A stretch of 64,000 nt of DNA from Hanleya hanleyi (Eukaryota; Mollusca; Polyplacophora; Lepidopleurida; Hanleyidae), in contig JAVTVY010020371.1 of assembly GCA_036873755.1 (NCBI GenBank), forward strand, positions 1 through 64,000, given 5' to 3'. The first letter of the stretch is position 1. Each line of letters starts with the position of its first letter. This document shows, in pieces, positions 1 through 64,000 of the stretch. Below the pieces are notes generated by a model. It had not been told where the DNA came from. It saw only the letters and a program-made list of their open reading frames with translations, and searched no databases. Both the position numbers and the translations under genes were made by a program.

Positions 1-118
1 TTACTTTACTTCAGTCTCCCGAAACAGGTGTGATAAACAGGTGTGATAAACAGTTGTGATAAACAGGTGTGATAAACAGGTGTGATAAACATATCAAGGT
101 GTGATAAACGACTGAACA
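1..118. repeat. short minisatellite, ~13-bp unit
   Basis: Five to seven imperfect head-to-tail copies of a unit reading GTGTGATAAACAG, the later ones interrupted by ACATATCAAG. It probably begins before the window. No coding content is seen from here to 806; 600-806 is the left half of a dispersed repeat split by the element at 807. Confidence 0.75.
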
Positions 119-599
119 TATCAAGATGTAATATACGACTAACATATCAAGAACCTTTCAAGCCTTTCAAGTCTGGGATGACATTTAGCCTTAGTAACTG
201 CGCGAGGAAGAGGGAGATCGATGCATTTGTCAACGGTGTTTCAACACTGATGGTACTTTGACGAGACAATGTAGTTACAAGGAAGAAAACTCGGTAAAAG
301 GTAACCCAGCAGGCGTAATTTTATTCTATTCTAGATCTTTCACTTCACATATAGTCGTGAAACCTGATGACGTTGATTTTTTCTTTCAATCACATGACGC
401 ATTGTGCATCCCATCTGCGCTAACTCTCCACAGAGATAAGTCGTCAGACACGTACGAATGTGTGGAATGCCAACTGACAGACTGAAGGGAATCAAAAGAA
501 CTACATAGAGATCGAACATCGCAAACACGACATCAATTTAACTGCAAGATTGCTGGACTAGCACAGCTGGACCGTGAGACAACAACATTGTCACAGCCG

Positions 600-806
600 A
601 CACATTGTCACATTTGGTGTCTTTCGCTTTTACTTTTACTGTATATTTTAAAGATGGCGGATTTAGGATTCATAGGTGAGATAAAAAGAGGTGGGAAAAT
701 TTTTATGATGTCTGGCGAATAAAAAGCAACCATATGACTTCACATGAAAGTCTCTGTAGGCACCTCACATTCTGACTAGAATACGGAAGATTCTAAGACG
801 TAGTCT
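600..806. repeat. left part of a dispersed repeat interrupted at 806/807
   Basis: Bases ~730-806 match 5460-5545 (shared order: CATATGACTTCACA, GCACCTCACAT, GACTAGAATA, ACGTAG). The sequence resumes at 5088 with CTTGGTACCTCA, which matches the unbroken copy at ~5546 (CTTGGTATCTCA). The copy at 5440-5640 therefore acts as an empty-site reference for the insertion 807-5087. Confidence 0.7.
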
Positions 807-1044
807 CCCTTACTGTCCAGAAGTGCCACACTTCATGTGAAATGTGCCTAGAAGTGCCTCTGAAGAATACACTGAAAAGGCACTTCAACAACAGAGAAAA
901 ATACTGGCACACTTCAGTTCTTCAGCAAACTTGGGGGACTTCAGGGACACTTCTGAGACTTAGTAATATTGTTCAGCATAATCTAAGGTACTCCTCAAAG
1001 ACACTACTTGGACTTTGTCAGTTTTATAGCATAACTTGGGGGAC

Positions 1045-1190
1045 TTGCCCTTGAAAAAATATCTTATAGGATCCTGAAAAAATCCTATAAGATTCTAAAA
1101 AATCCTATAAGATTCTGAAAAATCCTATAGGATTCTAAATAATCCTATAAAATTCTGGAAAATCATATAAGATTCAATCCAATAGGATTT
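1045..1190. repeat. ~20-bp tandem repeat
   Basis: About six degenerate copies of AATCCTATAAGATTCTGAAA, A+T rich, inside the 807-5087 element. Confidence 0.7.
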
Positions 1191-1259
1191 CTAGATTATT
1201 GGAATTTTCCCACAAACTGTTACAGTAACATAACATTATAACATTACATAACATTATTG

Positions 1260-2132
1260 GCCCCGTGAGGCTCCCGGGGATTGACCTGGGGTGTCGTTGT
1301 GCACACACCAGATCGTGGTGAGAATACGTCTTAGCTCCTCAGACAGCTTATCGTAAGAAGCGACTAACTGGGGCACCCGTGGCGATCCCGGGTGTGAAAA
1401 GGAATAGGACCTCACCCGTGGGGTATCGGGTGTTAACCCTATCTGGCCTGGGCTTTTTGGGACCTGTCCAGGCCTGTGGGGGAGGGGGCCTAAATGCCCC
1501 CCCCCGTAATTATTTTCCTTACCCCTTGAACTAGGGGACTGAAACTATACCCTTGTGTCAAGCTCTACCAGAAAATGTAAAAAAAATTCAAGATGACCAC
1601 TTTGATGACGTCATAGCGACGTCATTTTCAAAAACGGCATTTTTGGTCGATTTTTCGGTCTGATTTTCCGAATTTTTTATTTTTGCAATTTCTCCGCAAA
1701 AACTGCATGGTAAATTTGTAAATATTATTGTGATGTGAAATAAAATAGTTTTTGCCCACTTCACATCGCGGAAAGTCAGAAATTTTGAAGAAATATGACA
1801 AAAACATCACTTTTCTGGTGGGCGCCATCTTGAATTGACCCATGATCCTCTGCTCGGGGGGTTATGCAAGTAGGCTCAAAATAAACCCAATAAGATAAAC
1901 TATAAAGTCAAGGAGTTTCAGCTCTCCAATTTTTGTCGTACCCGAGATAGCGCAGAAAGTTTGGTAGGGGGACCATTAACCCCCCCTCTTCCCCCCTCCC
2001 CCCGGCCAGGTAGGGTTAAAAGGAATAGGACCATACCCGTGTGGTTTCCGGGTTTGAAAAGGAATAGGAACCAACGTCGTGATATGACTGAAATATTGTT
2101 GAAAGCGACGTTAAGTCATATTCACTCTCACC
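1260..2132 (+). mobile_element. SINE with 13-bp target-site duplication, interrupted by a MITE
   Basis: CATAACATTATTG occurs immediately before (1247-1259) and after (2133-2145) the element. The 3' part (about 2060-2130) reads CGTGATATGACTGAAATATT followed by a GCGACGTTAAG stretch, resembling the conserved tail domain described for molluscan SINEs (often called Nin-DC; from memory, not searched). The middle holds a direct repeat around AAAAGGAATAGGACC. Removing the TTAA-flanked insert at 1433-2019 leaves a body of about 290 bp. I could not assign the 5' head to a particular tRNA or 5S source. Confidence 0.75.
1433..2019 (+). mobile_element. TTAA-flanked MITE, copy A (piggyBac-type target)
   Basis: TTAA lies at both outer ends, followed inward by inverted termini: TTAACCCTATCTGGCC at the left and, in reverse complement, TTAACCCTACCTGGCC at the right. 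Excising it with one TTAA restores the SINE sequence GGGTGTTAAAAGGAATAGG. It has no transposase frame. A second copy in opposite orientation is at 11396-11949 and a decayed relative is at about 10015-10370. A TTAA target is characteristic of piggyBac elements (also Kolobok), so the superfamily call is inference. Confidence 0.8.
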
Positions 2133-2820
2133 CATAACATTATTGTAGTTATAGAACTACATGTATACAAGTTTCAATGATTTTAATTAGCTTAAAGTTG
2201 ACTGATTTGATTTGACTCAGTGACATCCAATCTCATTTCCATGAAACCACTAAACATCAGATTTGTACTTCACAGTTCAAAATAGCTGCAACTGTGTAAA
2301 ATATTCACATGTGGTTACTGACATATTACTCAGAACTGTGAACACTTTTTGGATCTTTGACAGAGATCTGTACCATGGGTTTCCATTTAAATAAAATAAA
2401 TATATTAATAATATCAGTCTCTCACATATTAGTGTTATCAAAATAGTATCATATTAGATAAGAAATCTTGTTGAATTGAGATTTTATAATCAGTCCAAAT
2501 CCATGATTTTATAATAAAATTGGACAAAATGGGAAGATATTTTTTAAAGAATCAGTTCTAACATAATGTCAGCAACAAAAAATGTCCATTAAAGAATACT
2601 TTCTATTATCCTCTTCATTATTATCAATTGTTTAAATATAATATATATATAATTTCTGCTTCTGATAGACTTTTTCCTCTTAAATGTCTCATCAAAATGG
2701 GTGGAGTTATCTGCCCTTGAAAATTTAATTGACCATCGGGGGCGCCACCATCAACAACAACAAAAATGACTGACCTCAAGTGCCAAAATCAGGTGGATTT
2801 GTTCATGTTAAGCTAGAAGT

Positions 2821-4610
2821 ATGGAGGTTTGCAGAACTGCATTGCAAATGGTGATGAGTGCAGCTAGTGATATGGTAAGTAAATTATAAATATAACTATA
2901 ATTCTTCTTTTTTCATAACTTAATAAGCAAAGAACTGAGCTGAACAGTGGGAGACCCACTATGAGTATCAACTATTATTATCAACAAGTTTCCCTTGACA
3001 TACTTGGCATATTAAAAAAATGATATTGGCCTCAATAAATATTGCTATATGGACTGGATGTAATAATGTACTTCACCTTATAATTGCAGTCAAATTTAAA
3101 GGGTCATATAGCATGGCTTTCACAAAGAAATATCCATATCTCTGTCTCAATATCACTTTCAGATCTACCCAGGTTCATCAAGGCAGTGTGGATTGTCATG
3201 ATTGTCATGATTGTGTGAATTGTCAGCTTGGAAACCCCAGGCTTGGGAACCTCATATGAAGATTGGCTTGCACCCCTGGAGGAAATCCCCTGAGGGTGAG
3301 ATATTTTTATCACAAAACTGCTTGTATACTTCCTGTTCATGCCAAAACAGGGGGATTTAACTGGTTGGGGGGATGGTAGCTCTAAATAAATTATCTTGAT
3401 TTATTGATTTATAAAATTTATTGATTTTTGTTCCTTCCAGAAGATTAGAGAATATTTCCATACCAATTTTTTTACAAAATGGTAAAGAAATATGTTTTAA
3501 AATATATTGATAATAAAATGTTAGCATAACCTATTTTTAGCTGTAATCAGAAAAAGTATAATCAACCATGATTAGACTTTCAATCATTATAACAGGCTAT
3601 ATTTTCCTTGTCTATTGATTGCACTATTCATATACCAAAGCTAAGGATCTTCACACACTTTAATTGTACATTTCTACCCACATCTTGAGAAATGAGAACA
3701 TTTCATTTCATTTCAAAAATTTAAGAATACAATTTATAGTTAATAATCATTTATTTGTTATTTGAAAACATGCATGGAGATTTAGTTGAACCAGAAATTA
3801 ACAAAGAAAATTACAAAAATTCACATGATTGTTTCACTTCAATTCTAATGGTTTCTTACATTGTATACTTTAATATTCCAGAATACAGGTGCTACAAGGA
3901 ACTCGGCTCACTTCAAGCAGCCACTCGACTGACAGGAACTTTAATTTGCACACCTAGGTATGGTTGATGTGTGGTTGATATCTTCATTGTGTATATTGGT
4001 TAGAACGTCACACAAACTGTTTATCTCCCTTGTTGTATATCATGGAGTACTAAAGAACGGATAATAGACATCTTTATCAATCTTTTGTAAATCGCACGGA
4101 TGTGTTTCATTCTTTACCCTTTATGGTAGTCAACCTATTCAATCATCCTGAGTGTATTAAAAAAAAAGAACTGGATTGCATGTCATACGGAACCATATAT
4201 ACAACTGATCAGGTTTAAATTATATGCATGTATTTCTCGCAACAGGCCAAGAAGTCCACAATCCAGACTGGTGGGCTTCAGCAAAGGTTGGATTACATCC
4301 AAGTGGACATCAGGGCAACTAAAGCAAACTATCCTTCAAAAGATCTGCTGCTTCAAGTTCAAGTTGGATAAGAAGACTGTCACCCTTGAATAATAATAAT
4401 ACTAATACTGTAATAAATTCTTATACCAAAGACTATGTAAATACATACATAGTACTGTGCTGTATGTTGTCTCAAGGATTTGTGCTAGCGGTTATATAAA
4501 CTACACGTTTCTTGTTAAGAACCACAAGGTTTATTGTAAATATTTTATGATGTACTGTTTTGTCTCACTCCCAGTGCTTTCTCTAAATAAAACGTTCTGT
4601 GCTCAAATAT
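2821..4610 (+). other. possible short spliced transcript inside the 807-5087 element (weak)
   Basis: A strong donor GTAAGT at 2875, an acceptor before 3882, a donor at 3958, an acceptor before 4246 and an AATAAA at 4586-4591 line up as a three-exon transcript (about 2821-2874, 3882-3957, 4246-4610). The ATG-led frame of the first block meets a stop in the second. An alternative unspliced start at 3755 reads through the 3957/4246 junction as a 116-residue frame ending at the TAA at 4391-4393. That product matches nothing I know. It could be a noncoding transcript, a transposon relic or chance splice-like signals. Confidence 0.25.
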
Positions 4611-5087
4611 ATATTTGTGTCTTCTTTTCCGGGAAAGTAAAAATCTCGTGGCTACATACCTTTCATTACACAAATTTGCTATGATACTAATAAGGTACTT
4701 CAAGAGCACTTCAGAAGTGCATATGAACGGTATCCTTCTGTAGAAGAGTGGATGAAGTGCCTTGCCATATAAGGACATTGAAGTGCCTCATATATTCTAA
4801 TTAGGTACTTCAAGAGCACTTTAGAAGTGCCTTTGAATGTTACCCTTCTGTGGAAGGGTGGATGAAGTACCTTTACAGTACCTTATTAATTTGAGGCACT
4901 CATCAAAAGTACTTCCAAGTGACTTCATTGTGACTTCAATGTCCTTATATGACATTGCCACAAAACAATACCCACACTGCAAGCACACTTCTGACTCTGA
5001 GCGTTGCACTTCCAGGTTAAAATATGGCCACACTTTAAAGTTACTTCAAAGTTAGCCTACTTCAAAGACACTTCTGGACAGTAAGGG

Positions 5088-5640
5088 CTTGGTACCTCAC
5101 CCGAGCTTTTAATGCAGATGTTGTGGACACTATGAAGTAACCACACACCGGCCCTCAACACCGACGTTAGCGGAATTAGATATGCTAGCTCGGGAGCTAT
5201 ATGATAGATCATTAACTCATCTGTTATGATAAACATGATAAGTGCAAGAGTATCGAGAAGAACTAACCCGTAATGCGTCGTGCGGAAAATTTCTCACTAA
5301 GGCAATAAACCTACGTGACGGTGTATTTGTCAAATGACATGTACAGAAGGCGAGTCTCGGGGACTATCAGTCTACCAGCAGAATCCTACCACATACGGAA
5401 AATAAATTGGTGAGATATGTATATGAGGTAAGAAAACTTGACGATGACTGACGGCTAAAATTAAAACAAGCACATGACTTCACAGGAAAGCTCTCGGCAC
5501 CTCACATCCAGACTAGAATAGCCCTACGGAGGATTCATACGTAGCCTTGGTATCTCAGCCGTTTAAGAGGAATTAGATACGGGAGCTATTATGATAGATC
5601 GGCTCAAATAAGTAACTCATCTGATGTTAATGGATGAGCA
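5088..5640. repeat. right half of the split dispersed repeat plus a second, unsplit copy
   Basis: 5088-5230 continues the repeat broken at 806 (GGAATTAGATAT, GGGAGCTAT, TGATAGATC, TAACTCATCTG). The same ordered motifs occur at 5546-5630 in the unsplit copy. From 5640 to 5815 I see nothing recognisable. Confidence 0.65.
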
Positions 5641-5815
5641 TCCATTTCCATTTTTCAGCGCAGTGATGTCATCAGGTTCACAGTCTATTGACTCGGGTGT
5701 AATTTAACAGCAATAATCTAACAGAATATAAGCAATCACTTTGTCCATTTTGAACCTCTGAAACTCCATGTTATACTTGTCATAAAGTCACGAGAAAATT
5801 ATTTAACACACACGA

Positions 5816-6481
5816 CAACGGTGGCTTATTGGTGCCACATTATAACACGTCTAATTTTCTATGCGAAACGTCGTATTATCTGTATCTTTTCGAAATTCTC
5901 ATCAACTGATCTTCATATATCTTGAAAGTCCACGGCAAATCGACGAGAACCGACTTACTGTAAGGATACCTTTTTCAGTTTGGAAAGGGTAATCACACAG
6001 AAAATGCAGAATGAATCACAATGAAAATTAGAAAAATACTCGAAAAATGCGGAATCACAATGAAAATCATTTTCTCCGCGGTGGAAACCTTTTCTCCGCG
6101 GTGGAAATATTTTCTCCGCGGTGGAAATAATTTTCTCCGCGGTGGAAATACACATGACTTTCCTAAGCCTCGCTTTCAAATATCCACCATTTTGTTTACC
6201 GACAAGAAAAGTGCTAGGCTCAGGAAAGTCACGTGTATTTCGACCGGGGAGAAAATGTTTCCACCGCAGAGAAAATGTTTCCCCCTCGGAGAAAATATTT
6301 CAACCGAGGAGAAAATGATTTTCATTGTGATTCCGCATTTTTCATGTGATTTTCTAATTTTAATTGTGATTCATTCTGCATTTTCTGTGTGATTACCCTT
6401 CCCAAGCCGAAAACGGTACAGATAATACGACGTTTCATATAGAAAATTAGACGTTTTATAATATGACCAATAAGCCACCAT
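5816..6481. repeat. ~660-bp foldback palindrome with internal CTCCGCGGTGGAAA repeats
   Basis: The left arm (GTGGCTTATTGG, ACGTCTAATTTTCTAT, CGTCGTATTATCTGTA, then AATGCAGAATGAATCACAAT) recurs in reverse complement in the right arm (about 6340-6481). Both arms carry four short tandem units: TTTTCTCCGCGGTGGAAA on the left and GAGAAAATGTTTCCACCGC types on the right. The unpaired centre is about 6165-6235. It looks like a foldback/MITE element and lies ~0.5 kb upstream of the candidate first exon of the transporter gene. Confidence 0.8.
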
Positions 6482-6949
6482 ACTAATATAATAGGAAGAA
6501 TATAATATAAAAAGGCTCATGAATATGTATACAAGTGAGCTGTATATATAGATAATCGAGATTCAGACACGGTACGTGATATATCGACACTGAGAATGAT
6601 TATTCATGATTCCGAAACATTAACCCCAGTTTAAGTCTGTATTTTATCCAAAACACATGTCTTCAACAGTTACATGCAGCATCCGGTGCTTTTTTTTTGG
6701 TACTTTTACAATTTGTATTCCGAATCTACTTTATACCTTGTGTAACTTTTTATTTTCTTTGTTCTTCTTCATTTTAATATATGATTCCTAGTTTTGTGAA
6801 TTCAGGGAAAAGTTATAACGAGTTCATAATATTATGGTCCATGTTTTCTCATCCTTGTACCGTACCCTGCCAATCTCTGGTGTTTGTACAATAAACTTAC
6901 CTCTTATCTTATGTTAATATGATAGTCACGACATTCAGAACGGTTTACG

Positions 6950-7087
6950 GCCTGTAAGCAGCCAGCCGTCTGGCCTCATTCATCCCACTTGCACAGTCAG
7001 TCGGCCGTAGTCGGTGAGACTGCCCGTCTATTTGAGACTGGATTTTCTCATAAATTTGTCTCTTTCCTGGTGTTGAATTCCAAAACA
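6950..7087 (+). promoter_or_regulatory. candidate 5' UTR exon / transcription start region of slc44a1-like gene
   Basis: A locally G+C-richer, non-repetitive stretch ends in AACAG followed by the donor GTATGT at 7088. The next usable acceptor is ATTTTCAG at 13701-13708, just before the translation start at 13718. This arrangement (noncoding exon, intron of about 6.6 kb, exon with the ATG) is inferred; no TATA box is evident and the true start site is not determined. Confidence 0.35.
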
Positions 7088-10010
7088 GGTATGTATATTG
7101 TGTGCCTTGACTATCTGGTGCTAGTGTTGTGTGAATGGCACGTTGAAATTGTGCAAAACACGGCGACTATAAGCCGATGAGGAGAGTTTGCTATCACAAG
7201 GTGTCGGCGATGTTTAGCCTGGTACGGGCACTCGGTACGGTACAGCCTGCTGTGAGTGGGTGAAGTCAGGCGGCCAGTCTGGCGAATCTCACACTGTGGC
7301 TGCTGGTGTGATGCTCAGTGGAGCACGGAAAATGGGCAGACTGTCTCCATCAGATTGGGCTATGTTAGATATTTACAAGGAGGTGAGATTGTAGGATATT
7401 TCTGTTTGCCTGATGTGTGCCAATTGAAATCATTCCAACACCCCAAAACAACCTGTGCACGGCGTACCATCATCATTTCAGTGCTGTGTTGCTGCCTTTG
7501 CAACGGCATGCTTTCCAGGGATGCCACGAGATGAGCTGACACGGATAGTGCAGGTCTACATTCAGATTACAAAGCATTGCTTGTCATGTTTTGGAGAAAT
7601 TTTAACTGGTTATTCTGATCTAAATGCTGTTTGTTCCTTGGTAAAACGCTTGGTGTGACAAATGGTGTACTATTGAGTTTAGGCCTGGCTTTCTGAACAG
7701 ATTTTCTTGATCTAACTTTGTGGGAATCCACAGGAATCCAAAGCTACCGCCTACCGGTATCATTTCTATACAGATTGCTAAAATTATTTTGTGAGAAAAG
7801 CAATGCCTGAAATTAGTGTGACAGTAATGGATCATCGAGAGTAGAGGATCAACAACAGTACTTAACGTATTATTGACAGTGGTTCGACAGTAGCGGATCA
7901 CTTGATTACTTAATAAAGGATTTGTCCATAGTTGAACCATTGTATTTATACATGTTCCTCGGTGTTCTGAAGCGTCAAGTTATTTTGAATTGCCTGAACA
8001 TTTTTTTTCTCAAACTTACAGCCTCCATAGCACTCCCAGTACTGTAGGCCACCAAGCATTGGCACTTTTGTAAACAAGACTTTTTCTTTGCTGTGGTATG
8101 TAGACAATATTAGTTGTTGACTGTTGTGATATTAATATTTATAATATTGTAACGTTAAGAACTTACGGATTATCCAATGAAAGATTTTATCATTTGGACT
8201 ACCAGTATTACCGGTACTGAAACTATCGTTGCTGTTGATTGATATTCGGTGGTAAACGTGGTGGTAATGCCACTTTCCAAAAAAAATGAGACCAACTGGG
8301 CCTGGGAACTAGCAGCACAGCCAGACTGCTTTATGTAATAAATGTTCTATTACTGTCGCACTTAAACTCTATGGATTGAAATATAAATGGTAACAGAATG
8401 TTATTTTAATGAAACAATTTTCTGCACCTGATAGAATTTACTGATGAAACAATAAATTTTAATGAAACTATTTTTCTACAAAAAAGAAGAAAAAAAACCT
8501 GCCAATGAAACAATACTACAGAACTTTGCAAATGAGTTCTCTAAACAGGATGATAAATGCTAGCAGTGAAATGATAATACATGTAGGCCTACAGTGCGAG
8601 AACATGAGACGTATATATTGGAACCTCAGTGCTTAAATTGATGATGAAAAAATAGACTAAATGGTTTTTAAGAAGTCTCCAAGATGGGGAGGAGAAATCC
8701 AGGTATTTCGCCACGGTGGCCAGTAAATTACCGGTACTCAATGTGGTTAATCACCAACATGTAACTCATAAATAAATTATATGGTACTTTAGCAGGCATT
8801 GTGATACATTGTATATAGGCCTGAATGACTCCCTATTAGTGGCATAAAATATGAAAATGATAGGGAGAAGGAGTGTTCATAGACCTATATAAGCTTATAC
8901 ACCTGGGTAATCAAGAGGTGTTCATGTATATTAACTCCTAAATGTTGAACAGGTTAACTGGAGAAGTCCCTCACCTGTCGGACAGGTCTGCATATTCACA
9001 AACACAGGTAATCATGACCACTGAGGTGTGACAGGAGATGTACATGCAGTACTAGTCCTCCACAAACCTTGATAACCGGTATATCATGACTGTGGCCTAT
9101 GTGATAACCGGTATATCATGACTGTGGCCTATGTGCTATTACTTTGTACATTATGGTTTACAGGTACTGATACTATATAGTGAACTGTTTTGTTCGACAA
9201 TTGCTTAAGGTCGTGCTAACCTTGGCCTCCATTTTGACGTTTTAAAAAATGTGTGGTGTTGAAAAAGTTACGTGCAAGTTTATCCATTTGAATACATTTG
9301 TGTGGTACATGTATGTAATGTTATTTATGGATAATATACTATACATGTACATGTATGTGTAACCGGTCCCTGAGAATAGATGTACATGTGTTGTATCCAC
9401 ACAAATTTGAAGAAGGGGGTTAGATACGTTGTATACTTGCGAAGATTTACAAAACTATAATATTACAGCAGATATACATGTATACACCAGCACACATGGC
9501 ACATGTATGCACTTCCTGCAATTTGCCCTGGCTTGCTCGGTCTTGATCTATAGATACTGCCAGAGGACCATCTATTGAAATGGGATTGAAATTGATAAAG
9601 CTGTCAAAGCAGATGTTATTTTGACATTGTGAAAATGTGGAAATTGCTTAGCATAATGGCAAAACCTGTGACGCATTTCAGAAATTGAGATTGATTGTTC
9701 AGCAGCCTTGATATCATACCTCTCTATCATGTAAGTGCACCGTAACTCTAGAATACACTAGACATGCTAAATGTGTCTTTTTGAAATATGTTAATTACAC
9801 TACAGTACTCAATTTTATGTTCATCTATACACAAGGTAGACTAGGCATGCTAAGAAAATAGTTCACATCCACTTACCAACATGGCCTGGGGGCTTCAGAT
9901 GTTTTGTTATAAAGTGGTAGGCCTATCCCTTTGGTCAGTATGGTAAGCCTACTTTTTTGATCAGGTTTTTGTTACAGTGAACACCACTTCAGCAGGGGGC
10001 TAGAACTTCC
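7088..10010. other. intronic or upstream sequence without recognisable genes
   Basis: Short reading frames here show no family resemblance. A 32-bp direct duplication (GATAACCGGTATATCATGAC followed by TGTGGCCTATGT) occurs twice at about 9069-9135. TACATGTA motifs are dense around 9300-9360. Confidence 0.5.
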
Positions 10011-10014
10011 TACA

Positions 10015-10370
10015 CTACATGTATCCTTGTATCAAGCTCTACCAGAAAATGTGAAAAATCCATGATGCTTAAATGTTGAGTGGTTCCAATTGATTGCACT
10101 CCTATACGGAGGTGCTCCTATATAGAGGAGGGATTTACCTACTGAACTGAACTGAACTGATGGCCACTTTGAACAGTAACTGAAACACTATTGTTAATTT
10201 TGATTATCTGCATGTGTTTTCTGTAAAAACTTCAGTAGAGAATAATTATGACATAAAATAGTTTAGGGGAAAGGGCAGGAATTCTGAAGGAAAACAATGA
10301 AAATGCAACTGTTCAGTCACACCACTTGGTCGCCATTTTGTATTTACCCATGATTGACATGCTGCTGTAA
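10015..10370 (+). mobile_element. decayed relative of the TTAA MITE family
   Basis: Ordered matches to copy A: TCAAGCTCTACCAGAAAATG, then GATGGCCACTTTGA, AAATAGTTT, CGCCATTTTG and ACCCATGAT. An extra segment (about 10068-10160, ending in GAACTGAACTGAACTGA) interrupts it. The termini are no longer clear. Confidence 0.55.
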
Positions 10371-11395
10371 GTATTGCACCATTGGTGTCAAACAAGTAAC
10401 TACTATGTGTCATCATCATGATGAGATTTGTAGAATGTAGACTAGGTGTTTTTATACATGTACTTGAACAAGTACTGTACATTATCATGTGTTGGTATCT
10501 GAACACGTGTTGAACATGAACATGTCAGCTATTTCACGCTTGATGACTATACTAATTACTTAATTACTGTGATTATGGTTTAAGGTATGTAAAATTACAC
10601 ATGTTACATGGACTTACATAGCCTAGTCCACCTGATGTATTCTGTGAGGGACTTATTGTACAGGTAATTAGAGGGGAGGCTCTAATGGGCCAATCCACCC
10701 ATTTATTGATCTATCCCAGACCATCAACGCTGAGGCCTCGATCTTTGCCTTGTGGAGTTACGCATTCCGCATGGAGTTGCGCGTTCTGTGTTACAGCATT
10801 GATCTGTCATTCAGTCAAGTAACCTGCACAAGTTAACCAGCATTAGCCGATACATCTCTAGTACACAGATGTAGGCCAGTAAACTAGTAACTGTATGGAT
10901 TATTGGGCGACGCCAGGATTATTGTTTACACCTCGTTTGATGTGATCGTTATGCTGGTCCTATCCTCCATGGTGTGTCCATACACACACAGGCTCTGTAC
11001 AGCAGGATATAATAGTCAATTATAAGGGATGTTTGTCATGTTCCTCGTTCATTACACCCATCAATAACACGGGAACTCCATTTCCCAGATATATAATAAC
11101 TGGTCCCAAGCAGCACTATTGTATATCTCAGACATATATATACACAGACAGACTTTACAATGTGGTAGTGGCATCTTTATGAAATATTAAACAACTGTCA
11201 GAGCCTTTTATATTGCAATGAGATATTTACAGCCCATTGAAATGTGTAGACCGGCTGTGATAGTCCTACTGACTGTACATGATACATTTGCATAGTTTAA
11301 TAGTTATGAGATTCTCTGTGTGACTGTCACCTGTCCTAAGATATTTTAATTAGCTGTGACAACACCAATGCTCTACCATATCTACCGTATCTGAT
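10371..11395. other. intronic or upstream sequence, nothing recognised
   Basis: No exon, RNA gene or clear repeat was recognised in this stretch. Confidence 0.5.
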
Positions 11396-11949
11396 TTAAC
11401 CCTACCTGGCCTGGGGGCGAAATGGCCCCCTACCAAACTTTCTGCGCTATCTCCGGAACGACAAAAAATGGAGAGCGGAAACTTCTTGACTTTATAGTTT
11501 ATCTTATTGGGGTCATTTTGAGCCTTTTTGCATAACCCCCCTGAGCAGAGGATCATGGGTAAATTCAAGATGGCGACCACATGGGGTACCAGAAAAGTGA
11601 TGTTTTTGTCATATTTCTTCAAAATTTCTGCTTTTCCGCGACGAAAAGTGGGCCAAAACTATTTTATTTCGCATCACATTAATATTTACCAATTTATCAT
11701 GTAGTTTTTGCGGAGAAATTGCATAAATAAAAAATTGGGAAAATCCGACCGAAAAATTTACCAAAAAATGCCGTTTTTGAATTTTTTTTTACATTTTCTG
11801 GTGGATCTTGACCCAAGGGTATAGTGTGGTAAGTTTCAGCCCCATAGCTCAAGGGATAGAAAAAATAATTAAGGGGGGCCATTTCGTCCCCCCCCCCGTC
11901 CCCCCAGGCCAGGATACATCCCAAAAAAGCCCAGGCCAGACAGGATTAA
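11396..11949 (-). mobile_element. TTAA-flanked MITE, copy B (opposite orientation to copy A)
   Basis: It starts TTAACCCTACCTGGCCTGGG and ends in the inverted form (reverse complement TTAATCCTGTCTGGCCTGGG). Its interior is recognisably the reciprocal of 1433-2019: the 'misc. CTTGACTTTATAGTTTATCT' block, GATCATGGGTAAATTCAAGA and TTTTTGCGGAGAAATTGC all occur in reversed order relative to copy A. The host sequence around it (TACCGTATCTGAT before, CAGGTTGCTT after) is seen unbroken at 12077-12105, giving an empty-site comparison. Confidence 0.85.
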
Positions 11950-11984
11950 CAGGTTGCTTCAAAGACACAGCATTGACAGACGAC

Positions 11985-12215
11985 GTGTAGATCTATTTTT
12001 GAGAGAGAAAGAATAAATTGGTCATCAGCGGGATTCGAACCCACGATCCAGGCTAAACACGCCGATGCTTTACCATATCTACCGTATCTGATTTAACAGT
12101 TTGCTTGTATATTTAATGATATTTGAGAGAGAAAGAATAAATTGGTTGTCAGCAACATTCGAACCCACGACCCCAGCTAAACATGCCGATGCTCTATTGA
12201 GCTATGATGGCCCAT
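11985..12215 (-). repeat. tandem pair of tRNA-like (SINE-head) sequences
   Basis: On the minus strand each unit has a B-box-like GGGTTCGAAT preceded by an A-box-like TAGCTCAATAGAGCATCGG (clearest in 12146-12215). Each + strand unit begins GAGAGAGAAAGAATAAATTGG. They look like tRNA-derived SINE fragments rather than functional tRNAs, because the acceptor stem and CCA-side pairing are not evident. Confidence 0.55.
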
Positions 12216-12394
12216 AGGTATTAGGCCACTGTGAATTGTGTTTTTCTTGTAACCTTGCAAACCAATTGTATACAAATATGAAGAAAATGAGCAAGTTTTA
12301 CTCACGAAAATGTAAATCCCTCATGGATTTTAATTATTTGCCCTCAAAATATAGATGAGGGCTGGTTACGGGAAACAAACCATTAATTATCAAC

Positions 12395-13505
12395 GGCCTT
12401 ACACCCTTGGGCTGTGATGACCAACCTTCTCTCTCGGTGTTGCATTGTGCGCAACTGGCTTTATAATGAAGAAATGATATTTGGTATGGCATATGTTCGC
12501 AACTCTCTTTACAATAAAGAAATGATATTTGGTGTGGCTATACGCCATACCAAACATCCAACCTGTAACCATCTCGGTCATCTATACGCGGTAAGACTGA
12601 CCCTGGGATCGTGTGTATCCATTTTCAGCCTACTTTCGGCAAATGCAAGAGGGAATTTCCAGCAATCAATACCACGTGACTTCGTCAGCCAATCAGCAAA
12701 AGTCTACCGACGTAACCCCAACGTAACTCGCCATTTTCGAATCATGTGATGTCCTACTTGTTCAAAATTACAGATCCACCACACCTCTTGTATGATACGA
12801 AAGTTATTCATACCTATATATTTTGTAAGCCCAGGCAATATCTGTTTCAGAAGTGGTATGCATACCTGTAATTTATCAGATTTCTCGAGTCTGTTCTCCA
12901 CCGGATGAAGGCCGAACAGAATCCGGTAAAACACCGGATATCGCTCTGCGATAATGGAGACACACGATTCGCAAGCCATCTTATGGATGGCGAAGTGTAC
13001 GCAAATGACCAAACATCATTTCTGAATTATAAAGCCAATAAGCCACATCGTAATCCCAGAAGTACCGCATACATATTCATGGCAGGCGCAAGACTGAGGG
13101 GCATGTTCACGCACATGCGTTTTTTCATGAGATCCAGCAAAGCCACCATCTTGGCAAACTTGCTTGTGCTATGTTGCTAAAATTATTCTAACAAAATTTA
13201 TTGTGCGAATTTCTTGAACTGTTGAACCGACACTCGGACAAAATACCCTGGCATTCTTGGCTCTCGTTAAAAAATGCATGTGTGTGAACCTCCTCTTCAG
13301 TCTCACGCCTGGCATTATGCGATAATATGCGATACATGTACTTCTGGGATTACGATGCGGCACAATGCAACACTGAGAGAGAAGGTTGGTCATCACAGCG
13401 ACAATCCATGGGTGTGATACCTATGGGTTGGTAGAACGTCAGCGCATTTAGCAGGGCTGATGGGTTCGAATCCCACTGATGACTGATTTATTCTTTCCCT
13501 CTCGA
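12395..13505. repeat. inverted-repeat element with tRNA-like edge
   Basis: 12414-12452 (GATGACCAACCTTCTCTCTC, then GTGTTGCATTGTG) recurs inverted at 13360-13400. The right edge (13468-13503) has GGGTTCGAATCCC followed by ATTTATTCTTTCCCTCTC, the inverse of the left tRNA-like units near 12001 and 12125. The region is thus flanked by related sequences in opposite orientation, consistent with a foldback or composite non-autonomous element. No coding content is recognised inside. Confidence 0.6.
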
Positions 13506-13717
13506 AAAATCATTTCATGCATGTATGTATGATCAGTGGTGGGTCGTATGCTTCTGTTCACATGGATGCTAAGTTTTATGGTATGTATGGAGAGTTACAA
13601 CTAAAATGCTGTAGAGTTTGGTTGTGGGCAGATATAAAAAACTATGTGTATATGCATACATAATGGCCTAGCAAGTATTTAATTTGTTCTGTTTTGTTTT
13701 ATTTTCAGTCACCAATC

Positions 13718-13741
13718 ATGTGTGGCTGTTGTGGAGATGTG
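13718..13741 (+). CDS. slc44a1: slc44a1 coding exon 1 (start codon)
   Basis: The exon probably starts at 13709 after ATTTTCAG and encodes only MCGCCGDV before the donor GTAAGT at 13742. Vertebrate CTL1 also starts with a Cys-rich MGCC-type leader, which supports this distant exon as the real start. The Cys residues could be acylated (inference). It is separated from the next exon by a 14.26-kb intron containing the satellite array. Confidence 0.8.
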
Positions 13742-16700
13742 GTAAGTAAATGAATTCAATGATTTGATGCTCTGAGTTTATGATGCTCAACCACAGCCTA
13801 TATCCTTGATGACTGCTTAGGATTTTGCGAAAGCAAATTCTGTCTTTCAGTTAACTAGCTGTTTGATTATCTTCAGTTCCAGGTTAATGGATTGATATCA
13901 AATTTCGCGGATTCTCGATTCATGAGGCAAAGAATAAGATCTATTTGCACGACCGATATCACTCTGGCATGAACCGATATCACTCTGGCATGAACAGCAG
14001 GAAAAAGTTGGAAATGTAGATGTCTTTGCTATAACCTCCAGTCTTTGCTGGTTCAGAGCTGATTGGATGAATGTGACAATTTCAACCAAGAAACCTGTTG
14101 ACATTTTGGGCTTACCGGTTCTTGTCAGATCACTAAGTTAAGCAACGTTGAGCCCGGTCATTACTTGGATGGGTGACCGAGTGCTGTACTGGCTGGGCTG
14201 ATCAGTGTCCAGGGTAATAGGAACTCATGAATGTCTGACACATGTAGGCACCGTCATGATATGACTGAAACATACCTGCAGATGAAAATGATGTTACATC
14301 CTATACTCACTCCTGAAATGCCTAAGATGTACATGTAGAAGTACATATTGTAGCCCTGATGGAGGGCAGGATGTATTGCTGGGTGTATTGGGGGGAATCC
14401 AACATTTTATATTTTATAATGTATCCATGGTAGGGCCTTCATCTAGAAGAAGACCCTTGTCTTGTATACTGTACATGTATATATGGTACCGTACATGAAA
14501 ATGCTCTCGGAAACCATGCTGCTATTAATTCAGAATTCTGTACTATGTACATGTATGCTTTTTTTGTGCATCCTGTAAACCTGCTGGCTTTTGGACCTGT
14601 TGGACCTGTTGGACCTGCTCTCTTCAATGGGGCAATATGCCACATACATGTATCTGTACTTGTAATAAATAAGTCACAGTGCATACATGTATAGAACTGA
14701 TGGATGGATGGATCCATGGCTGGCTGGCTCTACATGGGTAGTAACTTGGACACTGATCATGCGAACATACCATGTAACTCGTCTCCCGCCCCCCCCAACA
14801 CACATGATCCCTCGTATCAGTATCGATCCAGATATTAACACCTGTATCTCATGGCACATATAATTTTGGACCAGCAAAATTGAAGAATGGTATTTCAACA
14901 TGTACTTGCACATGTAAGCTTATTGTGCATGCATGACATACAGTTCATACATGAATTTCATTTGAGGAGAGCAGTCTCTTGCTCCCCTAGAGGTTCATTT
15001 CCCTGTACTGTTTCACCATGAAGGCTCAGTCAATCTGCTTGCCTGGTGAAATTCTCAACCTACTGTACATGTACATAGAAGAGCAGTTGGATTGCCTATA
15101 GAAAGTGACTGTCATTCCTTCATGGCCGGCCTGAAATTCTTATGTATGGTTACTTGGTATTGTAATTGGTATGCTTTGGTTGCTGTTCATGGTGAGTTAA
15201 CCCAGGATATGTGATAATGGCTCTGTGTCTGTGATGAATGTTTTGTTGTACTGGTGTTATCTTCGCTCTTTCTGCCATACTCCGTTAAATTTAACTTGCA
15301 TATATCGGTTCAATGAATCCCCCAGGGCTGATATCCAGGGAAGGTGCAAAATCATTTATTCCTCCATTCTTCATCCCAAAGGTTTCGGAAGTCAAAATGT
15401 TATTTCCACATTGTCCCTCGAGTGAAAGTTATTCATGATAAGTTAACACCGAGATAGGGAGGTAGAATAGAGACAGGAATGTGATAGTGCTGGGTTATTC
15501 GAGTTCAGTGAATGAAAAAGATAATAGATGTGCACGTATATCACTGTTTATTTCATCAGTGTGGAGATAGATGTATCAAGGGACTAATACAATTTTCTCA
15601 GATCTGGAATTATTCCAGGAAAACTGGGGGAAATTTGCATAATAAGTGTGTACATGTACCAGTAAACTTTCAGGGCTGGAAATAAGGAATTGTCCACTGT
15701 AACCTGTCATAGGTTACGGTCATTCTACCTATCGTAACCTGACAGGTTATGGGACAGGTTATGATGGAAGTAAATCTCGTAACCGATGCCGTAACTCCCT
15801 CAACCCGTCGGCCATATGCTCGTTTCGACTGAACTCTTGCCTATTTCCCCAATCAATTTCATGCAAAAAGTCTGCTTGGAAATCCTATGAAACTGACGAA
15901 AGTAACAAGTATGATTATTGTGACTCCTGATTGAAGCTTCATTTCATTATCTTGATTACTTCCACTACATGTAATTTTAATGACAAAAAGCTGTAACGAA
16001 CCAGTCACCGAGATGACAATCCACAGCATTGAGACAAGCGCGTTTTTTGGTGAAGCACGATGCACACGGCACAGGTTTTTACTTCCATCTGTGAGTGCAC
16101 AAATCCATTCTCAAGTTATTTAATTTTTTTTGACAATTTATATTTATAATATCAATCAATTATAGTCTGGTACGATAAGTACTTTAGACATACAACTTTG
16201 CTGTTGTTCGATAATTAAATGCTACCAACAGCTGAAAATGAAAACTGCATGCCGGCGCATCACGGGAGACTTTACAACAACACCACCACATGCTGAATTA
16301 TCGGTGATGGTGGTAATTTTGGACAAAATTTTCACAACCCGACGAGTATTGTCTTTCGAATTATATATAATCTGGAGACATATATCCGGCATTTCATGAT
16401 TTCTCCGATCTTTAGATCGACTGACATTTTCTGATTTTGTCATTGTTGTTGCATTTTTGCCATGTTGAAGTCGTGTGTTTCAAGTTGTCAATGGTGACCG
16501 TTCGTGGTAAAATGATATGATGTAACATCCTCACGAATGTTCTCGATTTATTTCCAGCCCTATCTGTGATAACTCACTGTATTGTGAGACCTTTATGATA
16601 CTCTATAGAGCTTTGATAACTCACAGTATTGCGAGAGCTCTGATACATGTACATGTAACTCGCTGTGGTGTGAGACCTCTATGATAACTCACTGTAATGT

Positions 16701-19700
16701 GAGAGCTTTGATAACTCACACTCACAGTAGTGTGAGAGCTTTGATAACTCACACTCACAGTAGTGAGAGCTCTAATACATGTACATGTAACTCGCTGTGG
16801 TATGAGACCTCTATGATAACTCACTGTAATGTGAGAGCTTTGATAACTCACACTCACAGTAGTGTGAGAGCTTTGATAACTCACACTCACAGTAATGTGA
16901 GAGCTTTGATAACTCATTCACAGTAGTGTGAGAGCTTTGATAACTCCCACTCACAGTAGTGTGAGAGCTTTGATAACTCACATTCACTGTAGTGTGAGAG
17001 CTTTGATAACTCGCACTCACAGTAGTGTGAGAGCTTTGATAACTCACACTCACAGTAGTGTGAGAGCTTTGATAACTCACACTCACAGTAGTGTGAGAGC
17101 TTTGATAACTCACATTCACTGTAGTGTGAGAGCTTTGATAACTCACACTCACAGTAGTGTGAGAGCTTTGATAACTCACACTCACAGTAGTGTGAGAGCT
17201 TTGATAACTCACACTCACAGTAGTGTGAGAGCTTTGATAACTCACACTCACAGTAGTGTGAGAGCTTTGATAACTCACACTCACAGTAGTGGGAGAGCTT
17301 TGATAACTCATTCACAGTAGTGTGAGAGCTTTGATAACTCACACTCACAGTAGTGTGAGAGCTTTGATAACTCACACTCACAGTAATGTGAGAGCTTTGA
17401 TAACTCACAGTACTGTGAGAGCTTTGATAACTCACACTCACAGTAATGTGAGAGCTTTGATAACTCACACTCACAGTAGTGTGAGAGCTTTGATAACTCA
17501 CACTCACAGTAGTGTGAGAGCTTTGATAACTCATTCACAGTAGTGTGAGAGCTTTGATAACTCACACTCACAGTAGTGTGAGAGCCTTGATAACTCACAC
17601 TCACAGTAGTGTGAGAGCTTTGATAACTCATTCACAGTAGTGTGAGAGCTTTGATAACTCACACTCACAGTAATGTGAGAGCTTTGATAACTCACACTCA
17701 CAGTAGTGTGAGAGCTTTGATACCTCATTCACAGTAGTGTGAGAGCTTTGATAACTCACACTCAGTAGTGTGAGAGCTTTGATAACTCACACTCACAGTA
17801 GTGTGAGAGTTTTGATAACTCAGTCACACTCACAGTAGTGTGAGAGCTTTGATAACTCACACTCACAGCAGTGTGAGAGCTTTGATAACTCAGTCACACT
17901 CACAGCAGTGTGAGAGCTTTGATAACTCACTCACTGTAGTGTGGGAGCTTTGATAACTCACAGTCACACTCACAGTAGTGTGAGAGCTTTGATAACTCGC
18001 ACTCACAGTAGTGTGAGAGCTTTGATAACTCACACTCACAGCAGTGTGAGAGCTTTGATAACTCAGTCACACTCACAGTAGTGTGAGAGCTTTGATAACT
18101 CACTCACAGTAGTGTGAGAGCTTTGATAACTCATTCACAGTAATGTGAGAGCTTTGATAACTCGCACTCACAGTAGTGTGAGAGCTTTGATAACTCATTC
18201 ACAGTAGTGTGAGAGCTTTGATAACTCACTCTCACTGTAGTGTGAGAGCTTTGATAACTCACACTCACAGTAGTGTGAGAGCTTTGATAACTCACACTCA
18301 CAGTAGTGTGAGAGCTTTGATAACTCACACTCACTGTAGTGTGAGAGCTTCGATAACTCACTCACAGTAGTGTGAGAGCTTTGATAACTCACACTCACAG
18401 TAGTGTGAGCTTTGATAACTCAGTCACACTCACAGTAGTGTGAGAGCTTTGATAACTCAGTCACACTCACAGCAGTGTGAGAGCTTTGATAACTCAGTCA
18501 CACTCACAGCAGTGTGAGAGCTTTGATAACTCACACTCACAGCAGTGTGAGAGCTTTGATAACTCAGTCACACTCACAGCAGTGTGAGAGCTTTGATAAC
18601 TCACACTCACAGCAGTGTGAGAGCTTTGATAACTCACACTCACAGTAATGTGAGAGCTTTGATAACTCACACTCACAGTAATGTGAGAGCTTTGATAATT
18701 CGCACTCACAGTAATGTGAGAGCTTTGATAACTCGCACTCACAGTAGTGTGAGAGCTTTGATAACTCACACTCGCAGTAGTGTGAGAGCTTTGATAACTC
18801 AGTCACACTCACAGTAGTGTGAGAGCTTTGATAACTCACACTCACAGTAGTGTGAGAGCTTTGATAACTCACACTCACAGTAGTGCGAGAGCTTTGATAC
18901 CTTCACAGTAGTGTGAGAGCTTTGATAACTCACACTCACAGCAGTGTTAGAGCTTTGATAACTCACACTCACAGTATTGTGAGAGCTTTGATAACTCACA
19001 CTCACAGTAGTGTGAGAGCTTTGATAACTCACACTCACAGTAGTGTGAGAGCTTTAATAACTCACACTCACAGCAGTGTGAGAGCTTTGATAACTCGCAC
19101 TCACAGTAGTGTGAGAGCTCTAATACATGTACATGTAACTCGCTGTGGTGTGAGACCTCTATGAAAACTCACTGTAGTGTGAGAGCTTTGATAACTCACA
19201 CTTACAGTAGTGTGAGAGCTTTGATAACTCACAGTAATGTGAGAGCTTTGATATCTCACACTCACAGTAGTGTGAGAGCTTTGATAACTCACACTCACAG
19301 TAGTGTGAGCTTTGATAACTCACACTACAGTAATGTGAGAGCTTTGATAACTCACTCACTGTAGTGTGAGAGCTTTGATAACTCATTCACAGTAGTGTGA
19401 GCTTTGATAACTCACACTACAGTAATGTGAGAGCTTTGATAACTCATTCACAATAGTGTGAGAGCTTTGATAACTCACACTCAACGTAGTGCGAGAGCTT
19501 TGATAACTCAATCTCACAGTAATGTGAGAGCTTTGATAACTCGCACTCACAGTAGTGTGAGAGCTTTGATAACTCAGTCACACTCACAGTAGTGTGAGAG
19601 CTTTGATAACTCAGTCACACTCACAGCAGTGTGAGAGCTTTGATAACTCACACTCACAGCAGTGTGAGAGCTTTGATAACTCACACTCACAGCAGTGTGA

Positions 19701-22700
19701 GAGCTTTGATAACTCAGTCACACTCACAGCAGTGTGAGAGCTTTGATAACTCACACTCACAGCAGTGTGAGAGCTTTGATAACTCACACTCACAGTAATG
19801 TAAGAGCTTTGATAACTCGCACTCACAGTAATGTGAGAGCTTTGATAACTCGCACTCACAGTAGTGTGAGAGCTTTGATAACTCACACTCACAGTAGTGT
19901 GAGAGCTTTGATAACTCAGTCACACTCACAGTAGTGTGAGAGCTTTGATAACTCACACTCACAGTAGTGTGAGAGCTTTGATAACTCACACTCACAGTAG
20001 TGTGAGAGCTTTGATACCTTCACAGTACTGTGAGAGCTTTGATAACTCACACTCACAGCAGTGTTAGAGCTTTGATAACTCACACTCACAGTAGTGTGAG
20101 AGCTTTGATAACTCACACTCACAGTAGTGTGAGAGCTTTGATAACTCACACTCACAGTAGTGTGAGAGCTTTAATAACTCACACTCACAGCAGTGTGAGA
20201 GCTTTGATAACTCACACTCACAGTAGTGAGAGCTCTAATATATGTACATGTAACTCGCTGTGGTGTGAGACCTCTATGATAACTCACTCTAGTGTGAGAG
20301 CTTTGATAACTCACACTCACAGTAGTGTGAGAGCTTTGATAACTCACAGTAATGTGAGAGCTTTGATAACTCACACTCACAGTAGTGTGAGAGCTTTGAT
20401 AACTCACACTACAGTAATGTGAGAGCTTTGATAGCTCACACTCACTGTAGTGTGAGAGCTTTGATACATGTAACTCATTCACAGTAGTGTGAGCTTTGAT
20501 ACATGTAACTCACACTACAGTAATGTGAGAGCTTTGATAACTCATTCACAGTAGTGTGAGAGCTTTGATAACTCATTCACAGTAGTGAGAGCTTTGATAA
20601 CTCACACTACAGTAATGTGAGAGCTTTGATAACTCACACTCACTGTAGTGTGAGAGCTTTGATACATGTAACTCATTCACAGTAGTGTGAGCTTTGATAC
20701 ATGTAACTCACACTACAGTAATGTGAGAGCTTTGATAACTCATTCACAGTAGTGTGAGAGCTTTGATAACTCATTCACAGTAGTGAGAGCTTTGATAACT
20801 CACACTCACAGTAATGTGAGAGCTTTGATAACTCACACTCACAGTAATGTGAGAGCTTTGATAACTCACACTCACAGTAGTGTGAGAGCTTTGATAACTC
20901 ACACTCACAGTAATGTGAGAGCTTTGATAACTCACACTCACAGTAATGTGTGAGCTTTGATAACTCACACTCACAGTAATGTGAGAGCTTTGATAACTCA
21001 CACTCACTGTAGTGTGAGAGCTTTGATAACTCACACTCACAGTAGTGTGAAAGCTTTGATAACTCACACTCACAGTAATGTGAGAGCTTTGATAACTCAC
21101 ACTCACTGTAGTGCGAGAGCTTTGATAACTCATTCACAGTAGTGTGAGCTTTGATAACTCACACTACAGTAATGTGAGAGCTTTGATAACTCATTCACAG
21201 TAGTGTGAGAGCTTTGATAACTCATTCACAGTAGTGTGAGAGCTTTGATAACTCACACTCACCGTAGTGTGAGAGCTTTGATAACTCACACTCACAGTAA
21301 TGTGAGAGCTTTGATAACTCGCACTCACAGTAGTGTGAGAGCTGTGATAACTCACACTCACAGTAGTGTGAGAGCTTTGATAACTCACAGTCACACTCAC
21401 AGTAGTGTGAGAGCTTTGATAACTCACACTCAAAGTAATGCGAGAACTTTGATTACTCACACTCACAGTAGTGTGAGAGCTTTGATAACTCACACTCACA
21501 GTAGTGTGAGAGCTTTGATAAATCATTCACAGTAGTGTGAGAGCTTTGATAACTCACACTCACCGTAGTGTGAGAGCTTTGATAACTCACACTCACAGTA
21601 ATGTGAGAGCTTTGATAACTCGCACTCACAGTAGTGTGAGAGCTGTGATAACTCACACTCACAGTAGTGTGAGAGCTTTGATAACTCACAGTCACACTCA
21701 CAGTAGTGTGAGAGCTTTGATAACTCACACTCAAAGCAATGCGAGAACTTTGATTACTCACACTCACAGTAGTGTGAGAGCTTTGATAACTCACACTCAC
21801 AGTAATGTGAGACCTTTGATAACTCACACTCACAGTAATGTGTGAGCTTTGATAACTCCCACTCACAGTAATGTGAGAGCTTTGATAACTCACACTCACA
21901 GTAGTGTGAGAGCTTTGATAACTCAGTCACACTCACAGTAGTGTGAGAGCTTTGATAACTCACACTCACAGTAGTGTGAGAGCTTTGATAACTCACACTC
22001 ACAGCAGTGTGAGAGCTTTGATAACTCACACTCACAGTAATGTGAGAGCTTTGATAACTCACACTCACAGTAATGTGAGAGCTTTGATAACTCACACTCA
22101 CAGTAGTGTGAGAGCGAGCTTTGATAACTCACACTCACAGTAGTGTGAGAGCTTTGATAACTCACACTCACAGTAGTGTGAGAGCTTTGATAACTCGCAC
22201 TCACAGCAGTGTTAGAGCTTTGATAACTCACACTCACAGTAGTGTGAGAGCTTTGATAACTCACACTACAGTAATGTGAGAGCTTTGATAGCTCACACTC
22301 ACTGTAGTGTGAGAGCTTTGATACATGTAACTCATTCACAGTAGTGTGAGCTTTGATACATGTAACTCACACTACAGTAATGTGAGAGCTTTGATAACTC
22401 ATTCACAGTAGTGTGAGAGCTTTGATAACTCATTCACAGTAGTGAGAGCTTTGATAACTCACACTACAGTAATGTGAGAGCTTTGATAACTCACACTCAC
22501 TGTAGTGTGAGAGCTTTGATACATGTAACTCATTCACAGTAGTGTGAGCTTTGATACATGTAACTCACACTACAGTAATGTGAGAGCTTTGATAACTCAT
22601 TCACAGTAGTGTGAGAGCTTTGATAACTCATTCACAGTAGTGAGAGCTTTGATAACTCACACTCACAGTAATGTGAGAGCTTTGATAACTCACACTCACA

Positions 22701-25700
22701 GTAATGTGAGAGCTTTGATAACTCACACTCACAGTAGTGTGAGAGCTTTGATAACTCACACTCACAGTAATGTGAGAGCTTTGATAACTCACACTCACAG
22801 TAATGTGTGAGCTTTGATAACTCACACTCACAGTAATGTGAGGGCTTTGATACCTCACACTCACAGTAGTGTGAGAGCTTTGATAACTCACACTCACAGT
22901 AGTGTGAAAGCTTTGATAACTCACACTCACAGTAATGTGAGAGCTTTGATAACTCACACTCACTGTAGTGTGAGAGCTTTGATAACTCATTCACAGTAGT
23001 GTGAGCTTTGATAACTCACACTACAGTAATGTGAGAGCTTTGATAACTCATTCACAGTAGTGTGAGAGCTTTGATAACTCATTCACAGTAGTGTGAGCTT
23101 TGATAACTCACACTCACCGTAGTGTGAGAGCTTTGATAACTCACACTCACAGTAATGTGAGAGCTTTGATAACTCGCACTCACAGTAGTGTGAGAGCTGT
23201 GATAACTCACACTCACAGTAGTGTGAGAGCTTTGATAACTCACAGTCACACTCACAGTAGTGTGAGAGCTTTGATAACTCACACTCAAAGCAATGCGAGA
23301 ACTTTGATTACTCACACTCACAGTAGTGTGAGAGCTTTGATAACTCACACTCACAGTAATGTGAGACCTTTGATAACTCACACTCACAGTAATGTGTGAG
23401 CTTTGATAACTCCCACTCACAGTAATGTGAGAGCTTTGATAACTCACACTCACAGTAGTGTGAGAGCTTTGATAACTCAGTCACACTCACAGTAGTGTGA
23501 GAGCTTTGATAACTCACACTCACAGTAGTGTGAGAGCTTTGATAACTCACACTCACAGCAGTGTGAGAGCTTTGATAACTCACACTCACAGTAATGTGAG
23601 AGCTTTGATAACTCACACTCACAGTAATGTGAGAGCTTTGATAACTCACACTCACAGTAGTGTGAGAGCGAGCTTTGATAACTCACACTCACAGTAGTGT
23701 GAGAGCTTTGATAACTCTCACTCACAGTAGTGTGAGAGCTTTGATAACTCACACTAGTGTGAGAGCTTTGATAACTCGCACTCACAGCAGTGTTAGAGCT
23801 TTGATAACTCACACTCACTGTAGTGTGAGAGCTTTGATAACTCACACTCACAGTAGTGTGAGAGCTTTGATAACTCACACTCACAGCAGTGTTAGAGCTT
23901 TGGTACCTCACACTCACAGTAATGTGAGAACTTTGATAACTCACACACTCACAGTAGTGTGAGAGCTTTGATAACTCACACTCACAGTAGTGTGAGAGCT
24001 TTGATAACTCACACTCACAGCAGTGTGAGAGCTTTGATAACTCGCACTCACAGTAGTGTGAGAGCTCTAATACATGTACATGTAACTCGCTGTGGTGTGA
24101 GACCCCTATAACTCACTGTAGTGTGAGAGCTTTGATAACTCACACTCACAGTAGTGTGAGAGCTTTGATAACTCACACTCACAGTAGTGTGAGAGCTCTG
24201 ATAACTCACACTCACAGTAGTGTGAGAGCTTTGATAACTCACACTCACAGTAGTGTGAGAGCTTTAATAACTCACACTCACAGTAGTGTGAGAGCTCTGA
24301 TAACTCACTCACAGTAGTGTGAGAGCTTTGATAACTCACACTCACAGTAGTGTGAGAGCTTTGATAACTCACACTCATAGTAGTGTGAGAGCTTTGATAA
24401 CTCACTCACAGTAGTGTGAGAGCTTTGATAACTCACACTCACAGTAGTGTGAGAGCTTTGATAACTCACACTCACAGTAGTGTGAGAGCTTTGATAACTC
24501 ACACTCACAGTAGTGTGAGAGCTTTAATAACTCACACTCACAGTAGTGTGAGAGCTTTGATAACTCACTCACAGTAGTGTGAGAGCTCTGATAACTCACA
24601 CTCACAGTAGTGTGAGAGCTTTGATAACTCACACTCACAGTAGTGTGAGAGCTTTGATAACTCACACTCACAGTAGTGTGAGAGTTTGATAACTCACACT
24701 CACAGTAGTGTGAGAGCTTTGATAACTCATTCACAGTAATGTGAGAGCTTTGATAACTCACACTCACAGTAGTGTGAGAGCTTTGATAACTCACACTCAC
24801 AGTAGTGTGAGAGCTTTGATAACTCACACTCACAGTAATGTGAGAGCTTTGATAACTCACACTCACTGTAGTGTGAGAGCTTTGATAACTCATTCACAGT
24901 AGTGTGAGCTTTGATAACTCACACTACAGTAATGTGAGAGCTTTGATAACTCATTCACAGTAGTGCGAGAGCTTTGATAACTCATTCACAGTAGTGTGAG
25001 AGCTTTGATAACTCACACTCACTGTAGTGTGAGAGCTTTGATAACTCACACTCACAGTAATGTGAGAGCTTTGATAACTCACACTCACAGTAGTGTGGGA
25101 GCTTTGATAACTCACACTCACTGTAGTGTGAGAGCTTTGATAACTCACACTCACAGTAGTGTGAGAGCTTTGATAACTCACACTCACTGTAGTGTGGGAG
25201 CTTTGATAACTCAGTCACACTCACAGTAGTTTGAGAGCTTTGATAACTCACACTCACAGTAGTGTGAGAGCTTTGATAACTCACACTCACAGCAGTGTGA
25301 GAGCTGTGATAACTCACACTCCCAGTAATGTGAGAGCTTTGATAACTCACACTCACAGTAATGTGAGAGCTTTGATAACTCTCACTCACAGTAGTGTGAG
25401 AGCGAGATTTGATAACTCACACTCACAGTAATGTGAGAGCTTTGATAACTCATTCACAGTAGTGTGAGAGCTTTGATAACTCATTCACAGTAGTGTGAGA
25501 GCTTTGATAACTCAAACTCACCGTAGTGTGAGAGCTTTGATAACTCACACTCACAGTAATGTGAGAGCTTTGATAACTCGCACTCACAGTAGTGTGAGAG
25601 CTGTGATAACTCACACTCACAGTAGTGTGAGAGCTTTGATAACTCAGTCACACTCACAGTAGTGTGAGAGCTTTGATAACTCACACTCAAAGTAATGCGA

Positions 25701-28700
25701 GAACTTTGATTACTCACACTCACAGTAGTGTGAGAGCTTTGATAACTCACACTCACAGTAATGTGAGACCTTTGATAACTCACACTCACAGTAATGTGTG
25801 AGCTTTGATAACTCACACTCACAGTAATGTGAGAGCTTTGATAACTCACACTCACAGTAGTGTGAGAGCTTTGATAACTCAGTCACACTCACAGTAGTGT
25901 GAGAGCTTTGATAACTCACACTCACAGTAGTGTGAGAGCTTTGATAACTCACACTCACAGTAGTGTGAGAGCTTTGGTAACTCACACTCACAGTAGTGTG
26001 AGAGCTTTGATAACTCACACTCACAGTAGTGTGAGAGTTTGATAACTCACTCACAGTAGTGTGAGAGCTTTGATAACTCACTCACAGTAGTGTGAGAGCT
26101 TTGATTCATCACACTCACAGTAGTGTGAGAGCTTTGATAACTCACACTCACAGTAGTGTGAGAGCTTTGATAACTCACACTCACAGTAGTGTGAGCGTTT
26201 GATAACTCACACTCACAGTAGTGTGAGAGCTTTGATAACTCACACTCACAGTAGTGTGAGAGGTTTGATAACTCACACTCACAGTAGTGTGAGAGCTTTG
26301 ATAACTCACACTCACAGTAGTGTGAGAGCTTTGATAACTCACACTCACAGTAGTGTGAGAGCTTTGATAACTCAGTCACACTCACAGTAGTGTGAGAGCT
26401 TTGATAACTCACACTCACAGTAGTGTGAGAGCTTTGATAACTCACACTCACAGTAGTGTGAGAGCTTTGGTAACTCACACTCACAGTAGTGTGAGAGCTT
26501 TGATAACTCACACTCACAGTAGTGAGAGTTTGATAACTCACACTCACAGTAGTGTGAGAGCTTTGATAACTCACACTCACAGTAGTGTGAGAGCTTTGAT
26601 TCACCACACTCACAGTAGTGTGAGAGCTTTGATAACTCACACTCAAGTAGTGTGAGAGCTTTGATAACTCACACTCACAGTAGTGTGAGAGTTTGATAAC
26701 TCACACTCACAGTAGTGTGAGAGCTTTGATAACTCACACTCACAGTAGTGTGAGAGCTTTGATAACTCACACTCACAGTAGTGTGAGAGCTTTGATAACT
26801 CACACTCACAGTAGTGTGAGAGCTTTGATAACTCACACTCACAGTAGTGTGAGAGCTTTGATAACTCACATTCACAGTAGTGTGAGAGCTTTGATAACTC
26901 ACATTCACAGTAGTGTGAGAGCTTTGATAACTCACACTCACAGTAGTGTGAGAGCTTTGATAACTCACACTCACAGTAGTGTGAGAGCTCTGACACATGT
27001 AACTCGCTGTAGTGTTCAGATGATCTCACTCTTGTGTGAGAGCTCTGTGTTAATTCATAGTGTGGGAGCTCTGTGTTAATTCATAGTGTGAGAGCTCTGT
27101 GTTAATTCATAGTGTGAGAGCTCTGTTAATTCATAGTGTGAGAGCTCTGTGTTAATTCATAGTGTGAGAGCCCTGTGTTAATTCGTAGTGTGAGAGCCCT
27201 GTGTTAATTGAGAGCTCTGTGTTAATTCATAGTGTGAGAGCTCTGTGTTAATTCATAGTGTGAGAGCTCTGTGTTAATTCATAGTGTGAGAGCTCTGTGT
27301 TAATTCACTGTAGTGTGAGAGCCCTGCTCCCAATACCTCATGCTTTGAGGATATTTTTACATGCACGTAAACTAATGTAGTTTACATCACTTACACTCTG
27401 TGCCCCTTCTGACACTGTAGATATGGGTGAAGTAATTTGACAGCCATCAGTGCCCCTTCCTTTGCTATTATCTTGTCCCCTCACAGGCTAGCATGGCCAG
27501 TCTCTCCTTTCTGTTACCCTTCATGATGTGTATAATAAGGCATTACTTTGGCAATGTCGGGTAAAATCTGTGTTTGTGCAGACATGTTTACACTGTTCGA
27601 CTTTCTCCCACCTTGACTGTATAAACTGTACATTGTAATTTCTGATTTTAAGCTGAGTGGTTACAGGTATATACAATCTACAGTCATGAAATTGTAGTTC
27701 ATGTACATGTATATATATATGTACATGTATAGCCAGCCTGTGTATCACTGTGGACATGTATGTACATGGTGTATGTGCTGAGACAAATCTGTTTCGTAGA
27801 CGTAAAATTGTGTGCACAGCTTACATCAGCACATCACCGGCATAACTGCTTGCTTTGAGCAGGTCTTGAAACAGAGCAGTTTGGAAGAAACAAAAGTTGC
27901 ATGTTTGTGACATGAAATTGATATTATATTTTCTTTGTGCATTAGACTGTTTAATGATATACATGTACATTTTGTATCTCTATATTGTGTACTATCCACA
28001 GGACGGCGAAGAGAAGGCCAATCTGAGCACAGTAAGGAAGAACCGAGGATGTACTGATATCGTCTTCTTGTTCATCTTTGTTGCCTTCTGGGTCGGCATG
28101 GTATGTATTCATGGCGCTCCTCAAATGGCACAGAAAATCAATAATTTAACATACTGAATGCACATGTGAGCAATTCCAGCGTGACTCGGGTTACATTCAG
28201 AGCCCCAAGAGCAAATTCAGTTTGTTCAGATTTTAATATAAATGACATGTAATCACCCACATCCAGCAGTTATTTACTTCAGGGTAAGACCTAACCAATG
28301 ACACAACCAGTTGATTATCTAAGTTCAAATTGTAACTTTCATGTACAAAAACAAGAGCGTGACTCAGGTTACGAAAAAAAAGACATGACCCCCAGACCAC
28401 CAGTGCTTCGGATTTGAAAAATCCAGAAGAGCTAAAAATCGCTCTTCTAATTTTGTCAAGAAGAGCGATCACTCCTCTAAAAAAAACCTTCTAAAAACTG
28501 TGAGAAGAGCTATTTACGAGAATGGGGATGTAACTAGTAACTCCTATTTTATGATTCTTCTGGCAAGAAAAGTATTAGTATTATTTTCAAACTTCTTAAC
28601 ATTATCAGGGCATGCATTTACCATAAAACTTTGTTAGACCACCGGGCTGGTAGATTTCATTATACAAAGCTAAAATTCGTGAATTATAACAAGCCAGTTG

Positions 28701-31653
28701 GGCTGGTTAGCTAGTTCTACTGTCTGTCCCAGAAAATATATCCGAGATGTCTCGTCTGATTTATAAAAATATAAAGATGGTTATAATCTGAAACTTACTC
28801 ATGTGGTCAAACATGAATTGACCAATTTTTCTTCCAAGTATGATCTCCCGACAAAAAGTAAAAGTGGTCATCAGGAAGATTGTTTGTTTTACGTGTCAAA
28901 TGCCTGGGTTAAAATTCAGTGCCATTGTGGGTCAGTCCAATGCTGGTGAAACGTCATAGGGTGATTGGAAGTTAAGCCCTCTGTTGTCAGTGGAGACCAC
29001 TTGACATTCCAAAGGAAGAAACTCTCCTATACATTAATAAAAAGCAACAATGATGGTCGGAGCCATTTAAATAAATACTTTAATTTGAAATAAGAATATC
29101 CGAGTCAAATTGTATATTTGGACTACCTCCCTTGATGTGTACCGGACATCCTTACATCCCTCCGTTGCTTTGGACTCATCCAAGCAACATGGCGCACGTC
29201 GCTAGATTAACCCGGGAAGTGCCTATGTCAAAAACAATTTCTCCTCCTGACCACTTTTACTCGTTGTCGGGCGATCATACTTGGTAGAAAAATTGGTCAA
29301 TTCATGTTTGACCACACGAGTAAGTTTCAGATTATAACCATCTTTATTTTTTTTGATAAATCAGCCGAGATGTCTCGGATATATTATCTGGGACAGACAG
29401 TAGAATTAAATTCAGCCAGCCAAGTTCTAAATTCACCAGCCACGGGCTACCGGGCTTGTGGGAATTTCGAGCCCTGATTATGAAATGCGACATCAATATT
29501 ATCTGACAATCATGTATGAAATGTTCATAATAAACGTAAGCGAAACCAGTTATCCCTGATGTGTTTCATTGTTATTCCTTTATTTCTTGCTGTGCCTTTC
29601 CTCCGATTCTGCGATCTTTGAGAATTTTGTCAATGTTTTGCGCAGTTTGCGCGAAACTTCTGTTACGGTACCATGCCGTTTTCGGCCGTATATGATAGAA
29701 CATCACCAGTGTTCCACCTTTTAAATGTTTCTAGTCTAACTGTTGGTGGAAGTTTTGTAGCCATTTTGCTTATTCGCGGCCACAAACGATCAAACAAATC
29801 CCAAAATCAGACGAACGCGCCAACAACAATATGTCCGTCGACACATCCACACGGCCCTCCACACACAGAATGCAACTGTATCCGCCGCGGTGATTGGTCA
29901 GTATTTACACAGCTGTAGAAATTTAACCAATTATAAGCGAGGACGTTTCGGTGGGACCAAGTTTAACTTCTTTGCCAGAAGAGCTCGCACACTTCCGGAT
30001 TTTCGTGAATGAAACGTCTTGCATTTTCGTGGAAAGTTATTAGAGGTAAATAAAGATTATTTCATACGATAAATTCAAGAAGCGCGAAAAACAGAGCCTC
30101 TACATTTTAATTCAGGCGCGCGATTGAGCGCTTTCGCTCTCGCGCTTCTTAAATCCGAAGCACTGAACCACCATAGTTCAAACGAGATTTTTCTTCAAAC
30201 TAATTTGTGCAATATTGAACCTGATATATAATAGTAACAGGGAGATAATTAAAGAAGATCGCGTGACTCGGATTACTGTGACTCAGGTTACAGTTTGTCC
30301 GGGGCTAAACATTGATGCAAACCTCAAAACAGAACATGCAACACTAGTAATGTACTGTAACAAAGCTACATGTATATGATAATTAGGGGGCCAAGCCAGT
30401 ATGGCTGACACCTTTTGTTTTTGGTATTATTATTCTTTTTCTTCCGCCGTATTTTGTACCATCCGTACAGTCAACACTGATACACCGATGTCGCTGAAAC
30501 TTCACATGGTGATTAGCCCTGATGGGAACTGATGCATATCCTCCAATGATGCTGATTGGACAAAAGCTTCGGCGGCCGTCTTGGATTTAACCCCAAACCT
30601 TCGAAAAGCTTCTTCTCCTGAACCGCTGAACCGATTGTCGTGAAACTTGGCACACATGATCTATGGATCAAGGTCTAGAGACTGTAGAAGCCGAATTGGT
30701 CAAAAAAGGTTGCGGTGTAAAACAAAATGGCCGCCATTGACCAATCAAAATTGTCGGATTTTCATTTAACGGATTTGGATGGGGAAAGTGACTACATATA
30801 TGCACTGCAATCACGAATATGCAAAAATTTTGCTCCTAGGTCACGTGGTTTGGCCGCCATCTTGAATTTTGTCAAAAACGGAACACATCACAGAACACAT
30901 CTTGTACCGGCTGTAACTCTGGAACTATGAAAGATACAGCCTTGCAGTTTATTGTATTATATTGTCCAGGAGCAGCTCTTTCGGAAATATACTAACCGTT
31001 TCAGCCTAGCTTCAATAGTTTTCCCGTTATTCTCAGATGAAAACCACCCAAATTTGCGAATTGACGGATTACCCTTCATTGGTAACTATACTCTTGCAGC
31101 AAAGAATATCCTGCACTGAATAATATCCCGTGCTAAATGCTCAGTTGTTTTATCAATATCATTAAATAATATCATAGCTACTATTATTGTTTCATTTCAT
31201 TTAATCCTAGCTTAAATAATTTTTCCGGTATTCTCAAATGGTGGCATGGCACTGTTTCGTAGAAAAAACGAGGGAGTTTCCCCCAATACTGTAAGGGTCA
31301 CGAAGTGGAATTCGCCCAGAACAGACATGTAAAATTGAAAATGCCATTTGTTTAGATTGTATCGATATAAATTCAGCCTAAAGATTGATAAAAAATCAGA
31401 ATGGATGAATTTAGAAAAAAATTGTGAAACTTAGTGGTAAATTGGTGACATCATGCGCATGGGAACGAGAGTATCATTTAGATGCCATTTTTAGCAGACG
31501 ACTTACTGCACTGCAAACGAGCTGGCAATGGGAAAAAACTACTGGAGTTGTTGACTGAGTCGTAGTGAATATAACTGTCTCAATTGCATAGTGGATAACC
31601 CCAGCCATCAGGAGAACTTGGTGTATATTGTCGAAAATCAGATTACATTTGGA

Positions 31654-31689
<36 letters not shown>

Positions 31690-34600
31690 GGAAATGACAG
31701 GTCAGTTATGCAATTGTTTTCCGAACGTTCTATGTTTTGGAATGAAAATGTTCCTGAGATAGATACATTTATTTTGATATATGATAAATGAATGTATTTT
31801 TGTGTTTCGAGTGGTATCACAGCGAGGCACCAAAAGTAGGGCTAAACACAGCAATCCTGTAAGACATTATAGTACATAGCATTAAGCAGTAGGCTGTTGA
31901 CAGTCTGGTTCTATTGTACCGTAACAATCACGGATTCCGCAAACATGTGCCATACATGGTCATCTGTCACGTAGTCGCTGAAATCCAAATTGAGTGGAAA
32001 ATCAATGTACTACTATTATTGTGTAACGGTGATATTTACGTTTGGGTGAAATTCATATAAACTTCCGCTAACATGTTGCATTGCCCATAAACAGGTCACT
32101 TATCCGTGAAAGCAAAATTGTACGAAGAGTCAACGCGTAGCATGACACTAAATTTCAGTGTTCTTGTGTAAAATACATGTTTGCTTTTTACCCCTCGGCC
32201 AACTTTGGCCTAGGGGTATTGTCGTCATCATGTACGGCTGTACGTCCGTACGTCCGTCCGTCCATTACCGCGATATCAGAACCGTTTCATGCATGGCAAC
32301 CAAACTTGTTACATCTATTTATCTTCACGTAAATCAGAAGCCTATCGAAAATGAGTCATCTCGGACAATATTTTGCAGAGTTATGCCCCTTTTTACAAAT
32401 AAAAATCCATTTATGATTTGTTATTGTGATAATTTCAGAACCGTTCCATATACAACATCCTAACGTGATACAGTTGTTTCTCTTGACCTGAACTAGATGC
32501 CTATCGAAAATGAGTCGTGTCAGAAAGTATTTTGCAGAGTTATGCCCCTTGTCTAATAAAATCCACTAATTCCTACTGTCACCAACAACAGACATGAGAA
32601 CAACAATTGACCACATCTATACAAACATTCCAAACGTGCAGTGTGGTGTTTCAGAGACCTATTCCTCCTTTCATAAGGCTGTCTGGGTCGCATTCAATTA
32701 AATATCTCCCACAAAAGGTGCGTAAACAGTTCGTTCATTGCAGTTATTGATCTTTTTCCATTAAAGTTCCATTAACAGTTATTCATCCCTCCCAAAAAAT
32801 GGACTGCTAACCATTCCCCCACCTGATTGATCTTATTCTACTAATATGATTCACTCATCTTGTTCCACTAACAAGTTTTTACCCCTCGGCCAAAATTTGG
32901 CCGAAGGGTATTGTCGTCGTCATGTACGTCTGTCCGTCTGTCCGTCTGTCCGTCCGTCCGTCTGTCCGTCTGTCCGTCACACCTTTCTCGTTACCAAGAT
33001 ATCTTTAGAACGACTTACCCTAGGTGCACCAAACTTGCAGTGCACATCCGTATGCTCGTGACCCAGAACCCTATTGAATCTGGACCTGATTGGCTGGAAA
33101 CTTTGGCGGCCATCTTTAATTTATGCGAAACCATCACAGCTTTCTTGTTACCAAGATATCTTTAGAACGACTTACCCTAGGCACACTAAACTTGTACTGC
33201 ACATTCATATGCTCATGGCCCAGAACCCTATTGAATCTGGACCTGATTGGTTGGAAACTTTGGCGGCCATATTTAATTTATGCGAAATCATTAATCTTGT
33301 GTATCTTAGGTTCCATTTCTCTGTTCAGTGTGAAACTTGGTATAGATCATCGCTGCAACAGGAAACTTCAAAAGAATGACCAAACCAGTTTCCCTGATTC
33401 GGTGAAAACCTTGGCGGCCATCTTTAATTTATGCAAAATTTTTAATGATATATATCTCTGATACCATTCAAGTGCTCTATACGAAACTTGGTATACAGCA
33501 TCGATGTATCAAGTGACCTGCAATGAATAACCACATCGGTTCCTCTGAGTGGCGGGAAGGATGGGCGGCCATCTTTAATTTATGCGAAATCATGAATGAT
33601 CTCTATCTCTGATACCGTTCAAGTGCTCGGTGTAAAATTTGGTGTATATCATCGATGCATCAATAGACCAGTTTCCCTGATTCGGTGAAAACCTTGGCGG
33701 CCATCTTTAATTTATGCAAAATCTTAATGATGTATATCTTTGATACCATTTCAGTGTTCTATTTGAAACTTGGTATACAGCATCGACGTATCAAGACACT
33801 TGCAATGAATAACCACATCAGTTCCTCTGAGTGGCGGGAAGGATGAGCGGCCATCTTTAATTTATTTGAAATCATTAATGATCTATATCTCTGATACCGT
33901 TCAAGTGCTCTATGTAAAATTTGGTGTACATCATCGATGTATCAATAGACAGTTCTGGTTTTTCTGATTGGGCGGAAACCTTGGTGGCCATCTTTAATTT
34001 ATGCAAAATCTTTAATGATGGATATCTTTGATACCATTTCAGTGTTCTATATGAAACTTCGTATACAGCATCCATGTATCAAGAGACTTGCAATGAATAA
34101 CCACATCAGTTTCTCTGAGTGACGGGAAGAATGGGCGGCCATCTTTAATTTATGCGAAATCGTTAATGATCTCTATCTCTGTTAATTTTCAAATGCTCGA
34201 TGTAAAATTTGGTATACGTCATCGATGCATCAACAGACTTATGTAATGAATACCGGTTTCTCTGATTGGACGGAAACGTTCGAGGCCATTTCTAATGGCA
34301 AAATTTTTCATAATCTGTATATTTGTCACTTGACTGCTTGGTGTTCCTGAACTCTTGCTTCAAATTGAATACATTAGGAATGGCTGGCGCCCAGAGCCGA
34401 GGGGTTTTCAGATGCGCAGCTTCGTATTTTATCAGTAATTATAATAAACAAAATTTATTCACAACATGATTTGTAGTTTTACTTTTTATACGCCCGCCAA
34501 AAGGCGGACGTATTATGTGATGGCGGTTTCCGTCCGTTTGTCCGTCTGTCCGTCTGTCCGTCCGGTCTATATCTGGGACAGTTTTCTATCTACAGTTCTA

Positions 34601-37600
34601 ATTTTTGGTGAGTGGATACCCTATGGGGAGACGATGTGTCGCGTACCAAAATTCAGGTCGTGGTCGGAGGTCAAAGGTCACTGTTGCCTAAAATCAGGAA
34701 ATCATTGATCGTTGACAGTTTTCTATCTACAGTTCTAATTTTTGGTGAGTGAATGCCCTAGGGGGGAACGATATGTTGCATACCAAATGTAGGTCGAGGT
34801 CAGAGGTCAAAGGTCAGTGTGATCGAAAAATCAGGAAATCATTAAAAATTTCTAATTTTTTGTGAGTGGATTCAATAGAGGGAAATGAAGTGTCGCACAC
34901 CAAAATATAGGTCAAGGTCAAAGGTCACTGTTTCCCCAAAATCAGGAAATTATTAAAAATAACATTTTTTTTATATCAGTAGATACATTAGGGGGACACA
35001 ATGTGTCACAAATTAAAATGTAGGTCAAGGTCAAAGGTCAAGGTCACTGTGACCCCAAAATCGTGAAATTGTTAAAAATCATAAAATCGAGATTTTTTTA
35101 GTCCGTTGAGAAATTACGGGGAGTCGTTTTGTCATGTACCAAAATTTAGATCCAGGTCAATAGTCAAGGTCACTGTGACCCCAGAATCAAGGTCAACGGT
35201 CAGTGTGACCTAAAAATCAGGAAATCATCAAAAGATTACTATTTTTTTGTGAGTGGATTCAATAGGGGAAATGAAGTGTCGCACACCAAAAATTAGGTCA
35301 AGGTCAAAGGTCAAGGTCACTGACCCCAAAATCGTGAAATTGTTAAAAATCATGATTTTTGTGTCCATTGAGAAATTACGGGGAGACGGTTTGTCATGTA
35401 CCAAAATTTAGGTCAAGGTCAATAGTCAAGGTCACTAGGACTGCGGAATCAAGAAATCTTTAAAAATTATTTTTTTGTGCCAGTAAATACATTGGGGGAC
35501 ATGATGTGTCATGTACCAAAATGTAGGTCAAGGCCGAGCATCCGGTTACTGTGACCCCCAAAATCATGAAATTCATAAAAATCATGTTTTTTTGGTGTCT
35601 ACTGATACATTGACGGAAGACGATGTGTCGTGTACCAAAATTTAGGTCAAGGGCAAAGGTCAAGGTCACTGTGACCCCAAAATCAGGAAATCATTCAAAG
35701 TAACTTTTTTCTGCCAGTTTATACATTAGAGGGACATGATGTGTTGCATATCAAAATGTGGGTCCAAGGTCAAGGTCACTGTGACCCCAAAATCAAGAAA
35801 TCATTAAAAGTCACATGTTCATATGCCTGTCAAAGATGAGGTCGTGTAATGCGATGTTGGGATCTGTCTATTCATCCAATAACATTTGTTGTCCATGCAA
35901 TATGTCTAGTTTCAAGGTATGAATTGTTACCAAATTTTGAGTATACCTTACTCGCATGGCAACGAGGAGCCATACATTTTGAGATCAATTTGTCAAAGGT
36001 CAAGGTCACAGTCTTCCCAAAACTGAATCAGTTTTAGCTGACTATATGTGTTAGGTTGGAATATTCAGAGTTCTCTCCCCTACATGTCAGGGGTTTTTTC
36101 AGACAGTTTTTCATCGGGGTAACCCCGATGAAAAACGATTACAAATTGAGTTTTTGGAATTTTTTAAATTGAGTTTTTTTCTCGGAAATTGAGTATTTTC
36201 TGGGGTTGATAGTTTGCGCGCCGAAGGCGCGCTAAAAAATTGAGTTTCTGTGAAAAAAAAATTGAGTTTCTGTGAAAAAAAAATTGAGTTTCTGTGAAAA
36301 AATAGTCGGAAGAAATATATAATTTGCGTCTGCCGGCAAGAATTTTTTTTGGCCGACGTTGCGGTCAATTGCAGAGACAGGGCGATATAAAGACAACATG
36401 TCTGAATACCTTACGTAAACCAGGATCGTTGTTGGAATCATAACGAAAGACATCAACAATTTTGGGGTAAAAGATTCGATCGTTACCTTTCCATTTTTAT
36501 TTAACATCTTTCGACAGCGATTGGCAGTCATTTTCCTTCGACAGAGATACTGCATCAATAAATAGTTGTCTCCCTTGTTGCATTCGGAAACCAGGATTAG
36601 TGTGAAGTAGCGCACTCTTTCGCGGGCTCCCGACCAGCGCCCTCTGTAGCGCCGTGATTGGCTAATAAACAACCTTGACCCTACAAAGGCAACGTGACAA
36701 TCGTTTGACCAATCTCACGTTCGGCTATTTCCGTATTGGCGGAACAAGCCTCTCACATAGAACGCACAAATCCCCACTGGTGGGGAGCGTATGACGATCA
36801 CGCAGTGAGCCGGCTAAGAAATAGTGCCTTTGATAATCGAGAGATCCTGGTGCATTTTATTGTGAAATTCAGTTAATTTTAACCAAACGAACATAACTCA
36901 TTCAAATTATACAAAACTATTTCTATGTTTAGTTGAATAATAGCAATCTATCTCCAGAACTCCGCAACTGGGCTAATTTCCGCCAATACGGAAATAGACG
37001 AATGCGAGATTGGTTCCGCCGAAAATTAATTGTGTGCATGATAAGATAAGATTCTTTATTGCACTGAGCATCCCATTTGGGACAGAGTACAAAACATATA
37101 AAAAGTAGAATAAATAAGAAAGTAAACAAACAAGTGCGACGTTTCCGTTTCTGCTCCCAGAAATCCACTAGGCCAGAGGTCAGTTTTCGCAGCTAAAGTG
37201 AGTTCTGGGGCTAGATTGTCGTTTGACAGTTCGACGAAAGGAAGGTACACACCGACGAGTTACGGTCCCGAATTACAATCAATTAAATATACGAATGAAC
37301 GCAGAAGGAATTGTATGGATAGCAGTTGCGTAGAGGGAAACCACCTTGCACTCTATGTCAATTTTTATCCCCAAATAAAGATCATTTTAGGCCTATTGTC
37401 TGTACCACATATCATATTCCAAACATGACCGCCTGCATTCTGAAAGTGCATGTTGTAGCCCCATTCATTTCGTAAAAATGCTAGAGAGATGGTAATACCG
37501 GATCATACTGGACTGCATATGATAGATCATCAGTTTGAGATCACAGTAGCTTTGTCAACGCAGTCGCAATGGAAATTATGGCTGGTATGATAAATACAGA

Positions 37601-40600
37601 AATGTTAACATATCATGGATATTCATATATTTATTGATCTTGGACTCCATGATCAATCCGTTCAGTCAGTTTTGGTTCATGTAATTTATCAGTCCATTCC
37701 ATATATCCGCATGTGTTGCATGGGATTTACTTTAGCAATTACACTTCAGCAGTTTATTTGTGTGAACCTCACTCTGAAGTACATGCATAACAAAATGGAC
37801 ATTCATGTTTATTATTATGCCATTTTTAACATTTGTATTTTTCTCTGCGATGAAAAAGCGATCAAATAAAAGATTGTTTGGAGTGTACTACTAAAATAAT
37901 AAAAAATTGAGTTTTATATCTACTACACGACTAAAAAGTTGAAAAATTGAGTTTTATTGTACTTTTAGCGCGCCGAAGGCGCGCAAAAAAATTAAGTTTT
38001 TCAAGTTTTGAAATTGAGTTCGATAAAGGATTTTCGTCTGAAAAAACCCCTGCATGTATATGGCAGTTATCCTGTGGAGTTTTCTCCCATGTTTGAAACA
38101 GCTGCATTTAGTTAAACTGTTGTGAAATAAAAACCATAAATTTACTAATTTATGAGTTTCATACCTGTTTATTAACTCAAGAACAAAGGTTTACTTCATC
38201 ACTTTCTTCTTTCATGAAAAATTATCTCGACTGAAAGGAAACTACTATTTTCTTGTGATTGACTATTGTCGATTTCAGCGTGGGATATGCGAGCTCTCGG
38301 CTCTTGCTTCAAGGTCAACTAGTTAACAAGAGTTGAGCTCATTTTAGTTTATCAGTCAATAGAAGATGTGATATATGTTACATTCTCAGGCACAAAATTG
38401 TAGACCTTTCTCTGGACTGCTAGTTATCAATTGCAATCAAGGCTATTAAAGAACCTTGAAATTTGGACCAATGTAATTCCAGATATACGGGCGTATATTG
38501 AAGCCCCTTGGGCTCTTGTTTGTTTTGCTAACAACCTAACCTAACCTAACGTCCGTCCGTCTGTCCGTCTGTCCATCATATCATTGTAAACACATTATCT
38601 CAAAAAGTCCTTCACTTACAACAATGAAGCTTCATACAGTTGTTTAATACAGCCAGTACCAGAAGCCTATTGAAAGTCGGTGCCATTGGATGTGTTTTTC
38701 AGGAGTTATGCCCCTTTATACATGTCTGGCTGTTTTTATCCTTGTAAACACATTATCTCAAAAAGTCCTTCACTCACAACAATGAAACTTCATACAGTTG
38801 CTTAATGCAGCTAGTACCAGAAGCCTATTCAAAGTCGGTGTAATCGGATGTGTTTTTCAGGAGTTATGCCCCTTTATACATGTCTGTTGGTCCATATCCT
38901 TGTAAACACATTATCTCAAAAGTCCTTCACTCACAACAATGAAACTTCATACAGTTGTTTAATACAACCAGTACCAGAAGCCTATTGAAAGTCGGTGCCA
39001 TTGGATGTGTTTTTCAGGAGTTATGCCCCTTTATACATGTCTGTCTGTTTTTATCCTTGTAAACACATTATCTCAAAATGTCCTTCACTCACAACAATGA
39101 AACTTCATACAGTTGTTTAATACAGCCAGTACCAGAAGCCTATTGAAAGTCGGTGTAATCGGATGTGTTTTTCAGGAGTTCTGCCCCTATATACATGTCT
39201 GTTGCCTGTGTTGGTCCATATCCTTGTAAACACATTATCTCAAAAAGTCCTTCACTCACAACAATGAAACTTAATACAGTTGTTTAATACAGTCAGTACC
39301 AGAAGCCTATTGAAAGTCGGTGCCATGGGATGTGTTTTTCAGGAGTTCACACAAACCTGTGTGGATTGCTGTGAATAGACAGTAATCGTTCGACTACATG
39401 CATCTACTATAGGTAATCACTGCTCTATTGCTATGTTGTTTTGTCTGTCTATGATCTATATCATACAGGTAAAATTATGCCCACCCCAAATATGTGAGTT
39501 GTTGGGGTCAGAAACATTATTTCCACAATTGCTCTGGGCCCGGCCCGAGGGGTCCCGATGGCGACAGCCACATGTTTTATATTCCCACCGCTTAAATGTT
39601 TCCCCAAATTTGGCTCTCTTCTAATGATATCCATTTCAGCAATTTTAGTTGCGTTTACCAAGATATGACAAACGTATATCTATAGTGTATGTATTTATTC
39701 CAGAAACAAATTAATTTAAGGGGAGGATTTTTTTTTTTTTTTTCAAAGAAAGTACACTTACAATACCAGGGGTAAATATTTCTTCCCACAAGCCAATCAA
39801 TTCGATAGCGCAGCTTCATGTTTTTAATTCACATTCATGTTTTACTGCATTATTTCAATACAAAAGCATCAATAAACTTCTGCAAACATGTCGCGTTGTC
39901 CATAAACCTTTTATGTAGTCTACGAAAGCAAAATTTGTTCGGATAATCGACACATTGCACATATATCTTGGTTACCGATAATCGTAGAGTATCAAAAATT
40001 TGGGATATTACATCGATCAATTAGGCGTAAAACTTAGCGAAGTCGAAATCTGATTTCATTTGTCGGTTTATGGGATATAGTGCCCATCGGCACTTTTCGA
40101 CCAAAAAATCATTTTCTCCCAAACCGACCAATGAAGTCGCCCCAGATTGTACGGGGATGACCGACATGTTGTAACGTTTAAAATTTCTATAAATCTTTTT
40201 AATCGGTGCGATGGTTTCTGTACGGGGACTTTTCCCTTTCTCAGATGGGGTGCCATAGTCGGGGGTACAGACAGCTGGCAATGTATATATATCAGGGGGA
40301 CATCACTGCCCAGTTACCTATGTACATGTATTACAGAACAGTACTGTCATAATAATGAGTGATTGAGGGGGCCGGGGGGGGGGGTATGCAAATAAGGGCA
40401 GAATGGCCCAATTGGCCTATACATGAGGGACTGTTATGTATCCAATCAGAAGTACAGAGAGAGCATCTGAGGGTACCACAAAAGGGCAAAATCTCCCCGC
40501 GGCGCCCCGCCGGCTTCTGTAGTTTGCTGGGGGAGGCGCGCGAAAAAAAGGTCATTTTTGTGTCACTCGTACAGTCAACACCGATACACCGATGTTGCTG

Positions 40601-43600
40601 AAACCTGACATGGTGATTGCACCATATGGGAACTGATGCATATCCCCCAATGAAGCCGATTGGCCAAAAGCTTCGGCGGCCATCTTGGATTCAGCTGAAA
40701 ACCTTTGAAAATCTTCTTGTCCTGAACCGCTGAACCGATTAACGCGAAACTTGGTACACATCATCTCTGTCAAAATAAGTCTTAGCAACTTGGTACGTTA
40801 AACAAAATGGTCACCATCGACCAATCAAAATTGTCGGATTTTCAAATAACGGATTTGGATGGGGAAAGTGACTGCATATATGCATTGCGATATGGCGATC
40901 ACGAATATGCATAAATTTTGCTCGTAGGTCACGTGGTTTGGCCGCCATCTTCAATTTTGTCGGAAACGGAACACATCTTGTACAGGTTATAACTCTGGAA
41001 CTATGAAAGGTACAGCCTTGCAGTTTGTTGCATTATATTGTCCAGGAGCAGCTCTTTCGGAAGTATGTCAACCGTTTCCACCTAGCTTCAATAGTTTTCC
41101 CGCTAATCTCAATCGAAGTTCACCCAAAATGGTCAATTATCGGATTTTCAAGTAACGGATTTCGATAGTGGAAGTGACTATCAGGGTTTCATAGAAGTCC
41201 AAATTTTTGCCACCGGTTACTGAAAATTCAGTATTTTTTTCACCTGTATTGAGTAGTTTTACGTTTTTGTCGCCGACCGACAGACTTGTATTGAGTTTAT
41301 TTGTAATTTTGCAACCACCATAAGGAATGTATAAAACATTTCCATATGATGAGCAATGGAGCCTGTCAATACCGCTGTGTATTTGAATTGTGAAAATAAA
41401 CAAACCGATAATTTAATATGTTCATTTTTATGTTCTTGATTGACCGCGATCTTGCAATCTATTTTCAGCACATTAATGTCAGATTGTGGATGTCAACAAA
41501 AAATATTCCAGTCACAGTGCAACATTTAACACACAAATACAGAAAATTACCAGTCTATAAAAAAAACCTTTTAATATCCAAGACTTGCTGAAAAATATCC
41601 CACCATTGTCATCAAATTATTTTTCAGGCCACTATTTGAAATCAGTAAACCACTGTATAAATAAAAATTTCCCTGAGAATTAGCCCCTGTGATATTTACT
41701 GAAATTATGAATGAAAGCTTTGAGTTGAAGTGAACAGAGTGGTTTCACCCACCGACTGTTAATATGAGTTTATCTCTTGAATTTTATTCACTCCATTTAT
41801 GATTCCTGAATTGACAGTCCATTTTAGTTTTATAATCTCGCAACCAAAATTACTCCGATCCGTTCACGGAACTTTACAACAGCACGTGTGTTGGTGTGAC
41901 ACGTGTGTTGGTGCGAGAAAATAACGGTTAACTTGCCGAAATCCTTCCGCCATTTTCGAGAATACACAGCAGGATTAAGCTATTAATGTTGGTAATATCT
42001 CATATAAAGATCTATCATTCTTAGAAGTTGCTTTCACTCAATTTGGAAATTATGCAGTGAGCGAGCATTGAGGGAAGATCTTGTGATCCGATCTTGTGCC
42101 GGAGGTCGACAACCGATATATTCCTCGGACTACCTGCGATACTGCTGCTTCATGTACTTCCCGTTTAGATTCCATGTGATGCGTCGGAACTGCGGGGGAA
42201 GATGGGAAAAAAGATAATCTGCACTGTCTGAACGGAGGTCGACGTGCAATATTTTCGGGACGATATTTTCTGACTATCACCGAGAAATTGTCACTACTAG
42301 ATTTATAGACTCGGACGACTCTCACGTCGCAGCGTGGGTATTCCGAGGAATATTTCAGAATCGATTCACTGACGGACGTGAAGTCGGAAACGGAAATGTC
42401 CTAAGACTGACTTTCGGCTGAATTTGGAAATCCCCTTTTGGTGTGAGTCGACGTCTGTTTTTTTCGCCATCCTTTGCTTGAATTACGTGTTCTAGCTTTT
42501 ACCGGAATTGAGTTTTCAGTTCAAAAATTGAATATTTTCCTTAGTAAACATATAAACTTCAGTTTTTTACGGCATGAATTGAGTTTTTAGCTTAATTTTG
42601 CCACCGAATACCGGTGGCAAAACACGACGTGTATGAAACCCTGGACTATATGTATGTTATGGGACTCGCCATTGCTGAATATGGCGGATTCGTGGTGGTT
42701 GAGCCTATTAGATCTAATTCGTATCCAAAGAAGAAGCCGATTGGTCGAAATGTTCGGTGGCCATCTTGGATTTTCCCTAAAACACTCTAAGATCTTCTTC
42801 TCTCTAACCGCTGAACTGATCGGCGCGAAACTTGCTACACATGATCGATGGTCCGAGGTCTTTTAAAATAAGTCTAGAAAGGTTGCAGGTGAAGTGATCA
42901 ATGCCTCTTCATCCCTAAATCTTGCTTGTCTGGGCTGTATCTTGGCCCCCTACATTGCCGCTTGCGGCTATATTTCTAAATGTATTTGGATAGAATAAGC
43001 TGCTTTTTATCAGGTTTAGTTACAAGAAAACGAAATGACCCCCAGACCACTAGTTCAAATGAGATTTCTCTTTGAATTAATTATGTGAGGGAATTAATCA
43101 GATATTGATTAAACAAAGTACATCCATAGTAAAATATATGTGCAATATTGAACTTGATATATAATAGCAACAGGGAGATAACTAAAGAAGATTGCTAGCT
43201 CAGGTTACCGTGACTTGGGTTACAGTTTGTCAGAAATCTAATCGTTGACACAAAAGTGTATTCAATACAGAATATGCAACACTATAAACGACGCTGCATG
43301 ATAATTCTAAATGTGCTTGGTTAGAATACACAGATTTTTATCATGTTATGTTCATTATTACCTCTCCATCACTGCAGTGTCATCGTCCAGTACGTGGTAC
43401 ACATTATGTGTAGTATTTTAGATGTACATGTATGATAGGACTCAATCAGTAAGACCAATTCAAAAGAAACAATTCAACGTGATGTATGTGCAGGTCGACA
43501 TACACATACACTCTAGAAGAACTTGTACATTGTATATGCAAGCACATACATATATTGCACCCAAAAGAATCCAAATGCAAATAGCAAACATCACACAAAC

Positions 43601-46600
43601 TAAATGCCAGTTCTGGAGATGATTTGCCCTGTACATTGTATATTGAATCTACGGTCCTCATTATCAATTAGCATGATTGGTGTAGTTTATATCTTGTTTC
43701 GAAGACAAATGTACATGAATGACAGAGAAGAGTTCAGCAATCCAACTCTTAATATCCAAGGTGCAGTGGAACTACAAATCCCAAATTAGGATATTATGCA
43801 CAAATGTGTATAGTCATACTTGAAGGTGGAAAGAATGACAATATAACTGATCAAAATTCTGCACTCAAATATTTGTCATCAATGCATATGTATAGTAGTT
43901 TATACAGCTGTAAAGTTGCAGTCATTTTCTTTGCATTATGTGTAATGAGATGCACATCAAACGGGACTCCGGTTACAATTTTCAAAGTACCACCATTTTT
44001 TTTATTCAATATTTATGAGCAGCTTTATCAGAAATGACTAAGGCATAAGTAAGACAAAGAAATTATGAAACATTTCTCTAATGCTGTTCAGGGATTTTTA
44101 TCAGTTTAGAAATAAATCATTTTTCGTGACTCCGGTTACATCATATAACATGATAGCATACTACTGTGTATGCTACATAAACTAAAGGTAATTTTAGCTA
44201 CCTGCATTTTCTGGTTAAAGTACATGATTAGGCCAATGTATTGGAGACAAAAGATAAAGTAGGAGTAGCCAAGATGACAAATCTACCCTATGATTAACAG
44301 AGAATTTTATGCTATTTTGCACGATATTTCATCAAAAAAATAGAAGTCTATTAGTGGATTAAAACCCAAACAAAATATTATTTCCATGAACTTAGGAATA
44401 TAAACTATGTTATAGGAAAAGAATTAGTAACACCATTAAGTTTATTTTTTACTGATCATGTCCATGTTTACACGGAATTGCCCATGTGTGACACATAAAT
44501 TTGATAAAATCGATAATTTATACTGAAAGTGCATGGATGACATTTATCCATCCAACGGAGCCAATGGATGTTGCACTTACACTGTTACAGTTTAGGAGGT
44601 TATACAAACTTTGAAAACAGGGGCAACTGTTACGTCTTTTCTTAGTTTTCTTCACCGAATTCGCGTACAAATGTCGACGCAAGTCGACTCGCCTGCCATG
44701 CTTGATGTTGTTGTTTCGGAATGGAATGTTGAAGGGCATTTCTCCGTGACCTACAATTTGATTGGTCTGAATTATCGACGTCATCCTTCTACATTTACCC
44801 TGTGTCTATGAGCACTTTACATCTTGGCTGCTTGTCAGGCAGTTGAAAGTATTCATAGGCCGTCGGGTGAAGCATGTCGGTCACACGGAATGAGGTGTAC
44901 ATTGAAGGGAAACCTCGTGTTCAGTCATCAAAATGGCGGGCCTGTAAAACTTTGACTTTACGTGAGAGATAAACCAATAGTAAAAGGCGAAGGTCGCTTG
45001 AGAAATTCATTTGTGACTGGTTCAGCAAACCTCAGAAATAGTTCAATGAAGCAAAACAACATCAGTTTGTCTGACAATAACTTTTGTCCTGCAACTGTCC
45101 TGCTGATGATTTTGAATATTTCTACCCCTGAATTCAGGTTATTTTGGTAACAGAACATTTTTGCCGAGGCAGATTTAATATGTAATCTGTAGGCCTACCC
45201 TCAGTTCATCCTCTTTGTAATTAATGGTTTCCCTGTCATAATGTTTACAAGCCCCTATCAAATTCTTGATGTATTTTTCTCTGTGGCCATTTCAGATCTA
45301 CATAGCAGTATTCTCTATCAGTAACGGTGATGCTATGAGACTGGTCTATGGCTATGATAGTTATGGTATTTCTATATCTCTATTTCAGATCTACATAGCA
45401 GTATTCTCTATCAGTAATGGTGATGCTATGAGACTGGTCTATGGCTATGATAGTTATGGTATTTCTATATCTCTATTTCAGATCTACATAGCAGTATCCT
45501 CTATCAGTAACGGTGATGCTATGAGACTGGTCTATGGCTATGATAGTTATGGTATTTCTATATCTCTATTTCAGATCTACATAGCAGTATTCTCTATCAG
45601 TAACGGTGATGCTATGAGACTGGTCTATGGCTATGATAGTTATGGTATTTCTATATCTCTATTTCAGATCTACATAGCAGTATTCTCTATCAGTAATGGT
45701 GATGCTATGAGACTGGTCTATGGCTATGATAGTTATGGTATTTCTATATCTCTATTTCAGATCTACATAGCAGTATTCTCTATCAGTAATGGTGATGCTA
45801 TGAGACTGGTCTATGGCTATGATAGTTATGGTATTTCTATATCTCTATTTCAGATCTACATAGCAGTATCCTCTATCAGTAATGGTGATGCTAGGAGACT
45901 GTTCTATGGCTATGATAGTTACATGTATGGTATTTCTATATCTCTATTTCAGATCTACATAGCAGTATTCTCTATCAGTAATGGTGATGCTATGAGACTG
46001 GTCTATGGCTATGATAGCTATGGTAATACGTGTGATGAGCTCAACAATCCCATCCCCAATGTCACCTTATCGGGCCAGAATATGAAAGGCAGACCGTGAG
46101 TGGAATCATTTTTCATTCAGCTTGATAACATTTCACAATGTTGAATCTATGATTATAATACATGTTAATGAAGAGTTTTATGGATCTGATCATGTGGTGG
46201 TGTACAACAGTTTTCATTTCCAATCAAATATCTTTTTTTTCCATCTCGTCGCTCTTCTTTTAGTTCTGTTGAATTTCCTTACGGCAAACAAAGATAACCA
46301 ATTCTGTCTTTTCCCATGGGATTATTGATGAGGAAATATGAAAGCAAAGTCTATTTCCTGAGTTATCTGTTTTCACAGAAACCTAAAGTAAATCCATGTG
46401 TATTAAAGATCTTCTTAAGATTGAAGTGTAATAATTTCGTCTTGGATCCTGTGAATCATCCAGCCTTTGGTCAGTGTCTTCCCTTCAGATTTCACTATTA
46501 ACTCCACATGAAGTGTTTATACAATTGATTGACACTGGCATTTTTATCACATCCTCATTTCACACTAGAACTGGACAATATCAGTCTGAGGTGGGAGCTA

Positions 46601-49600
46601 GGTCCATTGAGCAGGCTGGTCTCCTCTGGATAGGAAAATTGATCAGGCTGTTTATTGTATGAACTTGATTGTGCTGGTTTGTGTGAATCCAGTGATAGAC
46701 TCAATACTCAATAACATTGATAACTGGGCAGGAAGTAGACTATTCACTGGCTCTGTTTTTATACCAAATATTGTGGAGCACAGTCAGAGCACCAACAGAA
46801 TGTCTGAGGGCAGCTGGTGATCAGTATTTGGTAACTGTGACCCGAGGCTGCAGTTATTTTGCTGATTAAACCCCATGTGTACATGTAGAACACATCTCAG
46901 AAGATGAACATTTCTCTAAAATATTATTACTGTACAATAGGCCATCTTGGACTGTTCCACACAACATTGACCGTTGAACACTGTTTTATCTATCTATATC
47001 TACTCACACTAAGATAAAACAACTCTGTATTCACCGTTTATTTATAAACTCTGTATTCACCGTTTATTTATACATGTATGACATGTACATGAATGATAGA
47101 CTTTAATTGTTCAAACAATTGCAACTGATTTACAACCACTGATTTCAGTTGTAGATCTGTGAACACACTTTTCTTTATCATTGTTAATGGAATTGTCATT
47201 TACATTTTCCTTACAATCATGTGTAAGGTTTTCAATTATAAGGAAATTTGGAAATGTTTCATATTATTAATATGATGTAGAAAGGTAAAAAATATTCTTA
47301 CTTGTTCCAGTTCATTTTGTAACATGAATCAGCTGTTTTGCTCAGGCATGTCAGGTGTAAATACTTACAAAGATTCAAAACTGTGACTACTGACATGACT
47401 GACCCATATATATTTGTTCATATAACCCATCCCTGTCATTTGGCTGCAGCTAATTGTAGATTATTAGAAAGTGTAAACTTGTTTTATACAAACTTGTCAA
47501 GTGTTTAGATGTCATTCACAGATGCATCATTAATGCTGTGTAGATGGTATTCTGTGTTGTACTGATGGTTTTACTTCCACCTTTGGTACTTTAATATGGA
47601 CAAATTCAGTCTACAATAAAGTTATTATGATGATATGAAGCCACCATTTGGGAATACTATGTCAATACTGGCACGAGCTACATGTGTTAAGGTGTAAATA
47701 TATACCTATAGTATTTACACCACCATCACCGAGGATATTACTGGTGTAGTATGGTATTCAGCAAGAACTAACAGCTGTCTGGATAGATCTGTTAGTGATT
47801 TCCTTTCGCCTCCATACACGTGGACTTGTGGCCCAAAGCAAAACATAGCCTTTACACAATGTACCTCTATCCATATGGTCTATACAATAGAGATGAAATT
47901 TGGCCCGAGTTTCTTCCCTGGCAAACTGGTGAAATGTCATTTTAAACAGCCTCCATTTGTCATTGATGATTTAGTCTGGGCTGTTGCCTGTGGTTTCCAA
48001 TGAAGTTTGGGATCCCCTGAGTGCTCCCCAATATGATCAGAAAATAGTGTTCATTGGATTAAACAGCCTGGCCAGTTATCATGCTCATTTAGCCCCAGTT
48101 AGAATGTTAGATGTTGTCTGCATGCCCACTCTTGCAATCTATAATCCACTGGTACTGTACTCCTGATCATGTGGCATCCAGCATGCCCAGGTTAGACAGG
48201 TCTTTGAAGTACATTGTACCTGTCTCATTTCACCAAATGACTGCTCAGAAGGTTTGGGAGAAAATGATCCGTGAAATGTACTCGTAATTTGCAATTCATG
48301 AAATTTGCCCTCTGTATTGACAAATTCAGTCTGGCTGAAGTTTATGGACATCATCATGAATGAACTGATTGTCTTGTCACCAAATTGATGGTAAATTTAA
48401 TTTCCCTATGCACAGAGAAATGTTCTGACAGTTTAATAAAAGACTATCATATAGAGATGTACAGCACACCCCCGTTTATTATACAATGTTCATCTCTCCT
48501 TGTAACTATTCAACATTGTCATGGTGCCATAATCTCATTGTTGGATGCTCCTAGCAATTGTTCTTATTTGGCCTGTTCATTACATAGAGCTGCAGATGAC
48601 CTGACATGTTCTATTGATTTGTGCAGACTTCAGATAGCTGCACCTGTTCTTTGTGCACGCATCACATATATAAAATATATATTTAAATCTACATGTAATA
48701 TTTTAACAGGTATGTCTTCTTCATGAATTCAAAGAACCCATTCCACAGTAAAGCTATATGTGTGGCTGTCTGCCCTGATAAAGAATTGATGTACAAGGAG
48801 AAAGTGGAGGAGTTCTCTCGGAGGTCAGGCTCGGGACTATGTGACTATAACATAGCTGTGGAGGATTACAATGATAAATGGAAGGAAGGAGATTATGGGC
48901 CATGTCCTAATCTGCCAGTCCCTGAAAGGTATGGGGGTCTGACTCCTTAGAGGAATATCACTGGTCTCCCAGGTCCATACACTGGTCCTCCATTATAACA
49001 TAGCTGTGAAGGATTACAATGATAAATGGAAGGAAGGAGACTATAAAAATGGGCCATGACCTAATATGCCAGTCCCTGAAAGGTATGGGGGTGTGACTCC
49101 TTAATAAGGAATATCACTAGTCTCCAAGATCCACATGCTGGTCCTCCATTATAATGTAGCTCTGATGGATTACAATGATGAATGGAAGGAAGAAAACTAC
49201 AGACCAGCCAGTCTCTGCAAGATATGGGGTCCGTCTCATTAATAAAGATTATCTCTCAGTCAGCAGAAGTAAAAGATCCTGGCTAGTCATAGATGTATAT
49301 AGTCACTCAAGTTTATACACTAATCTTACCAGACTCACAGTATAACAGGATTGTAATGATGAATGAAAGGATCCAGACTATATGGCCCTTCTTCGCCCAT
49401 TCCCTGCAAGGTTTGGGGGAGCTAGCTGACTCCTTAATAAGGTCACGACCAGTTACTCCGGTCAAAAAACTGATCCCCCATAACTGTGGAGGAATACAAT
49501 GATCTAACTGGGAATTGAACTACCAGCAGTGTACTAAACTCCCAGTCCCTGCAAGATACATGTATGGGGTCTGACTTCTTAAAGATCCTGACTTCTCACT

Positions 49601-52600
49601 CTGCCCATTTCCAAGTCAGACATCAAAGAACTCCATAAAGATAATGAATTACTATATAACAGTTTGATACACAAGTGTCCAGACTATAGAGCCATATAAA
49701 CTTTCAATATTTGTGATGACTGCCTACATGTATATATCAATCTGATTACATAAGAGCTTTACTTGAAACGATAAAAATATGTACACTTGCAAAGTACAAA
49801 ATGATAGTTTTCTACATGACCTGTGCCTATCAATGGTTCAATATGGAACCTTCGTTACTCCTTGTTTACTCTCGCATTGAATCTGAATGGTTTTTCCATT
49901 GTAGCACCCCTATCCTGAACCGCTGTATTCCCAACGATTTTCCGAAGAAATTTATTGATTTTCTCAACGAGTCGGACATCTTCGCCAAGATCCTGGGTGA
50001 TCTCTATCGTAGCTGGCGAGAAATGGTCGCTTTGTGCTTTATAGCACTAGGTATGGTGCATCTCCCATGTCTGTCTCAATCATTATAAAATATGATGATG
50101 TCACATGACAATAAGACTTCTCCAATTACTCTAATTATCTCTGACACTGACGAGGGGCTAAAAATAACGTAACCATAATCACCAACATATTATAGCAGTC
50201 CAGCATGCTCTATTATCTATTATTTCCTCTCTTGAAATTGCAATCCTGTTATGTCCTGTATTATGAACTATTATCGAGTCGAGTTCAATTTATAGTAAAA
50301 TACTGGAAATAATAGTATCTCAATCATGACTGGTGCTTGATAGTAAAAGGATGTGACCAAGACTGACTATTGCTCATCAGTGTATAGACTGTGTAATATA
50401 ATATCTTTCATCATGATATTGCCATATTTTGGTGCCATCATTATCTAACTTATATACCTACTATGCGTTGATGGTGTAATTATTGCAGGCCTGTCGTTCA
50501 TCATGATCCTGGTGTTGAGATATTTGGCTTCCATTATTGTCTGGGTGATTCTTGTTCTCTCTGTGGTATCCAGTATTGGTAAGTTATAGTTTATATTTCT
50601 TCATCTTCCTTGTCACCTATACAACTGTCCTCCTTGTCACCTATACAACTACCCTCCTTGTCTACCCATACAACTGTCCTCCTGTCTACCCATACAACTG
50701 TCCTCCTGTCTACCCATACAACTGTCCTCCTTGTCTACCCATACAACTGTCCTCCTTGTCTACCCATACAACTGTCCTCCTTGTCTACCCATACAACTGT
50801 CCTCCTGTCTACCCATACAACTGTCCTTGTCTACCCATACAACTGTCCTCCTTGTCTACCTATACAACTGTCCTCCTTGTCTACCCATACATTGCCATAC
50901 AACTGTCCTCCTTGTCTACCGATACAATACATTGCCATACAACTGTCCTCCTTGTCTACCCATACAACTGTCCTCCTTGTCTACCCATACATTGCCATAC
51001 AACTGTCCTCCTTGTCTACCCATACAACTGTCCTCCTTGTCTACCCATACATTGCCATACAACTGTCCTCCTTGTCTACCCATACATTGCCATACAACTG
51101 TCCTCCTTGTCTACCCATACAACTGTCCTCCTTGTCTACCCATACATTGCCATACAACTGTCCTCCTTGTCTACCGATACAACTGTCCTCCTTGTCTACC
51201 CATACAACTGTCCTCCTTGTCTACCCATACAACTGTCCTCCTTTTCTACCTATACAACTGCCTTCCTCGTTTACCCATACAGCTGCCTCACCATGGATGT
51301 CTACATAGAGTGATGCCTTTATAATATACCATTCCACACGTTATATTACCTTCTGCTCTATCATGATACATATCAGATATGCCCAAGTCAAGTGGGCTAT
51401 GCTTATATGTGACTTCCCTTGTATGTGTTGTAATTTTTCTGTTTCATGGGATTTTTGATGGACAACATTCTTTTAGATTTGTGTTAGTGAGTGACCAGTC
51501 AGTAAACTACCACATGGCTGGACAGCTAGCATCATATACTATTTGTTATATTATACACCAAATCTTCTACTGATATATATAGTATGATATTTCAGCTAAC
51601 AATGATATACTGAACCAGTCTTAACTGACACTATAAGTGTCGTTTCTTGCTTCTGTTGTTGTTGATTTCACCTAGTAATACACTATCGGCCAGTCCTGCC
51701 AAATGTCAGCTGCCGCAGTTGAGGTATAATACTTGTTTCATATTGAATCAATCTTCAGTTGTGATTCTACCCTCATCTTGTAGTGATAAGATATACTATT
51801 GGATTCTCATGAACGTTTCAGCTGGTACAGCATTCCTTTGGTGGACATTTGCAACTTCCAGAAGTCAAGTTGAGAAGAAGCAGTTGATAATACTGGATGT
51901 GGATCTGTACAGTGAAAAGGCTTTCCTTACCTATTCCATCATAGCCACTATACTTACTGTAAGTGAATATCACCAGCAATGGTAAATACAATGAATATCA
52001 CCAGCAATGGTAAATACAATAAATATCACCAGCAATGGTATATACAATAAATATCACCAGCAGTGGTATATACAATAAATATCACCAGCAATGGTAAATA
52101 CAATAAATATCACCAGCAATGGTATATACAATAAATATCACCAGCAATGGTATATACAATAAATATCACCAGCAATGGTATATACAATAAATATCACCAG
52201 CAGTGGTATATACAATAAATATCACCAGCAATGGTATATACAATAAATATCACCAGCAATGGTATATACAATAAATATCACCAGGAGTGGTATATACAAT
52301 AAATATCACCAACAATGGTATATACAATAAATATCACCAGCAGCATCTTCACCAGCCAAGTCAACTACATCGCGAAGCTCGCTACGCTGCCTTGACATTC
52401 TTGGCTGGTGACAGAGGAATACTGCTCTGCGCCACCTGGTGGAAGTTTTAACGGCGAGAGGCTTTTTGCCACCAGGAGTTGTTTCCCTTCAATCTCAAGT
52501 CGGCACATACGTGAGGCGATTCGTTATCGTTCGACCTTGCAGCGTGTCCCAAAATCTGATTCAATTGATCAGAAGCACCGAAAGTGGCCGTGAAAGTGCT

Positions 52601-55600
52601 CTTCCTGTATCTTTTCGATAGAATTGCCCCGCACATTCGACACAACTCATACTTAGTGGAGGCCGACATCTTGGGAAATGAACTACTACGTAACGCGCAT
52701 TCTGATTGGATGCAGCACGCCGTCTCTGCATCCAATCATAAATGAGGATTAAGTTCCAACTTTACTAGAGAAGTATGCCAAGGCAATGTACAGAGCAACG
52801 TGATGTACGTCGACTTGGCTAGAGAAGATGCACCAGCAGTGGTATATACAATAAATATCACCAACAATGGTATATACAATAAATATCACCAACAATGGTA
52901 TATACGATAAATATCAGCAACAATGGTATATACAATAAATATCACCAACAATGGTATATACAATAAATATCACCAACAATGGTATATACAATAAATATCA
53001 CCGGCAATGGCATATACAATAAATATCACCAACAATGGTATATACAATAAATATCACCAACAATGGTATATACAATAAATATCACCAGTAGTGGTATATA
53101 CAATAAATATCACCAACAATGGTATATACGATAAATATCACCAACAATGGTATATACAATAAATATCACCAACAATGGTATATACGATAAATATCACCAA
53201 CAATGGTATATACAATAAATATCACCAACAATGGTATATACAATAAATATCACCAACAATGGTATATACAATAAATATCACCAGGAGTGGTATATACGAT
53301 CAATATCACCAGCAATGGTATATACAATACATATCACCAGTAATGGTGTGTACATGTAAGACTAACCATTTCATCTCTGTGTCCTTATTATGAGAATGTG
53401 AACACTGAATGATTGGTGAGGAAGATCTTTGTGATCCTACTACTAGTCATTTTGGCCCATTTGTCATGTAACAGTTCAGGCCCGTATGCAAGGGGGGGGG
53501 GGGGGTTCGGTGGGGTTGGTCGCGCGCCCCTTCCCCCCCCCCCACGCTGCCCTTGAATCGGACAGAGTTCCGCCTCAACAGTCCATGAATAAAAAATATA
53601 TCATGTGAGGCTAGTGTGCAGGCCACCATGACCGAAACACGCAAAGCGACCCAACGGTTCCATGAGGCCGGCCGATGTCTCTCCAGTAGTTCTCGTCTCT
53701 TGGTGCATACAGCTTGGTACTATTCATTCTGAGGATGATCTGGCCATTTTCATCTTGAGAAAGCATGTTGCTCTTGCTGTCGCCCTAGCTGATTTCTCTT
53801 AGAGTATTCCCTGCCTGTTAGTCCATACTGTATAATTGTACTATTTCTTCTGTAGGTGATCTTACTTCTGGTCAGTTCCATCATGAGAAAGCGTGTCGCT
53901 CTCAGTGTCCCCCTGTTCTATGATGCAGGCCGACATCTCTCCAGTATTCCATTCGTTAGTCCATACTATATTGTAGTATTTGTCCTGTAGGTGATATTAC
54001 TGCTGGTCAGTTTCATCATGAGAAAGCGTGTCACTCTCACTGTCGCCCTGTTCCATGATGCAGGCCGACTTCTCTCCAGTATTCCGTTTGTTAGTTCATA
54101 CTATATTATTGTAATATTTGTTCTGTAGGTGATCTTACTGCTGGTCATCTTCATCATGAGAAAGCGTGTCGCTCTCACTGTCGCCCTGTTCCATGAGGCA
54201 GGACGTTGTCTCTCCAGTATTCCCTGTCTGCTCTTCCAACCACTGTGGACATTCTTTGTTCTCTTTCTGTTCCTCATCTACTGGACAGTGGTACTGGCTT
54301 ACTTGTCCACCGCAGGTTCGTGTACTTTCTTATACCTCTGTTTTATCACCCCTGACCCAAATTGTGTTAACCATGGTAACTATTATATGTACATGTATAC
54401 TGTGCTGATAAACTCATCAAAATTAGCCGTGATATACTGAGACTATAATTAGAAGATGATTGCAAGTGTTTCTGAGTTTATTTCAATACCCAAAGGCAGA
54501 GAGATTCCCGGCAAATTGTACAGTTTATGTTTTTACTCTGGCATGCAGCTAAGTATTTGTTAGCTGAATATACCAAACATAAATTATCAATTTAAAATGA
54601 TTTAAAAATTTTAAAATGTTGAAAGATTTATGGTATAAATTAGAAGTAGTAGAATCCTGGCTATTTTTATATATGATTGAATTTCTCCCTTGCAGAATAC
54701 CCCAGCCTGAACACTGAATATCTGGTAAAGTATGAGGAACATAACCTGGTCTCGTATTTCTGGTGGTATCATGTGATAGGTCTGATCTGGACGAGTGAAT
54801 TCATCATCGCCTGTCAACAGTTTGTCGTCTCTGGTACTGTAGCCACATGGTACTTCTCCAGGTCAGTGAACACTTGTCTATCATGTCCATGCTATGATGG
54901 GTGATCGTAGCTCTGTACACAATCTGTCAATTCAAACCAATCAGTTAGTACAAGAAGTGATATTTTTAACTAGACAGTCAAGAAGTTCACCTTACCATAG
55001 CTCAAGTTACCAACTGTTAGTTATAGGACATATAGGAAGGAGCACTTGTCACAGGAATACTATTTCAATAGGTGATTTATTTGGCCTAATATCATATGTA
55101 ATATAGATGACCATGTAACCATTTTTGGAAATTCAGTATGCAGATTGATGTGCGAGTGACAATTTGGTTTCTTTCATGTCAAATTTTTGTGAGTTTCTTT
55201 TCTTGTGGCAAATTCTTTCACCCTGCCAGGTATAACAGCAGGGTCAACATCCCTGCGTGCCTTCCCCCCCCCCCCCCAACCGTTTTGCCAGTCACCCACC
55301 CCAATTCCCAAAGTAGAGCCCCTGTATGTCTTGAGTTAGCTTTGCCACCCAACATCGCATACTGCATCTCCTAAGCTAAACCTTGCCCGACCCCTCCTAT
55401 GTTCAGCCCCCCGAGCATTTTAATTGTATGAGCATTCCCCGTAAGAAAATGTATACATTAAGAGGGTTTCTGGAAGGTTTGGCAAGTACTAAAAATAGAA
55501 GGGTTCTACCAAGGGTCCATTTCTAGACCAGTGGTCTAATTCTAGCAATGAAGGTTCCAGTGTTGACTGCACCCTGTAGCCTGATATGGTCTGAAAGCTT

Positions 55601-58600
55601 ACATCAGTGTACACTCCATTTATGCCAGTAAACAAACGATACTGAGCTCTGAACACAAAGCCTGGACTTGAAATTTGCTGTATTCTCTGATTGCCTTTTT
55701 CCGTCCTGCCTTTGGTCGTGTTGGTTCTTTGAAACATTTTTCTAAATACTTCACTGCATAGCTCTCGATGCCAAAGATGATGCTTGATATTTTTCTTTAT
55801 ATTACAGAGAGAAGAGTGCAGTAAGCTGTGCTATCTGTGGTTCAGTCAAACATCTTATCATATATCACCTGGGATCCATGGCCGTCGGTTCCTTCATCAT
55901 CACACTTGTTAAATTCCCAAGGATGCTTCTTTTGTATATACAACACAAGTAAGACTCATTAGTGATGTGCAGTTGTATTATTATCAGTATTATTTTATTA
56001 TTGCTATGATATCATGGCTTTATTCCAGCAGCTTGCAATCAATGATACAGTAATTGGATTGGTTTATATACATGTAAACAATCCTGAGAATTGATTTTGA
56101 CTAGCACACAGTTGCACATAAAGATCATGAACATTGGTGTATGCATATCTCCATTGACAAAATGTTATGGCGGACACTTCACAGTCTGGTGTAGCTGAGG
56201 GATGATAGAGATTTTCCAAATGGACAATTTGTGGAGAACAGTCCACTGGTGTTGTAAGTGCTATTATTTTCATTAATTTTCCATTACATAACATGAATGT
56301 GCATTGTGTATACCGAGTCATCACTACAGCGCTGTATTGCTTTTACAGATATAAAGACTCAGAAAATTGCTGTGCAAAATACTGCTTAAAATGCTGCTCC
56401 TGTTGTCTGTGGTGCCTGGAGAAATGTCTCAAGTTCCTCAATGCAAACGCTTACACGTATATAGGTAAAAACTTACATTTACATCATTCTTCATAATTAG
56501 CCAATTGAATTTGATCTCAGAGAAATGCTTTGTCATTGTACTTAGAGATGATTATCTTGGGTGGATAAATAAGAAGGAATGTAATACAGGCTGTTTCCAT
56601 CAGAACATGCAAGATTTGTGAGAAACATCATTGTAAGGTTTATATTTTGTTCTTTCTGGTTTTCTGAATAATTTCTGAGATCTGTCTGTTGTTTGTTTTT
56701 TTTCACTAATTTTCACCTGATTTGTTTCTTCCACAGCAATCCGAGGGACCAACTTTTGTTCTTCAGCAAGAAAGGTAGCTGGAAACGAGCATCTACTTTC
56801 ATTCTGACTAGGGATTCAGATGCAAGCTTAAACATCTGTGACTGTTTAAGCAATTTTACTGATCCAGATCGTAAGATTGAGATATTATGAGATTCAGGGG
56901 TTTATAGAAGTCACATTTTACTACCGTTAATAGGTAGTAAAATTCACTCAAAAACTCAATATTGAAGCCAAGAATCACAGTAAACTTATGAAAAACTCAA
57001 TTCCAGCAGAAATGCTAATGTTAAAGTATTACAATATTAAACATCAAGGAGATAAAATTGTAGAAAAGCTGAATATCGATTGGACAAAAACTCAATTCAA
57101 CAAGACTATGAACCCCTGGAGATTATATGATGAAACATGTTTAGATAGATTGACAGTTCTTTATTGTCAGTTCATCACCAGACTGGAGTTATCCTCCGTA
57201 CATAAGCTAACATGACAGCTATTAGCTCCTTATATCAATAGTGTTATGCATATGTATACAAGTTAACTCCATTAAAGTCATCAATTAGCTCTGCTGACAA
57301 TTAAGCTCCGACTATTTGTCTACCTTCCATTTACATGTACGCTGACAGATTGTGTGATTTATTTGCAGGCTTTCACAACTATTATAAACAATGCTTTACG
57401 AGTGGCAGCCATAAACAGTGTTGGGGATTTTGTGTTATTCCTGGGCAAGGTGGGCGTGGCAGCTGCTACTGGTGCTATAGCTGTTGTCTGGTTGAGGGTA
57501 AGTCTTGTCTGATAGTGTCTCTCCAGCCCTCACAATTCAGATTTTTATCTCAGCAAAAAAAATGCCGTGGAAAAGACGATTTTCTGCGGCAAAAATGGTT
57601 TTCTGCGGCATTTTTTATTCTTTCATGTTTTCCATCCCCCAGCTCAGCTTTGCACGTGGAAGCCATATAAACAGCCTTCTGCCCCTGGGGCAGGGCGTCC
57701 CACACCACGAGCAATTCCAGGCAAGGGCGCATGGGGCCTCCTCCACATCAGTGATCATCATGAGTTATTTCACATGATACTACAAGTGCTTGACAAAAAA
57801 CTCCAAAAGTTATTGTTTTATTTATGTATCCTGAGAAACGAGTGCGGACCGGGAGACGGTTTTACAATCCTGAACCCCAAACACGATCACCTAGCGGAGA
57901 ACCAGGTGTTAAACATTGGTCAAAAATTGAAGGAAACTATTTCTGTCTTATGCTATATATGACAGATGATTCTACCTGTGGGGTTCAGGATTTGGTATCC
58001 TCCATTCATAATTTTATGTATCAACTTACACTTGATAACTCACAGAGATCATGTATGGCTGAATGTTAATAAATTCTGCACCTACTTGATCAATAGAAAA
58101 TAATTTAACAGCAATTTGAATGATATTTCCGATGTCTCATTTTCTTTAATAAACAGATGATATGGAAGGACAAAGATATAAATGTTTCCCTCTGCTTGTC
58201 CCTATCAGCATGATCAGGGCTTCGGCATAATAGTTAGTTTGTGCACAACTGCTTTGTCGAGGGAGCCATTATTTCATTTCTTCAGACCTGCTAGACGTGT
58301 CACATACATTTTGACTGCAGCACGGGAGCACTTGAGTATTTCATTTGAGCTACGGAGAGATGTCAATAGACATTGATGCTGCTGTTTTATTCACTTGCCA
58401 ATCCAGAACGACGTTTCCATGTAATAAAATGACAGACTTGCTTCCAACAACATGATAATCCATTGTTAGTTTGAAAAAAAAGAGAGAGAGTTTGCGTGAA
58501 CGAAACAAACATTCGTGTGTCGGTTACGCAAATCCGAAATGGCCAGAATGAAAAGTCGGTCAGATAAAACGAAAGTTCCAACCTCTTCTCTGCAAACTTT

Positions 58601-61600
58601 TACCACATGGCGTGTGTCTTTCAGCATACCAAATTACTGAGCTGGTGTAACTTGACTACAATTGTTTTAGAAGAGACACTAAAGTCAAAACGCACATGTC
58701 GTGCTTTTAGGCGTATCACCTCTTTGCACTGGAATGGGACAGGCCGTTTCAACTCTTGACCTTGCAAATTCCCGCCAAGTTTGTTTCATAAAATTTGTTT
58801 ACGTTAAGTTTTTACTACGATGATTTCATTGACTGAGAACAGTCAGCGGGTCGCGAATTACCTTTTCTGGGGCGAGCACATGATCTTATTGTGTCACGCA
58901 AAATAGACTCGTCCATGCCAGCCTGCACATGGTTTCACGTGCCCAGTCAAAATATAATTTGGTCAGGTATCCCAGATATTACATCAGACCACATGCGGTC
59001 TGTAAATAGACTAAGATTTCCCCATGTCTGTATATCGTCGACATTATTCTCTGTCATTATTTCCTGTACATTTTCGGCCTACTCGGATTTCGCTGCCTGA
59101 TAAACTAAACACAAAATTACTTTGGCGACTACACACTTCATGTAACAAAAATTCACTCGCCACTTTGGCGATTAACTCTATTTTTTAATCGACACATTGG
59201 CGAGTAACTGAACAATTCCGTCGCCAGTTGTCATTTTTTAGTCACCGTTGGCGAGTTGTCGACTGGGCTTCGTGAGCCCCCAACTGTCTACGGTCTTTTT
59301 CTTCATCATCGCGGCAGCCTCCCTGCCTGTACTTTCAGTTTTGGCTAACTGTCAAAGCTTTCACTTTCACCAGGGGCGTGGATTTCCCGTGGTTAGACTG
59401 ACCCAGATTTCTCGCTTGCAGCGTGTTCAGCATTTGGCTATAGGACGCAATGCATTGTAATGTGAACAGTGAGAATGGGAACCTCCATGAGACCGGCTTA
59501 CACCTATGCTCGATTGTGTCTTTTTTTTTTTTTTATAGTATGTTTACTTGTTCAAATTACAATACCCATCTGATAAAAACATTGGCCCCACGATAATTTA
59601 TCAGATCCGAAAATCAGACGTCTGCAGCATTTTTTTTGCCGTGGATGGACGGTTTTACTACGGCAAACTCTGCGGCAGTGCCGATTGCCGCAGTGAATTG
59701 CGAGGGCTGCTCTCCAATACCTCCTGAATGATTATAGACAGAATTTCTGAATTCCTGACATGTGCAGCGGGCAAGCAGAAGCCTATTGAAGGATGACCTT
59801 GACCTATATATTCAAGGTTACATTATAAGAATGTAAATGCAATGCTGTTGGTACTATATTTCTTGAAACACTATCATGTTTATCAACATGCTGCCAATAA
59901 ATGTAGCTACTAGTAGATGTGACAATTTCATGTTCAACTTATAAATGAGAAATCTGGCCTGTTATAGTTCACAACAACTTGACTAAATACAATCCTTTAT
60001 CTTCCTAATTCTCTTTTTGTTTGATTTTGTCATTTTAGAATAAAGATGATCTCCATTTCTTTGCAATCCCAGTTCTCTTGGTGGTTGTGTTTGCATACTT
60101 TATAGCAAAATGTTTTCTTTCTGTATATGAGGTATGTTCATTCAATGGTCTTCAGCGTATTATTGCGTATTCAACTAATCTCTATCTATGTTATTTACAG
60201 CAATCCCTCTAATAATTCAATCACAGGAAGTGAAATATGAGGGTGATCAAATTTATTGTTTTAAAATTAATTAGAACAAGAACTTGTCAAGATGGTCCAA
60301 AATCATGGAGATAATCCATTATTTCTTTATTATATCAATGATTAATCATGCAGATAATCCATTATTTCTTTGTTATATCAATGATTTTAGAGAGTGATCC
60401 AATTTAACCAGCGATTCTCTATTTCACCTATAGATCACCAATCAATTATGCTCTCTCCTTTGAAATATAAAATCTGCTTGAGAAATAGTATTGAATGCCT
60501 TAGTTTAATCCAATATGTACTGAATAACTAAAATTTGTTCTGAACCATCAGTGGTTTTTAAAGTTTGAAAATCGTTGTTTTAGTTGACACACCATGGTAA
60601 TGCTTGTGTACTGATATTACATGTTATTGTAGATGGTGGTTGATGCACTGCTGCTGTGTTTTTGTGAAGACTCTGAGATCAATGACGGTTCACCAGAGAA
60701 ACCTTACTTCATGGAAACATCATTAATGGTAATTACCCTCTACACGCCAGGAAATACCGACCCTTAGATACTTACATGAAAGTTTGTCTAATATATCTGT
60801 CTGTGCAGTGTTGTATATATAGCACTTTATAATTGTACTGGTGCACCTGTGCGTCAGCTGTTATTTGAGCTGAGCACAAAGGCAGGTAAATTAATGAGCA
60901 TGTTAGATCTGTACATCAAATTGACACAAGATCATGCTGGATTAACTTCATTAATTACCCAGACTGTATTACTGCTCTTGATGATTATACTCATTATTTG
61001 TGCTTTTATCTTACACATAATCATGCTTGTAACGATTATCATTATATATCGGATTACTCCTTCAATGGTTCTCTTGTGCTGATGTTTAGTCAACATTGTT
61101 TTTTTGTCTTTTGTCATGTACAAGTTCTGGAAATACTGGCACAATCCCAACATAATTGTTAAACATAATAAAAAAAAATAATTGTTAAACCGAGTTATTA
61201 TTTTGGCTAGTTTCTTACCTTATAATAATTACTCTTGAGGCTACTGATAAGGTCACCTCTCTCACTGAGAACTGTATAAAACAATTAGACCTGGCTGGAA
61301 ATAAGGGGGGGGGGGGGGGCATATTTTAGCTAAATGTGCATGTAAATAGATATATTCAATTCAACCCCTGCTAAAGTAAGTAACTTATTCATCTGTCATA
61401 TAGGGTGCATTTAAGGCGCAAATAGAGCGCATGAATTGAGAGAGCTAAGGCACAGTTGGGGCGCAATTGGGGTGTGCACTCTGTCTGCGCCCCCAATTTT
61501 GCCATTAGACTCAATATGGCTAGGGCGCAAATTAGGGCGCATTCCAAATATTTTAATTGTGCCTTATATGCGCCCTATTAGAGAACAGGGCGTAGTTGGG

Positions 61601-63357
61601 GCCAATCTTACGGTGCAGATAAGGCACAGCTGGGGCACAGAAACGGCGCAGTTGGGGCGCGATTATGGCGCACTGTCAGAATAATAGCATTTTTCTTGAG
61701 TTTTTTCCTTCAAATTACTTCTACGTACACATCTGAAACCCTATACATTATCCCCTATCCACAAAACAGAGATGAAACACTCACCAAAATCCTGTTAAAT
61801 GGGCATGAAATCTTCATATTTAAAATAGCTCTTTGAAAACCAATATATCTGCCTTTCTTTTGTTAATATCAGCCAATAAGGTAATGGTCATGTGACAGTT
61901 TTGGCTAATCAGATAACATGCTATTGTGCAGTTAATAGGGTGCAGATAGGGTGCAGTTGGGGTGCAAGTAGGGCGCAGTTGGGGTGCAATTAGGGTGCAC
62001 TCTGAGAATAATAGCATGAATGATGTACATGTACTGGTCATACTGGTAGGGCGCAGTCGGGGTGCAGATAAGGAGAAATATCTTTTTCAAGTAAACGTCT
62101 GATTTTTTTTGTTGAAATAATGTTATTAAAATTAAGTAATAAATGAAAGTCCAAATTTCACATTAATGAATTTATAGACTGAGCAGAATAGTGAAGAAAG
62201 CAGTATGAATTTTTGGGAAAAACTTTTTTTTACAAAGACCTGCATGCACATGTCTTTAAAATGACACACATGCATATGTGATTACTAGCTAAAAAAAGTC
62301 CAGAATTAAGGCACAAGTATACATGTAGGGTTCACTCTGAATTATAGATAAAATGGTTATGTCCTGAGGGCGCATTTAGGGCGCAGTCTGAGTTCTCGAA
62401 AAAGTAGTTATGTCCACAGGGCGCAGATAGGGTGCAGTCTAAATTTTGGAGAAAACATCTATGTCCACAGGGCGCTAGTAGGGCGCAGTCTGAATATCAG
62501 AGAAAATTTCAAACTAAATAAGGCGCAATTGGGGCGTGCGCCCTATCTCTAGATTCTAGGGCGCATTCCCGAAGGGCGCAATTAGGGCGCAGCAGGGTGG
62601 ATGGGAGGAAGACAGGGTGCAATTAGAGCGCAGTAGATAGACAAGGCGCAAGTAGGGCACAATTGGGGTGCGCACCCTATATCTGTGAATACAGGGGTAA
62701 AAGTGTTCGGTGTCAGTTTTTATGGGTAATCATTTCATTTAAACTCTTTCCCATTTGAGTTATTTTACCATTTAGCTAGTATTTTGTTTGTAAGTGTAGA
62801 AAAGCGTTAAGCTCATGAAAGCATTTTGATCACCATATTTTCATTCAGCATCTTTTGCGGGAAATCATTTTGTTGTGGAAAGCATCGGGGCACTAGATTT
62901 TGCTCATTTTGAACACTTGTAATTTCGTTCTGATACAAAATAATCTCATTAGGATTTGTGAACAAATCGTTGGCTTGATAAATAAAATGAAAAATCATTT
63001 TGCTTGATAAACGAAAAGATATAAACTAACTGCAATATAAACGAAGCTTCCCATAAAATCATTTAGTTAAAAAAAGTGTTCGATCACCATTTAGAAATGG
63101 TTTTGGTAAATGCTAAACGAAAGGAATATAATCGGACACCAAAACGCTTTTACCCATGGAAAAAATATATATATGTACATGTATATATGAGTACACGTCG
63201 TCTTACATATGTCCAATACTATATTACTATGATTTATGTTTGGTATTTTCAGCGTTTTGTGACCCACAGTAGTAGAGCCCTGGATAACTTGAAGCACCGG
63301 TCCATAGACTCGACTGGTGTGGATGGGGAGGAGGCCGTGGAGCCAGTGAGGGTATGA
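13718..63357 (+). CDS. slc44a1: choline transporter-like protein 1 (SLC44A1/CTL1 type), 16 coding exons
   Basis: Coding exons: 13718-13741, 28002-28100, 45953-46095, 48710-48928, 49905-50050, 50489-50578, 51822-51958, 54129-54315, 54696-54861, 55808-55948, 56349-56464, 56737-56774, 57369-57497, 60039-60131, 60633-60728 and 63253-63351 (or to the TGA at 63355-63357). They total 641-642 codons, close to vertebrate CTL1 (about 650-660). Every junction is GT-AG and every phase agrees. Family landmarks in order: NRGCTDI before the first membrane segment, [71 protein letters not shown] and [13 protein letters not shown]1 proteins are multi-pass carriers of choline (and in mammals ethanolamine) in plasma and mitochondrial membranes. 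The GYDSYGN and [10 protein letters not shown] forms favour CTL1 over the CTL2/4/5 paralogues. Substrate is inferred from family. Confidence 0.95.
13742..14110. other. slc44a1: start of intron 1, nothing recognised
   Basis: Follows the GTAAGT donor. A short direct repeat (CCGATATCACTCTGGCATGA twice at 13951-13993) is the only visible structure. Confidence 0.5.
14111..14319 (+). mobile_element. 5S-rRNA-like SINE with molluscan-type tail
   Basis: 14121-14192 follows the internal promoter region of 5S rRNA (CTAAGTTAAGCAACGTTGAG, then TTACTTGGATGGGTGACCG and GTGCTGT). The 3' part reads CACCGTCATGATATGACTGA, related to the tail of the SINE at 1260-2132. It is a 5S-derived SINE rather than a 5S gene: the 5' half of 5S and a T-run terminator are missing. 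It lies in intron 1 in sense orientation. Confidence 0.75.
14320..16565. other. slc44a1: intron 1 sequence before the satellite
   Basis: No exon or RNA gene recognised. TACATGTA-type motifs recur (for example near 14330, 14475, 14550, 14648, 14690, 15068 and 15650). 15700-15790 holds a short cluster of GGTTAC/GTAACC words. Confidence 0.5.
16566..27010. repeat. satellite array, 33-bp monomer (~10.4 kb) in intron 1
   Basis: The dominant unit is 33 bp and contains GAGAGCTTTGATAACTCACA followed by CTCACAGTAGTGT. CTCACACT and AGTGTGAG flank CACAGT, so each unit can form an 8-bp-stem hairpin. Length divided by 33 gives on the order of 300 monomers. Variants include units lacking ACAC, units with an extra AGTCAC, AGTAATG or AGCAGTG forms, and 31-bp units missing GA. 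Because 33 is a multiple of three, long spurious open frames appear on both strands (11-residue repeats such as [11 protein letters not shown]); these are not genes. Confidence 0.97.
16640..16695. repeat. satellite spacer module (first of about six)
   Basis: A non-monomer spacer reading TACATGTACATGTAACTCGC then TGTGGTGTGAGACC breaks the 33-bp array here and at about 16770-16820, 19115-19165, 20228-20285 and 24068-24118, with a partial form at 26993-27012. It marks the boundaries of larger repeating blocks. Confidence 0.8.
27013..27325. repeat. 26-bp tandem repeat at the satellite's 3' border
   Basis: About eleven units of GTGTGAGAGCTCTGTGTTAA followed by TTCATA. The GTGTGAGAGCT core is shared with the 33-bp satellite, so this looks like a derived or ancestral border variant. 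Confidence 0.9.
27326..28001. other. slc44a1: end of intron 1
   Basis: Unique-looking intronic sequence with a GTACATGTATATATATATGT palindrome near 27704-27730, ending in the acceptor CTATCCACAG before 28002. Confidence 0.6.
28002..28100 (+). CDS. slc44a1: slc44a1 coding exon 2 (first membrane segment begins)
   Basis: 33 codons in phase 0. It encodes a charged cytosolic stretch, the conserved NRGCTDI motif and most of TM1 ([14 protein letters not shown]). The donor is GTATGT at 28101. The following intron is 17.85 kb to the real exon 3. Confidence 0.93.
28401..30165. mobile_element. hAT-like non-autonomous element, 15-bp TIRs
   Basis: The left end CAGTGCTTCGGATTT is repeated inverted at the right end (30151-30165). 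Flanks read AGACCACC and GAACCACC, an imperfect 8-bp duplication. The same host sequence is seen without the insert at 43035-43065 (CCCCCAGACCACTAGTTCAA). No transposase frame is visible. The 8-bp target and CAGTG end suggest hAT (inference). A second element (28717-29403) is nested inside. Confidence 0.75.
28717..29403. mobile_element. foldback MITE nested in the 28401-30165 element
   Basis: The termini CTACTGTCTGTCCCAGA and TCTGGGACAGACAGTAG are inverted. The arms stay inverted-complementary for roughly 170 bp (ATCCGAGATGTCTCG, GGTTATAATCTGAAACTTAC, AACATGAATTGACCAATTTT, AAAGTGGTCA), so a transcript could fold into a long hairpin. The target duplication is unclear. Confidence 0.8.
30395..31100. 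repeat. dispersed repeat, copy 1 (GGCGGCC.TCTTGGAT family)
   Basis: Shares long ordered matches with 40562-41181 (ACAGTCAACACTGATACACC, CAAAAGCTTCGGCGGCC, CCTGAACCGCTGAACCGATT, GCAGCTCTTTCGGAA). No reading frame is conserved between the copies. It looks like a non-coding dispersed element of intron 2. Confidence 0.75.
31101..32150. other. intron 2 sequence with a (GTT)n microsatellite
   Basis: About eleven GTT units run from 31655 to 31688. The surrounding frames (poly-Cys on one strand, poly-Gln on the other) are products of the microsatellite. Nothing else recognised. Confidence 0.7.
32185..32570 (+). repeat. CCGTCCGTCCG-type dispersed element, short copy
   Basis: Starts TTTTTACCCCTCGGCCAACT, continues with a GTCCGTACGTCCGTCCGTCC stretch, then has two units that end in TTTTGCAGAGTTATGCCCC. 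Same family start as 32877. Confidence 0.65.
32877..34407 (+). repeat. CCGTCTGTCCG-type dispersed element with internal tandem units
   Basis: Begins ACCCCTCGGCCAAAATTTGG, followed by a CCGTCTGTCCG run, and ends GCCGAGGGGT (an inverse of the start). Inside are about eight diverged tandem units, each carrying GGCGGCCATCTTTAATTTAT and a TTGGTATACAGCATCGATGT-type phrase. Reading frames are broken, so it is not treated as coding. Confidence 0.7.
34482..36070 (+). repeat. dispersed element with array of AGGTCA half-sites
   Basis: Starts TATACGCCCGCCAAAAGGCG then a CCGTCTGTCCG run. It continues as ~100-150-bp degenerate tandem units, each with TAGGTCAAGGTCAAAGGTCA-type words followed by a CACTGTGACCCCAAAATC-type phrase. 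The palindrome GGTCANNNTGACC occurs exactly at 35042, 35168, 35198, 35664 and 35774. No frame is conserved. Confidence 0.8.
36088..38052. mobile_element. 1.97-kb inverted-repeat element (CAGGGG ends)
   Basis: Termini CAGGGGTTTTTTCAGAC and its reverse complement, flanked on both sides by CATGT (36083-36087 and 38053-38057). Interior ends are rich in AATTGAGTTTTT words and both carry a GCGCGCCGAAGGCGCGC palindrome (about 36216 and 37967). It holds no convincing coding frame and interrupts the surrounding 34482 element. The superfamily is unassigned. Confidence 0.75.
38555..39355. repeat. ~160-bp tandem repeat, five copies
   Basis: Five units, each with CTTGTAAACACATTATCTCA, then TCACAACAATGAAACTTCAT, AAGCCTATTGAAAGTCGGTG and TTTTTCAGGAGTTATGCCCC, preceded by a CCGTCCGTCTGTCCG run. 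It belongs to the same broad class as the 32185 and 32877 elements. Confidence 0.85.
39356..40560. other. intron 2 sequence, nothing coding recognised
   Basis: Contains poly-T (39729-39744) and poly-G (40371-40384) tracts and a G+C-rich patch at 40495-40545. No exon was recognised. Confidence 0.5.
40562..42890. repeat. dispersed repeat, copy 2, split by the element at 41182-42643
   Basis: 40562-41181 parallels 30460-31080. After the insertion the family sequence resumes at 42644 and runs to about 42890 (GAAGCCGATTGG, CGGTGGCCATCTTGGAT, CTTCTCTCTAACCGCTGAAC). Confidence 0.7.
41182..42643. mobile_element. 1.46-kb inverted-repeat element (CAGGGTTTCATA ends)
   Basis: The ends CAGGGTTTCATAGAAGTC (left) and CAGGGTTTCATACACGTC (right, reverse complement), followed by TTTTGCCACCGGT in both, mark the TIRs. 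GACTAT flanks both sides (41176-41181 and 42644-42649). It has no transposase frame. It shares terminal sequence with the small element at 56895-57118. Confidence 0.85.
43010..43260. repeat. second copy of the repeat that hosts the 28401 element
   Basis: CCCCCAGACCACTAGTTCAA, then TGCAATATTGAAC, TGATATATAATAG and CAACAGGGAGATAA match the flanks at 28385-28400 and 30166-30300 and serve as an unoccupied site. Confidence 0.75.
43261..45295. other. end of intron 2, nothing coding recognised
   Basis: No family-like exon seen. It ends with CTCTGTGGCCATTTCAG, the acceptor of the first exon-3 copy. Confidence 0.55.
45296..45952 (+). repeat. slc44a1: seven tandem partial copies of slc44a1 exon 3 (acceptor + exon head)
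   Basis: Copies start at 45296, 45389, 45482, 45575, 45668, 45761 and 45854, each followed by its own TATCTCTATTTCAG before the next; the eighth (45953) is the full exon. The unit is 93 bp (70 bp of exon head plus 23 bp ending in CAG); the seventh is 99 bp because of an ACATGT insertion. All copies stay open in the exon's reading frame, so translation from the first acceptor would add 219 residues of repeated [24 protein letters not shown] sequence. The 23-bp pieces are too short to be introns, so either one acceptor is chosen or the block is retained whole. Confidence 0.93.
45953..46095 (+). CDS. slc44a1: slc44a1 coding exon 3 (TM1 end, GYDSYGN motif)
   Basis: 143 bp, entering in phase 0 and leaving two bases (CC). 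It completes TM1 and enters the extracellular loop with [16 protein letters not shown], a CTL1 signature; NVTL is a possible N-glycosylation site. The donor is GTGAGT at 46096. It is the last and only full-length member of the eight-copy tandem. Confidence 0.95.
46096..48709. other. slc44a1: intron 3
   Basis: No further exon was recognised. A 25-bp unit (CTCTGTATTCACCGTTTATT then TATAA) is duplicated at about 47022-47073. It ends with ATTTTAACAG. Confidence 0.6.
48710..48928 (+). CDS. slc44a1: slc44a1 coding exon 4 (extracellular loop)
   Basis: 219 bp, entering with one base and leaving two (AG). It encodes YVFFMNSKN, the cysteine motif [21 protein letters not shown] and CPNLPVPE, all in the order of the large CTL1 extracellular loop. 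The donor GTATGG at 48929 is weak. Reading on into the intron stops at TAG after seven residues. Decaying copies of this exon's tail follow. Confidence 0.94.
48929..49560 (+). repeat. slc44a1: four decaying tandem copies of the exon 4 tail plus donor region
   Basis: Pseudo-exon segments lie at about 48994-49082, 49149-49225, 49341-49411 and 49479-49556, each with remnants of ATAGCTGTGGAGGATTACAA, GATAAATGGAAGGAAG, CAGTCCCTG and a GGTATGGGGG-type end followed by TGACTCCTTA. The period is about 148 bp for the first step. Similarity falls with distance from the real exon, and the later copies have lost the reading frame. Confidence 0.88.
49905..50050 (+). CDS. slc44a1: slc44a1 coding exon 5 (loop end, start of TM2)
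   Basis: 146 bp, entering with one base and leaving one. It encodes [16 protein letters not shown], an acidic/hydrophobic helix and [10 protein letters not shown], the start of TM2. The acceptor is TTGTAG and the donor GTATGG at 50051. Corresponds to the vertebrate CTL1 stretch ending the extracellular loop (HRCAP region). Confidence 0.93.
50489..50578 (+). CDS. slc44a1: slc44a1 coding exon 6 (TM2-TM3)
   Basis: 90 bp, entering with two bases and leaving one. It encodes [20 protein letters not shown], continuing [10 protein letters not shown], the end of TM2 and most of TM3. The donor is GTAAGT at 50579. Confidence 0.93.
50605..51295. repeat. 25-bp minisatellite in intron 6
   Basis: Units of CTACCCATACAACTGTCCTC then CTTGT, with shorter 22-bp forms and a variant containing an extra ACATTGCCAT-type insert repeated at about 50890, 50930, 50990, 51050, 51085 and 51145. 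The long open frames here come from the repeat and are not genes. Confidence 0.93.
51296..51821. other. slc44a1: rest of intron 6
   Basis: No recognisable exon; ends in CATGAACGTTTCAG. Confidence 0.6.
51822..51958 (+). CDS. slc44a1: slc44a1 coding exon 7 (TM3 end, loop, TM4 start)
   Basis: 137 bp, entering with two bases and ending in phase 0. It encodes [18 protein letters not shown], a polar loop and [13 protein letters not shown], the start of TM4. The donor is GTAAGT at 51959. The 28-bp minisatellite begins within ten bases of this donor. Confidence 0.93.
51965..53348. repeat. 28-bp minisatellite in intron 7, interrupted by a MITE
   Basis: Units of AATATCACCAGCAATGGTAT then ATACAATA repeat from the exon 7 donor to about 52342 and again from 52831 to 53348. 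The left block mostly has CACCAGCA and the right block mostly CACCAACA, so the two halves have homogenised separately. Confidence 0.95.
52343..52831. mobile_element. ~489-bp MITE inserted into the 28-bp minisatellite
   Basis: TIRs: GCATCTTCACCAGCCAAGTC at the left and, reversed, GCATCTTCTCTAGCCAAGTC at the right. ACCAGCA flanks both ends (7 bp; 8 bp if the terminal base is counted with the duplication). Removing element plus one duplicate restores one normal 28-bp unit. Inside is a GATTGGATGCAG/CTGCATCCAATC hairpin and, on the minus strand from 52669, a frame starting [14 protein letters not shown] with later HVC, faintly like the start of a zinc-binding domain; this could be a captured host exon. 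Confidence 0.85.
53349..53652. other. slc44a1: intron 7 sequence with poly-G/poly-C tracts
   Basis: 53491-53545 has long G and C runs. No coding feature recognised. Confidence 0.5.
53653..54128 (+). repeat. slc44a1: tandem partial copies of slc44a1 exon 8 (acceptor + exon head)
   Basis: Two clear copies start at 53856 and 53991, each after a CTGTAG acceptor and matching the first ~95 bases of exon 8 (GTGATCTTACTTCTGGTCAG, ATGAGAAAGCGTGTC, CTCTCCAGTATTCC). Two decayed copies precede them (about 53653-53733 tail only, and 53734-53855). The steps are 135 and 138 bp, both multiples of three. The last codon of each clear copy is the TAG of the next acceptor, so using an upstream acceptor without further splicing would end translation. 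Confidence 0.92.
54129..54315 (+). CDS. slc44a1: slc44a1 coding exon 8 (TM4-TM5)
   Basis: 187 bp, entering in phase 0 and leaving one base. It encodes [20 protein letters not shown], the conserved [12 protein letters not shown] loop and [20 protein letters not shown] (TM5). The donor is GTTCGT at 54316, weak. It is the full-length final member of the exon-8 tandem. Confidence 0.95.
54696..54861 (+). CDS. slc44a1: slc44a1 coding exon 9 (TM6)
   Basis: 166 bp, entering with two bases and leaving two. It encodes an extracellular [16 protein letters not shown] stretch and then [20 protein letters not shown], the best conserved CTL block, followed by [13 protein letters not shown]. The acceptor is CTTGCAG and the donor GTCAGT at 54862. 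Introns on both sides hold no recognised feature except a poly-C tract near 55265. Confidence 0.96.
55808..55948 (+). CDS. slc44a1: slc44a1 coding exon 10 (TM7)
   Basis: 141 bp, entering with one base and leaving two. It encodes [20 protein letters not shown], then [20 protein letters not shown], matching the CTL1 [25 protein letters not shown] segment. The donor is GTAAGA at 55949. Confidence 0.95.
56349..56464 (+). CDS. slc44a1: slc44a1 coding exon 11 (Cys-rich [10 protein letters not shown] motif)
   Basis: 116 bp, entering with one base and leaving one. It encodes [20 protein letters not shown] followed by [12 protein letters not shown], the family hallmark cytosolic Cys-rich segment. The donor is GTAAAA at 56465. 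Confidence 0.96.
56737..56774 (+). CDS. slc44a1: slc44a1 coding exon 12 (38-bp short exon)
   Basis: Encodes [13 protein letters not shown], which joins exon 11 (…NAYTYI) to exon 13 (AFTTII…) exactly as in CTL1 (NAYT..AI..TNFC.SAK.AF). It enters with two bases and ends in phase 0. The donor GTAGCT at 56775 is unusual but is the only site that keeps the family sequence and frame. Confidence 0.9.
56895..57118. mobile_element. 224-bp MITE (CAGGGGTTTATAGA ends) in intron 12
   Basis: Starts CAGGGGTTTATAGAAGTC and ends, inverted, CAGGGGTTCATAGTC. GAGATT flanks both sides (56889-56894 and 57119-57124). Terminal sequence and the 6-bp duplication length match the larger element at 41182-42643, so this is probably an internally deleted relative. 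Confidence 0.85.
57369..57497 (+). CDS. slc44a1: slc44a1 coding exon 13 (TM8)
   Basis: 43 codons in phase 0. It encodes [20 protein letters not shown] followed by [20 protein letters not shown], matching [22 protein letters not shown] of CTL1. The donor is GTAAGT at 57498. Confidence 0.95.
57524..59709. mobile_element. 2.19-kb inverted-repeat element in intron 13 (CAGCCCTC ends)
   Basis: The left end CAGCCCTCACAATTCA and right end TGAATTGCGAGGGCTG are inverted copies; further in, AAAAAAAATGCCGTGGA and its inverse pair too. CTCTC flanks both sides (5-6 bp duplication). Several short frames lie inside but none resembles a transposase. About 59110-59260 contains repeated TTGGCGA/TCGCCA words. 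Confidence 0.75.
60039..60131 (+). CDS. slc44a1: slc44a1 coding exon 14 (TM9)
   Basis: 31 codons in phase 0: [20 protein letters not shown] followed by [11 protein letters not shown], matching the last membrane segment of CTL1 (..[22 protein letters not shown]). The donor is GTATGT at 60132. Confidence 0.95.
60132..60632. other. slc44a1: intron 14
   Basis: A ~57-bp direct duplication (AGATAATCCATTATTTCTTT, TTATATCAATGATT) occurs twice at about 60308-60390. Otherwise nothing recognised. Confidence 0.6.
60633..60728 (+). CDS. slc44a1: slc44a1 coding exon 15
   Basis: 32 codons in phase 0: [20 protein letters not shown] followed by [12 protein letters not shown], matching CTL1 MVVDVLFLCFAID..NDGSPGREFYMDKVLM. 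The donor is GTAATT at 60729. Confidence 0.95.
60729..61400. other. slc44a1: first part of intron 15
   Basis: No exon recognised. A poly-G tract lies at 61303-61318. Confidence 0.55.
61402..62685. repeat. GGGCGCA-rich irregular repeat in intron 15
   Basis: Dozens of GGGCGCA/GGGTGCA words, often as CAGTTGGGGCGCA or AATTAGGGCGCA, spread irregularly over ~1.3 kb. The left edge has ATATAGGGTGC and the right edge its inverse (GCACCCTATAT), so the block may be one element with short inverted ends. No coding frame. Confidence 0.7.
62686..63252. other. slc44a1: end of intron 15
   Basis: Nothing recognised other than the acceptor TGGTATTTTCAG. Confidence 0.55.
63253..63357 (+). CDS. slc44a1: slc44a1 coding exon 16 (C-terminal tail)
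   Basis: Encodes [20 protein letters not shown] followed by [13 protein letters not shown] in phase 0. It then either stops as V-TGA at 63355-63357 (total 642 residues) or splices at the donor-like GTATGA at 63352 into an exon beyond the window. Vertebrate CTL1 has alternative C-termini at a comparable place. No AATAAA was found in the 640 bases that follow, which leaves the spliced form open. Confidence 0.8.
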   Translation, partial: RFVTHSSRALDNLKHRSIDSTGVDGEEAVEPVRV

Positions 63358-63489
63358 TGACAGACTCATAGTGGTCATCCATCCTCCTTCACCCGAGTAA
63401 CTCCTGAACATGTATGTGCCTAAAGGACCATCATATCATATCACCTAATGTACAAAACAAAATGTGTGCTGCTCAACCAAGAGATTATG

Positions 63490-64000
63490 TTACCATCAGG
63501 TCATCCTCTATATGTTACCATGGTTATGGATGAACGTCTCATCAAAGCTGATCATCACTGAATTATTAGTTACCTTGGTTATTTATCAACAGCTGTTACC
63601 ATGGTTAGTGATCAACGTTGGATTACTAGTGGCTGTTACTGTGGTTACTGATCAACAGCTATTACCATGGTTACTCATCATCACTGGATTACTAGTTACC
63701 TTGGTTACTGATCAACACCTGTTACCATAGTTACTGATCCATGGCTGTTACCATGGTTACTGATCAACATTGGATTACTAGTTACCTCGATACTGATCAA
63801 TGTTGTTACCGTGGTTACTGATCAACGACTGTTACCGTGGTTACTGATCAACAGGTGTTACCTTGGTTACTGGTCAACGGCTGTTACCATAGTTACTGAT
63901 CAATGGCCGTTATCGTGGTTACTGATCAATGACCTAACATGGTTACTGATCAACAGCGGTTATCTCGGTTACTGATCAATGGCTGTTACCATAGTTACTG
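63490..64000. repeat. degenerate minisatellite running out of the window
   Basis: Imperfect ~25-35-bp units built of GTTACCATGGTTACTGATCA followed by ACGGCT-type words, continuing to the last base. It contains many near-palindromes (GGTTAC…GTTACC). Confidence 0.85.

Follow-up and report, generated by a model that had tools for sequence, protein, structure and literature searches.

A tandem array of eight in-frame splice acceptors at exon 3 of slc44a1 in the chiton Hanleya hanleyi

By the title of a study cited in PMC2572611, a minisatellite multiplies a splice site in the interferon-induced transcript of IFI6. Human genes in segmental duplications contain internal tandem repeats at exon-intron boundaries, with a mean unit of 30 bp present four times (PMC2812944). 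In the potato RdRp gene, a tandem duplication affected an intron-exon structure with its branch site, polypyrimidine tract, and 3′ splice site (PMC4974935), and introns that cross tandem AGGT duplicates of 24 bp are described in fission yeast (Zhu and Niu 2013, cited in PMC4974935). Tandem duplication and intron gain have also been considered together in Drosophila (PMC2891723). Judged by titles and the starts of abstracts, we found no report of a minisatellite that multiplies acceptors.

Here we describe an array in slc44a1 of Hanleya hanleyi, in a window of 64,000 nucleotides (the whole stretch of DNA analysed, part of an 82,202-base contig), in which each unit spans an intron-exon border with 70 bp of exon and 23 bp of intron. 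As the human repeats are described, both they and this array cross an exon-intron border, and such repeats can change splicing. With the potato gene, in the account cited above, the array shares a duplicated piece made of intron and the following exon with its 3′ splice signals, and with the fission yeast case, as cited, it shares multiple tandem copies carrying splice signals within a gene.

The repeated head of exon 3 and its acceptors

The assignment of the gene to slc44a1/CTL1 held in all comparisons: the product matched Pfam Choline_transpo (PF04515, E 1.3e-72) and the human CTL1 structure 7wwb (E 1.3e-139; 9qu3 also matched), and its best relative was CTL1 of the chiton Liolophura sinensis, with 76% identity over 100% of the 524-residue query. 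With the last acceptor taken at both exon 3 and exon 8, exons 2 to 15 (n = 14, numbered as in the original prediction) join to 600 stop-free codons; this join leaves out exon 1, which was not located, and the last coding exon. A large extracellular domain bridges M1 and M2 in human CTL1 (PMC13160678), and the segment repeated in H. hanleyi occurs once in the human structures (7wwb, 9qu3). The features around the array are as follows.

28002..28100, plus strand: exon 2, coding for the cytosolic N-terminus and the first portion of TM1; donor GGCATG/GTATGT (tblastn with Liolophura CTL1; splice borders)
45271..45295, plus strand: intron end before copy 1, a T-rich tract and AG, unlike the intron part of the repeat unit (sequence)
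45296..45388, plus strand: copy 1, 70-bp exon-3 head and 23-bp intron end, the acceptor for copy 2 (TRF, motif search)
45389..45481, plus strand: copy 2 of the 93-bp unit (TRF, motif search)
45482..45574, plus strand: copy 3, with Phe to Ser at residue 6 (motif search, column comparison)
45575..45667, plus strand: copy 4 (TRF, motif search)
45668..45760, plus strand: copy 5 (TRF, motif search)
45761..45853, plus strand: copy 6 (TRF, motif search)
45854..45952, plus strand: copy 7, 99 bp, with the changes F6S, M14R, and V17F and with 6 bp inserted into the conserved GYDSYG to give DSYMYG (motif search, column comparison, alignment with relatives)
45953..46095, plus strand: full exon 3, donor AGACC/GTGAGT (motif search, tblastn with Liolophura CTL1, splice borders)

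The original prediction of seven near-identical 93-bp units (the last of 99 bp) ahead of the full exon 3 was confirmed at 45296-46095. TRF reported a period of 93 with 7.9 copies at 45289-46025 (96% matches), and the score of 1364 shows that the array did not arise by chance. The head copies (ATCTACATAGCAGTA...) start at 45296, 45389, 45482, 45575, 45668, 45761, 45854, and 45953, that is, with six spacings of 93 bp and one of 99 bp, the seventh unit being 6 bp longer. Because these spacings are multiples of three, the eight acceptors share one frame. All units lie in a single open frame (45242-46099), as had been claimed, and the sequences spliced in silico from acceptors 1, 6, 7, and 8 that we checked were open. 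Also supported are the steps of 31 or 33 residues by which products would differ according to the acceptor chosen. Most extra units would add 31 residues, which run from the end of TM1 through the linker to the ectodomain and include a hydrophobic spacer, in agreement with the position proposed for the repeated segment, from the end of TM1 into the ectodomain.

Two further details of the original prediction needed correcting. Copies 2-8 all follow the same 23-bp intron end, GTATTTCTATATCTCTATTTCAG, whereas copy 1 follows another sequence, GTATTTTTCTCTGTGGCCATTTCAG; this indicates that the intron part of the unit had already diverged from the present flank when the array grew or that the flank changed later. 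Some microhomology exists at the joint, although it is weaker than claimed, since exon TATGGTAATACG and intron end GATGTATTTTT share only GTA in the present-day flanks. The exon part varies at seven columns, namely point sites 17, 30, 41, 49, and 66 (two silent, three residue-changing) and columns 69 and 70, which vary solely through the 6-bp insertion of copy 7; the intron part before copies 2-8 shows zero variation. Across the eight copies, columns 17 and 30 occur in every one of the four possible base combinations, a pattern that exchange between copies would leave and that recurrent mutation could also produce. The likeness of the copies supports recent expansion or homogenisation. That the array contains no stop or frame-breaking indel is unremarkable given five point sites and one 6-bp insertion, and also fits weak constraint. 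With a chance of 1/3 for a period divisible by three and about 0.7 for an open 23-bp spacer, an open array is expected in about 1/4 of cases, and the openness of this array is in itself weak evidence.

No second locus with the exon-3 array was found in a search of the 2.48-Gb genome (52,793 contigs). Just upstream of the array, at about 44619-45136, lies a dispersed repeat, whose longest pieces were 86-90% alike in 39 other contigs (40 of 504 candidates scored).

We compared the acceptors by pyrimidine content, AG-free stretch, and a simple YNYTRAY motif, an ad hoc score and not a trained splice model. All eight have a polypyrimidine tract, an AG-free stretch, and a branch-point-like motif. 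The acceptors of copies 2-8 have 14 pyrimidines in 17 positions, AG-free stretches of 26-32 bases, and a branch-point-like CTATGAT 31-37 bases upstream that is contributed by the preceding exon-head copy. Acceptor 1 has 13/17 pyrimidines, an AG-free stretch of 42, and a full YNYTRAY match (TCTTGAT) 26 bases before the exon, at the left end of 45271-45295; its branch-point score was 9/9, compared with 8 for the other array acceptors, and locally it is at least equal in quality to acceptor 8. Twelve other exons of slc44a1 have 8 to 13 pyrimidines of 17. These scores indicate that none of the acceptors looks dead and that local motifs fail to single out the last one.

At the protein level, we compared the 26-residue head with 119 CTL1 relatives (the 120 best of 1269 found, minus P0054, in which the region is absent; many are isoforms or near relatives of each other). 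None of the 119 has an inserted residue within the head, and G11, G19, D21, and G24 are invariant in them. F6S, carried by copies 3 and 7, occurs in none of these relatives; copy 7 further has V17F (2/119), M14R, which falls on a variable site, and a DSYG interrupted by two extra residues. The peptide of copy 8 and exon 3 is identical to that of L. sinensis at 48/48 aligned residues, in a record that is a protein and silent on the intron, and also to P0126, the genomic read-through of another, probably chiton, source, which has no head copy within 27 residues before its acceptor. Set beside the 76% of the whole query, this identity with L. sinensis marks exon 3 as an unusually conserved piece of the linker between TM1 and the ectodomain. 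Given point sites in the exon part, three of them amino-acid changing, and an intron part that is invariant before copies 2-8, nothing in these small numbers points to constraint on copies 1-7 at the protein level. The added segments reach Kyte-Doolittle 19-residue maxima of 1.25-1.58, compared with 2.77 for TM1.

No transcript-derived protein of H. hanleyi was recognised with the 524-residue query (candidates of about 288-917 residues; 7994 scored, 1269 found, best 120 listed), among the five found with the 285-residue array frame (7992 scored), or with a 165-residue query from exons 2-5 (eight candidates, two found). Another record, P0121 (185 residues, from a 1430-bp contig), looks like read-through of the same exon in another animal's CTL1. 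In it, a full head follows an acceptor-like FQ. Another head, slightly shortened, lies 93 residues upstream and likewise follows FQ, with a partial head in between; the copies are spaced by microsatellite-like sequence, and the intron parts look unlike those of the H. hanleyi array. These head copies suggest that duplication of the exon-3 head with its acceptor probably occurred at least twice.

Splice-site arrays at other exons of slc44a1 and in the genome

Two further exons of slc44a1 carry copies of their own splice sites.

48710..48928, plus strand: exon 4 (tblastn with Liolophura CTL1; splice borders)
48994..49584, plus strand: copies of the exon-4 tail and donor (blastn, TRF, motif search, sequence)
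53657..54128, plus strand: copies of the exon-8 head and acceptor (blastn, TRF)
54129..54315, plus strand: full exon 8 (tblastn with Liolophura CTL1; splice borders)

The nearest copy of the exon-4 tail is 87% alike and keeps an intact donor, AAAG/GTATGG (at 49076), and three further stretches are 71-72% alike; beyond the own donor of exon 4, the frame closes at a TAG within 22 bases. The exon-8 head has two recent copies, at 53856 and 53991 (83/95 and 86/95 bases alike), plus older decayed ones. In both recent copies the frame is closed by a TAG where the next acceptor lies, so that at exon 8 only the last, exon-proximal acceptor would allow a full protein. This is the window's best argument for the last acceptor at exon 3, and it assumes that the gene makes a full protein. 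The exon-4 and exon-8 arrays are older than that of exon 3. Tandem arrays are abundant in the window, which also contains a 10.3-kb array of a 33-bp minisatellite upstream of exon 2 (16687-26993, 312.8 copies by TRF).

Within the window, arrays were not enriched at exon edges, with 3 of 28 edges in arrays as compared with circular shifts in which the mean was 2.6 edges for periods of at least 45 (563/1276 shifts reached 3), 2.0 for periods of at least 90 (407/1276), and 8.1 for all periods (1085/1276); borders of six late exons were approximate in this comparison, and the observed count had 3 bp of slack where the shifts had none.

We searched the genome for the myosin-head family, and read 71 of the 72 matches listed with their flanks. 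Donor-bearing arrays stood at the exon end of four of the 71.

C51691 (L031 1660-2145): 64-bp unit, 7.3 copies, six GAGGTA donors including the exon's own; unit not divisible by three
C27226 (L040 1570-1925): 107-bp unit, 3.3 copies; unit not divisible by three
C17254:1-676, minus strand: 39-bp unit, 13 AGGTA[AG]GT donors including the exon's own
C20160:76897-77525 (L041), minus strand: myosin motor exon, 33-bp unit, 14 AAG/GTATGT donors including the exon's own

The donors on C27226 comprise the exon's own, one intact copy, one in which GT has become AT, and one diverged copy, and the array on C17254 meets an in-frame stop after about two units. The array on C20160 is open in the frame of its exon and encodes the 11-residue GMWSYIYTLFQ 14 times with small variants, which makes it, as read from the DNA, a donor-side mirror image of the slc44a1 exon-3 array in a myosin motor domain. 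Since repeated 11-residue inserts would fall in the motor domain, the exon-proximal donor presumably wins there.

Splice-site arrays were thus found at 7/85 sampled exons (3/14 in slc44a1 and 4/71 myosin matches), or 7/91 with six kinesin exons included, a rough rate given that the sample is one gene family plus the window gene. Two of those counted in the window gene and myosin are of the acceptor type and five of the donor type. Two of the seven are open in frame, as compared with the roughly 1/4 expected by chance, so that frame-preserving openness needs no selection. The kinesin exons (the first six of 124 matches, with 150-bp flanks) showed no splice-site array, the short flanks making this a weak control.

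Edges of the myosin matches, which are Pfam edges and not proven exon borders and may in part come from contigs that are haplotype pairs, fell in arrays of period at least 20 in 6 of 142 cases (71 of the 72 matches), less often than introns do, with their 10.9% coverage. Four of these six arrays have donors in their units, C43530 has none, and C36023 is weak, decayed, and acceptor-side, and was left uncounted. Array coverage was 0-4% within 400 bp upstream of the matches and 7-12% downstream. A bias against acceptor-side arrays near myosin exons is possible, though not significant in simple tests: splice-site arrays near these exons were 0 acceptor-side versus 4 donor-side (Fisher p = 0.12), and arrays within 300 bp lay upstream of 5 and downstream of 8 of 70 matches (p = 0.56).

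Choice among the eight acceptors

We favour, with a probability of about 0.66, a splice-acceptor-bearing minisatellite in slc44a1 that is a by-product of tandem-repeat growth in a repeat-rich genome, with the main product made from the eighth, exon-proximal acceptor. Such an array could have started when 70 bp of exon head were duplicated in tandem together with 23-25 bp of intron end, across the border of intron 2 and exon 3; unequal exchange or slippage could account both for its growth to eight copies and for their likeness. A polypyrimidine tract and AG come with every copy, and for copies 2-8 the preceding exon head contributes the branch-point-like CTATGAT. The eighth acceptor most likely gives the main mRNA because its exon has a normal 143 nt, while the upstream acceptors lead to exons of 242-800 nt. 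If upstream acceptors were used leakily, longer in-frame products would result in which the end of TM1 and the linker to the ectodomain recur; these are probably minor and unselected. The mechanism of growth, the acceptor used, and the absence of a selected function are what we infer from these comparisons. Acceptor 1, with the best branch-point match by motif and the first place in the transcript, would speak against this reading, given that all eight copies would be included by a spliceosome that settles on the first good AG it meets.

The original prediction had offered a length-variable transporter ectodomain or a silent expansion through the last acceptor. In the former, several acceptors would be used to make CTL1 with 0 to 7 extra repeats of 31 or 33 residues between TM1 and the ectodomain, length being set by acceptor choice and by copy number per animal. 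Eight complete-looking acceptors, all with open products, and added segments that are marginally hydrophobic and form no strong membrane spans would suit it, yet the absence of insertions from all 119 relatives, the drift of copies 3 and 7 from the conserved motif, and the variation of the exon part at five point sites beside an invariant intron part before copies 2-8 all argue against it, as do the non-open splice-site arrays elsewhere in slc44a1 and in the genome, where the open frame of 2/7 is near chance. We therefore regard the variable ectodomain as unlikely; the mostly silent expansion fits better, its use of the last acceptor being the part that we infer. An extension of the variable ectodomain to many genes of this genome, in which frequent splice-site-bearing minisatellites would provide ladders of the acceptor or donor type such as the 14 in-frame donors of the myosin motor exon, is a bolder claim and a little less likely again. 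Similarly doubtful is a single long exon, a coding minisatellite in which acceptor 1 is constitutive and the protein always carries every repeat. Acceptor 1 does retain an intron end outside the repeat together with the best branch-point match, and the frame is open, but the protein would carry 219 residues with seven extra hydrophobic stretches between TM1 and an ectodomain start that is ungapped in 119/119 relatives, and copies 1-7 lack signs of constraint. It would also need an internal exon of 800 nt following a 17-kb intron, which is unusual.

There is only a small chance that the copy number is wrong and the animal has one or few copies. The likely source assembly combines Illumina super-reads with Nanopore reads (PMC9366239), and a hybrid assembly can miscount copies of a 0.75-kb array; however, five point sites and a 6-bp insertion tell the copies apart, the array is found at one place only, its adjoining left flank (about 45137-45288) matched nothing else (40 of 504 candidates scored), and it stands among other arrays of different ages in slc44a1. 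Very improbable, finally, is the start of intron gain, in which the unit joint TATG/GTATTT would serve as a donor and the head copies would become small exons between new introns, in the manner reported for the potato RdRp gene. Each joint has GT after ATG, like the exon 2 donor ATG/GTATGT, and each unit has an acceptor, but judged by eye the joint lacks the G at +5 and no usable donor is present. The 23 bp from a joint to the next acceptor are too short for an intron, and splicing a joint to a later copy adds a 70-nt exon and breaks the frame.

Recurrence of the arrays and comparison with known systems

Near-identical complete splice sites offer a natural test of spliceosome choice. As local motifs are almost equal in copies 2-8, what is left to decide the outcome is order, distance, and exon size. 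Should the exon-proximal site prevail for acceptors, at slc44a1 exon 3, as well as for donors, at the myosin exons, this would argue for exon definition in this animal; if several acceptors are used, tandem-repeat growth would be a direct source of in-frame variation in protein length. The recurrence at 7/85 exons suggests a large natural library of splice-site arrays in one genome, and it is a more interesting point than the exon-3 array itself.

Compared with the systems described, the new element is the eight-acceptor, in-frame version, within a genome where such arrays recur. The fission yeast case, as cited, has exonic units that became introns, while the unit here spans a border. In the account of the potato gene, one extra copy and an activated cryptic donor gave a new intron, whereas the exon-3 array has eight copies and no good donor. 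The human internal tandem repeats, as described, vary among paralogs and are backed by transcripts; the exon-3 array is one locus in one assembly, with a longer unit and eight acceptors. IFI6 concerns donors in a unit that is reportedly short, and the exon-3 array concerns acceptors in a 93-bp unit with a whole acceptor region. A 5′ splice site within the unit, as in IFI6, is absent from the exon-3 unit and present, by sequence, in other arrays of this genome. Use in RNA is claimed for IFI6 by the title of that study, while the exon-3 array is known from genomic sequence.
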